Assembly (NCBI GenBank): GCA_009692205.1
Contig: SHZR01000002.1
Coordinates: forward strand, 62,001-126,000
Origin: Gemmatimonadota bacterium
GTDB lineage: Bacteria; Gemmatimonadota; Gemmatimonadetes; Longimicrobiales; Gaopeijiaceae
DNA: 64,000 nt
Direction: 5' to 3'
Shown: piece after piece, positions 1 through 64,000 of the stretch
How the letters are laid out: every line of letters begins with the position of its first letter
How positions within the stretch are numbered: position 1 is the first letter of the stretch
Notes under the pieces: generated by a model
The model's database searches: none
Told to the model about the DNA's origin: nothing
What the model saw: only the letters and a program-made list of their open reading frames with translations
Made by a program: the position numbers and the translations under genes

Positions 1-2
1 CG

Positions 3-632
3 CACCTCTCGACCGCGCTGGTGATCGGCCTGCTCGGGCCGCTCATCGTGTTCGCGGCGGGCGCGCGCATCTCCCACTTCGTTCTGCTCGGCGTCCTCGC
101 GGCTCCCGTTCTCTGGCTCCAGCTCTCGGTCGGGTTCCGCGCCGCGCGCATCGCGTCGTTCCTGAACCCGGCGTCGGATCCAGGCGGCGCGGGCTTCCAG
201 GTCCACCAGTCGCTGGTGGCGCTGGGCTCGGGTGGGATCTCGGGCGTGGGGATCGGGCAGGGGCGCCAGAAGTTCGGCTTCCTCCCCGAGGCCCACAACG
301 ACTTCGTCTTCGCGATGATCGGCGAGGAGTGGGGCTTCCTCGGCGTGGTCATCCTGGTGGCGCTCTACACGGCGATCGTGCTCGTGGGCTTCCGCATCGC
401 CCGTCGTGCTCCGGACGCGTTCGGCGAACTCGTGGCGATCGGGTGCGCGAGCCTCATCGCGGTGCAAGCGTTCCTCCACATGGCCGTCGGCCTCGCGCTC
501 GCGCCGCCGACGGGGCTCCCGCTGCCGCTGGTCTCCTACGGCAGGTCGAACCTCATCGTGACGCTCGTCGTGCTCGGCATCCTGATTTCGGTGGCCCGCT
601 CGGCGCCGGGCGGAAAGGCGGCCCGTGCATGA
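3..632 (+). CDS. ftsW: FtsW-type SEDS peptidoglycan glycosyltransferase, C-terminal part
   Basis: This is the C-terminal 209 residues of a SEDS-family membrane protein; the 5' end lies before the window. FtsW polymerises lipid II into septal glycan strands together with a class B PBP. The visible part has several hydrophobic segments, the conserved loop with HQSLVALGSGG and QKFGFLPEAHNDF (the Asp of this loop is the family's catalytic candidate), then GEEWGF and the last periplasmic motif near 523-555. That last motif reads SYGRSN here, whereas the usual form is SYGGSS. Its stop overlaps the murG start by 8 nt. The division-cluster context favours FtsW over RodA, although sequence alone would allow either. 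Confidence 0.9.
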   Translation, partial: HLSTALVIGLLGPLIVFAAGARISHFVLLGVLAAPVLWLQLSVGFRAARIASFLNPASDPGGAGFQVHQSLVALGSGGISGVGIGQGRQKFGFLPEAHNDFVFAMIGEEWGFLGVVILVALYTAIVLVGFRIARRAPDAFGELVAIGCASLIAVQAFLHMAVGLALAPPTGLPLPLVSYGRSNLIVTLVVLGILISVARSAPGGKAARA

Positions 633-1767
633 CGGCCCCGTCGTCGTGGTCGCGGGGGGCGGGACCGGGGGCCACCTCTATCCGGCCCTCGCGATCGCCG
701 ATGCGCTGCGCGCGCTTCGTCCCGACGTCCGCGTGCTCTTCGTGGGCGCGGAGCGCGGCCTGGAAGCGCGCGTGCTGCCCGAGCGCGGCGAGTGGCACCA
801 GCTCCTCCCCGTGCACGGCGTCGATCGCTCGCGTCCCCTTCGCAGCTGGCGAGCGGTCACGAGCTTGCTCGTCTCGCTCGCGCGGGTCGCGCGTTTGTTC
901 GCGCACCACCGGCCGGAGGTCGTCGTGCTGACCGGCGGCTACGCCGCGGCGCCCGCCGGCATCGTCGCCGGGCTGAGCGGCCTCCGGCTCGTCCTGCAGG
1001 AGCAGAACTCCATGCCCGGCGCGGTGACGAGCGCACTATCTCGCTGGGCGAGCCGGGCGTACGTCGCGTTTCCGGAAGTCGAGGCCCGCCTCCCCCTCAT
1101 GGCGGGGCGCACGCGCCTCACCGGCAACCCGGTGCGGTCGGCGACGGGACGCCCGCGCGCGGAGATGAGAGCCCACTTCGGGGTTCCGGCTGACGCCCGG
1201 CTCCTCCTGGTCGCCGGCGGCAGCCAAGGCTCGCTCGCGCTCAACACCGTGGTCGGCGACGCCGTGCGCGCGGTCGCGCGCGGCTCGCTCGCCCGCCCCC
1301 AGGACCTGCACGTCCTCTGGGTCACCGGACCGGCGCACGTCGAGACCGTCGCGAACGTGCTGACCGAGTGCGGGGCACCCGGCTGGGTTCACCCGGTCCC
1401 GTACCTCGACGACATGCCGAGCGCGCTCGCCGCCGCCGACCTGGCGGTGTCCCGGGCCGGGGCGATGTCGACGGCTGAGCTGCTCATCCAGGGGCTTCCG
1501 GCGATCCTGGTGCCGCTGCCCACCGCGGCGGCCGACCATCAGATGGCGAACGCCCGGTCTCTCGAGGCAGCGGGCGCCGCGCTGGTGGCGCCGCAGGCGG
1601 AGCTGACGCCCGAGTCGCTCTGGGACACCGTCGCGCTCCTGCTCGCGTCCCCCGAGCGGCTCGCACACATGCGGAAGTCGGCGCTCGCGCTCGCTCGCCC
1701 TTCGGCGGCCGACGACATCGCCGCCGACCTCGCGACGTTCCTCCCCGCTCAGCGAGCCTCGCGATGA
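625..1767 (+). CDS. murG: MurG, UDP-GlcNAc:lipid I N-acetylglucosaminyltransferase
   Basis: A 380-residue GT-B glycosyltransferase that adds GlcNAc to lipid I to make lipid II on the inner face of the cytoplasmic membrane. The N-terminal glycine-rich loop GGGTGGH is at residues 11-17, the conserved QEQNSMPG is near 133, GGSQGS opens the C-terminal Rossmann domain, and the UDP-GlcNAc-binding stretch SRAGAMSTAEL lies near 275. Length is normal for the family (about 350-380). The GTG start lies inside the end of ftsW, and the stop overlaps murC as ATGA, so the cluster is probably translationally coupled. Confidence 0.97.
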   Translation: MHDGPVVVVAGGGTGGHLYPALAIADALRALRPDVRVLFVGAERGLEARVLPERGEWHQLLPVHGVDRSRPLRSWRAVTSLLVSLARVARLFAHHRPEVVVLTGGYAAAPAGIVAGLSGLRLVLQEQNSMPGAVTSALSRWASRAYVAFPEVEARLPLMAGRTRLTGNPVRSATGRPRAEMRAHFGVPADARLLLVAGGSQGSLALNTVVGDAVRAVARGSLARPQDLHVLWVTGPAHVETVANVLTECGAPGWVHPVPYLDDMPSALAAADLAVSRAGAMSTAELLIQGLPAILVPLPTAAADHQMANARSLEAAGAALVAPQAELTPESLWDTVALLLASPERLAHMRKSALALARPSAADDIAADLATFLPAQRASR

Positions 1768-3191
1768 CGAGCGCCACGCCCGATCTGCGCGCGCTCGCGG
1801 GAGACCGCCCGGTGCACTTCATGGGCGTCGGCGGCGCGGGGATGTGCGGGCTCGCCGAGCTGCTCGTGCGGAGCGGTGGCCGCGTGAGCGGCTGCGACCA
1901 GAAGGAGAACGCGGCGTTGGCCGACCTGGCTCGTATCGGCGCTGCAGTGAGCCTAGGTCATGACGCGGCGCATGTGGCGTCCGCGTCCGCGCTCGTGATC
2001 ACGTCGGCCGTTCCGCAGGACCACCCCGAGGTCGTCGCGGCGCGGCGGGCCGGCATTCCCGTGCTCAAGCGGGCCGAGGCGCTCGGCGCCTGGGTCGCGT
2101 CGGGCACGGTGGTCGCGATCGCCGGTACGCACGGCAAGACCACCACGACCGCGATGACGACCGAGGTGCTCGCGCGCGCCGGCAAGGACCCCACGGGGAT
2201 CGTCGGCGGGCGCGTCGCCGCTTGGGACGGCAACCTCCGCTTCGGGTCACCCTCGCTCTATGTGGTGGAGGCGGACGAGTACGACCGCTCCTTCCATCAG
2301 CTGACGCCGGACATCGCGGTGGTCACCAACGTCGAGGCGGACCACCTGGACATCTACGGCGACTATACGGGGGTGCGCGCAGGGTTCGCGCAGTTCCTCG
2401 AGGGCGTGCGGTCCGGCGGACGCGTCATCGCGTGCGCCGACGACCACGGTGCGTCCTCACTCCTGCCCCGTGTGGCCTCCAAAGCTTACACGTACGGCAC
2501 GTCGGCTGGCTCCATGCTGCGTGCCACGGACGTGTCGGTGGGCGCGGACCTCACGCGCTGCACCGTGTTGGAAGACGGGCGACGCGTCGGAACGCTGGCG
2601 CTCCGTAAGGGCGGGCGGCACAACCTGCTGAACGCGCTCGCCGCCGCGGCGGTCGCACGCGCTCTCGGCGTCGATTGGATACCGATTCGGAAAGCGCTTG
2701 CGGACTTCGCCGGCGTCGCACGCCGCTTCGAGCGACTGGGCGACGCGGCGGGCGTGCTCGTGATCGACGACTACGCGCACCATCCCACGGAAATCACGGC
2801 CACGCTCGCCACGGCCCGGGCGTCTTTCCCGGGGGCGCGCCTGGTCGTCGCGTTCCAACCCCACCTGTTCTCGCGCACGCGCGATTTCACGGTCGAGTTC
2901 GGCCGCGCGCTCGCCCTCGCCGACGTCGTGTGGGTCACGGACGTATTTCCCGCGCGCGAAGCACCCATTCCGGGCGTGACCGGAGAGACCGTAGTGCAAG
3001 CCACCCGAGCCGCGGGCGCCGAGGACGTGCGCTACCACCCCGACATCGCGTCCGTGGCGGACGCGCTCGCGGAGGACCTGCGCTCCGGAGACGTGCTCAT
3101 CACCCTCGGCGCGGGCTCGATCGAGACGGTGGGTCGCGCGGTGCTCGCCCGACTCTCGCGGGTGGGACCGAGGGAGGTCGTACATGCGTAG
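1764..3191 (+). CDS. murC: MurC, UDP-N-acetylmuramate--L-alanine ligase
   Basis: A 475-residue Mur ligase that attaches L-Ala to UDP-MurNAc with ATP, the first step of stem-peptide assembly in the cytoplasm. The N-terminal nucleotide-fold motif MGVGGAGM is near residue 20, the ATP P-loop AGTHGKTTTT near 120, the metal/substrate motif EADEYDRSF near 168, and the C-terminal DDYAHHPTE near 335. The ATG overlaps the murG stop (ATGA). In many bacteria murB and ddl follow murC, but here ftsQ begins 8 nt before the murC stop, so those genes must lie elsewhere if present. Confidence 0.97.
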   Translation: MTSATPDLRALAGDRPVHFMGVGGAGMCGLAELLVRSGGRVSGCDQKENAALADLARIGAAVSLGHDAAHVASASALVITSAVPQDHPEVVAARRAGIPVLKRAEALGAWVASGTVVAIAGTHGKTTTTAMTTEVLARAGKDPTGIVGGRVAAWDGNLRFGSPSLYVVEADEYDRSFHQLTPDIAVVTNVEADHLDIYGDYTGVRAGFAQFLEGVRSGGRVIACADDHGASSLLPRVASKAYTYGTSAGSMLRATDVSVGADLTRCTVLEDGRRVGTLALRKGGRHNLLNALAAAAVARALGVDWIPIRKALADFAGVARRFERLGDAAGVLVIDDYAHHPTEITATLATARASFPGARLVVAFQPHLFSRTRDFTVEFGRALALADVVWVTDVFPAREAPIPGVTGETVVQATRAAGAEDVRYHPDIASVADALAEDLRSGDVLITLGAGSIETVGRAVLARLSRVGPREVVHA

Positions 3192-3918
3192 GGACGGCCG
3201 CATTCTGCTCGCCACGGCCTGCTTCGGCGCCGCGATCGCGTGGGGCGACCGCATTCCGGCGGCCATGGTCGACATGGAGATGTTCCGTATCGAGGATGTC
3301 GAGGTGCGGGGCCTCCGCTATCTGGAGGAGTCGGAGGTCGTCGACATGCTCGACCTCACGCCCGAGACGTCCGTGTGGAGTGACAAGTCCCCGTGGCAAG
3401 ATCGCGTGGCCGCTCACGCGCTCGTGAAGTCCGTGCGCGTGAGCCGACGTCTTCCTGATGGCCTTCTGTTGGTGGTGAGCGAGCGCATCCCGATCGCGCT
3501 CGGGCCGACCCCGACGCTCGAGCCCATGGACGCGGAGGGACGCCGGCTGCCGATCGATCCCGCCGAGTTTCGTCTGGACCTGCCGGTGATTCACACATCG
3601 CGCCGTCCGCCGCGCGGATCCCGACATTTCCCGGCCGAGGTGCGACGCCTGGCCGCGGAGGTGGAGCACCTCATGGCCGCCGACACGGCGTTCCTCCAGT
3701 TGGTGTCGAGCGTGGCATGGAACGGGCGGGGCGCGTTGACCGTGCGTTGGACGGAGCCAGCGGTGGAGTTCCTGCTGCCGTCGCAGGCGTCGCCCGCGCG
3801 GCTCCGCGAGGGACTCGGGGCGCTCGCGGATGCGGCGTCGAGGGAACGGGAGGGGATGCCGGATGTCATCGACCTGCGATTCGCGGACCAAGTCGTGGTC
3901 CGCAGGGCCCGGAACTGA
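3184..3918 (+). CDS. ftsQ: FtsQ/DivIB-type cell division protein
   Basis: A 244-residue bitopic division protein. A short cytoplasmic N terminus is followed by one weakly hydrophobic segment (about residues 5-25). A POTRA domain comes next (about 37-105), opening with FRIEDVEVRGLRYLEESEV and followed by the typical VKSVRVSRRLPDGLLLVVSER. The rest is the FtsQ beta domain. FtsQ links FtsB/FtsL to the septal synthase in the periplasm. Identification rests on the POTRA pattern and the position between murC and ftsA, because FtsQ sequences diverge strongly. The start overlaps murC by 8 nt. Confidence 0.88.
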   Translation: MRRDGRILLATACFGAAIAWGDRIPAAMVDMEMFRIEDVEVRGLRYLEESEVVDMLDLTPETSVWSDKSPWQDRVAAHALVKSVRVSRRLPDGLLLVVSERIPIALGPTPTLEPMDAEGRRLPIDPAEFRLDLPVIHTSRRPPRGSRHFPAEVRRLAAEVEHLMAADTAFLQLVSSVAWNGRGALTVRWTEPAVEFLLPSQASPARLREGLGALADAASREREGMPDVIDLRFADQVVVRRARN

Positions 3919-3920
3919 CG

Positions 3921-5150
3921 ATGCGCTCGAACCTGATCGCCGGATTGGACATCGGGACCGCGAACACCTGCGTGGTGATCGGCGAGATCTCGCAGGACCC
4001 GCGCCGCCCCGGCCTCACGATCCTGGGTGTCGGGCAGGCACGCACGGGCGGCTTGCGCGGTGACCTCGTGACGAACATCGACGGGATCACGGAATCCGTG
4101 CGCGCGTCGATGAAGGAGGCCGAGCTCATGGCCGGCGTAACGGTCGACCGCGTCTACGCCGGGATCGGAGGAGATCACATCCGCGCCTCCAGCTCGATGG
4201 GCGTCGTCGCGATCTCCGAGGACGAGGTCGCGCAGGACGACATCGACCGCGTGCACATCGTCGCGCGCGCCGTCGCTCTCCCCCCGGATCGCGAGATGGT
4301 GCACGCGATCCCGCAGGAGTACCGCGTCGACCACCAGCGCGGCATCAAGGATCCGCTCGGCATGGCGGGCGTCCGCCTCGAGGCCGAAGTCTTCCTCGTG
4401 ACGTGCCAGATCACGGCGTCGGCGAACATCTGCAAGGCGGTCAACCGCGCCGGCTATCGCGTCGAGCAGCTCGTGCTCGAGCCCCTCGCGGGCGCGCGCG
4501 CGGTCCTCACCGAGGACGAGAAAGAAGTCGGCGTCGCGATGATCGAGATCGGCGCGGCGACTACCGACGTCGCGGCCTATTACGAGGGGAAGGTCCAGCA
4601 CGTCTCGATCCTCCCGTTCGGCGGGGCCACGCTCACGGCGGATCTGGTGCGCGGGCTCTCGGTGCCGTTCGCGGAGGCACACAAGACCAAGGAGCACTTC
4701 GGAGTCGCGCTCGCGCAGCTCGTCGATCCGCGGGAGACGGTTCCGCTTCCCGGACCGGTGCCGGGTCAGACCCGCCGCGTGGCGAGGGAGCTGATCGCAC
4801 ACGTGATCGAGCAGCGGCTCGACGAGATCTTCGGGATCGTGCAGGGGGAGCTGCAGGGTCAGGGGCTCCTCGACCACCTCGGCGCCGGGATCGTTCTCAC
4901 GGGCGGCACCGCCGCGACACCGGGAATCGTCGATCTGGCGCATCAGGTCTTCAATTTGCCGGTGCGTCTCGGCGTGCCATCCGAGGGACTCGGCGGCCTC
5001 GCCGACTCGGTCCAGCGCCCGCGCTTCGCGGTCGCCTCGGGCCTCGCGCTGTGGGGGGCCGATCGTTTCAGCGAGACCGGGCGGGGATCCTCCACGGTCA
5101 CGTCCGGAGTGTTCACCAAGCTGGGCACGTGGTTGAAGGAATTCTTTTAG
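3921..5150 (+). CDS. ftsA: FtsA, actin-like cell division protein
   Basis: A 409-residue member of the actin/Hsp70 ATPase fold that tethers FtsZ to the membrane. [15 protein letters not shown] at the N terminus is the phosphate-1 motif, [11 protein letters not shown] (about residue 203) is phosphate-2, and [10 protein letters not shown] (about 326) is the adenosine motif. The protein ends in a short amphipathic LGTWLKEFF, the membrane-targeting helix expected for FtsA. The same frame is open upstream into ftsQ, but the ATG 2 nt after the ftsQ stop is chosen because the conserved N terminus begins there. Confidence 0.96.
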
Positions 5151-5178
5151 GTCACTCACACTCCGGCAGGGAGGAGTC

Positions 5179-6411
5179 ATGATGATGTTCGAATTCGAAG
5201 AATCGCCGGTCCGGAACGCGCGGATGAAGGTGGTGGGTGTCGGCGGGGCCGGCGGCAACGCCGTGAATCGCATGATCGACGAGCGTCTGGAGGGGGTCGA
5301 GTTCATATCCATGAACACCGACGGCCAGGTCCTCAAGACGTCCAAGGCGCCGGTGAACATCCAGATCGGCAAGAAGCTCACGCGTGGGCTCGGTGCAGGC
5401 GCGCGTCCCGAGGTGGGACGCCAGGCCCTCGCCGAGAGCGAGGACGAGGTGCGGCGCGCGCTCGAGGGCGCCGATCTCGTGTTCGTCACGGCCGGCATGG
5501 GCGGCGGCACGGGAACCGGCGCGGCGCCGCTCGTGGCGGAGATCGCGCGAGACATGGGCGCGCTCACGATCGGCATCGTGACGAGGCCGTTCTCGTTCGA
5601 GGGTAAGAAGCGCGAGCGGCAGGCGGCGCAGGGCATGGCCGAGCTGCGGCGCTGCGTGGACACGATGATCGTGGTTCCGAACGATCGGCTTCTCGCCGTG
5701 GTCCCCAAGGGGACCTCGTTCCGGGATGCGCTCAAGAAGGCCGACGAGGTGCTGCTGCACGCGACGCAGGGGATCTCCGACCTGATCAGCGTGACGGGTG
5801 ACGTCAACGTGGACTTCGCGGACGTGCGTACCGTCATGGCCTCGCGTGGGCCGGCGCTCATGGGGTCGGGCTTCGCCGAGGGCGACAACCGGGCCGAGAT
5901 CGCGGCGAAGGCGGCAATCTCCTCACCCCTCCTCGACGACGTGTCGATCGCGGGATCCCGGGGCGTGCTGATCAACATCACCGGGGGGCCGGACCTCGGC
6001 ATTGACGAGGTCACGATCGTCTCTTCGATTATCCAAGCAGTGGCCGGGGACGACGCCGAGATCATCTTCGGCGCGGTGCACGACCCCAGCATGCAAGGCA
6101 AGATCAGGGTCACCGTCATCGCCACCGGCTTCGACTCGGCCAACGACGAGAAGGTCATCCCGGGTGACTTCCGCCGCACGCGGACTCCGGCCCAAGCCAC
6201 TACCTCTGCTACGTTCCCCCGTGCGCAAGAGCCGGTCGTGGCCGATATTCAGATGGTGCGACAGATGGAGGCACGCATGGAGGTCCGCGCGGTCGGGGGT
6301 TCGCGGTCCGTGCAGGCTGTGTCGCCTTCGCGGTTCCCGGATCGTCCGCTCACCCGGGAGCCGATGGCAGGTCTGGATATACCGACGTTCATCCGGCGTC
6401 AGATGGACTGA
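5179..6411 (+). CDS. ftsZ: FtsZ, tubulin-like division GTPase
   Basis: A 410-residue GTPase that forms the Z ring. [16 protein letters not shown] is near residue 17, the GTP-binding tubulin signature [10 protein letters not shown] near 110, and the T7-loop region NVDFADVRT near 212. A variable linker leads to the conserved C-terminal peptide DIPTFIRRQ, which docks on FtsA. A good ribosome-binding site (GGGAGGAG, about 5169-5176) precedes three consecutive ATG codons; the first is used here. Length and domain order are normal. Confidence 0.98.
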
Positions 6412-6432
6412 CGCGGGCAGGGGTCAGGCACG

Positions 6433-7755
6433 ATGTCGAGTCGAATGATCGAGCCGATGAGGATCGCGGCGGCCGCGGTGGCGGCCGTCGCGTGCACGGC
6501 GTGCGTCTTCGAGGCCCCCGACGCGGGCAGGATCGATCGGCTGTATGTACCGCCGGCGGAGACCGTGCAGATCTTCTCGCTCGGCCGGGGTGAGACGTTC
6601 GGCGGGATCCTGGACGGCACCATCTCCGCGAACGAGCAGGCGTTGCTGCTCATGGCGTTCCGCGAGCACGCCTCCCCGATGCGCATGCGCGAGGGCACGG
6701 AGATCACGCTGCGGTTCCTCAAGGACGACGAAGAGATCCGGGGCATCGACGTGGCGCTGATGCCCGACGAGACCGTGCGCCTACATCGCGAGCCGCTAGG
6801 GTGGGAGTCCGAGTTGATCGAGACGCCGATCTACGTCGACACGCTGTTCGCGAGCGGCGAGATCGAGACGGTGCTGTGGAACGCGGTGGTGATGAACCCC
6901 GTGCTCTCCGGCCTGCCGTTCGCGGACCGCAACGAGCTCATCGACGACCTCGACCAGGTCTTCCAGTGGCAGGTCGACTTTTCGCGGCAGATCCGCGTGG
7001 GCGACACCTATCGGTTCGTGTTCGAGCGCGAGGTTCGCCCCGACGGCTCGATGCGGGCGGGCCGGCTGCTGGCCGCTGAGCTCGTCACCAGCGGCACTCC
7101 GTTCCATGCGATCTGGTTCGACCCGAACGGGGACGGGCGCGGGTCGTATTTCGACCTGGAGGGAGAGTCCGTGCGGCGGGCGTTCCTGCTCAAGCCGCTC
7201 TCGTATCGACGCATCTCATCCCTGTTCACGAACTCGCGCTACCACCCCATCCTCAACACCTGGCGCTCGCACCGCGGTGTCGACTACGCGGCGGATGCGG
7301 GCACGGAGATCATGGCGACCTCCGACGGGGTCGTGACCGAGCGACGCTTCGATGGGAGCTACGGCAACACCATTCTCATCCGCCACCCGAACGGGTTCCA
7401 GACCCGTTACGCGCACATGCGCGCGTTCCGGAACGGCATCGTGGTCGGGAGTCGGGTGCACCAGAGCGACATCATTGGATACGTGGGCATGACCGGGCTC
7501 GCCACGGGCCCGCACCTCCACTATGAGATGCTCCGGGGCGGACGTCACATGGATCCGCTGTCCGTGGACCTGCCGGCGGGCGACCCGGTGCCCTCGGACG
7601 ATCGCATGCGCTGGCTGGACGAAGCGGAGGTGCGTGTGGCGCTGCTCGATGGGATCCCGGGCGCGGGTCCGGTGCGCACCCTCGTGGTGGACGCCGAGAT
7701 CCAAGACGGACAGACGGTGGCCGCGGGCGCGGCTCCCAGCGGGGGGCTGCAGTAG
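6433..7755 (+). CDS. M23-family murein endopeptidase (MepM-like), exported
   Basis: A 440-residue envelope protein with an N-terminal signal sequence (AAAAVAAVACTAC). A lipoprotein Cys is possible, but the lipobox is weak. A long middle region of the Csd3/MepM type is followed by a LytM domain (about residues 275-375). The Zn ligands are visible as HRGVD near 279 and HLH in GPHLHYE near 359, so the site looks catalytically competent. It probably cuts peptide cross-links in murein. Only 21 nt separate it from ftsZ, which suggests it supplies hydrolase activity during division. ATGs at 6445 and 6457 are alternative starts; 6457 would give the tidiest signal peptide. Confidence 0.88.
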   Translation: MSSRMIEPMRIAAAAVAAVACTACVFEAPDAGRIDRLYVPPAETVQIFSLGRGETFGGILDGTISANEQALLLMAFREHASPMRMREGTEITLRFLKDDEEIRGIDVALMPDETVRLHREPLGWESELIETPIYVDTLFASGEIETVLWNAVVMNPVLSGLPFADRNELIDDLDQVFQWQVDFSRQIRVGDTYRFVFEREVRPDGSMRAGRLLAAELVTSGTPFHAIWFDPNGDGRGSYFDLEGESVRRAFLLKPLSYRRISSLFTNSRYHPILNTWRSHRGVDYAADAGTEIMATSDGVVTERRFDGSYGNTILIRHPNGFQTRYAHMRAFRNGIVVGSRVHQSDIIGYVGMTGLATGPHLHYEMLRGGRHMDPLSVDLPAGDPVPSDDRMRWLDEAEVRVALLDGIPGAGPVRTLVVDAEIQDGQTVAAGAAPSGGLQ

Positions 7756-7760
7756 CCTGA

Positions 7761-9695
7761 GTGATTCGCTGGATCCTGCTCCTGGCCCTCGCGGCCGGGC
7801 TCGTCGCCTACTCCTTCTGGCTCTACCTCCGCTTCGAGATCGCCGTCCCCGCGGCGAAATGGCTCGCGGCGGCGCGTGCGGCCACGCTCGTCCTCGCCCT
7901 GCTGCTGCTGTTCGACGTGCGGTTGCCCGCGGGTGGAGGCGGAAGCGGCTCGGACGAGTGGGTGCTCCTGGATGCGTCGCTGAGCATGGGCGCGGCACCT
8001 GGAGGCGCCGCCTCGGCCTGGGAGCAGGCCTCCGCGCGGGCGCGTGAGCTAGAGCGCGACGGCTGGCAGGTCGTCACGTTCGGGGCGGAGGCCGAGGTCG
8101 GTACGCTCGAGGACGACGCGGGGCCCGACGCGCTGCGGAGCTTGCTCGCGCCCGCCCTCGACCGCGCGGGCGAGGCCGGAGCGCGCCGCGTACGCGTGCT
8201 GTCGGATCTCCGCCTAGAGGACGCCGTCGCCGTGCGGTCCGCGCTCACAGCGCTCCCGCTGGAGGTCGAGTTCGAGCGCTTCGGGGACGACCTCGTCAAC
8301 GCGGGGATCTCGCGCTTCGACGTTCCGGACGTCGCCCGCCCTTCGTCCTCGGCGCGCGCCGAGGTCGAGATCCACGTGGCCTCTGCCGTGGACTCGGTGA
8401 CCGTCAGCGTCTTCGAGGAGGGCGCCCCCGTCGCCGAGCTGCGCGTGCCGGCACCCACGCCGGGCCTGCGAGCGCGCATCCCCGTGGATCTGCCGCCGCC
8501 GCGCACCACGGGCCGGGTCCGGTACTCGGCGTCGGTCGCCGTCCCGGGGGACGCGTTTCCGTCGGACGACGGCGCGGTGGCGTACGCCAGCGTGGGACAC
8601 GAGGAGGGGGCGCTGGTGCTCGTCTCGCTGCGCGCGGATTGGGAGCCTCGACATCTGCTCCCGCTGCTCGGCGACGTCACGGGCCTTCCGACGCTGGGGT
8701 ACCTGCGGGTAGGGCCGGACGCGTTCGTGCCCATGGGCCGCGCGCTCGACCGCGGAGTCCCCGTCGACTCGGCTTCGGTTCGGCGCGCCGCGGCCGACGC
8801 CACGCTGCTGGTCTTGCACGGGCTCGGGGCCGACGCGGACGCGTGGGCTCGCTCCCTCGCGAGCCGCCCTGGCCGGAGCGTGCTGTTCCCGACGGCCGCC
8901 GCGGGCGCGGCGCTCACGGGCATCCCGACTGGCGAGCCGCGCCAGGGCGAGTGGTACGTCTCGGGAGATATCCCCACGTCGCCCATCGCGGGGACCTTGG
9001 CGGGAGTGGCGTTGCAGGGGCTTCCGCCGCTCTCCGACGTGCTGCTTCCGATCGACCCCGCGCGGGTTCGCGGGGCCCTGCTCGTGCAGCTGCGGGGGGC
9101 GGGCACGCCCGAAGCCGCGCTCCAGCTGGACGAGCGGCCGGGTGGACGGGTCGCCGTGGTGCTCGCCTCCGGCTTCTGGCGCTGGGCCGCGCGCGAGAAT
9201 GGCCGAGACGTGTATCGTCGGCTATGGTCAGGCGTCGCCGGTTGGCTGCTCTCCGGGGAGGGAGGCGCGGCGCTCGAGCCACGCCCGACGCAGTGGATCG
9301 TCCCCCGGGGCGAGCCGGTCGTCTGGAGCCTGCCCGTGGACAGCACGGCGCGACGCCTGGTTGTGAGCGCAGGGGACTCGGCCGTCGTGGACGTCCCCCT
9401 CGCGAACGAAGGCTCCCAGTCGACGGGCGTTCTGCCGCCGGGGTCGTACGCCTATCGAGTGGAGCGCGGGGCCGACGAAGTGATCGCGAGTGGCCGCTTC
9501 GACGTCGCCGAGACCACGCTGGAGATGGCCCCGGTGGCCGCAGTGCCTGGAGCGAGCGAGGCGGGTGAGACTCCCGCGGCGGGCGTCGAGCAGCGGCCCG
9601 GGTCGCCGCTCCGGACGCGATCCTGGCCTTACCTGCTCATTATCGGCCTGCTGTGCGCGGAGTGGATCGGGCGGAGGCGGAGCGGGCTCCGGTAG
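7761..9695 (+). CDS. VWA-like membrane protein of unknown function
   Basis: A 644-residue protein with two hydrophobic segments at the N terminus (about 3-20 and 33-53) and one near the C terminus (about 622-638, followed by RRRSGLR). Most of the chain is therefore outside the membrane between helices 2 and 3. A von Willebrand A-like domain begins just after helix 2 with a MIDAS-type DASLSM (about residue 70). The large C-terminal part has beta-rich stretches. The layout resembles BatA-like proteins, but no AAA+ MoxR partner is in the window. It starts at a GTG 5 nt after the peptidase stop and leads directly into ftsY. Function unknown. Confidence 0.8.
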   Translation: MIRWILLLALAAGLVAYSFWLYLRFEIAVPAAKWLAAARAATLVLALLLLFDVRLPAGGGGSGSDEWVLLDASLSMGAAPGGAASAWEQASARARELERDGWQVVTFGAEAEVGTLEDDAGPDALRSLLAPALDRAGEAGARRVRVLSDLRLEDAVAVRSALTALPLEVEFERFGDDLVNAGISRFDVPDVARPSSSARAEVEIHVASAVDSVTVSVFEEGAPVAELRVPAPTPGLRARIPVDLPPPRTTGRVRYSASVAVPGDAFPSDDGAVAYASVGHEEGALVLVSLRADWEPRHLLPLLGDVTGLPTLGYLRVGPDAFVPMGRALDRGVPVDSASVRRAAADATLLVLHGLGADADAWARSLASRPGRSVLFPTAAAGAALTGIPTGEPRQGEWYVSGDIPTSPIAGTLAGVALQGLPPLSDVLLPIDPARVRGALLVQLRGAGTPEAALQLDERPGGRVAVVLASGFWRWAARENGRDVYRRLWSGVAGWLLSGEGGAALEPRPTQWIVPRGEPVVWSLPVDSTARRLVVSAGDSAVVDVPLANEGSQSTGVLPPGSYAYRVERGADEVIASGRFDVAETTLEMAPVAAVPGASEAGETPAAGVEQRPGSPLRTRSWPYLLIIGLLCAEWIGRRRSGLR

Positions 9696-9702
9696 CGCGC
9701 CC

Positions 9703-10629
9703 ATGCGGCTCTTCAAGACCCCGCTCGAGAAGAAGAAAGGCCTCTGGCGACGCATCGTCGACCTCGGCCTCACGGACGTGCGTGCCCTCGCACGCGGCAT
9801 CGACCACGCCTCCGTCGAAGACCTCGAACAGACGCTGCTCGCCGCCGACTTCGGCGTGAAGACCACGCTGCGGCTGACCGATCGCGCGGAGGAGGCGCTT
9901 CGGCGCGGCAAGGCGAAAGGCGGGGAGGATCTCGCCGCGGCGCTGAAGTCGGAGATCACGGAGATCCTGGGGGTTGCCGAGGACACCGAGCTGCGCTTGG
10001 CCGACTCAGGGCCGACCGTCTACCTGATCGTGGGCGTCAACGGCGTCGGCAAGACGACTTCGGTGGCGAAGGTCGCCCACATGTTCGCGCGGGACGGCCG
10101 CAAGGTCCTCATGGCGGCCGCCGATACGTTCCGCGCGGGCGCGGTCGCCCAGCTCGAGGCGTGGGCGGACCGCATCGGGGTCGACTTCCTCAAAGGGCAG
10201 CAGGGCGGGGACCCGGCGGCTGTGGCGTTCGATGCGCTGGAGGCTGCAGAGGCCCGCGGGATCGAGGTCGTCCTCATCGACACCGCCGGTAGGTTGCACA
10301 CGAATCGCAGCCTCATGGAAGAGCTCGTGAAGATCGATCGCGTGGTGCGCCGGCGTGTGCCAGGTGCGCCGCACGAGACGCTGCTGGTGCTCGACGCGAC
10401 GGTCGGCCAGAACGCCGTGCGTCAGCTCGAGGCCTTTCGCAGCGCCGTCGGCGTCACGGGGATCATCCTTGCCAAGCTCGACTCGTCGTCGAAGGGCGGG
10501 ATCGTGGTCGCGCTGCGCGAGGAGTACGGCGTGCCGGTGAAGCTGGTGGGCACGGGCGAGGGTCTCGACGATCTGTCCGCGTTCGACCCGAACGAGTTCG
10601 TCGAGGCGCTCTTCGCCCCCGCCGTGTGA
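9703..10629 (+). CDS. ftsY: FtsY, signal recognition particle receptor
   Basis: A 308-residue SRP-family GTPase that receives ribosome-SRP complexes at the membrane for co-translational insertion. The N domain is residues 1-90. G1 is GVNGVGKTTSVAKV (about 110), then AAADTFRAGAVAQL, G3 is DTAGRLHTN (about 192), G4 is AKLDSSSKGG, and GTGEGLDDL is the closing motif. The acidic A domain seen in E. coli is absent, leaving only MRLFKTPLEKKK, as in many compact FtsY proteins. The frame is open further upstream, but the ATG at 9703 is chosen because conservation begins there. The stop overlaps the recG GTG (GTGA). Confidence 0.96.
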   Translation: MRLFKTPLEKKKGLWRRIVDLGLTDVRALARGIDHASVEDLEQTLLAADFGVKTTLRLTDRAEEALRRGKAKGGEDLAAALKSEITEILGVAEDTELRLADSGPTVYLIVGVNGVGKTTSVAKVAHMFARDGRKVLMAAADTFRAGAVAQLEAWADRIGVDFLKGQQGGDPAAVAFDALEAAEARGIEVVLIDTAGRLHTNRSLMEELVKIDRVVRRRVPGAPHETLLVLDATVGQNAVRQLEAFRSAVGVTGIILAKLDSSSKGGIVVALREEYGVPVKLVGTGEGLDDLSAFDPNEFVEALFAPAV

Positions 10630-12707
10630 CCTACTCCCAGCTCGACCGGCCGGTCCAGTTTCTCAAAGGCGTGGGGCCGAAGCGCGCCGACGCGTTCGGA
10701 CGGCTGGGCATCGTGACGGCGCGCGACCTGCTCTACCACGTGCCGCGTCGCTACGACGACGCGTCGACCGTGGAGCCGATCGGACGGCTCGAGGTCGGCA
10801 TGGACGCGACCGCGATCGGGCGGGTGCGGAGCAAGGGGGTCATTCCGACCCGGAAAGGGCTCAGGATCTTCCAGGCCGTTCTGGAGGACGAGACCGGCAT
10901 GATCACGGTGGCGTGGCCGGGACAGCCTTGGCTCGACCGCAAGATCCGCGAGGGGGACACGCTGCTCGTCACCGGGCCCGTGAGGTTCTTCCACGGGCGT
11001 CAGATGCAGCCGCGCGAGGTCACCGTCGTGTCGCGGGGCGAGGAGCCGACGGAGCCGAGCGGACGCATTTATGTCACGTATCCCGCGAGCGAAGACCTGC
11101 CGCAGTGGGTGCTGCGCGCCGTCTTCGACCGCAATATGGACGCACTCCTCGCGTGGGCGGACGACGACGAGTACGTGACCCGCGAGGGGCTCGCGCGTCG
11201 GCTGCCGTCCCTCTCCCAAGCGCTGACGTGGATCCACCGTCCCGAGCGCATCGAGCAGGCCGAGCAGGGGCGTCGGAGGCTCGCGTTCGACGAACTCTTC
11301 TTCCTGCAGCTCGTGCAGGCGCAGGCGCGTCGCGCGGCGACGGAGCTGGATCCCGGGATCGAGCACGTGCGGACGAACGAGCTCATCCGCCCGCTGCACG
11401 CGGCGCTCCCCTTCGAGCTCACCGGGGCGCAGACCCGCGTGCTCCGGGAGATCTACGCCGACATGCAGTCGCCCGCGCGCATGAGCCGGCTGCTCCAGGG
11501 CGACGTCGGCTCCGGGAAGACCGTAGTCGCGCTCTTCGCCATGCTGCTCGCGGCCGAGGGCGGGCACCAGGCGGCGCTCATGGCGCCCACCGAGATTCTC
11601 GCCGAGCAGCACGCCCGCCGGATGGGCGAGCTGCTCGCGCCGCTCGGCGTCGACGTGGCGCTCGTGACGGGGAGCCTCTCCGCCTCTGCCCGGCGTGCGG
11701 CGCTCGAGGGGCTCGCGTCGGGTGCGACGCGCCTCGTGGTCGGGACGCACGCGCTCATCCAGGAAGGGGTCGTGTTCCGCTCGCTCGGCCTCGTGGTGGT
11801 CGACGAGCAGCACCGCTTCGGCGTGCGGCAACGGATGGCGCTCCTCGAGCGCAAGGACGTGCGCCCGGACGTGCTCGCGATGTCCGCGACGCCGATTCCC
11901 CGATCGCTCGCGATGGCGCTCTACGGAGACCTCGACCTGAGCGTGCTCGACGAGCTGCCCCCCGGGCGCACGCCCGTCGAGACCGAGCTGCGCGGTCGCG
12001 ACGAGAGGGAGGCCGTGTACGACCTCGTGCGGAGTGAGGTCGCCGCGGGCCGACAGGCGTATGTCGTGTACCCGCTGGTCGGCGAGTCCGAGAAGGTCGA
12101 TCTGCTCGCCGCGACGGACGAGTACGAGCGGCTCAAGACCGACATCTTCCCCGACCGTCGCGTGGGGCTGCTCCACGGCCAGTTCGCCGCGGCCACCAAG
12201 GACCAGGTCATGCGTGCGTTCCTCGCCGGGGAGATCGACGTCCTGGTCACGACGACCGTCATCGAGGTGGGGATCGACGTGGCCAACGCGAGCGTGATGG
12301 TCATCGAGCACGCCGAGCGGTTCGGCCTGGCGCAGCTGCACCAGCTCCGGGGGCGCGTGGGGCGGGGGGAGAGCCGCGGTTATTGCGTCCTCATCGCGGA
12401 CGTGGGGCAGGGCGCGTTCGAGCGGCTCGAGATCTTCCGAAAGACCACCGACGGCTTCGAGGTCGCGCGCGCCGACCTTCGCATACGCGGACAAGGCGAC
12501 CTGTTCGGGAGCCAGCAGCACGGCAAGGACCCCGTGCTGCGCTTCGCCGACCTCATGGCCGACGAGGACCTGCTGGTCGAGGCCCAGCGCGAGGCGCGCG
12601 CGCTCACCGCCGCCGACCCGGAGCTCGCGAAGCCCGAGAACGCGCGCATCCTGGCGCAGCTCCGCGGCCGCTACCGCGAGCGCATCGAGATGTACGGCGT
12701 GGGGTGA
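10626..12707 (+). CDS. recG: RecG, ATP-dependent DNA helicase
   Basis: A 693-residue branch-migration helicase that remodels stalled forks and Holliday junctions. The N-terminal wedge/OB domain covers about 1-230 (with VGPKRADAFGRLGI near 15). SF2 motifs follow: Walker A GDVGSGKT near 292, APTEILAEQH, the DEQHRFG box near 392, SATPIPRS, TTVIEVGIDV and QLRGRVGRG. The C-terminal region ends with RYRERIEMYGVG. Length is typical. The GTG start overlaps the ftsY stop by 4 nt; functional linkage to ftsY is not obvious. Confidence 0.97.
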   Translation: MTYSQLDRPVQFLKGVGPKRADAFGRLGIVTARDLLYHVPRRYDDASTVEPIGRLEVGMDATAIGRVRSKGVIPTRKGLRIFQAVLEDETGMITVAWPGQPWLDRKIREGDTLLVTGPVRFFHGRQMQPREVTVVSRGEEPTEPSGRIYVTYPASEDLPQWVLRAVFDRNMDALLAWADDDEYVTREGLARRLPSLSQALTWIHRPERIEQAEQGRRRLAFDELFFLQLVQAQARRAATELDPGIEHVRTNELIRPLHAALPFELTGAQTRVLREIYADMQSPARMSRLLQGDVGSGKTVVALFAMLLAAEGGHQAALMAPTEILAEQHARRMGELLAPLGVDVALVTGSLSASARRAALEGLASGATRLVVGTHALIQEGVVFRSLGLVVVDEQHRFGVRQRMALLERKDVRPDVLAMSATPIPRSLAMALYGDLDLSVLDELPPGRTPVETELRGRDEREAVYDLVRSEVAAGRQAYVVYPLVGESEKVDLLAATDEYERLKTDIFPDRRVGLLHGQFAAATKDQVMRAFLAGEIDVLVTTTVIEVGIDVANASVMVIEHAERFGLAQLHQLRGRVGRGESRGYCVLIADVGQGAFERLEIFRKTTDGFEVARADLRIRGQGDLFGSQQHGKDPVLRFADLMADEDLLVEAQREARALTAADPELAKPENARILAQLRGRYRERIEMYGVG

Positions 12708-12743
12708 GCAGGTCGGCGGCGGATCCGGCGTCCGGCCGCGCCG

Positions 12744-12752
12744 TGCTATAGT
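12744..12752 (+). promoter_or_regulatory. Candidate extended -10 promoter upstream of asnS
   Basis: TGCTATAGT is an extended -10 (TGn followed by a 5/6 match to TATAAT) in an otherwise GC-rich 78-nt gap between recG and asnS. No convincing -35 box is visible, as expected for an extended -10 promoter. A GAGGTG Shine-Dalgarno follows at 12772-12777. Prediction only. Confidence 0.45.
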
Positions 12753-12785
12753 ATCGGCCTGTCTCCAACCCGAGGTGGGGCGAGT

Positions 12786-14078
12786 TTGATCATGGTCGAG
12801 ATCAAGGATCTTTCCGCGCACGTCGGCGCGTCGGTCACCGTTCGCGGGTGGGTCGAGGGCACGCGGGGGCACGGCAAGGTCGCGTTCGTGAGCGTGCGAG
12901 ACGGGACGGGCATCGTGCAGGGCGTGCTGGTCAAGAACGCCGTCGACGAGGCGTCGTGGGGCGCGCACGGATCCCTGACGCCCGAGTCGCTGGTGTCCGT
13001 GACGGGCGAGGTGAAGGCAGAGCCGCGTGCGCCCGGTGGATACGAGCTCGGCCTGACGTCCCTCCATCTGTTGGCCCTCGCCGAGCCGTACCCGATCCAG
13101 CCCAAGGAGCACGGCGTCGACTTCCTGCTCGATCATCGCCACCTCTGGCTGCGCTCCTCGCAGCAGCGCGCGGGGCTCCTCGTCCGCGCCGAGGTCGAGC
13201 AGGCCGTCCACGACTTCTTCTACCAACGCGACTTCGTGCGCATCGATACGCCGATCCTCACGGGCTCGATCGGCGAGCACGCGGGTTCGTTGTTCGAGAC
13301 GGACTACTTCGGCGAGCGCGCGTTTCTCGCGCAGACGGGCCAGCTCTACGTCGAGACCGCCTGCCCGGCGTTCCGGAGGGTCTACTGTTTCGGGCCGACG
13401 TTCCGCGCCGAGAAGTCGAAGACGCGCCGCCACCTCACCGAGTTCTGGATGGTCGAGCCCGAGGTCGCGTTCGCCGACTCGAACGACAACATGCGCCTCC
13501 AGGAGGAGTTCCTCTCCTACCTCGTGGAGCGCGCGCTCGAGAACTGCAGCGAGGAGTTGAAGGTGCTCGAACGGGATACGAGCAAGCTCGAGATCGTGAA
13601 GTCGCCCTTCCCCCGCATCAGCTATACGGACGCGGTCGCCGAGTTGGTCGCAAAGGGCCACGAAGTGACGTGGGGGCAGGATCTCGGCGCCACCGACGAG
13701 CTCGCGCTCATGGAGTCGCGGGAGATGCCCCTCTTCGTGCACGACTATCCGAAGGCGGCCAAGGCGTTCTACATGAAGGAGAACCCCGCCGACCCGCTCA
13801 CCGTGCTCTGCGACGACCTGTTGGCTCCGGAGGGATACGGCGAGCTCATCGGCGGGAGCCAGCGCGAGGACGACCTGGAGCGGCTCAAGGCGCGTATCGT
13901 CGAGGCAGGGCTGCCGCTGGACGCGTACGCGTGGTACCTCGACCTGCGTCGGTACGGCACCTTCCCCCACTCCGGCTTCGGCCTCGGCGTGGAGCGGACG
14001 GTCGCCTGGATCACGGGGCGGCACCACATCCGCGAGCTGATCCCGTTCCCGCGCCTCATGAACCGCCTCTACCCGTAG
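12786..14078 (+). CDS. asnS: Asparaginyl-tRNA synthetase
   Basis: A 430-residue class IIb aminoacyl-tRNA synthetase. The N-terminal OB anticodon-binding fold (VTVRGWVEGTRGHGKVAFVSVRDG) covers about 1-100. The catalytic domain has FRAEKSKTRRHLTEFWMVEPE (motif 2), and the C terminus carries motif 3, GLGVERTVAWITG, with the AsnRS-typical ending HIRELIPFPR. It charges tRNA-Asn directly with Asn. The TTG at 12786 lies 8 nt after GAGGTG; the ATG at 12792 is an alternative start two codons later. Together with the full-length AspRS at 52148 this indicates direct Asn-tRNA formation rather than sole reliance on the amidotransferase route. Confidence 0.94.
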   Translation: MIMVEIKDLSAHVGASVTVRGWVEGTRGHGKVAFVSVRDGTGIVQGVLVKNAVDEASWGAHGSLTPESLVSVTGEVKAEPRAPGGYELGLTSLHLLALAEPYPIQPKEHGVDFLLDHRHLWLRSSQQRAGLLVRAEVEQAVHDFFYQRDFVRIDTPILTGSIGEHAGSLFETDYFGERAFLAQTGQLYVETACPAFRRVYCFGPTFRAEKSKTRRHLTEFWMVEPEVAFADSNDNMRLQEEFLSYLVERALENCSEELKVLERDTSKLEIVKSPFPRISYTDAVAELVAKGHEVTWGQDLGATDELALMESREMPLFVHDYPKAAKAFYMKENPADPLTVLCDDLLAPEGYGELIGGSQREDDLERLKARIVEAGLPLDAYAWYLDLRRYGTFPHSGFGLGVERTVAWITGRHHIRELIPFPRLMNRLYP

Positions 14079-14088
14079 GGCCATTTCC

Positions 14089-15165
14089 ATGCGCCGCGCC
14101 GTCCTCGACATGGCCGACCGCCGTCCCGCGTGGGCGATGCCCGCCTGGGTGCCCGCCGAGCTGAAAGCTGCGCTGCCCGCGGGTTGGGAGCTCGCCGTCA
14201 TCGAGGAGGAGACGAGCGGAGCGGGGGATGGTGCCTCGCGAGTCCACCCCGCGGTCCTCGAGGCGGTGCGTGATGCCGAGATCTACTTCGGATACGGCAT
14301 TCCCGAGGCGCTGCTCCAGGGAGGGCCGCAGTTGCGCTGGGTCCATTCGGGCGCGGCGGGCGTGGCGAAATCCCTCACTCCGGGGATGCTCGCGAACCCG
14401 GTGATCTTCACGAACTCGGCCGTGGTGCACGCCCCGCCCATCGCCGAGACCGTGCTCGCCATGATCCTCTTCTTCGGGCGCGGACTCGACTTCGCGGTCG
14501 AGGGGAAGCGACGCGGCGAGTGGTGGCAGGATCCTTTCTATGCCGCCGACTCCCCGCTGCGCGAGCTGGCCGGCTCGACGGTGGGGATCGTGGGGTTCGG
14601 CGGCATCGGCAGGGAGGTCTCGCGGCGGGTCGCCAGCCTCGGTGCCCGAGTGGTCGCGCTCAAACGGAGGGCGGCGGACGCGGGCGAGGACGCTCTCGCT
14701 CCCGTCGCCGGCGGAGGCTCGCTCGCCGGACTCATCCGGATCGTGCGCGGCGACGCTGGCCTCGACACCCTGCTCACCGAGAGCGACGTCGTGGTCGTGT
14801 CGGCTCCCGAGACCCCGGACACCCGCGGGCTCCTCGGCGCCCGCGAGCTCGGGCGCATGAAGCGCGGCGCGCTGCTCGTCAACGTCGCGCGGGGCAAGAT
14901 CGTCGACGAACAGGCGTTGGCTCAGGCGCTCGCCGAGGGGCGGCTGCGGGGCGCGGGGCTCGACGTGTTCGCGGAGGAGCCGCTCCCGGGCGATCATCCG
15001 TTCTGGCGTCTGCCCAACGTGCTCCTCACCCCGCACGTCTCCGGGGTCACGAGCGGATTCTGGCGGAGGGAGACCGACCTGATCCTCCGTAACCTCGGCC
15101 GCTACCTCCAAGGTGCCCCCCCGGCCGAGTGGGAGAACGTCGTCGACAAGCGGGCTGGGTACTGA
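14089..15165 (+). CDS. D-isomer 2-hydroxyacid dehydrogenase family protein
   Basis: A 358-residue NAD(P)-dependent dehydrogenase of the SerA/GhrA type. The Rossmann loop GIVGFGGIG is at about 166-174. The catalytic triad is visible: Arg in NVARGK (about 267), Glu in EEPLPG (about 296) and His in TPHVSG (about 315). An insertion of about 25 residues follows the second Rossmann strand (region 187-215). The substrate cannot be told: glyoxylate, hydroxypyruvate or another 2-oxoacid are all possible. The C-terminal ACT domain of classical SerA is absent, so phosphoglycerate dehydrogenase is less likely. It starts 10 nt after asnS. Confidence 0.85.
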   Translation: MRRAVLDMADRRPAWAMPAWVPAELKAALPAGWELAVIEEETSGAGDGASRVHPAVLEAVRDAEIYFGYGIPEALLQGGPQLRWVHSGAAGVAKSLTPGMLANPVIFTNSAVVHAPPIAETVLAMILFFGRGLDFAVEGKRRGEWWQDPFYAADSPLRELAGSTVGIVGFGGIGREVSRRVASLGARVVALKRRAADAGEDALAPVAGGGSLAGLIRIVRGDAGLDTLLTESDVVVVSAPETPDTRGLLGARELGRMKRGALLVNVARGKIVDEQALAQALAEGRLRGAGLDVFAEEPLPGDHPFWRLPNVLLTPHVSGVTSGFWRRETDLILRNLGRYLQGAPPAEWENVVDKRAGY

Positions 15166-15170
15166 CCGCG

Positions 15171-15187
15171 GCGGGGCTCAGCCCCGC
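15171..15187. terminator. Hairpin between convergent dehydrogenase and mazG genes
   Basis: A perfect 7-bp GC stem, GCGGGGC/GCCCCGC, closes on a 3-nt loop (15178-15180). That loop is exactly the mazG stop codon on the opposite strand. The site lies in the 12-nt gap between two converging genes, so it could terminate both transcripts, although neither side has a T tract. Confidence 0.5.
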
Positions 15188-15981
15188 TCGATCTCGTTTC
15201 CCTTGACCTCGTCCCAGAGCGCGTCGAGCGCCTCGAGTCCGGCCGACTCCATGTCGATGCCGCGCTCGCGCGCGAGGCGCTCGAGCTTGGTGAAGCGGTC
15301 CTGGAACTTGCGGTTCGCGCGCGCGAGCGCCGTGGTGGGATGCGTGCCGGCGAGCCGAGCGAGGTTCACGACCGCGAACAGGAGGTCGCCGAGCTCTTCG
15401 GCGACCCGCGCGGGGATCTCGGACTGGATCGCTTCGCGCACCTCGCCGATCTCCTCCTCCACCTTGTCCAGTGCTCCTCGGTGGTCCTCCCAGTCGAAGC
15501 CGACGCGCGCTACGCGCTCCTGGATGCGGAACGCCTTCGTCAGGGGATCGAGCCCCGTGGCGACTCCGGAGAGCACGCCCTCGCCCTCCGCGCGCTCGGC
15601 CGCCTTGAGCGCCTCCCAGTCACGGCGCACGCCGTTGCCGAAGAGGTGCGGATGACGCGCCACCATCTTGGCCTCGAGTCGGCGATAGACCGACTCGGCA
15701 TCGAGCTTCCCGGCTTCCTCGGCGACCACGATCTGGAACGCGAGGTTCAGGAGTAGATCCCCGAGCTCGCCCTCGAGCGCATGCGGATCCCCGCCGTGGA
15801 TCGCGTCGACCACCTCGTGCGTCTCCTCGAGCAGGTGGGGGATGAGCGACTCGGCGGTTTGGGCGCGATCCCAGTCGCACTCAGTGCGCAGGAAGCGCAC
15901 GAGCGAGAGAGCGCGGTCGAGCGCGCCGGGGCCTGCAAAGCGAAGATCGTCCGAGGTTCCGAGGTCGTTGGAGTCGTTCAT
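15178..15981 (-). CDS. mazG: MazG, nucleoside triphosphate pyrophosphohydrolase
   Basis: A 267-residue protein with two MazG repeats. The first has EETHEVVDAI and ELGDLLLNLAF; the second has KVEEEIGEVREAI and EELGDLLFAVVNLAR, the EExxE and ExxD metal-binding helices of all-alpha NTP pyrophosphatases. It hydrolyses NTPs to NMPs and PPi and helps to clear non-canonical nucleotides. An open frame extends to 16044, into the divergent alr gene; the ATG at 15981 is preferred because a GAGG ribosome-binding site lies 8-12 nt upstream and the conserved core starts soon after. Confidence 0.92.
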   Translation of the reverse strand: MNDSNDLGTSDDLRFAGPGALDRALSLVRFLRTECDWDRAQTAESLIPHLLEETHEVVDAIHGGDPHALEGELGDLLLNLAFQIVVAEEAGKLDAESVYRRLEAKMVARHPHLFGNGVRRDWEALKAAERAEGEGVLSGVATGLDPLTKAFRIQERVARVGFDWEDHRGALDKVEEEIGEVREAIQSEIPARVAEELGDLLFAVVNLARLAGTHPTTALARANRKFQDRFTKLERLARERGIDMESAGLEALDALWDEVKGNEIERG

Positions 15982-16037
15982 CTTGGCGCCTCGCAGGGGT
16001 CGTATCCCGAAGTGGTTCTTGGCATCTTTGGCGCTAC

Positions 16038-17168
16038 ATGTCAACGAATCCCGAGGCGCGGGCCTGGATCCGGGTGCGCGCGGACGCCCTGCGGCGGAAC
16101 TACCAGCGGATCCGCGCGTCGGTCGGCCCGGCGACGAGCATCATCCCGATGGTCAAGGCGGACGCCTACGGGCTCGGGATGCGCGAGGTGGTACGTGCGC
16201 TGACGCGCGAAGGACCCTGGGGGTGGGGAGTCGCGACGCTCGATGAAGGGATCCGGCTCCGCGAGATGGGGGTCAAGGACCCGGTCGTGGTGTTCTGCCC
16301 CCTCCCAGACGAGTCGTTCGCGCCCGCGTTAGCTGCTAAGCTGCAGATGACGGTATCGAGCCTCGACGCGCTCGACCGACTGATCGAGGTGTCTCGCCGA
16401 GCGCGCATCGTGCCGATGGTGCACGTGGACGTGGACACCGGGATGGGTCGCACCGGGTTCGATTGGCGAAAAGCCCGCGTCTGGATGCCCCGGGTGCTCG
16501 CGGCCGCGCAGGGCGAGATGCAGTGGGTGGGATGCTACACGCACCTGAATTCGGCCGACGAGGACGAGTGGTCCGTGCGCGAGCAGTGGACGCGCATGCA
16601 GGAGGTGCTCGACCAACTGCCGGACGCGCCGCCGGGCCTCATGATCCACATGCTGAACAGCGCGGGCGCGCTCCGGCTGCCCGAGTTCGCGCACGCCGCC
16701 GTCCGACCCGGGGTCTTCCTGTACGGCGGCGAGATCGGTGCGGGGCAGCCCGTGCCGGAGGCGGTGGTCTCGGTGCACGCCCGCGTCATCCACGTCCGAG
16801 ACGCGGAGGCGGGGACGACCGTCGGGTATGGCGCCACATACCAGGCGAGCGGCGAGGAGCGGTGGGCGACGCTCGCGATCGGCTACGGCGACGGCCTCCG
16901 GCGGGCGCTCGGCAACAGGGGCCACGCGTTGATCCAGGGGGCGAAGGTCCGGATCATCGGAAGGATCTCCATGGACATGACGGTGGTAGACATCTCCGGC
17001 GTACCGGGGGTACGGGTGGGAGACGTGGCCACGCTCCTGGGTACCGAAGGTCGAGAGTCGATCACCGTGGACGACGTGGCGGAGCTCGCCGGGACCATCA
17101 GTTACGAGGTCCTGACCGGCTTCACCCCGCGTCTTCCCAGAGTCTGGACGGGCCTCGATGAATCGTGA
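16038..17168 (+). CDS. alr: Alanine racemase
   Basis: A 376-residue PLP enzyme that interconverts L- and D-Ala for peptidoglycan. Lys40 in [10 protein letters not shown] is the PLP-binding lysine, the barrel motif [13 protein letters not shown] lies near 133, and the catalytic Tyr lies in VGYGATYQ near 264. The C-terminal beta domain ends with [16 protein letters not shown]. It starts 56 nt from the divergent mazG start, and its 3' end overlaps cdd by 11 nt, so cdd is probably co-transcribed. Confidence 0.96.
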
Positions 17169-17571
17169 CGAGTTGGTCGCGAAGGCCCGCGAGGCGATGA
17201 AACGGGCCTATGCTTCTTACTCGGGGTATCGAGTCGGAGCGGCGTTGCTGGCCGAGGACGGCACGGTGTACACGGGCTGTAACGTGGAGAATGCTTCGTA
17301 CGGCTTCACGGTCTGCGCCGAGCGGGCGGCGGTGGCGAACGCGGTGGGGCAGGGGGCGCGTCAGTACAAGGGTCTGGCGATCGTTACGGAAGGGTCGGAG
17401 GCGGTGGCACCGTGCGGGGCTTGCCGCCAGGTTCTAAGCGAGTTCGCGCCCAGGCTCGAGGTCGTGTCGGAGTCGGACGGACAACGACGCGAGTGGATGC
17501 TGGCGGAACTCCTCCCGGAGCCCTTCGGCGCCGGGGCTGCACTTCGGAAAGGGCGGAATGAAAGCAACTGA
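17158..17571 (+). CDS. cdd: Cytidine deaminase
   Basis: A 137-residue small homotetrameric-type cytidine deaminase that converts cytidine and deoxycytidine to uridine forms for pyrimidine salvage. The Zn site is complete: Cys53-Ala-Glu55 (catalytic Glu) and Pro85-Cys86-Gly-Ala-Cys89. The substrate loop [10 protein letters not shown] is at 40-49. Length is typical of the single-domain form. The start lies inside alr, and the last codons overlap the start of the downstream lipoprotein gene by 14 nt. Confidence 0.95.
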
Positions 17572-18910
17572 CGCGAGCTTGACGAGCATCCCGCGATTCG
17601 AGCGCGGGCGGCGGGCCTTTGTGGCCCTTTCGGTGGCGCTCTTCGCCGCCGTCGCCGCGTGCACCGAGCGGTCGCCGTCCGGGCCCGACGACAGCCAGCT
17701 CCCGACCGAGCCGGTGACGGTCACGCTCCAGCTCGATTGGGACGACTTCGCGTCCAACCTCCAGGTGTACGGCGGCTACGGGGGACCCTCCGAGATGAGC
17801 ACCGCCATCGTGGCCCGGTCGTTCGGGGGCATGGAGTCTCGGACCCTGCTCCGCTTCGGATCCTTCCCAACCAGCGCGACGGTGCGCGACTCAGCGTCCG
17901 GCTCGCTGCGGCCCGACACCGCGCTGACGTTCATTTCGGCGTACGTGGTGGTGCTCTTCGACACGATCGCGAGCACTAATACCGGGCCCGTGACGCTGGC
18001 CTTGGGCGAGACGCTGGAGAACTGGGACGAGGCGTCGGTCGATTGGGCGAACGCCGTGGATACGGTGGGCGGCCAGCAGCCCTGGTCGCAGCCCGGCGGA
18101 GGCGCGGTCCTGCCGATCACGACGAGGGATTGGGAACGCTCCGTCGGCGACTCCGTCGCATTCTTCCTGAACCCGGCGCAGATCGCGCGCTGGAAGGGTG
18201 CGCCCGACTCGATCCGATCCGCGCGCATCGATGTACTCACAGACGGACACCGCTTGGAACTGGGCGGAGCGGCGCTCCGCCTCGTCGCTATATCCGCGGC
18301 CGATCCCGACACGACCCTGATCCTCACCGTGGCCACGACCGCAGTGACGTTCATCTACGATCCGCCGGCGGCGCCTCCTGCCGATGGCATCAGGATCGGG
18401 GGAGCACCCGCCTGGCGGTCGGTTCTCGACGTGGCCCTGCCGGCCACGCTCTCCGGTCCGCCGGCGCTCTGTGCGGCCGTGGGGTGTCCCTTCGCGCTGG
18501 AACCACGGAACGTGACCTATGCGGCGCTCGGGCTCCGTGGCCGAAGACCTCCAGACGCGTACCAGCCCACGGACACCATCACCTTCGACGTCCGCGCCGT
18601 CCTGAGCCGGGCTGCGCTGCCCAAGTCGCCGCTCGGGAACTCGCTCGTGCAGCAGGGTGGCTCGCGGGTGCCGCCGGAGATCTTCGGAGCGCTGGAGGGC
18701 ACCATGGTCGACATTCCCATCACGGCCTTCGTGCAGGGCTTCCTTGCCGGCCCCGATCCGGCCGGCCGGATCCCGTCCAACACGCTCGCGCTTCTCTCGG
18801 GTCCGGAACCTGAGTCGTTCACGTTCGGTGAGTTCTTCGGCCCTAGGGGGCCCAACGCGCCGGTTCTCAAGCTGATTCTCACGGCGAGTCCGCCCTTGGA
18901 GCTGCGATGA
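17558..18910 (+). CDS. Putative lipoprotein of unknown function, DNRLRE-like
   Basis: A 450-residue secreted protein. The signal sequence ends in a lipobox VAAC (Cys35), then a Ser/Pro/Asp-rich linker. The body is beta-rich with phrases such as RTLLRF near 90 and [13 protein letters not shown] near 153, which resemble DNRLRE/CBM-like modules, but I cannot assign the family firmly. The N region before the hydrophobic core is long (20 residues); a TTG at 17579 is an alternative start. Its stop overlaps the next gene (ATGA), which encodes a barrel-like outer-membrane protein, so the two probably act together at the outer membrane. Confidence 0.75.
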
Positions 18911-20079
18911 GCGCGCGCGCCTTCGTTCTGAGCGTCATGTTGGCCGCCTCGGCCGCGCCCCTGCATGCGCAGTCGCTGTTCAACGCGGCCGGAATCGGCC
19001 TTCCTGTCGAAGCGACCGACGGGCGGGCGCGCGCGCTGGGAAGCATCGGCCTCGGACTTCCGGGGGCGTCCCTGCTGCCCACCGACCCCGCAGCTTCGGT
19101 GCGCCTCATGATACCGGGCGCCTTGCTCGTGGTGCAGCCCACCTGGGTCGACTTGACCCGCACGGGTACCGGCGGTCATCGCTACTTCCGGGGAAGCCGC
19201 TTTCCTTTGTTCGCAGCGGGCTACCCCGTCTTCGGGGGCATGGCGACCCTCCACGCCACCACGGTGCTCGATCAAGGCTACCGAGGTGAGCGCCCTCTCA
19301 CGGTGGACCTCGCGGGGACGCCCGTCCCCGCCACCGACGTGTTCACACAAGCTGGGTCGGTCGCGTCCGTTAGCGTCGGCTACGCCCGCATGATTACACC
19401 GACCACCTCGGTGGGTATCACGACCGGGCGCTATACCGGGTCGGTCGCGAGCACGCTCGTGCGCGAGTTCAGCGACTCCGCGAGCGCCAACCAGGTGTTG
19501 CCCTACGCCTCGTCCGGGTCGTGGACGTACTCGGGCTACCACGTCTCGGTCGGCGTGTCGAGCGATGTGGCTGGCCTGGTGCGCGTCGCGGCGAGCGCGA
19601 CGGTCTCCACCGATCTCGACGCGACGGCGGCCAGTCAGACGACGGGCACGGATCGCTCGTTCCAAATGCCCCTCCAGCTTCGCATCGGCGCGAGCTCGGA
19701 GCTCGCCCAGGGCCTGACGCTGAGCGCAAGCGCGGCCAGGGCGGATTGGTCGGGGATCACCGCCGATCTCAGCGCCGGCGCCCAAGCCGGGCCCGCGACC
19801 TCGCTGGGCGTGGGACTGGAGCTGTCGCAGGTGAGGCTCTTGGGACGCACGTCACCGCTCCGTGTCGGATTCCGGCGCACGGGGCTGCCCTATTCGCTCG
19901 AGGGCGACGGAGCCCACGAGCAAGCGTTTGCGGGGGGGCTATCGCTCGCGCTCAATGAGACCAACGAAATCGTGCTCGCGGGCGTGGACTTCGCGCTGGA
20001 GAAAGGGAACAGGACAGGCGGCACCTACCGCGAGGATTTCTGGCGAGCGACGGTATCGCTGAGGGTGTCCGGGTTCTAG
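18907..20079 (+). CDS. Putative outer-membrane beta-barrel protein
   Basis: A 390-residue protein with a clear signal peptide (cleavage after APLHAQ, about residue 22). The remainder is dominated by alternating hydrophobic strands with Gly/Ser/Thr turns and it ends in SGF, the C-terminal aromatic residue typical of barrels inserted by BamA. The early motif RARALGSIGLGLPG...TDPAA recalls PorV/UPF0164-type barrels of the FCB group, but I could not test this. It is translationally coupled to the upstream lipoprotein. Substrate or partner unknown. Confidence 0.72.
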   Translation: MSARAFVLSVMLAASAAPLHAQSLFNAAGIGLPVEATDGRARALGSIGLGLPGASLLPTDPAASVRLMIPGALLVVQPTWVDLTRTGTGGHRYFRGSRFPLFAAGYPVFGGMATLHATTVLDQGYRGERPLTVDLAGTPVPATDVFTQAGSVASVSVGYARMITPTTSVGITTGRYTGSVASTLVREFSDSASANQVLPYASSGSWTYSGYHVSVGVSSDVAGLVRVAASATVSTDLDATAASQTTGTDRSFQMPLQLRIGASSELAQGLTLSASAARADWSGITADLSAGAQAGPATSLGVGLELSQVRLLGRTSPLRVGFRRTGLPYSLEGDGAHEQAFAGGLSLALNETNEIVLAGVDFALEKGNRTGGTYREDFWRATVSLRVSGF

Positions 20080-20141
20080 CGCGTCGCATGCTAGCCCATC
20101 CACGTATTGACGCGCCCCGCCGAGAGTGCGCGAATTGACGC

Positions 20142-21485
20142 ATGCTTCAAACCGGTCCAGCCAAGCGTGCCTACGTGGAGACCTACGGCTGCCAGATGAA
20201 CCTCAGCGACGGCGAGCTGATGGAAGGCCTCCTCGCCGCGCGTGGCTACGAGATCGTCCGTAACCCCGAGGACGCCGACGTCGTGTTGGTGAACACCTGC
20301 GCGATCCGCGAGCACGCCGAGACGCGCGTGCTCGGGAGGGTCTCGCAGCTGAACGGGCTGAAGAGGGAGAACCCCGGGCTCGTCATCGGCGTCACCGGGT
20401 GCATGGCGCAGCGCCTCGGCACCACGCTCCTGGAGCAGGCTCCTTACGTCGATCTGGTCATGGGACCGGATGGCTATCGATCCCTGCCCGACGCTCTCGA
20501 GCGGATCGCTTCCCGCCGTGCGTCGCGCGCCGGGACGCAACTCGCGGTGCTCGAGTTGGACGCGACGGAGAACTATCAGGGCCTCGAGCAGCGACGCGCG
20601 GAGGGGCCGGTCGCCTGGGTGCCCGTGCAGCGCGGGTGCGACCACCGCTGCACGTTCTGCATCGTGCCCTACGTGCGCGGGCCGGAGAAGAACCGAGACG
20701 CTGCGGACGTCATCGCGGAGGTGGAGGGCCTCGTGGCGGGCGGCGTGAGCGAGGTGACGCTCCTCGGCCAGACCGTGAACTCGTATCGGTCTGGGGATAC
20801 GACGTTCCCGATGCTGCTCCGGCGTATCGCGCGCATGCCCGGGATCCGCAGGGTGCGCTTCACGTCGCCGCATCCCAGCGACGTGACGCCTGAGCTGGTC
20901 GAGGTGATGGCGGAGGAGCCCGCCGTATGCGAGCACCTGCATCTTCCGGCGCAGTCGGGAAGCGATCGCACGCTCAAGCGCATGCTTCGCCGCTACACCG
21001 TCGCGGAGCTCTTGCAGAAGGTCGCGCTGGTCCGCGAAGCCGTGCCCGACGTCGCGATCTCGACGGACATCATCGTGGCATTTCCCGGCGAGACCGATGC
21101 GGAGTTTCGCGAGACGCTCGACCTGATGCGCACGGTGCGCTTCGACGAAGCGTACACGTACAAATACTCGATGCGCGACGGGACGCCCGCCGCGCGCCTT
21201 CCGGCCGAGGAGTTCCTGGGTGCCGACGAGGCGCAGGCTCGACTCGCCGAGTTGATCGCGGTGAGCCGAGGGATCGCGGCCGAGATCAACGCGGGGGAGG
21301 TGGGCCGGGTGGAGGAGGTGCTCATCGAGAGGCCCGGCCGCAAGGAGGGCCAGTTGCTCGCACACACACGCCGGAACAAGGTCGTGTCGTTCGAGGGGGA
21401 TGCCGGCCGGGTCGGCGAGTACACACGCGTGGAGCTCTGCAGCACCTCGGGTGCCACGTTCCATGGCGTGGAAGTGACCGCGTGA
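20142..21485 (+). CDS. miaB: MiaB, tRNA-2-methylthio-N6-isopentenyladenosine synthase
   Basis: A 447-residue radical-SAM methylthiotransferase that modifies i6A37 of tRNAs. The UPF0004 domain supplies the three cysteines of the auxiliary cluster: YGCQMN (Cys17), NTCAIRE and GCMAQR. The radical-SAM motif GCDHRCTFC (CxxxCxxC) is near 166. A C-terminal TRAM domain (about 385-445) includes HTRRNKVVSFEG. The subgroup is assigned from the NTCAIREHAETR and VLGRVSQL pattern of MiaB rather than MtaB or RimO. No strong ribosome-binding site precedes the ATG. It overlaps the next small gene by 4 nt. Confidence 0.95.
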   Translation: MLQTGPAKRAYVETYGCQMNLSDGELMEGLLAARGYEIVRNPEDADVVLVNTCAIREHAETRVLGRVSQLNGLKRENPGLVIGVTGCMAQRLGTTLLEQAPYVDLVMGPDGYRSLPDALERIASRRASRAGTQLAVLELDATENYQGLEQRRAEGPVAWVPVQRGCDHRCTFCIVPYVRGPEKNRDAADVIAEVEGLVAGGVSEVTLLGQTVNSYRSGDTTFPMLLRRIARMPGIRRVRFTSPHPSDVTPELVEVMAEEPAVCEHLHLPAQSGSDRTLKRMLRRYTVAELLQKVALVREAVPDVAISTDIIVAFPGETDAEFRETLDLMRTVRFDEAYTYKYSMRDGTPAARLPAEEFLGADEAQARLAELIAVSRGIAAEINAGEVGRVEEVLIERPGRKEGQLLAHTRRNKVVSFEGDAGRVGEYTRVELCSTSGATFHGVEVTA

Positions 21486-21796
21486 GCAGGCTAGTCGGGG
21501 GCACGGGGGTGCTGTTGGCGCTCGCGCTCGCCATGGGCTTCGCGTCCCTGAACTCCGGCCAGCGCGTCACACTGAGGCTGGGGTTCGTCACGTTCTATGG
21601 CGTTCCACTCACCGTGATCGCGTTCGCCAGCCTGCTCGTGGGGATGGTGGTGATGCTCGTCGCGGGGGTTCGCTCCGATTTGAAAGTCAGGCGCATCCTG
21701 CGGGCGAGGCTCGAGGCGGAGGATATCGAGGAACGGAACCGATTCATCGACAGGGCCCAACAGGATCTATTCGTGGAGGGCAAGGAGAAGACCTGA
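21482..21796 (+). CDS. LapA-domain (DUF1049-like) small membrane protein
   Basis: A 104-residue protein with two transmembrane helices (about 6-22 and 41-61) around a short hairpin loop (NSGQRVTLRLGFVTFYGVPL), then a basic, charged helical tail of about 40 residues (RSDLKVRRILRARLEAEDIE). This is the layout of LapA/YciS proteins, which help to control LPS assembly in proteobacteria; a role here is only inferred. The GTG start overlaps the miaB stop as GTGA. Confidence 0.72.
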   Translation: MSRLVGGTGVLLALALAMGFASLNSGQRVTLRLGFVTFYGVPLTVIAFASLLVGMVVMLVAGVRSDLKVRRILRARLEAEDIEERNRFIDRAQQDLFVEGKEKT

Positions 21797-21807
21797 CGCT
21801 CGCGACC

Positions 21808-21849
21808 GACGGGAGGCGCCCCAGCTAGTTGGGTCACGCGCCGCCCGTC
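21808..21849 (+). promoter_or_regulatory. Long hairpin abutting the comEC start codon
   Basis: GACGGG-A-GGCGC (21808-21819) pairs with GCGCC-G-CCCGTC (21838-21849), an 11-bp stem with one A/G mismatch. An inner CCCA/TGGG pair extends it. The 3' arm ends at the base before the comEC ATG at 21850. It could end the miaB-lapA transcript or mask comEC initiation. Confidence 0.5.
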
Positions 21850-24093
21850 ATGAGGCTGGCCCTGGCGTTCGCCGCCGGGGCGGCTTGGGTCCATACCGGC
21901 GTACCGATCGCACTGGCGCCGCTCGCGGCGGTCGCCTACCTCCTCTGGCCCAACCAAGCATCCGCGGTTCCCCGGCGCCGGCCCACATGGACGGCCATCG
22001 CCCTGTTGGGTCTCGGCGCCGCGTGGCTCGGTCGGCCGGCGGCGCGCTGCGCCCCCGCGGCCGACAGCGTGGTGGTGACGCTCGACGGCCGCTTCCTCGC
22101 CTTGCCCCGCGCTGGTTCCGCTGCGTTCGAGCGCGACGCGGGGTGCGGTACGGTCACCGCCGTGCTCGCGGACTCGACCGTGCGCGCGGGCGAGGCCGTC
22201 CGGCTGATCGGCAGCTGGCGCACGGGGCAGGGCGGGCGGGCATGGTTCCTCGCGCGCGACGCCGAGCCACGGGGTACCGAGGGCGCTGCGCGGGAGCTGC
22301 GCTGGCTGGGCGTCCGCTGGCGCGACGGACTGGTCACTCGCCTCGAGCGCCTCTACGGGGAGCAGGCGCCACTCGTGTCGGCGCTCGTCCTCGCGCGCGC
22401 CGAGGGCATGGACGGCGACCTGCGAGAGGCATTCGCCCGCGCGGGCATCGCCCACATGATCGCGATCTCGGGATACCACGTCGGCGTGATCGCCGCCCTG
22501 GTTCTCGGGCTCTTGCGCTCGTGGGGTCGCCCACCGGGGCGGGCCGCGATCGGCGCGGCCGCGGTGGCGTCGGCGTACGTCGGGTTCATCGGCTTCCCCG
22601 ACGCCGCGGTGCGCGCGGCGCTCATGGTCACACTGGTGGCGGTGTCGCGTGCCCGGACACGACCGCCGGCGAAGTGGGGCGCGTTGGGTGCCGCGCTCTT
22701 GGTGCTCGTTGCCCTCGATCTTCGCCGGATCGCATCGCCCGGCTTCCAGCTCTCGTTCGCGGGGGTCGCGGGGCTGGTGGCCTGGTGCGGGCCGTGGTGC
22801 GCCGCCCTGCAGGCCCTCTGCATGAGGCTCTTCCGGCGGCGGTGCCCGCAGGAACTCGCGCTCGGCCTCGCGTCGGGCGTGGCCGCCACCGTGGCCACGC
22901 TTCCGATCGTCGCGTGGCACTTCGAGCGGGTGTCTCTGGTCGGCATCCCCGCGACGATCGCCGCCACGCCGTTGATCGCGTGGGCGCTCGTAGGCTCGAT
23001 CGTGTCCTTGGCGCTGGATTTCGTGTCGCCCGCGCTCGCGTCGTTCGTGGCGGGGGGCGTCGAGCTGACGCTCGTGTGCCTCGACGCCGGCGCGACGAGC
23101 GTGGCCGCGTGGCCATGGGCCAGCGTGTGGACGACTCGGACCACCGTCGCCGCAGGCACCCTCGGGCTGCTCGTGGCGGTGCAGACGGCCCGCCACCCCC
23201 GCATCCACGGGCGCGCGCGCCGCTGGCTGACCGGTCTTCACGTGGCGAGCGCGATGCTCGCGTGGCCCCTCCTTCTGGTGTGGCAGGGCCGTGGCTCCGC
23301 CGAGATCCTGATGATCGACGTGGGGCAGGGCGACGCGATCGCCCTCCGGAGCCCCGAGGGACGGTGGCTCCTCGTGGACGCGGGTCCTCCCGCGAGTGAC
23401 GATGCCGGAGCGCACCCCGTAGTCAGAGCGCTCGCGGCGCGCGGCGTGCGCCGCCTGGATGCGCTCGTGCTCACCCACCCGCACCTCGATCACATCGGTG
23501 GCGCCGGCGCGGTGCTTCGCTCCTTCGACGTGGGTGCGGTCTATGATCCCGGGCTTCCGGCGCCGAACGATGAGTACGTGGACGTGCTGGAAGCCGCGGC
23601 GGCGAAGGGCGTGCCCTGGCGCGCGGCGCGCGCGGGCGATCGCATCGACCTGGGTGGGTTGCTCGTCGAAGTCCTGTATCCGACCGAGGGCATTACACCC
23701 TCCGACGACGCCAACACGACGTCGCTGGTGCTGCGGGTGACCTTCGGCGACTTCGACGCGCTGCTCACGGGTGATGCCTACGCCGACGTCGAGGGGCTCC
23801 TCGTCGACGACGTCCCGCCCGACCTCGAGGTCCTGAAGGTCGGGCACCACGGGAGCGACACCTCCACGGACTCACTCCTGCTCGCCCGCGCGCACCCGGA
23901 GGTCGCGCTCGTCTCGGCGGGCCGCTCCAACCGCTACGGCCACCCCGATTCCGGGGTCTTGGCTCGCCTGGAGCGCAGCGGCGCCCGCGTGTGGCGGACC
24001 GACACCCAGGGCACGATCTCGGTGCTGGCGAGACGCGACGCGAGCTACACCGTATCGGCGCAGCGGCGAGCGCCGGGCCCTTCCGGCCGTTGA
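21850..24093 (+). CDS. comEC: ComEC/Rec2-family DNA-uptake channel protein
   Basis: A 747-residue competence protein. The N terminus has hydrophobic segments and a DUF4131-like soluble region, then the Competence domain with many helices (ISGYHVGVIAALVLGLL near 205 is its signature). A C-terminal metallo-beta-lactamase-like domain has IDVGQGDAI near 490 and the metal motif THPHLDHIGG near 541. ComEC carries single-stranded DNA across the inner membrane during transformation. The frame opens at a TTG (21829), but the ATG at 21850 starts just before the first membrane helix. No other competence genes are in the window. Confidence 0.93.
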   Translation: MRLALAFAAGAAWVHTGVPIALAPLAAVAYLLWPNQASAVPRRRPTWTAIALLGLGAAWLGRPAARCAPAADSVVVTLDGRFLALPRAGSAAFERDAGCGTVTAVLADSTVRAGEAVRLIGSWRTGQGGRAWFLARDAEPRGTEGAARELRWLGVRWRDGLVTRLERLYGEQAPLVSALVLARAEGMDGDLREAFARAGIAHMIAISGYHVGVIAALVLGLLRSWGRPPGRAAIGAAAVASAYVGFIGFPDAAVRAALMVTLVAVSRARTRPPAKWGALGAALLVLVALDLRRIASPGFQLSFAGVAGLVAWCGPWCAALQALCMRLFRRRCPQELALGLASGVAATVATLPIVAWHFERVSLVGIPATIAATPLIAWALVGSIVSLALDFVSPALASFVAGGVELTLVCLDAGATSVAAWPWASVWTTRTTVAAGTLGLLVAVQTARHPRIHGRARRWLTGLHVASAMLAWPLLLVWQGRGSAEILMIDVGQGDAIALRSPEGRWLLVDAGPPASDDAGAHPVVRALAARGVRRLDALVLTHPHLDHIGGAGAVLRSFDVGAVYDPGLPAPNDEYVDVLEAAAAKGVPWRAARAGDRIDLGGLLVEVLYPTEGITPSDDANTTSLVLRVTFGDFDALLTGDAYADVEGLLVDDVPPDLEVLKVGHHGSDTSTDSLLLARAHPEVALVSAGRSNRYGHPDSGVLARLERSGARVWRTDTQGTISVLARRDASYTVSAQRRAPGPSGR

Positions 24094-24114
24094 CGACCTC
24101 GCCGGCCCGGGCAG

Positions 24115-25122
24115 ATGTTTGCAGCCATGCCCGACAGCCATGTAGTGACGATCTCGCGGTTCCTGGTCGATCAGCAGCGTTTCCACTCGGAAGCGACCGG
24201 AGCGTTCACGAGCCTGCTGCACGACATCGCCCTCGCCGCCAAGATCATCAGCCGCGAGGTCACGAAGGCGGGTCTCGTCGACATCCTCGGCGCGACGGAA
24301 GAGGAGAACGTGCACGGCGAGCAGGTCCAGAAGCTCGACATGTTCGCGAACCAGGTCCTCATCAAGGCCCTGGATCACACCGGGCTCGTGGCCTGCATGG
24401 CGTCGGAGGAGAGCGACGGGCTCATCCCGATTCCGGACCAGTTCCCGGCCGGCGACTACGTGGTGATCTTCGACCCGCTCGACGGCTCGTCCAACATCGA
24501 CGTGAACGTGTCGATCGGCACGATCTGGAGCATTCACCGCAAGGTGTCGAAGGGCGCGCGCGGCGCGCTCGAAGACTGTCTCCAGCCGGGCACGCGTCAG
24601 GTCGCGGCGGGCTACGTCGTCTACGGCTCCTCGACCATGCTCGTCTACACGAGCGGTGCGGGCGTGCACGGATTCACGCTCGATCCGTCCATCGGCGAGT
24701 TCCTGCTCAGCCATCCCCGGATGCGGATCCCCGAGCCTTCCAAGAAGGTCTACTCGGTCAACGAGGCGTACTACAGCCGGTGGTCTCGGGAGCAGCAGCG
24801 ACTGGTGACCCACCTCAAAAACGAGGGTGGCTTCGGCTCGCGTTACATCGGATCGTTCGTGGCCGACATCCACCGGACGCTGCTCCAGGGCGGCCTGTTC
24901 ATGTACCCGGCCGACACCGGGAGCCCCAAGGGCAAGCTCAGGCTGCTCTACGAGGCGGCTCCCATGGCCATGATCGTCGAGCAGGCCGGCGGTCTGGCGA
25001 GCGACGGCGCTCGCAGCCTCATGGAGATCCAGCCGGAGTCGCTCCATCAGCGGACCCCTCTATACATGGGGTCACGCGCCTTCGTTGAGTTGGCCGAGTC
25101 GTATCTGGCTGGGAGCGTCTAG
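24115..25122 (+). CDS. fbp: Fructose-1,6-bisphosphatase class I
   Basis: A 335-residue phosphatase of gluconeogenesis and pentose-phosphate metabolism (FBP to F6P). The class I metal motif [13 protein letters not shown] is near 119, preceded by the conserved SEESD region near 98. Further motifs are [25 protein letters not shown] and the C-terminal [16 protein letters not shown]. Length is typical. An ATG at 24127 is an alternative start. The TAG stop is immediately followed, with no spacer, by the stop of the convergent add gene. Confidence 0.96.
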
Positions 25123-26154
25123 CTACAGCCTCGCCACCTCGGCGTCGAACCGTACGAGGAGAGCGTCCTTCACTGGGACAGGAGCGTATGCGCTCACGAA
25201 GCCCGTCCGCGCCACGTCGACGAGTTCGTCCCAGGTGAACCCCAGGAAGTCGCGCGCGTTCTGGTACTCGCGGGTGAGCGTCACGCCCGACATGAGCCGG
25301 TTGTCCGTGCAGAGACTCACGCGCACGCCTTCGTCGTAGAATCGCCGGAGCGGGTGCGCCGCGTACGAGGCCGCCGCGTGCGTCTGCACATTGGACGTGA
25401 GGCAGACTTCGAGCACGACTCCCGCGTCGCGCACTCTGGCGAGCAGCTCGGCATCCTCGGCGAGACGCGTCCCGTGGCCGATGCGGCTCGCGTCCCCGAG
25501 CTCCAGGGCCTCGCGGATCGAGGCGGGGCCGAAGCCTTCGCCGGCGTGGGTCGTCCTCGGTAGGCCGCCCTCGCGCGCGACGCGTACGGCGTCGACGTGG
25601 TCGCGGACCGGGTGCCCCGCCTCGGCGCCCGCGAGGTCGAACGCGCACACCCCACGTTCACGGTACGCGACCGCGAGCTCCGCCATCTCCACCGAGGCCG
25701 ACGCCGGCAGCGTGCGGAGCGCGGTGACGATCACCGCGGACTCGATCCCATGTTCGCGGCGTGCGCGGGTGAGCCCCGCGAGCGCCGCGTCGAGGACCTC
25801 CTCTGGCGAAAGGCCGCCCGTCGCGCACAGGCCGGGGCAGAAGCGCACTTCGAGCCAACGCACGGTCTCGCGGGCGTGGTCCTCGGCGAGCTCGTACGCG
25901 ATCCGCTCGATCGCGGCGGCTTCCTGCATCACCGCGAGCGTGAGTCGGAACGGCTCGAGATAGTCCTCCAGGTCGACCGCGTCGCGGCCGACCATGCGCT
26001 GCGCCAGCGCGGATGCTTCCGAGGCCGGGAGCGCCACGCCCCGCTCGACGGCGAGCTCGAGGAGGGTGTCCGGACGCAGGGATCCGTCCAGGTGGACGTG
26101 CAGCTCGGCCTTGGGAAGCCGGAGGAGACGCTCGTCGGTAGCGACCCTCAGCAA
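25123..26154 (-). CDS. add: Adenosine deaminase family protein
   Basis: A 343-residue amidohydrolase that converts adenosine (or a related aminopurine) to inosine. Metal-binding HVHLDG is near residue 18, catalytic HAGE near 192, then SRIGHG near 217 and TDNRLMSG near 275. These are the signatures of the adenosine/adenine deaminase family; adenine specificity cannot be fully excluded. The frame stays open far upstream over purF, so the start is inferred: a TTG at 26154 overlaps the purF stop and lies 12 codons before the conserved LPKAELH. As the last gene of the purine run it would add salvage to synthesis. Confidence 0.9.
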   Translation of the reverse strand: MLRVATDERLLRLPKAELHVHLDGSLRPDTLLELAVERGVALPASEASALAQRMVGRDAVDLEDYLEPFRLTLAVMQEAAAIERIAYELAEDHARETVRWLEVRFCPGLCATGGLSPEEVLDAALAGLTRARREHGIESAVIVTALRTLPASASVEMAELAVAYRERGVCAFDLAGAEAGHPVRDHVDAVRVAREGGLPRTTHAGEGFGPASIREALELGDASRIGHGTRLAEDAELLARVRDAGVVLEVCLTSNVQTHAAASYAAHPLRRFYDEGVRVSLCTDNRLMSGVTLTREYQNARDFLGFTWDELVDVARTGFVSAYAPVPVKDALLVRFDAEVARL

Positions 26155-27533
26155 CGAAGGGGCCCCTCGGGGGACGCGAGGCCTTTCTCCACGTCGACCA
26201 GAGGGGCAGGGTACTCTCCCGAGAAGCAGGCCGTGCAGTAGGGTCCGGCCTCGGCCACCGCCTCGGTCATGCCCTCCAGCGAAAGATATCCGAGGGAGTC
26301 GACGCCAAGCTTCGCCGCGATCTCGGAGATCTCGAGCTCGGCGCCGATCAGTTCTCGGCGGGTCGGCATATCGATGCCGTAGAAGCACGGCCAGCGCACG
26401 GGCGGGCTGCCGATCCGGAAATGCACCTCGGCAGCGCCGACCTGTCGGAGCATCCGCACCAGGCTCTTGCTGGTCGTCCCGCGAACCAGCGAATCGTCGA
26501 CGATGACGACCCGCCTGCCGTCCACGATCTCGCGGACGGGGTTGTACTTCATGCGCGCTCCGAAGTCGCGGTCCTCCTGATGGGGCTGGATGAACGTGCG
26601 ACCCACGTAGTGGTTGCGAAGAAGGCCGAGCTCGAAGGGAATGCCGCTCTCCTCCGCGAAGCCGAGTGCCGCCGAGTTCGCGGAGTCGGGGACGGCGATC
26701 ACGGCGTCGGCCTCCACGGGGTGCTCGCGTGCCAGGCGTTGCCCGAACGCCCGGCGGGCGCGATCGACGCTGACGCCCCAGAGGCGCGAGTCGGGCCGAG
26801 CGAAGTACACGAGCTCGAAGATGCACGGAGCAGGTGGCTGAGCCCTTTTGAGCTGCCTGAGCGGCTCGACCTTTCCGTCCCGGATGCGGAGAACCTCTCC
26901 GGGCTGTAGGTCACGGACATACTCCGCTCCCAGGATATCGAGCGCGCAGGTCTCGCTGGCGACGACGTGGCCGCTTCCTTTGCGCCCGAGCACGAGTGGG
27001 CGGAAGCCGCGGGGATCGCACGCCGCGTAGATCGTCGCGTCGACCGAGATCACGACGGAGAACGCGCCCTCGAGCTGTGACAGGGCATCGTCCACTTGGG
27101 CGTCCACGCCGTAGTGCTTCGACTTGGCGATGAGGTGGACCAGAGCCTCCGAATCCGCGGACGACCGGATGATCGCGCCGTCCGCGACCAGCCGCGCGCG
27201 CAGATCCAGGTGGTTGGTCAGGTTGCCATTGTGAGCGAGCGCGAGGTCACCGCGCGCGAAGCGCGCGGTGAGCGGCTGCGCGTTCGAGATGTCGTTGCCG
27301 CCCGCCGTGGAGTACCGCGTATGACCCACCGCGACGTCGCCGCGCAGCCCCGAAAGCGTCTCTGCGCTGAACACATCCGAGACCAGCCCCCGGCCCTTGT
27401 GAGATCGCGAGGTGGTTCCGTCGAACGTGACGATGCCCGCGGCCTCCTGGCCACGGTGCTGGAGCGCATAGAGCGCCAAGTACGCCTGCTCGGCGGCCTT
27501 CTCGACCCCGCTGATGGCGACGATGCCACACAT
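26148..27533 (-). CDS. purF: PurF, amidophosphoribosyltransferase
   Basis: A 461-residue enzyme for the first committed step of purine synthesis: PRPP and glutamine to phosphoribosylamine. MCGIVAISG leaves Cys2 as the Ntn glutaminase nucleophile after Met removal, and HRGQEAAGI follows. The C-terminal PRTase domain has the PRPP loop VIVDDSLVRGTTS near 340. CxxC-type residues near the C terminus (YCTACFSGEYP) could ligate the Fe-S cluster known in some PurF proteins. It starts 3 nt after the purL stop. Confidence 0.97.
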   Translation of the reverse strand: MCGIVAISGVEKAAEQAYLALYALQHRGQEAAGIVTFDGTTSRSHKGRGLVSDVFSAETLSGLRGDVAVGHTRYSTAGGNDISNAQPLTARFARGDLALAHNGNLTNHLDLRARLVADGAIIRSSADSEALVHLIAKSKHYGVDAQVDDALSQLEGAFSVVISVDATIYAACDPRGFRPLVLGRKGSGHVVASETCALDILGAEYVRDLQPGEVLRIRDGKVEPLRQLKRAQPPAPCIFELVYFARPDSRLWGVSVDRARRAFGQRLAREHPVEADAVIAVPDSANSAALGFAEESGIPFELGLLRNHYVGRTFIQPHQEDRDFGARMKYNPVREIVDGRRVVIVDDSLVRGTTSKSLVRMLRQVGAAEVHFRIGSPPVRWPCFYGIDMPTRRELIGAELEISEIAAKLGVDSLGYLSLEGMTEAVAEAGPYCTACFSGEYPAPLVDVEKGLASPEGPLRC

Positions 27534-27536
27534 GGC

Positions 27537-29830
<2,294 letters not shown>

Positions 29831-29834
<4 letters not shown>

Positions 29835-30529
29835 GCGGACTCGACCAGGCTCGAGACGAGCGAGGTGAAGAGAGCCGCGCCGTCCGTGGACCCGAGGATC
29901 TGCTCCATCGCGCGCTCGGGGTGCGGCATCATCCCGAGCACATTGCCGGCCTCGTTGATGATGCCGGCGATGTTGTGCCACGCGCCGTTCGGGTTGGACT
30001 CCTCGGTGGGCTCGCCGCGCGCGTCTACGTAGCGGAACACCACGCGGCCGTCGCCTTCGAGGCGCTCGAGCGTGGCCTTGTCCGCCTCGTAGTTTCCCTC
30101 TCCGTGCGCGATCGGAATCGCGAGCACCTGGGCCTGCCGATAGTCGGTCGTGAACACCGTGTCGTTTCGCTCGACGCGCACGCGTATGTCTCGGCCCTCG
30201 AAGCGGAGTTGCTCGTTGCGGATGAGCGCGCCGGGCAGCAGCCTGGCTTCGCAGAGCGTCTGGAAGCCGTTGCAGATGCCGAGCACCGGCCCTCCTGCCT
30301 TCGCGAAGGCGACAACGTCCTCCATGATCGGGCTCAGGCTGGCGATGGCCCCCGCGCGCAGGTAGTCACCGTAGGAGAAGCCGCCCGGCAGCAGAACGGC
30401 GTCGTAGTTCTTCAGCCCGCCGCGCTCGCGGTGCCACACGATATGGGCCTCACCTCCGACCCACTGGACGGCCTCGCGCAGGTCGAAGTCGCCGTTCGAG
30501 CCCGGAAATGTGACGACGGCTGCCTTCAC
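29831..30529 (-). CDS. purQ: PurQ, FGAM synthase glutaminase subunit
   Basis: A 232-residue class I glutamine amidotransferase that supplies ammonia to PurL. The nucleophile is Cys86 in LGICNGFQ; the His and Glu are in MMPHPERA near 206. The N terminus [11 protein letters not shown] is characteristic. The GTG at 30529 overlaps the purS stop by 4 nt and begins exactly at the conserved strand, so a longer upstream reading is rejected. Confidence 0.97.
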
Positions 30530-30786
30530 GGGCGCGCTCCGGCCAACGCCACCTCGAAGTCCTCTGTGACCGGGTTGGCGAGCAGCTTGCGGCACATGGC
30601 CGTCGCCTTGTCGAGCGCGTCCCTTTCAGAGGCCGCGTCCAGATCGACATAGATGGCCTTGCCTACGCGGACCTCGTCGACCTCCGGCCACCCGAGCGAG
30701 CGCAGCGCGCCGTGGATGGCCTTGCCCTGCGGGTCGAGGAGTCCCGGCCTCGGTTTCACTCGGATTTCTAGGTGGTAACGACTCAA
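30526..30786 (-). CDS. purS: PurS, FGAM synthase small subunit
   Basis: An 86-residue bridging subunit of the PurLQS complex. The pattern RYHLEIRVKPRPGLLDPQGKA, then GWPEVDEVRVGKAIYVDL, and the C-terminal LLANPVTEDFEV match PurS throughout. The start is a TTG inside the pssA stop (TTGA), so its translation is probably coupled to pssA, a phospholipid gene. Confidence 0.95.
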   Translation of the reverse strand: MSRYHLEIRVKPRPGLLDPQGKAIHGALRSLGWPEVDEVRVGKAIYVDLDAASERDALDKATAMCRKLLANPVTEDFEVALAGARP

Positions 30787-31688
30787 GCGTGGTCCTCCTC
30801 GACGCGGGGTTCATCCAAGGGTGGCGGCATGCGCGAGCCACCGCGCGGCTCCGTGCGCAGCTCTCCATAGTCGAGCGAGCGCACCTCGGCCAATGCGTGC
30901 TCTTCCTCGTCCTCCTCCTCGTCTAGGAGGGGGTCACCTCCCGGCAGACGATCCAATAGGCCGAGAATCACCGACCTCAGGAGGCCCCACGTGATGTAGA
31001 GCAGCCCGAGCGAGAAGATGAAGTAGCGGGGAACGGACAGGGCCGCGAAGACACCGGCGAGCACGAGCACCGTGGTGGCGATGCCTTTCGGCGTGCGCAG
31101 GCCGATCTTCGGGAACCGCGCGTACGGCACGTGACTGACGAGCAGGACGCCGACCAGTACGACGCCGACCGCCCAGATGTCCTGCCACGGGAGGTCGCTC
31201 AAGTACGCCTCGAAGAACGGCGTTTGGCTCCAAGGATAGAAGCCCGCGAGCGTCAGCCCCGCAGCCGGGGACGGCAGGCCATGGAAGTGCCGCTTGGCCT
31301 CGCCGCCCTGCTCGATGTTGAACCGAGCGAGGCGCACCACCACCGCCGTGATGTAGACGAACGAGAGGAGCCAGTACCCCGGGGTGCTCACGAAGAAGAC
31401 ACGGTACATGATGAAGCCCGGTGCGACACCGAACGAAATGGCGTCGACCAACGAGTCGAGTTCCGCGCCGAAGCGCGAGCCGGTGCGCGTGAAGCGGGCC
31501 ACGCTCCCGTCGAGCACGTCCAGCGTGCCCGCGAAGGCGACGTACCAGCCCGCCCAGATGAAGTCTCCGCGCGACGCGGAGACGATCGCGAACACGCCGA
31601 AGAACAGGTTCCCGAGCGTGAACGCCGAAGGCAAAATGACCACGCCACGCTGGAGCGTCTGTCGGCTCGGCGCGCGCGGGGCCCTCAT
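30783..31688 (-). CDS. pssA: CDP-diacylglycerol--serine O-phosphatidyltransferase
   Basis: A 301-residue membrane enzyme that makes phosphatidylserine. The CDP-alcohol phosphotransferase signature is complete: Asp60-Gly61, Ala64-Arg65, Gly74, Asp78 and Asp82. Several membrane helices follow to about residue 230. A charged tail of about 70 residues is rich in Glu (LDEEEDEEEHA near 253), which is longer than in small PssA proteins. Its ATG overlaps the psd stop, so product and next enzyme are made together. Confidence 0.93.
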   Translation of the reverse strand: MRAPRAPSRQTLQRGVVILPSAFTLGNLFFGVFAIVSASRGDFIWAGWYVAFAGTLDVLDGSVARFTRTGSRFGAELDSLVDAISFGVAPGFIMYRVFFVSTPGYWLLSFVYITAVVVRLARFNIEQGGEAKRHFHGLPSPAAGLTLAGFYPWSQTPFFEAYLSDLPWQDIWAVGVVLVGVLLVSHVPYARFPKIGLRTPKGIATTVLVLAGVFAALSVPRYFIFSLGLLYITWGLLRSVILGLLDRLPGGDPLLDEEEDEEEHALAEVRSLDYGELRTEPRGGSRMPPPLDEPRVEEDHA

Positions 31689-32347
31689 GCCCTCACTCCC
31701 ACGGGCAGCTTCGCGAGCGGCGTGGTGCCGACCCGCACGCGGTCACCCACGCGACACGTCAGCTCCCAGTCGAGCGGCACGAACAGATCCACGCGCGATC
31801 CGAAGCGGATGATCCCGATGCGCTGGCCGCGCTCCACCCGGTCGCCCTCGGACGGGTCCGTGACGATGCGACGGGCCACGAGCCCGGCGATCTGGCGCAC
31901 GAGCACCCGGCCGTGCGGCGTGGTGATGCCGAGCGACGCCTGCTCGTTGTCATCCGACGCCTTCTCGAGCCAAGCGACGGCGAACGTCCCGGGCTTGTGC
32001 ACGCGGTGGTCGACGGTGCCGCCCACCGGCGCGCGTTGCACGTGCACGTCGAAGACGGAGAGAAAGATCGAGATCCGGCGGGCCGTGGTATGGAGGAACG
32101 ACGGCTCGTGGACTTCCCTAATGTCGACGACGCGGCCCTCACCGGGCGCGACCACGACGACGTCGTCGTCGGGTGCCACGCACGCGGGATCGCGGAAGAA
32201 CCAGAGGACGAACAGCGCCAGGACCGTGAAGACGATGGCGGCCGTGAGCGCGAGAGCGCTCCCCAGGGACCCGACCGCCGTCCATGCGGCGGCCGCGAGC
32301 ACGAGCGTGCCGCCCACGAACGGGTATCCCTCGGGCACCAGTTTCAT
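31685..32347 (-). CDS. psd: Phosphatidylserine decarboxylase, short (PSD-A) type
   Basis: A 220-residue precursor of the compact decarboxylase that turns phosphatidylserine into phosphatidylethanolamine. Two hydrophobic stretches (about 10-50) anchor it. The self-cleavage site is Gly183-Ser184 in IIRFGSRVDLF; Ser184 becomes the pyruvoyl group. The motif is GSR rather than the LGST of the long E. coli-type enzyme, as expected for this subfamily. The ATG overlaps the purC stop. Confidence 0.93.
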   Translation of the reverse strand: MKLVPEGYPFVGGTLVLAAAAWTAVGSLGSALALTAAIVFTVLALFVLWFFRDPACVAPDDDVVVVAPGEGRVVDIREVHEPSFLHTTARRISIFLSVFDVHVQRAPVGGTVDHRVHKPGTFAVAWLEKASDDNEQASLGITTPHGRVLVRQIAGLVARRIVTDPSEGDRVERGQRIGIIRFGSRVDLFVPLDWELTCRVGDRVRVGTTPLAKLPVGVRA

Positions 32348-33288
32348 GCGCCGGGCCCGAAGCGAGGCGGCTCGTACGAGGCGAGCCGGGTGCCCGTGAG
32401 TCGCCGGAACACGTCCTGATAGCGCTCGGACGTGGCCTGCACGACCGCGGGCGGCAGGTCCGGGGCCGGTGGCGTCTTGTTCCAGCCGGGCACCGTGTCG
32501 AGCCAGTCGCGGATGGGCTGCTTGTCGAGCGAGGGCTGACCGCGCCCGACCGCGTAGCTCTCCTTCGGCCAGAAGCGTGAAGAGTCGGGCGTCAGCACCT
32601 CGTCGATCAGGAGCAGCGCGCCCGAAGAGTCGTGACCGAACTCGAGCTTGGTGTCTGCGAGGATGATGCCGTGCGTGTTGGCGACGTCCCTTCCGTATTC
32701 GTAGACGCGCAGCGTGAGGTCGCGGAGCCGGCCCGCGAGCTCGTGGCCGAGCAGCTTCTGGACCTCTCCGAACGTGATGTTCTCGTCGTGACCCGTTTGC
32801 GCCTTCGTCGCCGGTGAGAAGATGGGCGGCTCGAGCTTCTGACTCTCACCGAGGCCTCTCGGCAGCGGCTCACCGGCGAGCGTTCCGGTCTTGGCGTACT
32901 CCTTCCACGCCGAGCCGGTGATGTAGCCACGCACCACGCACTCCACGAGCACCGGCTTCGTGCGACGCGCCAGCATCGCTCGGCGTGCCCACACCTCTCG
33001 GCTCGCCCCCAGACTGGGGTGCCGCTCGACGATGACGTCCGGGTCCACCGCGAGGAGGTGATGCGGCAGGACGCCCTCGAGCTGCTGTAGCCACCACGCC
33101 GTGATCAGCGTGAGGACCTCGCCCTTGAACGGAATCGGCTGCGGGAGCACGACGTCGAACGCGCTCACACGATCCGACGCGACCATCAACAGCGTCTCGG
33201 AGTCGATCTCGTACACGTCGCGGACCTTGCCGCGGTGGAGCAAGCGGAGGTCGAGGCGGGATTCGAGCACCGGCACGCCGTTAGACAT
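32344..33288 (-). CDS. purC: PurC, SAICAR synthetase
   Basis: A 314-residue ligase that joins CAIR and Asp using ATP. The N terminus has LLHRGKVRDVYEI and VASDRVSAFDVVLP, characteristic of PurC. The middle contains VECVVRGYITGSAWKEY, and DTKLEFG and DEVLTPDSSRFWP follow. Length corresponds to the long (about 300-residue) PurC subtype. The start overlaps the purB 3' end by 8 nt. Confidence 0.96.
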   Translation of the reverse strand: MSNGVPVLESRLDLRLLHRGKVRDVYEIDSETLLMVASDRVSAFDVVLPQPIPFKGEVLTLITAWWLQQLEGVLPHHLLAVDPDVIVERHPSLGASREVWARRAMLARRTKPVLVECVVRGYITGSAWKEYAKTGTLAGEPLPRGLGESQKLEPPIFSPATKAQTGHDENITFGEVQKLLGHELAGRLRDLTLRVYEYGRDVANTHGIILADTKLEFGHDSSGALLLIDEVLTPDSSRFWPKESYAVGRGQPSLDKQPIRDWLDTVPGWNKTPPAPDLPPAVVQATSERYQDVFRRLTGTRLASYEPPRFGPGA

Positions 33289-34720
33289 GGAGGTCGGGGT
33301 CGGAGATGGAGAGTGCCTGCCCGCGTTGTCGCGACAGGGTGGGGGCCACGTGATCGTCCAGGAAGCGCGCGACCTGCTCGGGCGCCCTGCCGACGTAGCG
33401 CGCCGCGTCCGACAGACGGTCGAGGTCGGCCTGAGAGAGCCCGAAGGCTCGGTCGCCCGCGATCCGCTGGAGCAGGTCCACCTCCGCGCCCTCCTTCATG
33501 CGCTGCGCCGCCGCGATCGAGTGCTGGCGAAGACGTTCGTGCAGGAGCTGACGGTCACCACCCCGGGAAACGGCGTGCATCAAGATCGTTTCCGTGGCCA
33601 TAAAGGGAAGGTGCTCCTCGAGATTTTTCCGGATGACCTCCGGGTTCACGATGAGCCCCCTCGCCACGTTCTCCAGAAGCACCAGGCAGCCGTCGAGCGC
33701 GAGGAACGCATCGGGGATCGAGAGGCGCCGATTCGCCGAGTCGTCGAGCGTGCGCTCGAGCCACTGCGTCGCGGCGGTGAACGCGGGATCCTGCGCCAAG
33801 ACGATCACGTGTCGGGCGATCGCGCACATGCGCTCCGCGCGCATGGGATTCCGCTTGTAGGGCATCGCCGAGGAGCCGATCTGCTCCTCCTCGAACGGTT
33901 CCTCGACCTCGCGGAGGTGAGCGAGGAGCCGGAGGTCGTGTCCGATCTTGGAGACCGAGACGGCGACGCCGGCGAGTGCGGCCTGTACCTGGTAGTCGAT
34001 CTTACGCGTGTACGTCTGGCCGCTCACCGCGAACACTTTCTCGAAGCCCATGCGGCGGGTGACTGCCGCATCGAGCGCCTCGACCTTCGCGTGGTCGCCT
34101 CCGAAGAGCTCGAGGAACGACGCCTGCGTGCCCGTGGTGCCCTTCACGCCGCGGAAACGCAGCGTGGCGATGCGGTGGTCGATCTCCTCGAGATCGAGCA
34201 GTAGATCTTGGATCCAGAGCGTCGCGCGCTTTCCGACCGTCGTGGGCTGTGCCGGCTGGAAGTGCGTGTAGGCCAGCGTCGCGACACCGGCATGCGTGCG
34301 CGCGAACGCGGCGAGCGGCTCCACGCACCGGACGATGCGCGTGCGGATCAGATCGAGCGCGGCGCGGTGCAGGATGAGGTCGGCGTTGTCCGCCACGTAG
34401 GCGCTCGTCGCGCCCAGGTGGATGATCGCCTTCGCGGCCGGCGCATCCTCACCGAACAGGTAGACGTGCGCCATGACGTCGTGCCGGAAGCGCTTCTCGA
34501 GTTCGGCCGCGCGCGCGAGGTCGAAGGTGTCGAGCTTGGCGGTCATCTGCCGGAGCGCCTCGGCCGAGATGTCGAGCCCGAGCTCGGCCTCGGATTCGGC
34601 CAGGGCGAGCCAGAGGCGGCGCCAGATGCCGAACCGGCGGCCCGGCGAGAAGACCGCCTGCATCTCCCTCGATGCGTAGCGGTCCGTGAGCGGGTGCACG
34701 TAGCGATCGAGGGAGGTCAC
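33281..34720 (-). CDS. purB: PurB, adenylosuccinate lyase
   Basis: A 479-residue fumarase/aspartase-superfamily lyase that acts twice: SAICAR to AICAR and adenylosuccinate to AMP. The superfamily signature GSSAMPYKRNPMRAERM is near 283. HLGATSAYVADNADL and THFQPAQPTTVGKR appear in the N-terminal half. The start is a GTG 7 nt from the htrA stop. The N-terminal MTSLDRYVHPLTDRYAS matches the usual family start. Confidence 0.96.
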   Translation of the reverse strand: MTSLDRYVHPLTDRYASREMQAVFSPGRRFGIWRRLWLALAESEAELGLDISAEALRQMTAKLDTFDLARAAELEKRFRHDVMAHVYLFGEDAPAAKAIIHLGATSAYVADNADLILHRAALDLIRTRIVRCVEPLAAFARTHAGVATLAYTHFQPAQPTTVGKRATLWIQDLLLDLEEIDHRIATLRFRGVKGTTGTQASFLELFGGDHAKVEALDAAVTRRMGFEKVFAVSGQTYTRKIDYQVQAALAGVAVSVSKIGHDLRLLAHLREVEEPFEEEQIGSSAMPYKRNPMRAERMCAIARHVIVLAQDPAFTAATQWLERTLDDSANRRLSIPDAFLALDGCLVLLENVARGLIVNPEVIRKNLEEHLPFMATETILMHAVSRGGDRQLLHERLRQHSIAAAQRMKEGAEVDLLQRIAGDRAFGLSQADLDRLSDAARYVGRAPEQVARFLDDHVAPTLSRQRGQALSISDPDLHV

Positions 34721-34727
34721 GATGGGG

Positions 34728-36125
34728 TCAGGGTCTCCAGTAGAAGTTGCGCACGTTGAAGCCGCCGTTGCGCTCGAAGGTCATCACGAACTGTCCGCCG
34801 GGGCGCTCCAGGATCTCCGCGAACTCCTCGGCGCTCCTCACCGGCGTGCGGTTGATCCCGACGATCACGTCGCCGGGCTCCAGCCCGAGTTGCGTGGCCA
34901 GCTCGTTCGAGATGCCCGCGATCATCGCGCCCGCCTCGGTCGTGAGGCCGCGCTCCGCGCGGATCTGCGATGAGACCGTGATCAGGTCGATGCCTTCGAG
35001 GACGCGGATGCGCTCGGCGGTGGTCGACGGGAACGCGACGGCCTCGATCTCGATCGTGCGGCGCTGCCCTTCGACCTCGAGTGCCAAGCGGTCTCCCGCC
35101 CGCAGGTCGAGCAGTGCGCCCTGGAAGTCCAGCGGTCCCGCAAGCGACCGCCGGTTCGCCGACAGCAGGCGGTCACCGGGGTGGAGCGCAGCCCCGTCGG
35201 CGGGGGAGCCGGGTGCCACGCTGGCGACGCGCACGCCGCGCGTCCGCCCCCACGCGTCGGCGTCGACCGGCTCGACCTCGATGCCGACCCAGGCGCGGCG
35301 GATCTCGCCGAATTGCAGAAGGTCGTCGACGATCCGGAGCGCGCGGTCGATCGGGATCGCGAAGCCGAGCCCCTCGCTCCCACCGCTCCGCGAGATGATC
35401 GACGCGTTGATGCCGATGACTTCCCCGTCCGCGTTGACGAGGGGGCCGCCCGAGTTCCCGGGGTTGATCGCGGCGTCGGTCTGGATCATCCCCAGGTAGA
35501 AGCCCTCGTCTCCCGCAGACGGCGAGATGTTGCGGCCGACGGCGGAGATGACGCCGGCCGTGACCGTGGGCTGCGTGTCGCCGACGTAGTTCCCGAGCGG
35601 ATTCCCGATCGCGACGGCCCACTCGCCGATCATGAGCCCCTCGACCGATCCGATGGGCGCGACCGGGAGGTCCGTGCCGGCGATGCGCAGGACCGCGATG
35701 TCGGCCAGCGGATCGGTGCCCACCAGCTCCGCCTCGACATCCTTGCCCCCGGGGAGTGTCACCTGGATCCGATCGGCGCCCTCGATGACGTGGTTGTTCG
35801 TCACGATGATGCCGTCCGCGCGCACGATCACGCCGGATCCGAAGCTCGCGCTCCTGCGCTCCGCACCCGGTGGGACGAAGAAGCTCTCCCACATCGACTG
35901 AGCCTGGACGACCTGCGTGCTGATGACGTTCACGCTGACGACCGCCGGTGCGACTCGGCTCGCCGCGCGCACGATTGCGGTGGCGCGGCTCTCGTCGAGC
36001 TGCGCCGACGCTTGGCCGGAGACCTGCGGAATGGCGGCGTAAGACTCGGCATCCGCCGCGCCGGCTACGCCCCCTTCGGGCGCGCACGCCGCCAGCACGG
36101 CGATCGCGAGCCATTTCGTTCTCAC
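34728..36125 (-). CDS. HtrA/DegP-type serine protease, probable lipoprotein
   Basis: A 465-residue envelope protease. A lipobox LAAC (Cys14) suggests membrane anchoring, unlike soluble DegP. The trypsin-like domain has His112 (TNNHVIEG), Asp142 (LADIAVL) and Ser225 (GNSGGP), so the triad is intact. Two PDZ domains follow: about 270-360 (ending in the beta-rich RTIEIEAVAF) and 375-460. The protein ends in NFYWRP. It probably degrades misfolded envelope proteins. The start is a GTG; its presence between tal and purB has no obvious metabolic reason. Confidence 0.93.
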   Translation of the reverse strand: MRTKWLAIAVLAACAPEGGVAGAADAESYAAIPQVSGQASAQLDESRATAIVRAASRVAPAVVSVNVISTQVVQAQSMWESFFVPPGAERRSASFGSGVIVRADGIIVTNNHVIEGADRIQVTLPGGKDVEAELVGTDPLADIAVLRIAGTDLPVAPIGSVEGLMIGEWAVAIGNPLGNYVGDTQPTVTAGVISAVGRNISPSAGDEGFYLGMIQTDAAINPGNSGGPLVNADGEVIGINASIISRSGGSEGLGFAIPIDRALRIVDDLLQFGEIRRAWVGIEVEPVDADAWGRTRGVRVASVAPGSPADGAALHPGDRLLSANRRSLAGPLDFQGALLDLRAGDRLALEVEGQRRTIEIEAVAFPSTTAERIRVLEGIDLITVSSQIRAERGLTTEAGAMIAGISNELATQLGLEPGDVIVGINRTPVRSAEEFAEILERPGGQFVMTFERNGGFNVRNFYWRP

Positions 36126-36126
36126 G

Positions 36127-36783
36127 TCAGATCCTCGCGCCGAGAGTCTCCCAGTCCTTCAGGAACGTCTCCAGCCCCTTGTCCGTGAGCGGGTGCTTGC
36201 TCAGCTGCCAGAGCACGCTGGGCGGGATCGTGCAGCAGTCGGAGCCCGCCATCATCGCTTGGACCACATGCAGCGGGTGTCGCAACGACGCGGCCAAGAT
36301 CTCCGTCTTGAACCCATAGTTGTCGTACACCTGACGGATCTGCTCGATCAGCTCCATCCCATCGCCGGAGATGTCGTCGATCCGCCCCACGAACGGCGAG
36401 ATGTAGGTGGCGCCGGCCTTGGCGGCGAGCAGCGCCTGCGAGACCGAAAAGCAGAGGGTGACGTTGACGCGGATTCCCTCTGCGACGAGCGCTCGACACG
36501 CCTTGAGGCCCGCCTCCGTGAGGGGCACTTTGACCACCGCGTTCTTATGGATCGCGGCCAGTTTGCGACCCTCGGTGAGCATCGTGTCCTTGTCGACCCC
36601 GACGACCTCGAGGCTCACGGGCCCGTCCACGGTCTCGCAGATGGCGAGGTAGATCTCCTTGGGGTCGCGCTTGCCCGCGACCTTCGCGACGAGCGACGGG
36701 TTGGTCGTGATCCCGTCGATGAGGCCGGCGTCCGCCGCGCGGCGGATCTCCCCGAGGTCGGCCGTATCCAGAAAGATCTTCAT
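36127..36783 (-). CDS. tal: Transaldolase, short (TalC-like) form
   Basis: A 218-residue class I aldolase of the transaldolase/F6P-aldolase family, acting in the non-oxidative pentose-phosphate pathway. Schiff-base Lys85 is in VVKVPLT and the family start MKIFLDTAD...ITTNPS is present. Two positions separate transaldolase from F6P aldolase in this short family: Glu59 (SLEV) and Phe131 (SPFVGRIDD) are the transaldolase-type residues, where E. coli FsaA has Gln and Tyr. I therefore call transaldolase. The start ATG overlaps the truA stop (ATGA). Confidence 0.92.
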   Translation of the reverse strand: MKIFLDTADLGEIRRAADAGLIDGITTNPSLVAKVAGKRDPKEIYLAICETVDGPVSLEVVGVDKDTMLTEGRKLAAIHKNAVVKVPLTEAGLKACRALVAEGIRVNVTLCFSVSQALLAAKAGATYISPFVGRIDDISGDGMELIEQIRQVYDNYGFKTEILAASLRHPLHVVQAMMAGSDCCTIPPSVLWQLSKHPLTDKGLETFLKDWETLGARI

Positions 36784-37598
36784 ACCGTGGCGGTACTCCT
36801 CGAGGGGGACCCGCTCGGCTCGGCTTCGAGCAGCGCGCGGTCAGGGTAGTCGACGTGGCTCAGGAAGAGCCCTTCGGGTGGGGCGGGCGGTGATGTGACG
36901 ACGTCGGGGTCACGCGCGAGCAATCGTCCGATGTCGCCGAGCGGGCGGCGTCCGCGCGCGACGTCGACCATCGTGCCGACGAGGTAGCGGACCATGTGAT
37001 GGAGGTAGCGGTCCGCGGTGATCGTGAGGCACGGGCCGAGTTGCCACTCGGACCACCGCGCAGCTGATACGCTGCACATGTAACCGCGCTCCGGCTGGCC
37101 GGCCTTGGCGAAGGCCTCGAACGAGTGCCTCCCGATGATCGGGACGGCGGCCTGGGCCAGAAGGTCGTCGTCGAGCGGCTCGCAGAACGCCCAGCACCAG
37201 CGGCGGTGGAAGGGCGACGCGGCGCCCGCGCTCAACCCGACACGGTACACATAGGTGCGCGCGATCGCGTCGAAGCGCGGGTGGAAGTCGGGTCGCCCGC
37301 GTCGGACGGACTCGACCCATACGTCGGTCGGGAGCATGGAATCGAGCGCACGGTGCAGCTTCTCGGCCGTCCAGGACGCGGGCATGTCCACCGAGGCGAC
37401 CTGTCCGGTAGCGTGCACGCCCGTGTCGGTGCGGCCGGAGCCCAAGACGGTGCAGGGGCGGTCGGCGAGGCGCGAGAGCGTCTCTTCGAGCGTGCCCTGG
37501 ACGGTCCGCCGGTCGGGCTGGAACTGCCATCCGTGGAAGCCGCCCCCGTCGTATTGGACGGTGAGAACCAGGCGGATCGAGGAGTCGGGGGCTTCCAC
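36780..37598 (-). CDS. truA: TruA, tRNA pseudouridine(38-40) synthase
   Basis: A 272-residue pseudouridine synthase acting on the anticodon stem-loop. Catalytic Asp58 is in GSGRTDTGVHA; VQYDGGGFHGWQFQP is the family N terminus and RYLVGTMVDVARGR is near 212. The GTG at 37598 is the only start before the core. No Shine-Dalgarno precedes it, and a good promoter places the transcript 5' end at about this codon, so it may be translated leaderless. It is the first gene of the 12-gene run to add. Confidence 0.95.
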   Translation of the reverse strand: MEAPDSSIRLVLTVQYDGGGFHGWQFQPDRRTVQGTLEETLSRLADRPCTVLGSGRTDTGVHATGQVASVDMPASWTAEKLHRALDSMLPTDVWVESVRRGRPDFHPRFDAIARTYVYRVGLSAGAASPFHRRWCWAFCEPLDDDLLAQAAVPIIGRHSFEAFAKAGQPERGYMCSVSAARWSEWQLGPCLTITADRYLHHMVRYLVGTMVDVARGRRPLGDIGRLLARDPDVVTSPPAPPEGLFLSHVDYPDRALLEAEPSGSPSRSTATV

Positions 37599-37604
37599 GC
37601 GGTA

Positions 37605-37632
37605 AGTCTAGAGGGGCGAGGGGTGATGTCAA
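37605..37632 (-). promoter_or_regulatory. Promoter of the truA-pur-psd operon
   Basis: Read on the minus strand, TTGACA (perfect -35, 37632-37627) is followed after 16 nt by TAGACT (37610-37605, 4/6 match to -10). The -10 ends 6 nt before the truA GTG at 37598, so the expected transcription start coincides with the start codon. This is the best promoter match found in the window. Prediction only. Confidence 0.6.
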
Positions 37633-37654
37633 GCGAACGTCCCTACGACTCTGG

Positions 37655-37686
37655 TTGACCGAAAAGCCGCACAGCTATTAGGCTTT
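37655..37686 (+). promoter_or_regulatory. Promoter and possible operator of trpD
   Basis: TTGACC (37655-37660), a 15-nt spacer and TATTAG (37676-37681) form a moderate sigma-70-type promoter that drives trpD; GGAG at 37700-37703 is the ribosome-binding site, 10 nt from the ATG. An inverted repeat AAAGCC (37663-37668)/GGCTTT (37681-37686) brackets the -10 and could be an operator. It is back to back with the truA promoter. Confidence 0.45.
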
Positions 37687-37713
37687 CTACCCTACCAACG
37701 GAGTGTCGACCGC

Positions 37714-38751
37714 ATGAGCCGCGAGAGCGTGGGCAAGGACCTTACGGCCCTGTTGGAGGCGGTCGCGCGGGGCCGCTCCCTGACCGCGGACGAGGCCGAA
37801 GCGGCATTCGATCGCTTCATGGATGGCTCGGCTTCCGAGGCTCAGATGGCCGGCCTCCTCGTGGGGCTGCGCGCCAAGGGCATCGACGCCGCGGAGGTGG
37901 CCGGAGGCGTGCGAGCGCTCCGCAAGGCGATGGTCCCGGTTGCCGCCAAGTCCCCCGAGCGCCTCGTCGACACCGCCGGCACCGGCGGTGGCAGCGTCAC
38001 GACGTTCAACATCTCCACGGCGGCCGCGCTCGTGGTGGCGGGGGCGGGGATCCCCGTCGCGAAGCACGGCAACCGCTCCTTCACGTCCAAGTGCGGGAGC
38101 GCCGATGTGCTCGAGGCCCTCGGGGTCGGCATCAACCTCACGCCGGCGCGCATGGGCGACGTCCTCGAGCAAGCGGGCATCGTGTTCATGTTCGCGCCGC
38201 TGCTCCACCCGGCCATGAAGCACGTGGGCCCCGTGCGCCGAGCGCTCGGCATCACGACCATCATGAACATCCTCGGGCCGCTCACCAACCCGGCCGGCGC
38301 GCGACGCCAGGTCTTGGGCGTGGCCGATCCAGCGCTACTGGCCCTGGTGCCGGGTGCGCTGCGTGAGCTCGGTCACGTCCGTGCGCTCGTCGTGCACGGC
38401 GAGCCGGGCATGGATGAGGTCAGCCCCGTGGGGACGACGTCGGTGGCCGAGCTCGTCGAGGGGGAGATCCGCGAGTACGAGATCACGCCGAGGGAGCTCG
38501 GCTTGAAGTCGGTGCGGGTCGAGGATCTCGAGGGCGGTGATCCGGCCCGGAACGCGGAGATCATCGAGCGCGTGCTGGCGGGAGAGCCCGGCGCACCGCG
38601 TACGGCGATAGTGATGAACGCGGCGGCCGCCCTCCTCGCGGCGGGCGCGGCGGATGCCTGGGAGGAGGCCGCAAGGCTCGCCGAGGCGAGCCTCGACGAG
38701 GGGAAGGCCGCGGGTGCGCTGGAGCGGCTCAAGGAAGCGACTGGGGCGTGA
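37714..38751 (+). CDS. trpD: TrpD, anthranilate phosphoribosyltransferase
   Basis: A 345-residue homodimeric enzyme that transfers phosphoribose from PRPP to anthranilate. DTAGTGGGSVTTFNIST near 86 is the PRPP/glycine loop, KHGNRSFTSKCGSADVLEALG is near 117, and the C-terminal domain has VVHGEPGMDEVSP near 226. It is a free-standing TrpD, not fused to TrpG. No trpE or trpG is seen. It is separated from trpC by an esterase gene and an inverted lexA. Confidence 0.97.
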   Translation: MSRESVGKDLTALLEAVARGRSLTADEAEAAFDRFMDGSASEAQMAGLLVGLRAKGIDAAEVAGGVRALRKAMVPVAAKSPERLVDTAGTGGGSVTTFNISTAAALVVAGAGIPVAKHGNRSFTSKCGSADVLEALGVGINLTPARMGDVLEQAGIVFMFAPLLHPAMKHVGPVRRALGITTIMNILGPLTNPAGARRQVLGVADPALLALVPGALRELGHVRALVVHGEPGMDEVSPVGTTSVAELVEGEIREYEITPRELGLKSVRVEDLEGGDPARNAEIIERVLAGEPGAPRTAIVMNAAAALLAAGAADAWEEAARLAEASLDEGKAAGALERLKEATGA

Positions 38752-38791
38752 CGGCGTGGCGTACACCGGGCCCACGGGCCATTTTGGGCCG

Positions 38792-40018
38792 ATGCTCGAC
38801 GCCCTCACCCGCACCCTGACGCTGCACCGCGCGCTGCTCATCGGCGCCATGGGCTGGAGCGCACTCGCCGTCACGGCGGCGGCGCAGGCCCCCGACGACT
38901 CCTTCGCCGCGACCTACGCGCGGCTCCGGAGCGGACCGGTCCACTCGCGGGATGTCCCCACGGGTCGGCTGGAGCATACGCGCACCAACGAGAATGGCCT
39001 GGTGCATCGGTACGTCCTGATCGTCCCCGACGACTACGATCCGGCGCGCCCGTATCCGGTGGCGTTCTACCTCCACGGGGGGGTATCGCGGGCGGATCCG
39101 GGCCCGGGGGGCACATGGTGGCGCAACTACGACGACGTGATCGGCCACGACCGCATCGCCGTCGTTCCCGCATCGTGGAACGAGTCGCTTTGGTGGCAGG
39201 CGAGCCAGGTCGAGAACCTGCGGGGCATCCTGTCGGACCTGAAGCGCACCTACAACGTGGACGAGAACCGCGTGTACGCGTTCGGGTCGTCCGACGGAGG
39301 CACCGGCGTGTACTTCCTGGGCTTCAAGGATACGACGCCGTGGGCGGCCCTCCTTCCGTTCATCGGGGATCCGCGGGTGCTCCTGAACGCGCAGATCGGG
39401 GTCGACGGAGACGTGCATCTGGCCAACCTCATCAACAAGCCGCTCTTCATCGTGAACGGCGAGACCGATCGCCTGTACCCGGTCCGCCAGATCCTACCGT
39501 TCCTGGGGGCTCTCGAAAACGTCGGCGCGGACTTCGAGTTCACCGCCAAGCCCGGTGGGCACGACACCAGGTGGTGGCCCGAAGAAGCGGAGAACATCGA
39601 GCGCTTCATCGCCGACCACCCGCGGGATCCTCACCCGGATCGGGTCATGTGGGCCACCGAGCGCACGGAACGCTATAACAGAGCGCACTGGGTGGTGATC
39701 GACGAGGTCGGCCCGATCGCGGGAGACAGCGCGCGCGCGGGCCTGGCGTCGATCACCTCCGGCGGCCTGGGCGGCATCGTCGACGCCAGGCGGGAGGGCA
39801 ACACCGTCACGCTCCGCGCGCACGCCGTGCGTCGCTTCACGCTGCTGCTCTCGCCCGAGGAGTTCGACCTGGCGAGTCCCGTGCGCGTGATCGCCAATGG
39901 CGAGACGGTATTCGATGGGATGGTACGGCCCGACGTCGCGGTACTGACCAAGTGGGCTAGGCGGGACGAAGACCGCACCATGCTGTACGCCGCCGAGGTC
40001 AGTGTCGAGCTGCGCTGA
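38792..40018 (+). CDS. Secreted alpha/beta-hydrolase, PHB-depolymerase/esterase-like
   Basis: A 408-residue protein with a signal peptide (cleavage near TAAAQA, residue 32). The hydrolase fold shows YVLIVPDDYDP and the oxyanion region FYLHGGVS near 92, the nucleophile elbow G-S-S167-D-G near 165-169, an Asp candidate in NGETDRLYP near 225, and His in GGHDTRWW near 250. A C-terminal beta-rich region of about 120 residues is of unknown role. Likely a secreted or periplasmic esterase; substrate unknown. The frame runs open back into trpD, but the ATG at 38792 gives the signal peptide. Co-transcription with trpD (40-nt gap) is possible. Confidence 0.78.
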   Translation: MLDALTRTLTLHRALLIGAMGWSALAVTAAAQAPDDSFAATYARLRSGPVHSRDVPTGRLEHTRTNENGLVHRYVLIVPDDYDPARPYPVAFYLHGGVSRADPGPGGTWWRNYDDVIGHDRIAVVPASWNESLWWQASQVENLRGILSDLKRTYNVDENRVYAFGSSDGGTGVYFLGFKDTTPWAALLPFIGDPRVLLNAQIGVDGDVHLANLINKPLFIVNGETDRLYPVRQILPFLGALENVGADFEFTAKPGGHDTRWWPEEAENIERFIADHPRDPHPDRVMWATERTERYNRAHWVVIDEVGPIAGDSARAGLASITSGGLGGIVDARREGNTVTLRAHAVRRFTLLLSPEEFDLASPVRVIANGETVFDGMVRPDVAVLTKWARRDEDRTMLYAAEVSVELR

Positions 40019-40185
40019 GCGAGCGGCCGGCGCAACGCTCGGACGCGGTCCCGCACGGCCATCGGTCCGCTCCGACGGGTAGCGAATCTTCGAGAACCGG
40101 AGGCGACCGCAGGCGAGTCTGCGGGCTGGGGGGACACGCCCGTAGGCAACGCCCCGACCCCCTGCCGCGACCAGGGCCTATCATC
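40019..40185. other. Gene-free stretch downstream of the esterase gene
   Basis: No credible coding sequence is seen in this first part of the 341-nt gap between the esterase gene and lexA. It contains a small hairpin CCGCAG (40107-40112)/CTGCGG (40119-40124) and runs of G and C near 40126-40162 that could pair. The rest of the gap consists of three larger hairpins, listed separately. Confidence 0.5.
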
Positions 40186-40217
40186 CGTGTGCGACGTCGG
40201 AACGACGCTCGCACACG
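40186..40217. terminator. Bulged hairpin 1 of the esterase-lexA gap
   Basis: CGTGTGCGA-CGTC pairs with GACG-C-TCGCACACG: a 13-bp stem with one bulged C and the 5-nt loop GGAAC. Strong in both directions and located between convergent genes. No T tract follows, so an intrinsic terminator role is uncertain. Confidence 0.45.
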
Positions 40218-40218
40218 A

Positions 40219-40288
40219 GGCGGATTGCCGACACCTCTCCCGAGGTGGCGCAGTCGGCGTGTCTGGCTCCCGGTGTCGGCAATCCGCC
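40219..40288. repeat. 17-bp perfect inverted repeat, hairpin 2
   Basis: GGCGGATTGCCGACACC (40219-40235) is perfectly repeated in inverse at 40272-40288 around a 36-nt loop. It begins 1 nt after hairpin 1. The length and perfection are unusual for an intrinsic terminator and suggest a palindromic intergenic repeat unit. Whether it recurs elsewhere in the genome cannot be seen here. Confidence 0.6.
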
Positions 40289-40291
40289 GGC

Positions 40292-40359
40292 GGGGTTAGC
40301 GACGACGCCACAGACCGCTCGACGAAGCCCGCTCTGAGGACGGCGGTGTCGCTAACCCC
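40292..40359. repeat. Inverted repeat next to the lexA stop, hairpin 3
   Basis: GGGGTTAGCGAC (40292-40303) pairs perfectly with 40348-40359. After a G-U pair and one mismatch it gains 4 more pairs (40306-40309 with 40342-40345). The loop is 32 nt. The unit is 68 nt against 70 nt for hairpin 2, 3 nt away, and ends at the base before the lexA stop codon complement. The two units share the string GACACC/CGACACC in one arm. Confidence 0.55.
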
Positions 40360-40968
40360 TCAGTATTTCCGGATAACCCCCACCACCACCCCCTGCACGC
40401 GCACGTCTCTGGCATCCGCGAAGATCGGCTTCATGGTCGGGTTCGCGGGCTGGAGCCGCACGCGCCCACCGGACTCGCGGTAGAGCTTCTTCACCGTGGC
40501 GGAATCGCCGCCGACCAGCGCGACGACCATCTGGCCGTCCTCTGCGGTCTCCTGGGCCTGCACGACGATGTAGTCGCCGTCCCGGATCTGCTCCTCGATC
40601 ATCGAGTTTCCCTCGACGCGGAGCACGTAGTTGTCCTTCTTCCTGCGGATCATGTCGGGCGGCACGGTCACGGTCTCGTTGTCCGTGATCGCCTCGATGG
40701 GCATGCCCGCCGCGACGGCTCCGAGGAGCGGCAGCTCGATGGACGGAGGGCCCGCATCTGGGCTCGTCATCTCGAGGGAGCGGCTTTCGTTGTAGGACTT
40801 CCTTATGTAGCCCTTGCGCTCCAGATTGCTCAGGTGTTCGTGGACCGTCGCGAGGGATGTGTACCCAAACGACTCCGCGATCTCCTCGAAGCTCGGGGCG
40901 TACCCGTGGCTGCCGATGAAGCCGCCGACGTAGTCGAGGATTTCCTTCTGGCGCTTGGTGAGGGGCAT
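40360..40968 (-). CDS. lexA: LexA, SOS-response repressor
   Basis: A 202-residue repressor and self-cleaving protease. An N-terminal winged helix (about 1-65; MPLTKRQKEILDYVGGFIGSHGYAPS is classical) is followed by the S24 domain. The cleavage site is Ala87-Gly88 in GAVAAGMP, the catalytic pair is Ser122 (EGNSM) and Lys160 (TVKKLY). RecA-stimulated cleavage should derepress SOS genes. A strong GGAGGGAGGG ribosome-binding site precedes the ATG. It is divergent from trpC with only 71 nt between starts. Confidence 0.96.
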   Translation of the reverse strand: MPLTKRQKEILDYVGGFIGSHGYAPSFEEIAESFGYTSLATVHEHLSNLERKGYIRKSYNESRSLEMTSPDAGPPSIELPLLGAVAAGMPIEAITDNETVTVPPDMIRRKKDNYVLRVEGNSMIEEQIRDGDYIVVQAQETAEDGQMVVALVGGDSATVKKLYRESGGRVRLQPANPTMKPIFADARDVRVQGVVVGVIRKY

Positions 40969-41006
40969 GTGGCCCTCCCTCCCTCGTCCGAAGTTAGGCC
41001 AAGTGG

Positions 41007-41050
41007 CCCGAACAGGAACCGAAAAAGGTTACCCGAACGTTGCCCGAAAC
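41007..41050. promoter_or_regulatory. CCCGAAC repeat cluster in the lexA-trpC divergent region
   Basis: CCCGAAC occurs at 41007-41013 and 41032-41038, with CCCGAAAC at 41043-41050; GAAC occurs at 41010, 41016 and 41035. Just beside, GTTAGGCCAAGTGGCCCGAAC (its central palindrome is 40997-41008) forms an imperfect dyad. These could be LexA operators, since GAAC/GTTC half-sites are used by LexA in other phyla. The spacing does not match a box I know. Confidence 0.35.
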
Positions 41051-41879
41051 GCAAGGATCCAAGGCGCTTCCAGGCATCCTGGCCGAGATCGTTCGGACCA
41101 AGGCCGCCGAGCTGGCGGAGCTGCGCCCGCGGGCCAAGGAGTTGGACAGGGCGGCCGCAGTGGCGCCAACCCCGCGTGATTTAGGAGCGGCCCTCTCGAC
41201 CCCGGGACACGTCGCGCTGATCGCCGAGTGCAAGCGGCGCTCGCCCGGCGCCGGCCCCATTCGGCCGGGGCTGGACCCGGCCGCGCTCACGCGCGGATAC
41301 GCTCGCGCGGGCGCAGCCGCGCTCAGCGTGCTCACGGACCGCGATTACTTCGGCGGGAGCCTCGCGGACCTCGAGGCCGCGAAGACAGCGACATCGCTGC
41401 CCGTGCTCCGCAAAGACTTCACGCTCGGCCCTCTGCACGTGATCGAAGCGCGGGCGGCCGGGGCCGACGCGGTGCTGCTGATCGTGCGCATCCTCTCGGA
41501 CGCCGCGCTCGCGAGCCTGCACGCCGAGGCGGCCGATCTGGGCATGGCCGTGCTGGTCGAGGTGCACGACCGCGCCGAGCTCGCTCGCGCGCTCGACATC
41601 GAGGCGAGGATCGTAGGCATCAACAACCGAGACCTCGCGACGTTCCGCACCGACCTGGGGACCACCCTCGCGCTGCTGGAGGACGTGCCGGACGACGTGC
41701 TCGTCGTGTCGGAGAGCGGGATCCGCGGTCCGGAGGACGCCGCGCGGCTCGGTGACGCCGGCGTCGACGCGATCCTGGTGGGGGAGACGCTCCTCCGCGC
41801 GCCTGATCCGGAGGAGGCCGCTCGCTCGCTCGCGACGGTGGCGAGGCGCGAGCGGGTGCCCGGCCGGATGCCTAGGTGA
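41040..41879 (+). CDS. trpC: TrpC, indole-3-glycerol-phosphate synthase
   Basis: A 279-residue TIM-barrel enzyme that converts CdRP to indole-3-glycerol phosphate. The signatures LIAECKRRSPGAGPI near 60, LTDRDYFGGSLADL near 98, LPVLRKDFTL near 120, INNRDL near 195 and SESGI near 222 are all present, including catalytic Lys and Glu residues. The TTG at 41040 is effectively forced: an in-frame TAG lies at 40995 and no other start precedes the core. The region before it is shared with lexA. Confidence 0.95.
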   Translation: MPETQGSKALPGILAEIVRTKAAELAELRPRAKELDRAAAVAPTPRDLGAALSTPGHVALIAECKRRSPGAGPIRPGLDPAALTRGYARAGAAALSVLTDRDYFGGSLADLEAAKTATSLPVLRKDFTLGPLHVIEARAAGADAVLLIVRILSDAALASLHAEAADLGMAVLVEVHDRAELARALDIEARIVGINNRDLATFRTDLGTTLALLEDVPDDVLVVSESGIRGPEDAARLGDAGVDAILVGETLLRAPDPEEAARSLATVARRERVPGRMPR

Positions 41880-41883
41880 CCCC

Positions 41884-42549
41884 GTGCGCGTGAAGATCTG
41901 CGGCCTCACCCGTGCTGAGGACGCTCGCGCGGCCGATGCTGCCGGCGCGGACTACCTCGGCGTCGTGCTCTCAGCCGGTTTCGGCCGCAGCGTCGTGCCG
42001 AGCGCGGCCCGCGCGCTCGTCGAAGGGACGAGCGCGCTCAGGGTCGCGGTACTGGTCGACGAGACCGCGGACGGGGCCGCGGCGGCCGCTCGCGCCCTCG
42101 GCGCCGACGTGATCCAGCTGCACGGAACCGAGTCTCCGGACGTGCTGGACGAGCTGCGTGCGCGCGGTGGCTGGCATCTGTGGAAGGCCGTGCGCGCGCA
42201 GTCGATCGAGGACGTCGAGCGCGCGGTGGAGGCCTACGGCCGGGTGGCCGACGGGATTCTGGTGGAAGGATGGAAAGAAGGCTCGCCCGGGGGCGGTGGC
42301 GCGCGCCTGGCGCTGGATCCGGCTCGGGTGCGCGCGCTCGTGCCCCACTCCGTGGACCTCGTCCTCGCGGGCGGCCTCGGACCGGACAGCGTGGCCGACG
42401 CGGTCCGGAGCTTCCGTCCCGACGTCGTCGATGTATCCTCGGGGGTCGAGCGCGCTCTCGGCGTGAAGGACCACGGCCGGGTGCAGGCCTTCGTCCGAGC
42501 CGCGCGCGCGGCCGTTCCCGTTCCCGCCACGAAGGACGATTCCGCATGA
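41884..42549 (+). CDS. trpF: TrpF, phosphoribosylanthranilate isomerase
   Basis: A 221-residue TIM-barrel isomerase (PRA to CdRP). Catalytic Cys is in [14 protein letters not shown] near 6, [14 protein letters not shown] is near 79, and the catalytic Asp and phosphate-binding region [14 protein letters not shown] near 161 precedes DVSSGVE. The frame is open upstream inside trpC; the GTG 4 nt after the trpC stop is chosen because the family N terminus begins there. The stop overlaps trpB (ATGA). Confidence 0.93.
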
Positions 42550-43742
42550 CGCCCGCCGACGCCACCGCCACTCAGCGCTTCGGCCCGTACGGGGGGCGCT
42601 ACGTTCCCGAGACGCTCATCCATGCTCTCGACGAGCTGACCGAGGCGTACGCGGCTGCGGGTCTCGACGCGGAGTTCCGGTCGTCGCTCGCGGCGCTGCT
42701 GAAAGACTTCGCCGGGCGGCCCACGCCGCTCTACCACGCGCGCCGGCTCGGCCAGGCCGCGGGCCACGCGTCGGTCTATCTCAAGCGCGAGGACCTGAAC
42801 CACACCGGCGCGCACAAGATCAACAACACGCTCGGGCAGGCCTTGCTCGCGGTGCGCATGGGGAAGCGGCGAATCATCGCCGAGACCGGGGCAGGCCAAC
42901 ACGGCGTGGCGACCGCGACGGCGTGCGCGCTCTTCGACCTCGACTGCGTCGTCTACATGGGCGAGGAGGACGTGCAGCGCCAGGCGCTCAACGTCTACCG
43001 CATGGAGCTGCTCGGCGCCGAGGTGCGGCCGGTCGGGGCGGGCACCCGCACGCTCAAGGACGCGACCAACGAGGCGATCCGCGACTGGGTGACCAACGTG
43101 GGGACCACCCACTACATCATCGGGTCGGTCGTCGGTCCGGATCCGTTCCCGCGGATGGTGCGAGACTTCCAGTCCGTGATCGGACACGAGGCCCGAGAGC
43201 AGATTCTCGAGGCGGAGGGGCGCCTTCCCGCCGCGGTGGTCGCGTGCGTGGGAGGGGGCTCGAACGCGATCGGGATCTTCCATGCGTTCGTGCCCGACGC
43301 CGGGGTCGAGTTGGTGGGGGTGGAGGCGGCCGGGGAGGGTCTCGACTCGGGGCATCACTCCGCTTCGCTCGCCGCGGGATCGCCGGGTGTCCTCCACGGC
43401 TCCCTCAGCTATCTTCTCCAGGACTCGGACGGCCAGGTCGCGCCCGCGCATTCGGTGTCGGCGGGTCTGGACTATCCGGGGGTCGGTCCGGAGCACTCCT
43501 TCCTCAAGGACACTCAGCGCGCTCGGTACACGTCCGCCACCGATGACGAGGCCCTCGACGCGTTTCACAGGCTCTCGGAGCTCGAGGGGATCATCGCCGC
43601 TCTCGAGTCCGCGCATGCGGTCGCGCACGTCCTGGCGCATGGACGCACGTATGCCGGCCCCGTGGTGGTCTGTCTCTCCGGACGGGGGGACAAGGACGTG
43701 GCGCACGTGGCCCGAATCGAGGGCCGCGGCTCTCTGCTCTGA
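42546..43742 (+). CDS. trpB: TrpB, tryptophan synthase beta chain
   Basis: A 398-residue PLP enzyme that condenses indole and serine. The start [16 protein letters not shown] lysine in [10 protein letters not shown] (about 93), [14 protein letters not shown] and the phosphate loop [10 protein letters not shown] near 235 are all characteristic of TrpB1, the form that partners TrpA. Unusually, trpA does not follow directly: a 352-residue unknown gene lies between them. Confidence 0.97.
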
Positions 43743-43751
43743 GGAGCTCAC

Positions 43752-44810
43752 GTGACCGAGCCGCAGGTGCCGGTGGGCGTCGCGAGTGACGCACAGGAGC
43801 GGGACCTCGACCCCGCCGCGCTCGCGGCGGTTCAGGCCCTCATCGTCACGCTCGCCAAGACGTTCCGCGCCTACCAGCTCTACGACGAGAACAACCCCGT
43901 ACGTCGCCGTTTCGGCGATCAGCTCAAGACTGAGTTCCTTGCGCTCTGGCAGCTGATGGACCGCTTGGTCCTCGGCGTCGACGAGGACCACTTGTACCTC
44001 GGCGGCCAGAAGGTCTACAAGGCGGAGAGCCGCAACGACTCGCTCCCGTTCCTCTTCTTCAAGGACGGCATTCGGGAGGTCAGGTTCCTTCCCGGACTCG
44101 AAACCGAGGAGCTCGACCGATTCCTCGGAGTGCTCCAGAAGGCGCGCAAGCGCGTTCCGGAGGGCGACAACCTCCTGACCGTGTTCTGGGAGGCGGCCCT
44201 GCGCTTCTTCGAGTACGAGTACGTCGATCTCCTCGCCGAGGGCGTGTCGCTTCCAAAGGCGGGCGCGGGCAACACCCAAGCCGAGATGCAGAAGGCGCTC
44301 GAGGCGGAGGACGCGGAGCAGGCGAACGCAGAACAGCGGGCACAGTCCGGCGAGCCGGAGGCGCAACCCGCGCCCAAGACGGTCAAGCAAGACGACTTCA
44401 ACCCCACGCTCCACGCCCTCGACAAGCGCGAAATGGAGCATCTGCGGGCGGAGTTCCAGAAGGAGCTCAACCGCGACACGCGCGCCGACGTGCTCAGCGC
44501 CCTCTTCGACCGGCTCGCGGAGCCCCAGAACCGAAAGCGCCAGTCTGAGATCCTGGGCATCCTCTCGACGCTGCTGCCGAACTTCCTCAGCCGTGGCGCG
44601 ATCGTGGCGCAGGTGAACAAGGACCCCGCGCTCCTCCATCGACCCATCGTGCGCGTGATCTCCGATCCCGTGGGCCTGTCGCTGTCGGAGCCCAAGACGC
44701 TCGACCTCGCGGAATCCGACCCCGCCACCGGCGCGCCGCGCAATCAGATCATCAAGACCACGGATCCTCAGAAGTACGGGATCCGGGTGAGCGACTACCT
44801 GATCCCGTGA
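43752..44810 (+). CDS. Uncharacterised protein X inside the trp operon
   Basis: A 352-residue soluble protein that I do not recognise. Residues 1-165 look like a compact mostly helical domain with LAKTFRAYQLYDENNPV near 33 and GVDEDHLYLGGQKVY near 75. Residues 170-215 are a Glu/Ala/Gln-rich linker. Residues 220-305 are helical with a conserved-looking ILSTLLPNFLSRG. The last 45 residues are low-complexity and end in YLIP. No signal peptide, membrane helix or catalytic motif is seen. A GAGGAG ribosome-binding site precedes the GTG start, and its stop overlaps the trpA GTG (GTGA), so it is co-expressed with the tryptophan synthase subunits. Confidence 0.8.
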   Translation: MTEPQVPVGVASDAQERDLDPAALAAVQALIVTLAKTFRAYQLYDENNPVRRRFGDQLKTEFLALWQLMDRLVLGVDEDHLYLGGQKVYKAESRNDSLPFLFFKDGIREVRFLPGLETEELDRFLGVLQKARKRVPEGDNLLTVFWEAALRFFEYEYVDLLAEGVSLPKAGAGNTQAEMQKALEAEDAEQANAEQRAQSGEPEAQPAPKTVKQDDFNPTLHALDKREMEHLRAEFQKELNRDTRADVLSALFDRLAEPQNRKRQSEILGILSTLLPNFLSRGAIVAQVNKDPALLHRPIVRVISDPVGLSLSEPKTLDLAESDPATGAPRNQIIKTTDPQKYGIRVSDYLIP

Positions 44811-45583
44811 TCTCCAAGGCGTTCACCGCGCGGTTAGCCCGCGGCCAGGCCGCACTCGTTCCCTATGTGACCGCCGGGTATCCCGAGCGGGGGTCCACGC
44901 TCGGGGTCATGGAGGCGCTCGCGGACGCGGGCGCCGACGTGATCGAGCTCGGCGTCCCGTTTTCGGATCCGCTCGCGGACGGCCCGACCATCCAGCACGC
45001 GTCGTTCGTCTCGATCGGGAAGGGGATGACGGTGCATGGCGTGCTCGACGACTTGGCCTCTTTCCGGGCCCGGCGCGATACGCCCGTCGTGCTCTTCACG
45101 TACCTCAACCCGCTGCTGCGCTACGGGCTGACCGCGTTCCTGCGCGACGCCGTGGCCGCTGGCGCGCACGGCCTCCTCGTGACCGACCTGCCGACGGGCT
45201 CCGATCCCCAGATCGAGGCCGAGATCACCGCGTCGCCGCTCGACCTCATCCGTCTGGTGGCGCCCACGACGCCCGTCGAGCGCGTTCCCGAGGTGGCGAA
45301 GGGCGGCTCCGGATTCCTCTACTACATCTCGCGCATGGGTGTCACGGGGACGCGCACCGAGCTGAGGACCGAGCTCGCCGCCGAGGTCGGACGGATTCGC
45401 GCGGCCGTCGAGCTTCCCGTGGCGGTGGGCTTCGGCATCTCGAGTCCCGAGCAGGCCGCGGCGGTCGCCGCGGTGGCGGACGGGGTGGTCGTGGGGAGCG
45501 CCATCATCCAGGCGCTCGATCGGGGCGGCGCTGCGGAGGCGGGGCGGTTCCTGGCGTCGCTCAGGAAGCAGATGGACGGGTAG
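44807..45583 (+). CDS. trpA: TrpA, tryptophan synthase alpha chain
   Basis: A 258-residue TIM-barrel lyase that releases indole from indole-3-glycerol phosphate to TrpB. The catalytic Glu and Asp lie in VIELGVPFSDPLADGP near 45-60, YYISRMGVTGTR is near 168, and the phosphate site VGFGISSPEQA near 207. The GTG start overlaps the stop of protein X. It is the last trp gene of the cluster; tandem hairpins follow. Confidence 0.96.
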   Translation: MISKAFTARLARGQAALVPYVTAGYPERGSTLGVMEALADAGADVIELGVPFSDPLADGPTIQHASFVSIGKGMTVHGVLDDLASFRARRDTPVVLFTYLNPLLRYGLTAFLRDAVAAGAHGLLVTDLPTGSDPQIEAEITASPLDLIRLVAPTTPVERVPEVAKGGSGFLYYISRMGVTGTRTELRTELAAEVGRIRAAVELPVAVGFGISSPEQAAAVAAVADGVVVGSAIIQALDRGGAAEAGRFLASLRKQMDG

Positions 45584-45589
45584 GGGCGC

Positions 45590-45640
45590 CGACGCGCGCG
45601 AGCGCCGCGTCGCGGGCGGCTACGTGATCCTTGCGTAGCC
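45590..45640 (+). terminator. Tandem hairpins after trpA
   Basis: CGACGCG (45590-45596)/CGCGTCG (45606-45612) and GGCTACG (45618-45624)/CGTAGCC (45634-45640) are two perfect 7-bp stems with 9-nt loops in the gap after trpA. They probably mark the end of the trp transcript, but there is no T run. Confidence 0.45.
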
Positions 45641-45664
45641 AGCATTCGTGGGCTTTCATTGGTC

Positions 45665-45715
45665 TACGAAAGGATCTCAAGTTATTCTTTCGTATCGTGA
45701 CCCGCGCGAAAGGAT
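45665..45715. promoter_or_regulatory. 20-nt-spaced CGAAAG/CTTTCG array at the Fic gene start
   Basis: CGAAAG begins at 45667, its inverse CTTTCG at 45687, and CGAAAG again at 45707, exactly 20 nt apart. The first pair is part of a perfect 8-bp inverted repeat, TACGAAAG (45665-45672)/CTTTCGTA (45687-45694). The outer two share CGAAAGGAT as a 9-bp direct repeat 40 nt apart. The stretch is notably AT-richer than its surroundings and contains TATTCT (45683-45688) as a possible -10. It looks like an operator, perhaps autoregulatory. Confidence 0.55.
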
Positions 45716-46934
45716 GCCTCCGCTGCCTGAGCTCGTCGACTGTCTCTGGGAGGGGGGAGGCTACGGCGCTCGCCGGGACCGGCGGCCGTTCCGTTTCCAG
45801 GCGTTCGTGCCCGATCCCATCGCCGAATGGGACAGGCCGTTGGCGGGCCGCGCTGCCGAGGCGGTGGCCCAGGCAACCGCCGCGCTCAGAGAGCTCCAAG
45901 CCGCGGGAACTGGACACGACCTCGAGGCGCTCGCAACTCCGCTGCTACGCGCGGAGGCCCTCGGTTCCTCATTCATTGAAGGTCTTCGGGCCTCGAACAA
46001 GCGCCTTGCCCTCGCTGCTTACGAGCCGCTCGCGGCAGACGCCACTGCGCGAGCAGTTCTCGGCAACGTCCGGGCGATGGAAAGGGCGATCGCGATCGGC
46101 GCCGAGCGCCGCCGTCTCCGTCTCGGGGACTTGCTCGAGGTTCACCGGATACTCCTAGAAGCCACGACCGAAGAGCGCTTCGCCGGAGTGGTCCGCACCA
46201 AACAGAACTGGATCGGCGGCCGCGGCTCAAGTCCCCGCGACGCGGCGTTCATTCCCCCCCCGGCGGATCGCGTGGCCGCGCTCTTCGACGACCTGATCAC
46301 GTTCGTGAACCTCGACGACTTGCCTGCGATCGCGCAGGCCGCGATCGCGCACGCCCAATTCGAGACCATCCATCCCTTCGGTGACGGCAACGGTCGAGCC
46401 GGACGATGCCTCATTCACATCATCCTTCGGCGGCGCGGCATCGCGCCGCGTCTCGTGCCCCCGGTCAGCGTGGTGCTCGCTACCAGCGCCCGCCGCTACG
46501 TCGCCGGCCTCATCGATTTCCGAGAAGGCCGCGCCGACGATTGGGTTGGCGCCTTCGCCGACGCGGTCACAAGGGCGGCTCGGAGTACCGAAGGGTTGCG
46601 GTCTCGCATCGATGCCCTCCTCGGCGAGTTCGTCGATCGCGCGGGGTCGCCTCGCGCGGATTCGGTCGCTCGCAAGATCATCCTCGGACTATCCGCACAA
46701 CCTATCGTGAGCGCCGAGAGCGCGGCGATGCTCTACCGAGTCACGCCAACGGCTGCGCGCGCGGCTCTCAACCGCCTCGAGGCGGCGGGGGTATTCGTCC
46801 CGACCCGCGTCGGGCGCCGCCGTGATCGTGAGTGGATCAGCGACGAACTCTTTCAGCTGCTCGATCGTTTCGAGCACGACCTCGACGGGGGCGAGCCCCT
46901 CAGGACGCGGCGTCAGGTCGAGGATCGCCCCTGA
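45714..46934 (+). CDS. Fic-domain protein (predicted AMP transferase), class II
   Basis: A 406-residue Fic protein. The catalytic motif HPFGDGNGRAGR is complete at about 220-231. An N-terminal inhibitory-helix motif SSFIEG (about 85-90) matches (S/T)xxxE(G/N), so activity is probably auto-inhibited (class II). The C-terminal part contains a winged-helix-like segment (SAESAAMLYRVTPTAARAALNRL). Such proteins usually AMPylate a target; the target is unknown. The ATG at 45714 is chosen because the region before it is AT-rich and operator-like; a GTG at 45648 would add 22 residues. Its 3' end overlaps the convergent RqcH-like gene by 22 nt. Codon use looks less extreme than that of its neighbours, so acquisition by transfer is possible. 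Confidence 0.88.
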   Translation: MPPLPELVDCLWEGGGYGARRDRRPFRFQAFVPDPIAEWDRPLAGRAAEAVAQATAALRELQAAGTGHDLEALATPLLRAEALGSSFIEGLRASNKRLALAAYEPLAADATARAVLGNVRAMERAIAIGAERRRLRLGDLLEVHRILLEATTEERFAGVVRTKQNWIGGRGSSPRDAAFIPPPADRVAALFDDLITFVNLDDLPAIAQAAIAHAQFETIHPFGDGNGRAGRCLIHIILRRRGIAPRLVPPVSVVLATSARRYVAGLIDFREGRADDWVGAFADAVTRAARSTEGLRSRIDALLGEFVDRAGSPRADSVARKIILGLSAQPIVSAESAAMLYRVTPTAARAALNRLEAAGVFVPTRVGRRRDREWISDELFQLLDRFEHDLDGGEPLRTRRQVEDRP

Positions 46935-48616
46935 TCCCCCGTGCTGTCTTCATGGGCACTCAAGGTCCGGAGTAGGCTCTCCTCCGGCCTCACGAACAGG
47001 GTCTCGATCCGCTCCACCGCCACGCGGCCCGGCGGTGACTTCCTCGGCTTGCGCACGTACTTCCTGAACGTCCAGTCGACGGGCACACTCCCGAACGTGC
47101 GAGCCTTCGAGTGCAGCGCGGCCAGCGTCGCCGCCTCCGCGAGATCACGCGCGGGTGGGTTGCCGGGTCCAGGCCAGCGCAAGATCACGTGTGCTCCACC
47201 GACGTGACGCGCGTGGAGCCACACATCCCCGGGCGACGAGTGGTGGAAGGTCAGGTCGTCGTTGTGCTTGGCGCCGCGCCCCACTCGGATCTCGAGGCCG
47301 CCCGAGCTTCGGAACACCTTGTACGGAAGCGATGGCCGCGTCTCGCGAGGCGCGTCGGAGCGCGGGACCCCAACGCCCAGGGCATGGCGAAGCTCGGCTT
47401 CGTCGGCCGAACCGGCGAGCGCCCTGGCCAGCAGGGCCTCGGCACGCGCCCGCGTGGCCTCGGCCTGCTCGAGAAGGCGGGGAAGGCGCTCGGCGGCCCG
47501 CTCGGCCTTCGTGGCACGCTGGTAGTACTGGGCCGCGTTGGCATGCGGGGGCTCGGCCGGGTCGAGGTCCACTTCGATGATCGTGCCATCGAAGCCGGTC
47601 AGACTGGCCCTGGATGCTCCGTGCGGAATATCCGCATAGCGCGCGAGGATGAGGTCGCCGAGGGCTCGGAGCCGCGTGGGATCCTCGAGCTCGGCCAGCT
47701 CCGCTTCGAGGCGTCCGACGCGCCCCTTCGCTCGGCGGAGCGACCCCTCCAAGCCGGCGAGGAGTGAGGGGTCGAGCGCGGGGCCTGTGGGCGGCGCACC
47801 TGACTCCGATGCCGCGTCCGCGCACGCCTCGAACGCCGCGAGGAGACTCCGGGCGGGGCGATGCGCCGTCCCTGCCAGCGGAAACGGGTACGGCTGAAGG
47901 CCCGTGTCGAGATCGAGCAGCACGGGCTCGGGCGCGGCGCGCGCGTCGACCATCCGCTTCCACCGCTCGTGCCCGACCTCCAGCCCCGTGGCCGCCCCCG
48001 GCTCCGACGGCGCCCCGAGGAGCGCCGCCGCATTCAGCGGGGAGGTCCACGCGAACGCGCGCACGAGCGCGGCGGCGCGCTCGGACTCGGGCACACTCTC
48101 CAGGGCCGTCATCCACTCCTGCTCGCTCACGTCGCCGCTGAGCCCGGTCCGCGCCTGAGGCCGCAGGGACTGGTACGCTTCGCCCACGCGCTGGACGCGA
48201 GCTCCATCCCGCCGCCAGAGGACGTGCCGAATGACCGCCGGCTCTCCCTCGACGAGCAGCGCGTTCCACTGGTTCCCCATCAGCTCCACCACGAGCGCGA
48301 GGGGACGGTCCGCCGCCGGAGACAGGGTGAAGCGAACGATCCGTTCGTCGGCGGGGGCTTCCACGGCGCTCACCTGGCCGCGGAGCTTGAAGTCTCCCTC
48401 GTTCGGCTCGGCGGGCCCGACGACTCGAAGCCAGCCGCGCCGAGGGTGGAGCGCCCACACGAGCGTCCGGTCCTCGAAGAGCAGCGCCAGGTCGCGCGCG
48501 TCGCCGTCGAGGCGGAGACCCCGCAGTCGCGCCCCGGCGAGCGCGCGTGCGAGCTCGAGCGCCGTGTGGCGAGCGAGGAGCGCGTCCCATCGAATCGAGG
48601 CCGGCGGGGTCGACAT
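46913..48616 (-). CDS. rqcH: RqcH/NFACT-family ribosome quality control protein
   Basis: A 567-residue NFACT protein. The NFACT-N domain covers about 1-200, HhH/coiled-coil parts fill the middle (an Arg/Glu/Ala-rich helix near 370-410), and NFACT-R lies near 440-535 with PYKVFRSSGGLEIRVGRGAKHNDDL in separate blocks and DVWLHARHVGGAHVILR. Bacterial RqcH binds stalled 50S subunits and recruits tRNA-Ala to make Ala tails. The functionally important Asp-Arg pair of NFACT-N seems to be Glu91-Arg92 here. FbpA-type fibronectin-binding annotation is an older name for the family. Divergent from the YqeK-like gene. Confidence 0.88.
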   Translation of the reverse strand: MSTPPASIRWDALLARHTALELARALAGARLRGLRLDGDARDLALLFEDRTLVWALHPRRGWLRVVGPAEPNEGDFKLRGQVSAVEAPADERIVRFTLSPAADRPLALVVELMGNQWNALLVEGEPAVIRHVLWRRDGARVQRVGEAYQSLRPQARTGLSGDVSEQEWMTALESVPESERAAALVRAFAWTSPLNAAALLGAPSEPGAATGLEVGHERWKRMVDARAAPEPVLLDLDTGLQPYPFPLAGTAHRPARSLLAAFEACADAASESGAPPTGPALDPSLLAGLEGSLRRAKGRVGRLEAELAELEDPTRLRALGDLILARYADIPHGASRASLTGFDGTIIEVDLDPAEPPHANAAQYYQRATKAERAAERLPRLLEQAEATRARAEALLARALAGSADEAELRHALGVGVPRSDAPRETRPSLPYKVFRSSGGLEIRVGRGAKHNDDLTFHHSSPGDVWLHARHVGGAHVILRWPGPGNPPARDLAEAATLAALHSKARTFGSVPVDWTFRKYVRKPRKSPPGRVAVERIETLFVRPEESLLRTLSAHEDSTGDQGRSST

Positions 48617-48692
48617 GGCGCGCCTCTACGGCGTGAACGAAAACGAGTCGGGGCTGGACCCGTTGGGCACGGCTATTGTAACTAGGTGCGTC

Positions 48693-49292
48693 ATGGCCCC
48701 GAACGTTTACACACTCCTGCACCCGGTCGTCGTCGCCGCCGCGCGGGGCGAGCTTCCCGACTGGGCGGTCGCGCGCCCGGTACGCCGTGAGCACATGGCC
48801 CGCGTGGCCGCGCTCCTGGACACCTGGGCAGCGGCGCTGGGCCTACCTCAGGAGGACCGGGTGCGTTGGCGTGCCGTAGGATATCTGCACGACGCGCTCC
48901 GCGACGAGCGCCCAGATGCGCTCCGCGGTCAGGTGCCCCCCGAACGGCGCACACTTCCGGACGCGGTGCTTCACGGTCCGGCGGCCGCCGAGCGGCTTCG
49001 TCGGGACGGCGTCCGTGACGAGGAGCTCCTCGCTGCGGTGGCTTGCCACACCATCGGCGGGGAAGGGCTCGGCGCCCTCGGCCGAGCCCTCTACGTCGCG
49101 GACTATCTGGAGCCGGGGCGCGCGTACGGGACCGAACGGCATGCGCTCCTCAGGGACCGCATGCCCCACGATCCGAACGGAGTCCTGCGCGAGGTCGTCG
49201 GCGAGCGGATGCGCCGGGGGCGAGAGAGCGGACGGCCGATCGCCGCGGAGACGCTCGCGCTTTGGAACGAACTCGAAAGGGAGCCACGGTGA
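48693..49292 (+). CDS. HD-domain hydrolase, YqeK-like
   Basis: A 199-residue HD phosphohydrolase. Metal-site residues are visible in order: His in RREHMAR (about 32), HD in GYLHDALRD (about 73), His in VLHGPAA (about 96), His in ACHTIGG (about 118) and Asp in VADYLEPGR (about 139). This order and VADYLEPGR are typical of YqeK, a diadenosine tetraphosphate hydrolase. The ATG at 48693 has AGGTG 6 nt upstream; an in-frame ATG at 48615 would add 26 residues without family support. The stop overlaps the LytR-C gene. Confidence 0.82.
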   Translation: MAPNVYTLLHPVVVAAARGELPDWAVARPVRREHMARVAALLDTWAAALGLPQEDRVRWRAVGYLHDALRDERPDALRGQVPPERRTLPDAVLHGPAAAERLRRDGVRDEELLAAVACHTIGGEGLGALGRALYVADYLEPGRAYGTERHALLRDRMPHDPNGVLREVVGERMRRGRESGRPIAAETLALWNELEREPR

Positions 49293-49762
49293 CACGGCGA
49301 GACATTCTGCTGATGGTGGCGATCGTGATGCTCGGCGGCGGCGCCGTCTACCTGGGGCGGCGCTTTCCCGGCAGCCGCGAGGAGGGCGGTGCCCCGCGGT
49401 ACGTTCCCAGGGAGCGCGTGCGCGTGGAGGTGCTGAACGCCGGCGGCGTGGCGGGCCTCGCGCGCGAGGTCACGAACCAGCTGCGCGACGACGGATTCGA
49501 CGTCGTGCAGTTCGGGAATGCGGGCTCATTGGACCGAGACTCCACGATGGTCATCGACCGCGTGGGACGCGAGGAGCTGGCCGAGGGCGTTGCCGACGCC
49601 CTGGGAATCCGTAACGTCCTCAGCGAGCCCGATTCGAACCTCTTCGTCGACGTCACCGTATTGTTGGGGAGGGACTGGGTGGAACGTGCGGCAAGGGGCG
49701 ACCCGTTCGGAGCCCCTCCGGCGCGAGCCCCTTGGGATCCCCGCGGTTGGCTAGGACGCTGA
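49289..49762 (+). CDS. LytR C-terminal-domain membrane protein
   Basis: A 157-residue protein with one N-terminal transmembrane helix (about 6-22), a linker, then a LytR_C domain (about 43-130) recognisable by VRVEVLNAGGVAGLAREV and GFDVVQFGNA. The domain occurs alone or attached to LytR-CpsA-Psr proteins; its role in the envelope is not established. The GTG start overlaps the YqeK-like stop by 4 nt. In many genomes rsfS follows yqeK; no RsfS gene is seen here. Confidence 0.8.
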   Translation: MTRRDILLMVAIVMLGGGAVYLGRRFPGSREEGGAPRYVPRERVRVEVLNAGGVAGLAREVTNQLRDDGFDVVQFGNAGSLDRDSTMVIDRVGREELAEGVADALGIRNVLSEPDSNLFVDVTVLLGRDWVERAARGDPFGAPPARAPWDPRGWLGR

Positions 49763-49796
49763 CTCCACGACGGCAAACGAGCGAAGTAGGCGAGAC

Positions 49797-50573
49797 ATGG
49801 CGAAGAAGGATCGAGCGAAAGACGAGACGGACGGCGAGGTCCCCGCCGAGCCGGGCAGGGAGCCCACGAAGGCCCGCAGCCGGAAGGCCGAGAAGCCCGA
49901 GGGAACGGTGACGGAGTGGGCCAAGTCGATCGTCATCGCGCTCGTTCTGTTCCTCTTCCTGCGCACGTTTCTCGTGCAGACGTTCGTCATCACCTCGGGC
50001 TCCATGGAGGAGACGCTGCTCGTCGGAGACATGCTCGTGGTGAATCGTGCCGCGATCGGATCGCGCATTCCCGCGACCAACCTGCGCATCCCCGGATACT
50101 CGAAGCCGAGGCACCTCGACGTCATGGTCTTCGATCCGCCGCACGAGGAGACGCTCAAGCTCATCAAGCGCCTCATCGGCATGCCCGGCGACACGATCGA
50201 GATGCGGAGTCGCACGCTGTACCGGAATGGGAAGGTGATGGACGAGCCGTACGTGGTGCACTCCGGGGTGCCTGACGAGACGCACCCCTGGATGGAGTGG
50301 CAGGCGGAGTACCTGCAGGACGGGCTGGACCCGCGCACGTACACGCCCACCCGCGACACGTGGGGACCGCTCGTGATCCCCGAGGACCGCTACCTCATGC
50401 TCGGCGACAACCGCGAGAGCAGTCTCGACTCCCGTTATTGGGGGCTTCTCGAGGGGTGGCGACTCGAGGGCCGCGCGGTCTTCACCTACTTCTCCTACAA
50501 CAAGGGGTCGTACCGGCCCTTCCCGTGGGTGAGGGAGATCCGCTGGGGGCGCATCATCCAGGCGATCGACTAG
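49797..50573 (+). CDS. lepB: Signal peptidase I
   Basis: A 258-residue leader peptidase. A charged, Lys/Glu-rich cytoplasmic N terminus of about 40 residues is followed by one membrane helix (about 42-60). The S26 catalytic domain has Ser69 (SGSMEETLL) and general-base Lys124 (LIKRLIGMPGD). The conserved box GDNRESSLDSRYWG lies near 203-216. A 45-residue insertion between the boxes (EPYVVHSGVP to TYTPTRDTWG) is moderate for the family. It removes signal peptides of exported proteins such as the barrel protein at 18907. Confidence 0.96.
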   Translation: MAKKDRAKDETDGEVPAEPGREPTKARSRKAEKPEGTVTEWAKSIVIALVLFLFLRTFLVQTFVITSGSMEETLLVGDMLVVNRAAIGSRIPATNLRIPGYSKPRHLDVMVFDPPHEETLKLIKRLIGMPGDTIEMRSRTLYRNGKVMDEPYVVHSGVPDETHPWMEWQAEYLQDGLDPRTYTPTRDTWGPLVIPEDRYLMLGDNRESSLDSRYWGLLEGWRLEGRAVFTYFSYNKGSYRPFPWVREIRWGRIIQAID

Positions 50574-50587
50574 CAGTTCGCCGAAGA

Positions 50588-50601
50588 GGGGCGCTAGCCC
50601 C
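50588..50601. terminator. Short hairpin between lepB and rlmN
   Basis: GGGGC/GCCCC around the loop GCTA lies across the 3' end of rlmN, in the gap of only 20 nt between two convergent genes. It may end lepB transcription; the stem is only 5 bp. Confidence 0.3.
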
Positions 50602-51670
50602 GCGTCCCCTCGATGTGCACGAGCGCGTGCGCGCGTAGCTGACCGCAGGCCGCGTCGATGTCGCGGCCGCGTGACTCCCGCACCGCCGCGGTGACGCCAC
50701 GACGTTCGAGCCCCGCCGCGAACGCACGGATGCGTGCCGGAGGCGACGCGTGCCAGTCCTGGTAGGGGATCGGATTGAACGGGATCAGGTTCACGAACGC
50801 GCCCACCCGTCTGGCGAGTTCCGCGAGCGGCTCGATGAGCTCGGGTGCGTCGTTGATGCCCGCGATCATCGTGTACTCGAACGTGATCCGCTTCCCGCCC
50901 GCCTCGTTGAAGTGCTCGAGCGCCTCCATGACCTCAGGCAGGGGATAGCGTCGCTCGAGCGGGATCAGCGACCTCCTCAAGTCGCTTTCCGGCGCGTGCA
51001 GCGAGAGCGCGAGCCGGAACTGCTCGGGGCGCTCGGCCAGCTCGAGGATGCCCGGCACGAGCCCCACCGTCGACACGGTGATGCGGCGGGCGCCGACGTC
51101 GTATCCCCGGTTGAGGATCGTGAGGGAGTCGTGGACGGCCGCACGGTTGGCGAGCGGCTCCCCCATCCCCATGTACACGATGTTGGTCACCGGCCCCAAC
51201 TCGTTGGCCTCCGCCCACCGCCGGGACGCGCGGTACTGCGCGACGATCTCGCCGGCGGAGAGCTGTCTGCGGAACCCGCCCCAGCCGGTCGCGCAGAACG
51301 TGCATCCCATGGCGCACCCCGCCTGGCTGGAGATGCAGAGCGTGAGCCGCTTCTCGGTGGGGATGAGCACGGACTCCACCAACTCACCGTCGGCGAGCCT
51401 CCAGACGTGCTTCACCGTCCCGTCCTGGCTCTTGGCCACCGTGGCCTCCTCGGCCTCGGACAGCATGAACCGCTCGGCGAGCGCCTCGCGCTCGGCGCGG
51501 GGCAGGTCGGTCATGGCCTCGATCGACGGCGCGAGCGCTGTATAGATCCAACGCTCCACCTGGCCGGCTCGGTAGGCCGGCTGGCCGCGCGCCTGGAAAT
51601 GGTCGATCAGCACGCGCCCGAGGGCATCGGGCGGCAGCGACAGCAAGTCGGCGCGAAGCTGGTCGGCCAT
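50594..51670 (-). CDS. rlmN: RlmN, dual-specificity rRNA/tRNA adenine-C2 methyltransferase
   Basis: A 358-residue radical-SAM enzyme that methylates A2503 of 23S rRNA and A37 of some tRNAs. CxxxCxxC is Cys119/Cys123/Cys126 (GCAMGCTFC), VYMGMGEPLAN is near 166, and the C-terminal methyl-carrying Cys lies in DIDAACGQL near 341. Length and layout are standard. The 104-nt region upstream, shared with the VanZ-like gene, carries an inverted repeat over its start. Confidence 0.95.
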   Translation of the reverse strand: MADQLRADLLSLPPDALGRVLIDHFQARGQPAYRAGQVERWIYTALAPSIEAMTDLPRAEREALAERFMLSEAEEATVAKSQDGTVKHVWRLADGELVESVLIPTEKRLTLCISSQAGCAMGCTFCATGWGGFRRQLSAGEIVAQYRASRRWAEANELGPVTNIVYMGMGEPLANRAAVHDSLTILNRGYDVGARRITVSTVGLVPGILELAERPEQFRLALSLHAPESDLRRSLIPLERRYPLPEVMEALEHFNEAGGKRITFEYTMIAGINDAPELIEPLAELARRVGAFVNLIPFNPIPYQDWHASPPARIRAFAAGLERRGVTAAVRESRGRDIDAACGQLRAHALVHIEGTRG

Positions 51671-51728
51671 GGTGTTTTCTTGAATCGTCCGAGGGGCAGA
51701 CTTAAGTTAGCCGCCCACTGAAAACACC
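51671..51728. promoter_or_regulatory. Inverted repeat and possible promoter between rlmN and vanZ-like gene
   Basis: GGTGTTTTC (51671-51679) is perfectly inverted at 51720-51728, around 40 nt that include TTGAAT (51680-51685), 17 nt, and TAAGTT (51703-51708), a weak + strand promoter. The left arm directly abuts the rlmN ATG, so a bound protein or RNA fold here could affect both genes. Confidence 0.4.
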
Positions 51729-51774
51729 TGAAGTCGAGGAGATTCGCCGCGAAGCGCGACGCGAAACCAACGAT

Positions 51775-52170
51775 TTGTCGAGCCGATTGCGTGTGTGGGG
51801 ACCCGCTGCCGCCTGGGCCGTGGTCCTCTTTTTGTTGAGCGCCTGGCCGGACCCGCCGATTCCGTCGTGGTTCTACGGAAGTGACAAGATCGCCCACGCC
51901 GGCCTGTACTCGGTGTTCGGCGTCGCGCTCGCCTACGGCCGAGTCGGGGCTCCCGCGCCGCCGCCGCACTGGACGATGATCTTCGTGGGCGCCCTCTACG
52001 GCGGGACGGACGAGTGGCACCAGGGCTTCGTGCGGGGGCGCACGCCGGACTGGGGGGACTGGTTGGCAGACCTCACCGGCGTCCTGCTCGGCTATACGCT
52101 GGTGCTGGTGCTGGTCGGGTGGCTCGCAACTTCGAGGGCAACGGATCATGGAGTCGATGTCGCGGATTGA
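51775..52170 (+). CDS. VanZ-like family membrane protein
   Basis: A 131-residue protein with about four hydrophobic segments. The VanZ pattern is present: SDKIAHAGLYSVFGVAL near 36, then GGTDEWHQGFVRGRTPDWGDWLADLTG in two blocks near 76-102. VanZ confers low-level teicoplanin resistance in one context, but most homologues have no known role. The start is a TTG without a good ribosome-binding site. The frame remains open upstream to 51706 with a charged, coding-like stretch lacking any standard start, so the true N terminus is uncertain. It overlaps aspS by 23 nt. Confidence 0.75.
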   Translation: MSSRLRVWGPAAAWAVVLFLLSAWPDPPIPSWFYGSDKIAHAGLYSVFGVALAYGRVGAPAPPPHWTMIFVGALYGGTDEWHQGFVRGRTPDWGDWLADLTGVLLGYTLVLVLVGWLATSRATDHGVDVAD

Positions 52171-53947
52171 GCCGGAACGCACCCGCCTGCGCGATCGCAT
52201 GGTGGGCGGCCTGCGCGCGGAAGATCATGGCACCCGCCTACGGCTCGCGGGTTGGGTGCACCGCCGCCGCGACCTCGGCGGCCTCGTGTTCGTGGACCTG
52301 CGCGACCGGAGCGGCCTCGTGCAGGTCTCGTTCGGCCCCGACTGGACCGAGCCGGCCTCGCTGGCGCTCGCGCACGACCTCGGCCACGAAGACGTGATCT
52401 TGGTCGAGGGCACGGTCGAGCGGCGCCCCGACGGTGCACGCAACCGGGAGATCGCCACGGGCGAGATCGAGGTGCGCGCCGTCCGGCTCGAACGGCTCTC
52501 CGACGCGGCCACGCCGGCGATCCCCGTGTATCGGACGGCCGAGGACGCGCTTCCCGCGGAGGAGCTCAGGCTCCAGCACCGCGTGCTCGACCTCCGGCGC
52601 GAGGATCTCCAGCGCAACTTGATCCTGCGGCACAAGCTCGTGCTCGCGGCGCGGAACTACTTCGACGGCCTCGGCTTCCTGGAGGTCGAGACGCCGATCC
52701 TCACCAAGGCGACGCCCGAGGGCGCGCGCGACTATCTGGTGCCGAGCCGCGTGCACAAAGGCGAGTTCTACGCGCTCCCGCAGAGCCCGCAGCTCTACAA
52801 GCAGATCCTGATGGTGTCCGGCTTCGACCGGTACTTCCAGATCGCGCGCTGCTTCCGCGACGAGGACCTGCGCGCGGATCGCCAGCCGGAGTTCACGCAG
52901 ATCGACGTCGAGGCCTCGTTCGTCGAGCCCGACGACATCCTGGGGTGGATGGAGGGTCTCGTCGTCGCGCTCTCGTCGGTCGCAGGCATCGACTGTGGGC
53001 GCCCGTTTCCGCGCATCAGCTGGGCGGAGTCGATGGAGCGCTACGGTTCCGACCGCCCCGACCTGAGGTTCACCCTCGAGATCTCGGACTGGACCGCCGC
53101 CACGGCGGACCTCGAGTTCGGCATCATCCGCAGCCAGGTCGCCGCCGGGGGACGCGTGCGCGGGCTGTGGCTCGAGGGCGGCGCTCGGCTGTCCCGTAAG
53201 GAGATCGAGTCGATCGAGGCCGAGGCGAAGGCCGCGGGCGCCCCCGGGCTCCTGTGGGCCAAGCGCAGCGCGGAGGGCCTGTCCGGCACGCTCGGCAAGT
53301 TCCTCTCGCCGGCCCAGGCCGACGCGATGGGACTCGGCGTCGGCGACCTGGTCGTCGCCGCGGCCGGCCCGGACAAGGTCACGTCGCCCGCGCTCGCCGC
53401 GGCACGTATGGCGGCGGCGCGCGCCCTCGGGCTCCAACCCGTGCGCGAGCACGCGTGGCTCTGGGTGACTGAGTTCCCGGTCTTCGTGGAGGAGGACGGC
53501 GTGCTCGCCGCCGCGCACCACCCGTTCGTGATGCCGCACAAGGACGACGTGGGCCTGCTCGAGTCCAGCCCGCTCGCGGTGCGGGGCACGGCGTACGACC
53601 TCGTCTACAACGGCACGGAGTTCGGCTCCGGGAGCATCCGTATCCATCAGCCGGAGCTGCAGCGCCGGGTCTTCCGGGTGCTCGGCCTCCAGGACGAAGA
53701 GATCGACACCAAGTTCGGATTCCTCCTCGGTGCGCTCGCGGCGGGCGCACCGCCGCACGGTGGCATCGCGCTGGGCCTGGACCGTATCGTTCAGCGCTTC
53801 ACCGGATCGGGTAGCTTGCGGGACGTGATCGCGTTCCCGAAGACGACTGCCGCGCGGGCGCTCTTCGAGGGCGCGCCGGCTCCGGTGGGCCAGAGCGAAT
53901 TGGAGGCCTTGGGGTTGGAGGTCACGAGTCGCAAGCGGGGGAGCTAG
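52148..53947 (+). CDS. aspS: Aspartyl-tRNA synthetase, bacterial type
   Basis: A 599-residue class IIb synthetase. It has an N-terminal OB fold (RLAGWVHRRRDLGGLVFVDL near 31), catalytic motif 2 (FRDEDLRADRQPEFTQID near 235), the bacteria-specific GAD insertion of about 100 residues (about 315-420) and motif 3 (GIALGLDRIVQRFTG near 536). It charges tRNA-Asp. Whether it also charges tRNA-Asn cannot be told from sequence by eye, but the AsnRS at 12786 makes a discriminating role plausible. ATG at 52157 is an alternative start. Confidence 0.96.
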   Translation: MESMSRIEPERTRLRDRMVGGLRAEDHGTRLRLAGWVHRRRDLGGLVFVDLRDRSGLVQVSFGPDWTEPASLALAHDLGHEDVILVEGTVERRPDGARNREIATGEIEVRAVRLERLSDAATPAIPVYRTAEDALPAEELRLQHRVLDLRREDLQRNLILRHKLVLAARNYFDGLGFLEVETPILTKATPEGARDYLVPSRVHKGEFYALPQSPQLYKQILMVSGFDRYFQIARCFRDEDLRADRQPEFTQIDVEASFVEPDDILGWMEGLVVALSSVAGIDCGRPFPRISWAESMERYGSDRPDLRFTLEISDWTAATADLEFGIIRSQVAAGGRVRGLWLEGGARLSRKEIESIEAEAKAAGAPGLLWAKRSAEGLSGTLGKFLSPAQADAMGLGVGDLVVAAAGPDKVTSPALAAARMAAARALGLQPVREHAWLWVTEFPVFVEEDGVLAAAHHPFVMPHKDDVGLLESSPLAVRGTAYDLVYNGTEFGSGSIRIHQPELQRRVFRVLGLQDEEIDTKFGFLLGALAAGAPPHGGIALGLDRIVQRFTGSGSLRDVIAFPKTTAARALFEGAPAPVGQSELEALGLEVTSRKRGS

Positions 53948-53951
53948 AGGC

Positions 53952-54935
53952 TTGGCGAACGGCCCGACTTTGGTAGAGCACCGGCTGGACGCGGAAGGGG
54001 CCGATCCCCTCATGCTCGCCGGCGTGAACGACAGGAACGTCCAGGAGCTAGGGCGCCTCTTCGGCCTCCGAGTCGTCCTGCGCGGCGATCACGTCATCCT
54101 CTCGGGCGAGATCGAGGGCGTGGAGCGTGCCGTTCCGGTGGTGCAGCACATGATCGAGCTCGCGAGAATGAGGGCGCCGTTCGATACCGACGACATCGCG
54201 CGCTTCTCCGAGGGCGTCGACGCGCTCGGCCCGAGCGGCCTCGTGAGTCCGTCGGGCGAGATCCGCATCGCGCTTCCAGGCTCGCGCCGGGTCATCGTGC
54301 CGAAGTCGGACGGGCAGCGCGTCTACGTGTCCGCGATCGCCGAACACGACATCGTCATCGGTATCGGGCCGGCGGGAACGGGCAAGACGTATCTCGCGGT
54401 CGCCTGCGCGGTGGACGCGCTCTACAAAAGGCGCGTGCGCAGGATCATCCTGGCGCGCCCCGCGGTGGAAGCAGGGGAGAACCTCGGTTTCCTACCCGGC
54501 GATCTCAAGGAGAAGGTCGATCCCTACCTGCGGCCGCTCTACGATGCGCTCGAGGACATGATGCCGCACGACCGCGTGCGCAAGGCGCTGGAGGACACGA
54601 CGATCGAGATCGCGCCCCTGGCGTACATGCGCGGCCGCACGCTCTCCGACGCGTTCGTGATCCTGGACGAGGCCCAGAACGCGACGCGCTCCCAGATGAA
54701 GATGTTCCTGACGCGACTCGGCCCGAGCTCGCGCGTGGTGATCACCGGCGACAAGACGCAGATCGACCTGCCGCGCCGCGAAGACTCGGGGCTGCTCGAA
54801 GTCGAGGCGATCCTCTCGGGGATCGAAGGCATCTCGATGATCTACTTGGATGAGAAGGACGTCATCCGGCATCGGCTGGTGAAGGACATCATCCGGGCGT
54901 ATTCGAAGGCTGGAGAGGAGGAGTCGAAGGCGTGA
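53952..54935 (+). CDS. PhoH-like ATPase (YbeZ type)
   Basis: A 327-residue P-loop protein. A KH-like N-terminal part (about 20-75; NVQELGRLFGLRVVLRGDHV) is followed by the PhoH ATPase with Walker A GPAGTGKTYLA near 139 and Walker B VILDEAQNAT near 237. YbeZ works with the rRNA endonuclease YbeY, encoded two genes downstream, in rRNA processing. The start is taken as TTG 4 nt after aspS; an internal ATG at 54013 is possible but would cut into the N-terminal domain. The stop overlaps the next gene (GTGA). Confidence 0.93.
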   Translation: MANGPTLVEHRLDAEGADPLMLAGVNDRNVQELGRLFGLRVVLRGDHVILSGEIEGVERAVPVVQHMIELARMRAPFDTDDIARFSEGVDALGPSGLVSPSGEIRIALPGSRRVIVPKSDGQRVYVSAIAEHDIVIGIGPAGTGKTYLAVACAVDALYKRRVRRIILARPAVEAGENLGFLPGDLKEKVDPYLRPLYDALEDMMPHDRVRKALEDTTIEIAPLAYMRGRTLSDAFVILDEAQNATRSQMKMFLTRLGPSSRVVITGDKTQIDLPRREDSGLLEVEAILSGIEGISMIYLDEKDVIRHRLVKDIIRAYSKAGEEESKA

Positions 54936-57130
54936 GCGTTCTCCAACGCCTCTCCGGGGATCCGGGCGGCACATCGGGAGCGCGCCTACGACACCACGGG
55001 GCGCGCATCCTGCTCCTGGTCGCTCTCGCGGTGCTCCTCACCGCGCTCTTTCCGCCCGCGCAGGTCACGAATGTGGGCGTGCCTCCGGAGGGGGGCGTCG
55101 CGCCGGAGGACGTTACGGCCGCGATCGCGTTCAGCATCCCGAAGACGCCTGGCGAGCTCGAGCGCGATCGGCGGCTCGCCATGGAGTCGGTTCCGCCGAC
55201 GTTCGAGTATCGGGCGTTCGCGGCCGACTCGATGGCGGCGCGGCTGGCCCGGTTCTTCGATCGCCTCGAGGCCGCCGCGGCCGGAGGCAATGCCGGACCC
55301 GTCGAGGAGATCCTCCGCGCGAACAGGATTTCCGCGACGCCCTCCCAGACCCGATACCTGGTGGACGATGGGACGCGCGCGGCATTCCGGCGCGCGGCGA
55401 GCCGGGCGGCGCTCGACATCCTCCCGCGAGGCGTCGTCGACCCCGCGAGGATGCTCGACCTCACCACGGAGGCGGTCACGGTCCGTAGGGGGGAAGGAAC
55501 GGAGGAGTCGGTTTCCGCCGACAGTGTGCTCACCGGGGCAGACTTCTACGCCGAGGCGGGGGTGCTCCTCGCCGCCGCCCTCCCACCCGACGCGCAGGAC
55601 CTCTTCCGGCTGCTGTTGATCGCGCATCTGGAGTACAGCCTGGTGCTCGACGTCTCAGAGACGGAGAGGGACCGGGGCGCCGCCCGGGAGTCGGTGCCGC
55701 TCACGAAGGGCGAGGTGCTCCAGAGCCAGGTCATCGTGCGTGCGGGCGACCCGATCGGCCCGGAGACGCGCGAGCGCCTCGGGGCCTACTACACGGCGCT
55801 GCGCGCGCAGGCGGGCGATGGCGGATCGACGGACTTCGGGGCGCTCGTCGGTGCCACGCTCCTGAACGCGGTGCTGCTCTCCATCTTCGGGCTGCTGCTC
55901 TTCCTGTCGCGCCCCGAGGTGTACGCGAACTACCGGTGGCTCCTGCTGCTCGCCGTGCTGACCGCGGCGTACTTCGGTGCGGGCGCGGTCATCGATCGAT
56001 TCGGCCTGCCGGCCGAGGCGCTCCCGATCGCGTTCGTCGCGCTGCCGGTATCGGTGCTGTGGGATACGCGCATGGCGCTCTTGCTCGTGCTCGTCCTCGC
56101 GGCCATCACCGGCACGCTGGCTCCGTTCACCTCCTATGGCACGGTCCTCGCGCTCATGGCGGGCGGCGCTGGCGCCGCGATGAGCGTGCGCGCGGTGCGC
56201 AGGCGGTCGGAGACCTGGGTATCCATCGCGATCATCGCCGGTGCGGGCGCTCTGGTCCTGATCGCCCATGGCCTGGCCACGTCGCGAGATTGGGTCGACG
56301 TGTGGCGCGGGGCGGGCGTCTTCGCGCTGAATGCGACCGCGTCCACGCTCTTGGCCGTCGGGTTCCTGTGGTTCTTCGAGATGTTTGCGGGGATCACCAC
56401 GGACCAGACGCTGCTCGAGTGGGCGGATCCGACCCGCCCGCTGCTCCGCAGCTTGGCGATGGAGGCGCCCGGCACGTACGCGCACACCATCGCCGCGGCC
56501 AACCTCGCCGAGGCCGCCGCGACCCGCATCGACGCGAACGGACTTCTCTGCCGCGTGGGGATGATGTACCACGACATCGGCAAGATGCTCCGGCCGCACT
56601 ATTTCGTGGAAAACCTCGCGGAGGCACGGAATCCTCACGATAAACTGCGGCCGGAGACCTCTGCTGGGATCGTGCGCGAGCACGTGTCGGAAGGCGTGAG
56701 GCTCGCGCGGGAGGCGAAGGTCCCGGACGTGGTGGTTCAGTTCATCCTCGAGCACCACGGTACCCAGAAGATCGGGTTCTTCTACGACAAGGCCTGCGCG
56801 GTCTCCTCCGAGCCCGTGGACGTGCAGCTCTACACCTACCCGGGCCCGAAGCCCTCGTCGAAGGAGTCGGCGATCGCGATGCTCGCGGACTCCTGCGAGT
56901 CCGCCGCGCGTGCGCTGCAGGATCCCACGCAGGAACGCGTGCGCGACCTCATCGATGCGATCGTCGACTCGAAGATCTCGGATGGGCAGCTCGATGACGC
57001 GCCCCTCACGCTCCGCGAGATCGCGCTGGTCAAGGACCAGTTCGTGACGATTCTGTCGGGCGTCGTCCATCGCCGGATCGAGTACCCCGAAACCAAGCAC
57101 CTCACCGAGGCCGACGGCGGCAGGGCGTGA
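54932..57130 (+). CDS. 7TM-HD phosphohydrolase, PgpH/YqfF family
   Basis: A 732-residue membrane enzyme: one N-terminal helix (about 24-42), an extracytoplasmic 7TMR-HDED domain (about 45-300), seven membrane helices (about 305-490) and a cytoplasmic HD domain. The HD residues are AHTIAAANLAEAAA near 513, YHDIGK near 545, NPHDK near 570 and EHHGT near 608. PgpH in Listeria degrades cyclic di-AMP; the same activity is inferred here. The GTG start overlaps phoH and the stop overlaps ybeY. Confidence 0.93.
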   Translation: MSVLQRLSGDPGGTSGARLRHHGARILLLVALAVLLTALFPPAQVTNVGVPPEGGVAPEDVTAAIAFSIPKTPGELERDRRLAMESVPPTFEYRAFAADSMAARLARFFDRLEAAAAGGNAGPVEEILRANRISATPSQTRYLVDDGTRAAFRRAASRAALDILPRGVVDPARMLDLTTEAVTVRRGEGTEESVSADSVLTGADFYAEAGVLLAAALPPDAQDLFRLLLIAHLEYSLVLDVSETERDRGAARESVPLTKGEVLQSQVIVRAGDPIGPETRERLGAYYTALRAQAGDGGSTDFGALVGATLLNAVLLSIFGLLLFLSRPEVYANYRWLLLLAVLTAAYFGAGAVIDRFGLPAEALPIAFVALPVSVLWDTRMALLLVLVLAAITGTLAPFTSYGTVLALMAGGAGAAMSVRAVRRRSETWVSIAIIAGAGALVLIAHGLATSRDWVDVWRGAGVFALNATASTLLAVGFLWFFEMFAGITTDQTLLEWADPTRPLLRSLAMEAPGTYAHTIAAANLAEAAATRIDANGLLCRVGMMYHDIGKMLRPHYFVENLAEARNPHDKLRPETSAGIVREHVSEGVRLAREAKVPDVVVQFILEHHGTQKIGFFYDKACAVSSEPVDVQLYTYPGPKPSSKESAIAMLADSCESAARALQDPTQERVRDLIDAIVDSKISDGQLDDAPLTLREIALVKDQFVTILSGVVHRRIEYPETKHLTEADGGRA

Positions 57131-57597
57131 CGCAGCCGACGGGCCTTCGTGTGCACGTGGACGCCGGGGCGTGCCCGGACGCCACCGCGAGCCTGCTCGA
57201 GCGGGCGATCCGACACACGCTCGAGGCCGAGCGACGGGCCGACGCGGAGGTCTCCCTGGCCCTCCTCGCCGATGCCGAAATGCGCGAGCTCAACCTCCGC
57301 TACCTGGGCAAGGACCACCCCACCGACGTGCTCGCGTTCTCGCTCGGCGACGGTGACGACGTGGTCGGCGACGTGTACGTCGGTCTGGAGCAGGCGACCC
57401 GGCAGGCCGCGGAGCTGGGAATCCCACTCGAGGAAGAGCTCGTGCGGCTCGCCGTGCATGGGACGCTTCACGTGCTGGGGCACGACCATCCCGAAGGCCC
57501 GGAGCGCGAGCAGAGCCCGATGTTCCAAGCGCAGGAGCGGCTGGTCCGCGAGCTTTTCGCAGCGGCACACACACGAGCCCGGTCGCTCCTCCGATGA
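57127..57597 (+). CDS. ybeY: YbeY, rRNA maturation endonuclease
   Basis: A 156-residue metalloprotein for 16S rRNA 3'-end maturation and ribosome quality control. The metal motif HGTLHVLGHDH is at about 110-120, preceded by the family motif LNLRYLGKDHPTDVLAFSL near 55. The GTG start overlaps the pgpH-like stop and its own stop overlaps mgtE (ATGA). The phoH-pgpH-ybeY order is a conserved arrangement in bacteria. Confidence 0.96.
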   Translation: MTQPTGLRVHVDAGACPDATASLLERAIRHTLEAERRADAEVSLALLADAEMRELNLRYLGKDHPTDVLAFSLGDGDDVVGDVYVGLEQATRQAAELGIPLEEELVRLAVHGTLHVLGHDHPEGPEREQSPMFQAQERLVRELFAAAHTRARSLLR

Positions 57598-58958
57598 GCA
57601 CGCACCAGAACGAGCTTGAGGACACCCGGTACCGCGTCGAAGCCCTGCTCGCCCAGGGCGACGTCAGCTCCGCCCGGGATCTCGCCCTGACGCTCCACGC
57701 GTCGGACCTCGCGGACCTCTTCGAGGCCCTCGACGAAGACGTCTCTGTGAGGCTCATGTCGGCGCTTCCCGCGGAGCAAGCCTCCGAGGCCCTCGCCGAG
57801 ATGGAGGAGGGCGAGGACCGCGGCGACCTGCTCGCGGCGTTCGCCCCCGCAAAGGGCGCGGAGCTACTGAGCGAGCTCGCGGACGACGACGCCGCGGACT
57901 TGATGGCGGAGCTCGAGCCGAGCGAGCAGAAGCTGATCCTCGAGGCGCTGCCCGCCGACGAGGCCGACGATTTGATCGATCTCCTCGAGTTCGGGGAGGA
58001 CACGGCGGGCGGGCTCATGACGACCGAGCTCGTGGCCATCGACGCCTCCCTGACGGCCGCGGAGGCCATCGCCGAGGTGCGGCGGCAGGGTCGGGAGGTG
58101 GGCGTCTTCTACATGGTATGGGTCGTGGATTCGCAGGGACGGCTCCAAGGGAGCCTGAATCTCAACGACCTTGTCGTCGCGGATCCTGCGAGCGGCATCG
58201 CCGACCTGGTGGAAGCGCCCGTCGCCACGGTGCTGCCGAGCGTGGACCAGGAAGAGGTCGGGCGGTTGATCGCTCGCTACAACGTGGTCGCGCTGCCGGT
58301 CGTGGACGAGAAGGGCGTGCTCATCGGCCGCATCACGTTCGACGATGTCATCGACGTGCTCGAGGCCGAGCAGACCGAGGACATCCTCCTCATGGCAGGC
58401 GCCGGTAGGGACGAGGGGGCGCTCCGCTACACCTGGCAGCAGTCGGTGCGCGCTCGCATGCCGTGGCTCTTCGTCAATCTCGGCACCGCCGCGCTCGCGT
58501 CGTTCGTGGTGTATCACTACTCGGAGACCATCGAGAGCGTCGTGATCCTGGCCGCGATCATGCCGATCGTCGCGGGCATCGGCGGCAACGCCGGTACGCA
58601 GGCCCTCGCGGTCACGGCGCGGAGCCTCGCTCTGGACAGGAATCCGCGCGACCGGGCGGCGCTGGGCCTCCACGTGGCCCGGGAGGTCACCGTGGGGCTG
58701 ATCAACGGAGCGATCCTCGGCTCCGTCGTCGCCGTGCTCGCCACGCTCGTCGGCGGAGATCCCATGCTCGGATTGGTCGTCCTGCTTGCCATGTGGGGCA
58801 ACCTCGCGGTCGCTGGCTTCCTGGGATCGTTCGTCCCCTCCATCATGGATCGACTCGGGCTCGACCCCGCCGTGTCGTCGTCGATGTTCGTGACGCCCTT
58901 CACCGATCTCTGCGGCTTCCTGTTCCTGTTGGGGCTCGGCTCCGCCCTGCTTCTCTGA
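57594..58958 (+). CDS. mgtE: MgtE-type magnesium transporter
   Basis: A 454-residue Mg2+ channel. An acidic N domain (about 20-125, with ADLMAELEPSEQ) is followed by two CBS domains (about 130-255; GGLMTTELVAI opens the first), which together sense cytosolic Mg2+. The plug helix precedes five membrane helices (about 285-452). The pore signature PIVAGIGGNAGTQ is near 324. It is linked to ybeY by a 4-nt overlap; Mg2+ supply and ribosome assembly may be co-expressed. Confidence 0.95.
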   Translation: MSTHQNELEDTRYRVEALLAQGDVSSARDLALTLHASDLADLFEALDEDVSVRLMSALPAEQASEALAEMEEGEDRGDLLAAFAPAKGAELLSELADDDAADLMAELEPSEQKLILEALPADEADDLIDLLEFGEDTAGGLMTTELVAIDASLTAAEAIAEVRRQGREVGVFYMVWVVDSQGRLQGSLNLNDLVVADPASGIADLVEAPVATVLPSVDQEEVGRLIARYNVVALPVVDEKGVLIGRITFDDVIDVLEAEQTEDILLMAGAGRDEGALRYTWQQSVRARMPWLFVNLGTAALASFVVYHYSETIESVVILAAIMPIVAGIGGNAGTQALAVTARSLALDRNPRDRAALGLHVAREVTVGLINGAILGSVVAVLATLVGGDPMLGLVVLLAMWGNLAVAGFLGSFVPSIMDRLGLDPAVSSSMFVTPFTDLCGFLFLLGLGSALLL

Positions 58959-58965
58959 GCGACTG

Positions 58966-60627
58966 ATGAAACGGGTCTCCCGAAGCGCTTCGGTCCTCTT
59001 CAGGCTCACGCCGTTCGCGATCGCGTTCCTGCGCGATCGGAAGGCGTGGATCCTGTTCGGGCGCGGCGCCACCAGGTCGTCGGTGCACCATGAGCGGCGA
59101 GCGGAGAAGCTGACTGCGCGTCTCGCCAAGCTCGGCCCGACGTTCATCAAGCTCGCGCAGCTCCTGTCGTCCCGTGCGGATATTCTGCCCGAGCCGTACC
59201 TGTCCCAGATCAGCAAGCTCCAGGATCGCGTTCCTCCGCATCCCGCGGCGAGCATCCGCGCGGTGATCGAGCGCGAGCTAGGCAAGCCGATCTCCGAGCT
59301 GTTCGAGGACTTCCAGGACGAGCCCGTGGCCGCGGCCAGCCTCGGCCAGGTCCACCGGGCCCGCGTGGACGGTCAGGACGTCGTGGTGAAGGTGCTGCGG
59401 CCCGGCGTCGAGGAAGCGATCGCCCTCGATCTCGACATCTCGTTCCGCCTTCTCTTCTGGCTCAACATCGTCTTCCCCAACCACCACGTGCGTGGGCTCA
59501 CCAACGTGGTGCGCGAGTTCTCGGTGCGCGTGAAGGCCGAGATGGATTTCGTGCAGGAGGCCGAGAACATCGCGCGCTTCAAGCGGGTGTTCGCGCGCGA
59601 GACGAAGGTGCGCGCGCCTGCGGTCTACGACCGCTTCACGTCGCGGCGCGTGCTCGTCATGGAGCACTGCTCCGGCACCAAGATCGATCAGCTGCACGGC
59701 CTGTTCGCGTCGGGCCGGCTCTCCTTCAAGCAGGTGATGGAGAACCTGACCGGCCTCTACCTGCGCATGATGGTCGTGGATGGGTTCATGCACGCCGATC
59801 CCCACCCGGGCAACCTGCTCGTGCAGGACGACGGTACGCTCGTGCTGCTCGACTGGGGCGCGACGCTCGAGGTGCCGCGGTGGACACGCGAGTCCATCCT
59901 GCGCATCGCGCTTGCGGTCGGCCGGGAGGACATCGACGGCGTCATCAACGAGATGTACCGCCTCGGCATGATCAGCGCGGAGGTGCCCCGCGGCGACATC
60001 CGCGAGGCCGCGACCGAGATCCTCAAGATCGTGGAGCGCGCCAAGACCACGAACCGCGCGCGCATCGTCGAGCAGCTGATCTCCCAGGTGCTCGACACGT
60101 TCTACACATGGCCGCTCACGTTGCCGCAGGAGCTCGTGTACTTCCTGCGCACGGCGGCGCTCATCGAAGGGGTGGCGTACCACTACGACGCCAACTTCGA
60201 CGGGCTCTCGTTCATCCGGGGCGTCGTGCATCAGCACAAGGCCGAGCTGCTGCGGACGACGAGCCAGCAGCCGGCTCAGCTCGCCAGGAGCTTCATCGAC
60301 GAAGCCCAGAGCGCGGTGCGCTCCGTGAGGGATCTCGTCACCCGCGCGGAGCGCGAGGAGCTGCGCATCCGCGTGCACCCCCGCGACATACAGCAACAGG
60401 AGCGCTTCCTGCACCTCCAAGCGCGCCGGCTGCTCCTGAGCATCTTCGCTACGGCCACCGCGGTGATCTCCTCGATCCTCTTCATCGCGCTGCGCAACTG
60501 GTGGCTGCTCGGCGCGGGGCTGTTCGCGGCTCTCATGATGTTCGTCGTCGTGCTGTTCATTCCGACGCACCTGCTGGAGAACCCGCTGCGGCACGCGCGG
60601 GGGATCCGGCCGGTCGAGCGGAACTGA
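58966..60627 (+). CDS. UbiB/AarF/ADCK-family atypical kinase
   Basis: A 553-residue ABC1 family protein. KLGPTFIKLAQLL is near 45; the usual KxGQ motif reads KLAQ here. The Ala-rich nucleotide loop AAASLGQVH is near 124, the Lys is in VVVKVLRPG near 141, the ExD motif in KAEMDFVQEAEN near 190, and HADPHPGN near 276. The metal motif usually written DFG is DWG in LLDWGAT. Two C-terminal helices (about 487-525) anchor it. Family members support quinone biosynthesis or lipid traffic, but no quinone gene is adjacent, so the role is open. It starts 7 nt after mgtE. Confidence 0.88.
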   Translation: MKRVSRSASVLFRLTPFAIAFLRDRKAWILFGRGATRSSVHHERRAEKLTARLAKLGPTFIKLAQLLSSRADILPEPYLSQISKLQDRVPPHPAASIRAVIERELGKPISELFEDFQDEPVAAASLGQVHRARVDGQDVVVKVLRPGVEEAIALDLDISFRLLFWLNIVFPNHHVRGLTNVVREFSVRVKAEMDFVQEAENIARFKRVFARETKVRAPAVYDRFTSRRVLVMEHCSGTKIDQLHGLFASGRLSFKQVMENLTGLYLRMMVVDGFMHADPHPGNLLVQDDGTLVLLDWGATLEVPRWTRESILRIALAVGREDIDGVINEMYRLGMISAEVPRGDIREAATEILKIVERAKTTNRARIVEQLISQVLDTFYTWPLTLPQELVYFLRTAALIEGVAYHYDANFDGLSFIRGVVHQHKAELLRTTSQQPAQLARSFIDEAQSAVRSVRDLVTRAEREELRIRVHPRDIQQQERFLHLQARRLLLSIFATATAVISSILFIALRNWWLLGAGLFAALMMFVVVLFIPTHLLENPLRHARGIRPVERN

Positions 60628-60716
60628 GTCAGAACCGGACCCGAGCGGCGACGCCGACTCACTCGAGGTAGCCGAGGAAGTCGCGCTCTACCGTGCGTTA
60701 CGCGGAGATGGCTCAG

Positions 60717-60749
60717 CGCGTGGGGGACGAATCGTGATTCGCCCACGCG
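60717..60749. terminator. Bulged hairpin between the UbiB-family gene and the zinc-finger gene
   Basis: CGCGTGGG (60717-60724), a 3-nt bulge GGA, CGAAT, loop CGTG, ATTCG, CCCACGCG (60742-60749): a 13-bp stem lying between two convergent genes. It is the most stable structure in the 131-nt gap and probably a bidirectional terminator, although a T run is missing. Confidence 0.55.
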
Positions 60750-60758
60750 GGCTCGGGG

Positions 60759-60992
60759 TCACGCGGTGTCGAAGCTCACGACGCCCACGGGTCGGCTGCG
60801 AGCCAGATCGCCGGCGTGGGACTTGAGGTTCTCGAGTCCATGCAGGGTAGCGGCGGTCAGATAGGACTCGCCGCACGCCGAACAGCTGACCACAGGCACG
60901 TTCTCTATCACGAGCAGATCGTCGCCACTGCCGGATGTCCGGTTGACCCGAAGGATCCGCGCGCTCTCACTTCCGCAGCTCTCGCAATGCAT
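60759..60992 (-). CDS. YgiT-type zinc-finger protein, probable antitoxin
   Basis: A 77-residue protein with two CxxC pairs (Cys3/Cys6 and Cys37/Cys40) and the phrase LLVIENVPVVSCSACGESYL, typical of the MqsA/YgiT N-terminal zinc domain. It lacks the DNA-binding HTH domain of full MqsA. It follows the DUF4258 gene by 13 nt, the common arrangement for DUF4258 plus YgiT-type pairs that are predicted toxin-antitoxin modules. A ribosome-binding-site-like AGGGGCG precedes its ATG. Confidence 0.82.
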   Translation of the reverse strand: MHCESCGSESARILRVNRTSGSGDDLLVIENVPVVSCSACGESYLTAATLHGLENLKSHAGDLARSRPVGVVSFDTA

Positions 60993-61005
60993 AAGAGAGT
61001 CGCCC

Positions 61006-61287
61006 CTAGGGCTCGTAGACGGTGATGATCACGAGCGTACCGCCAAAACGGAGCCTCACGATCTGTTCAATCAAACGCCCGTACGTCGTGACTCCCCGCA
61101 CGCGACACTTCCTTTCGTGAGTCTCCCTGTCCCGCCGAACCTCCAAGATACTACCCCGCAGGATCCCCGACTCCAAGTCGAGGACATTGAAGCCGTCAGC
61201 TTCCATCTCATCCACCGCGTGAAGCGTCACCACGTACCGTCCGGTGCGAACGCACTGTCGGCACCGCTCCATGGTCCCCTCGAACAT
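61006..61287 (-). CDS. DUF4258-like protein, probable toxin
   Basis: A 93-residue protein with VVTLHAVDEMEADGFNVLDLE near 25-45, then ILEVRRDRETHERKCRVRG, the alternating pattern of DUF4258 proteins, a BrnT/RelE-like fold group. With the zinc-finger gene downstream it forms a likely two-gene toxin-antitoxin module; the toxin comes first. The ATG at 61287 has a GGGAGG site 5 nt upstream. A longer open frame to 61542 is rejected because its extra 85 residues show no recognisable pattern. An ATG at 61272 is also possible. Activity (RNase or other) is untested. Confidence 0.72.
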   Translation of the reverse strand: MFEGTMERCRQCVRTGRYVVTLHAVDEMEADGFNVLDLESGILRGSILEVRRDRETHERKCRVRGVTTYGRLIEQIVRLRFGGTLVIITVYEP

Positions 61288-61585
61288 CCCGCCTCCCAAC
61301 GCGGCGTGACGACGGCCCGGGCCGCAGCCCAGGTCTGACCATCCACACTCGGTGAGGAGGCGGGGCGCTCCCATGGCAGGATGAGCCGTCCCCCTGGCTG
61401 ATCCTGCTCGGCGACCCCCAGTTGATCGACCGCCCACGCCGGTATCTTCTCGGCCTTGAGCGTCGACCGGAGTACATTCTACGCGAAGGCTCAAACGTCT
61501 CGGATGGTAGCAAGTGGACGAACAGCAGATCTCCCTTTTCAACGTCTGGTAGCGGAGAAGAGAGGGCTATCCTACGCGCGAGCCT
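61288..61585. other. Gene-free region upstream of the TA pair and meaB
   Basis: About 300 nt between divergent starts without a believable gene. It must hold the promoters of the TA pair (-) and meaB (+). It is less GC-rich toward 61450-61560 and reads open in one + frame with unlikely composition, possibly a decayed fragment. I see no clear -35/-10 pair or repeat. Confidence 0.4.
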
Positions 61586-62686
61586 ATGGATCGCCCGTCA
61601 CCGGTCCCTTCGATGCCTGATCAGCCTGCCTCCATGTTCGGCCGCCCGCCGGCCCTCGCCTCGCTCCTCGAGCGCTTCCGCGAAGGCCAGCCCGTCGCCC
61701 TCGCGCGCGCCATCTCCATGGTCGAGGACGAGCGCCCCGGCTTCCAAGAGCTACTCCACGCCGTCCTGACCCGTGGGCCCTCCGCCCGGCGGGTCGGCCT
61801 CACCGGCCCTCCGGGCGCGGGCAAGTCGAGCCTGCTCGCGGGGGTCGCCGGCGCGCACCGCGCGCGTTCCGAGCGCCTCGGCATCGTCGCGGTCGACCCG
61901 ACGTCGCCGTACTCGGGAGGCGCGCTCCTCGGGGACCGCATCCGCATGAGCGAGTTGGCCACGGATCCGGGGGTCTTCATCCGGTCGATGGCGAGCCGTG
62001 GCTCGCTCGGCGGGCTCGCCACGACCACGAAGGAGGTCATCGACCTGATGGACGCCTTCGGCTTCGACCGCATCCTGGTCGAGACGGTGGGCGTCGGGCA
62101 GACGGAACTCGCGATCACCGCCGCCGCGGACACGGTGGTCGTGGTGCTCGTACCCGAGTCGGGGGACGCGATCCAGGCGATGAAGGCGGGCCTCATGGAG
62201 ATTGCCGACGTGTTCATCGTCAACAAGGCGGACCGGCCGGGTTCGGCCCGGCTGGTGAAGGAGATCCGCCTAGCGATCCACCTGCGCACGGGGCGTGCGC
62301 TCGAGGATGTGCCCGCGCATCACGGCGTGGACCTCTCCCATATGGGGCGTCCGGCGGCCGAGCCCGCGAAGCCGCCCGCGGCGCCCGACGCGTGGGAGGT
62401 CCCGGTGCTCACCACGAACGCGCTCACGGGGGAGGGGCTTCCCGAGGTGATCGGGGCGCTCGACGCGCACCGCGGGTGGCTGGAGCGGAGCGGTCAGCTC
62501 GGCGCCCGGCGCCGCGCGCGTGCACGCGTTCGCGTGCGTGACGTGGTCGAGCGCGAGCTTCGCCGTGCGGCGTGGTCGTCCGACGCCGTGAGCGCGCGGC
62601 TCGAGGGCGGACTGGACCGCATTCAGGCGGGGGAGGGGACGCCGTACTCCGTCGCGGAGGAGATCCTCGCGCTCCTGCTTCGTTGA
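61586..62686 (+). CDS. meaB: MeaB/ArgK-type G3E GTPase, mutase chaperone
   Basis: A 366-residue GTPase that protects and reloads B12-dependent methylmalonyl-CoA mutase. Walker [11 protein letters not shown] is near 73, then [21 protein letters not shown] in two blocks near 97-117, [10 protein letters not shown] near 165 and NKADRPG near 213. A C-terminal dimerisation arm follows. The adjacent downstream gene is the mutase itself, which supports the assignment. ATGs at 61613 and 61634 are alternative starts; none has a good ribosome-binding site. Confidence 0.94.
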
Positions 62687-62709
62687 CCCTTTCTCTTGCG
62701 CCGGGTCAT

Positions 62710-62742
62710 CTTTCGGGCGCGTGGGGGCACCCACGCCGAAAG
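62710..62742 (+). promoter_or_regulatory. Bulged hairpin in the meaB-mutase intergenic region
   Basis: CTTTCGG (62710-62716), bulge GCG, CGTGGG, tetraloop GGCA, CCCACG, CCGAAAG (62736-62742): a 13-bp stem with a 3-nt bulge in the 91-nt gap between two genes expected to be co-expressed. It could be an RNA-processing or attenuation element. A GAGGAG ribosome-binding site for the mutase follows at 62767-62772. Confidence 0.5.
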
Positions 62743-62777
62743 GCGCGGGTCGGGCGTGGGTCGGACGAGGAGCTGAC

Positions 62778-64000
<1,223 letters not shown>

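Follow-up and report, generated by a model that had tools for sequence, protein, structure and literature searches.

A gene between trpB and trpA in a Gemmatimonadota trp operon derived from an inserted HEAT-repeat and HD-GYP gene pair

What is the gene that lies between trpB and trpA in a trp operon of the Gemmatimonadota, and what is the meaning of its overlap with trpA? The gene, here called X, is found in a 64,000-nt stretch of a Gemmatimonadota bacterium genome (assembly GCA_009692205.1, contig SHZR01000002.1, positions 62,001 to 126,000; hereafter the window). An earlier note on this DNA had placed X in the order trpB-X-trpA, with a length of 352 aa, an upstream GAGGAG and a GTGA overlap with trpA; the sequence bears out each of these, and Pfam confirms the identities of trpC, trpF, trpB and trpA around it (Table 1). 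Upstream, lexA (40360-40968) is divergent from trpC and is a conserved neighbor of the operon, with 78-93% identity across the loci compared. An alpha/beta-hydrolase-like gene with a weak Peptidase_S9 match (38786-40015) lies between trpD and lexA, and no relative was found at the same place in L032, L033, L053, L039 or L041. A Fic-domain gene (Fic_N and Fic, 45648-46931) separates trpA from an NFACT gene; no relative was found in L032, L033, L039, L053 or L047, where the NFACT gene follows trpA.

Table 1. Features of the X locus, in window coordinates
Feature	Coordinates	Strand	Basis and remarks
trpC	41040..41879	+	Pfam
trpF	41884..42549	+	Pfam
trpB	42546..43742	+	Pfam; stop codon 43740-43742
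GAGGAG, Shine-Dalgarno-like, before X	43741..43746	+	sequence; overlaps trpB stop; duplex energy -7.5 kcal/mol
X	43752..44810	+	in-frame fusion remnant of A and B, 352 aa; GTG start, 9 bases 3' of trpB stop
A-derived part of X, residues 1-283	43752..44600	+	71% identity to A of G283/L031
N-terminal alpha/beta domain of X, common to A and (distantly) B	43809..44231	+	residues ~20-160; structure models, profile comparison
Deletion junction near residue 283	44598..44603	+	'SRGA' of A joins 'AIVAQVN' of B
Tail of X from B (final ~70 residues of HD-GYP protein)	44598..44810	+	88% identity to B of L032
GTGA stop/start overlap of X and trpA	44807..44810	+	sequence; trpA site weak, -1.9 kcal/mol
trpA	44807..45583	+	Pfam

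Derivation of X from two genes

A Pfam/NCBIfam search placed X in no family above the curated cut-off. Weak matches to Pex19 and GrpE, lying over the linker and the helices that follow, fell below the cut-off and were rejected. No significant solved relative was returned by PDB sequence or fold searches, and the N-terminal domain alone had no convincing Pfam match. The earlier note had predicted two helical domains. AlphaFold instead models a single confident alpha/beta domain (pLDDT ~90), with helices of low confidence from residue ~176 onwards.

Searches of the class and of a set of named genomes showed that X matches two different proteins. Residues 1 to ~289 match the front of frames of ~590 residues (gene A), and residues 283-352 match a second place ~2 kb downstream of the first (gene B). 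A is an uncharacterized N-domain followed by a HEAT solenoid (~580 aa), with HEAT_2 (PF13646) matches at 1e-16 to 1e-23; its structure model is a solenoid, for which the PDB has a match in designed HEAT-like repeats (1e-7). B (~472 aa) combines an N-domain with HD/HD_5 (HD-GYP) and also matches the NosR family NF053512 weakly. The HD.G and HH..GYP motifs are present in 43/43 B sequences, and B is probably a c-di-GMP phosphodiesterase. The N-domain of A seems to be a distant relative of that of B, although comparing their profiles over 106 columns (E 1.3e-4) gives a probability of only 54%.

The A part of X ends just past the first helices of the solenoid, before the recognized repeats, and X has no HEAT match. 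From B, residues ~402-472 alone are kept: the catalytic HD-GYP core, with its HD and HH...GYP motifs, is missing, and X has no HD_5/HD match. Relative to the A-B span of G283, a genome of the same genus, X is 2115 bases shorter. No second copy of the deleted parts was found elsewhere in the genome (a 61-contig draft, completeness 97.9%), which holds only generic HEAT and HD-GYP paralogues at 23-34% identity. We refer to a frame that joins the front of A to the tail of B between trpB and trpA, in a genome with no intact B elsewhere, as an A/B deletion remnant of the trp operon, and X is one such frame. On these alignments, X is best described as the product of a deletion that joined the start of A to the end of B in frame, and not as a free-standing new gene. 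The earlier note had listed, as an outcome that would count against its proposal, that X might turn out to be a stray piece of some larger family whose function is unrelated; this is largely what X proves to be.

When the trp proteins and the parts of X were mapped on 27 named loci, the order trpC-trpF-trpB-A-B-trpA emerged, seen here in family f1. The survey of the class, taken to be Gemmatimonadetes, covered 295 genomes: 208 have A-like sequences, 195 have B (E <= 1e-40) and 269 have trpA. In 73 of the 76 genomes for which both positions were available, B is the gene immediately upstream of trpA, on one contig and strand, with 2-131 bases between the matches; in the remaining three, B and trpA are split over contigs. 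As far as the contigs reach, trpB-A-B-trpA is seen at 18 of 20 loci from families f2, f3, f6, f7, f9 and f10, some of them without an adjacent trpF and one (L080) on a contig that starts inside A. Two f9 loci carry A-B without neighboring trp genes (L090, ~3800-6880; L097, ~3360-6450; both after reverse complement) and would permit study of the pair apart from the trp operon. Weak B-like matches (~1e-35) also occur in f11, a different family group within the phylum. A survey of relatives for trpB-X-trpA, as the earlier note had proposed, thus finds that the insertion point is conserved across the class but is occupied by the full A-B pair rather than by X.

A gene between trpB and trpA has precedents. 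Split operons of the form trpF-trpB-X-trpA, with an X unrelated to trp genes, are mentioned for Burkholderia and Flavobacterium in a passage of Kagan et al. (2008, PMC2395257) that cites Xie et al. As described there, they resemble the present locus in that trpB and trpA are separated by a co-directional non-trp gene. The likeness is one of position: the clade is a different one, and the ancestral insert here is a HEAT/HD-GYP pair, of which X is the fused remnant. Our literature search, with most subscription journals outside its coverage, found no published description of such a pair in a trp operon.

Repeated deletions and counts of c-di-GMP genes

The deletion in the window is one of ten found in its family. 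In the window's family, for which 121 genomes were searched, the B tail is kept in 65 and undetectable in 56. Ten of the 65 tail-bearing genomes have a short frame that holds the tail without the B core: G000 (the window), G250, G181, G145, G104, G062, G183, G226, G200 and G206, all of them fragmented assemblies of 30 to 320 contigs. A short frame in an eleventh genome, G281, appears to be a contig end and not a remnant, since its B sits on another contig. All ten remnants differ in their junctions. In the window, A is kept to ~283-285 and B resumes at 402; the G250 junction joins A up to ~193 with B from position 323. As neither deletion contains the other, the two are independent. In nine further genomes that we fetched, the A-B pair has been lost.

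The state of the pair follows the number of c-di-GMP genes in the genome. GGDEF genes number 6-16 per genome where the pair is intact, 1-11 where there is a remnant and 0-1 where the pair is lost (medians 10, 4.5 and 0), and HD_5 numbers are 3-10, 0-7 and 0, respectively. The P values for these differences are optimistic because the tests treat genomes as independent. The GGDEF trend also holds within genera g1 and g8, each of which includes all three states, and within g13 and g23, for which intact and remnant genomes were compared.

Reading frame through the remnants and translation of trpA

Most of the deletions preserve an open frame. When the trpB-trpA stretch is translated, the A and B frames agree in 8/10 remnants (binomial P = 0.0034 against a chance of 1/3). 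Ten deletion events are few, some come from one genus, and two carry less sequence behind the count: the A part of G104 is only 4-5 codons long, and the G206 contig begins inside A. The search itself did not favor in-frame joins, because tblastn reads all frames. G104, G062, G183 and G226 are in frame although only ~4-35 A codons and 44-71 B codons remain. The two out-of-frame remnants are G181, which has a frameshift, and G200, in which a stop overlaps a GTG restart. In G200 (L064, ~5550-5908 after reverse complement), the A-derived stop overlaps the restart codon as TAGTG; from this GTG the B frame runs on to trpA, as though a restart had restored coupling.

The ribosome site of trpA is weak at nearly all loci where the pair or a remnant precedes it. 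Its Shine-Dalgarno energy is between 0.4 and -2.2 kcal/mol in 16 of the 17 intact and remnant loci with a clear start, against a background median of -2.8; the site is at -2.2 or weaker in 8/8 intact and 8/9 remnant loci, and the exception is G200, at -3.2. B's own site is strong (-7.9 to -11.4) in the seven intact loci with a clear B start. L041 (for trpA and B), L039 (for B) and L038 (for A) were left out of this comparison. In 8/9 genomes that have lost the pair, a candidate trpA start either has a Shine-Dalgarno energy of -3 or better or lies close to the trpB stop, at -8 to +1 bases from it; this count rests on candidate starts, several per genome, and G014 yielded none. The border between X and trpA has both sequence features of translational coupling, the GTGA overlap and a trpA site weaker than the background median. 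These observations suggest that trpA depends on ribosomes that translate B or, in remnant genomes, X. The earlier note had offered three options for X: interaction with the synthase, regulation of the pathway, or simple dependence on the operon for expression. The last comes nearest, but the dependence seems to be reversed, with trpA relying on translation through X.

In E. coli, trpB and trpA are a classical case of coupling through a stop/start overlap (Oppenheim and Yanofsky 1980; Das and Yanofsky 1989; both as cited in PMC12548453). As presented in that source, the likeness lies in a stop/start overlap before trpA and in downstream translation that needs ribosomes ending upstream. The upstream partner in the Gemmatimonadetes would not be trpB but the inserted B or the remnant X, and coupling here is proposed from the sequence.

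What X is now

We consider it likely that X is an evolutionary remnant of an A-B pair that erodes as c-di-GMP signaling declines, with its frame kept for the sake of trpA. The ancestral insert is the A-B pair, which is seen at this place across the class. The window's lineage lost ~2.1 kb of it, comprising A's HEAT repeats and all of B's HD-GYP core, and the two ends came together in frame. Such deletions may be tolerated while the c-di-GMP network shrinks. Those that survive would mostly keep a single open frame from the start of A to the stop of B, because trpA appears to lack a ribosome site of its own and to be started by ribosomes terminating at the overlapping stop. Avoidance of Rho-dependent polarity would favor the same frames and is indistinguishable from coupling here. 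The main present role of X would be to bring ribosomes from its own start site to trpA, and its N-domain may still fold and have some activity.

An alternative explanation, which we regard as unlikely, is that the N-domain and the new tail are selected for an activity of their own, such as binding to TrpA/TrpB or to a partner of the former pair, and that the open frame reflects this protein. We gauged selection on X by terminal branch ratios and pairwise dN/dS. X has 352 codons without a stop and a confidently predicted N-domain fold, and its dN/dS against the X of G250 is 0.17 for the N-domain and 0.09 for the tail, with 0.16 for trpA. X therefore shows neither the disrupted frame nor the neutral substitution of a pseudogene, although a young deletion would give the same open frame and low dN/dS, which fit both a recent deletion and a constrained protein. 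Also in favor of this alternative, the distances of X to intact relatives, scaled by trpBA, are inside the range of intact pairs. However, the terminal branch leading to X is raised when set against trpBA: the two ratios, 1.85 and 2.38, are the second highest of 16 and of 14, ~1.5-2 fold above typical tips. (A combined "ANM" ratio of 4.07 was discarded, as its partner tip L033 had been pruned.) Furthermore, the sister G250 deleted a different part, and some reduced tails lack residues that are invariant in intact tails (four in G183, three in G014). Together with the very short in-frame remnants, these losses argue that no common peptide is being kept. Nothing in this analysis points to binding of X to tryptophan synthase.

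It is likewise unlikely that the A-B pair owes its place in the trp operon to a function, as a link between c-di-GMP breakdown and either expression of tryptophan synthase or the sensing of tryptophan or indole, and that X keeps a sensor-like N-domain that regulates the synthase or its own operon.

Ordinary decay of a young dying gene, its frame intact by luck and under no selection for read-through, would account for the raised branch ratio and for the frequency of complete loss (no detectable tail in 56/121 genomes of the family). We nonetheless consider it quite unlikely, given that so many remnants are in frame and that the trpA ribosome site is near-absent in intact and remnant genomes and present after loss. 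That X is an assembly artefact, with intact A and B collapsed by the assembler, is highly improbable: the genome is a draft, but the missing halves are on no contig, the aligned relatives show no evident long stretch of identity at the junction, and ten genomes have different junctions.

The locus offers a natural deletion series, from the intact pair through ten different remnants to complete loss. The series indicates what evolution keeps when operon genes turn dispensable, which is apparently the frame to the next gene rather than the protein. The locus further brings to light a probable c-di-GMP phosphodiesterase pair that lies within the tryptophan operon across a whole bacterial class, and it calls for caution, in that short operonic ORFs of unknown function need not be new proteins.
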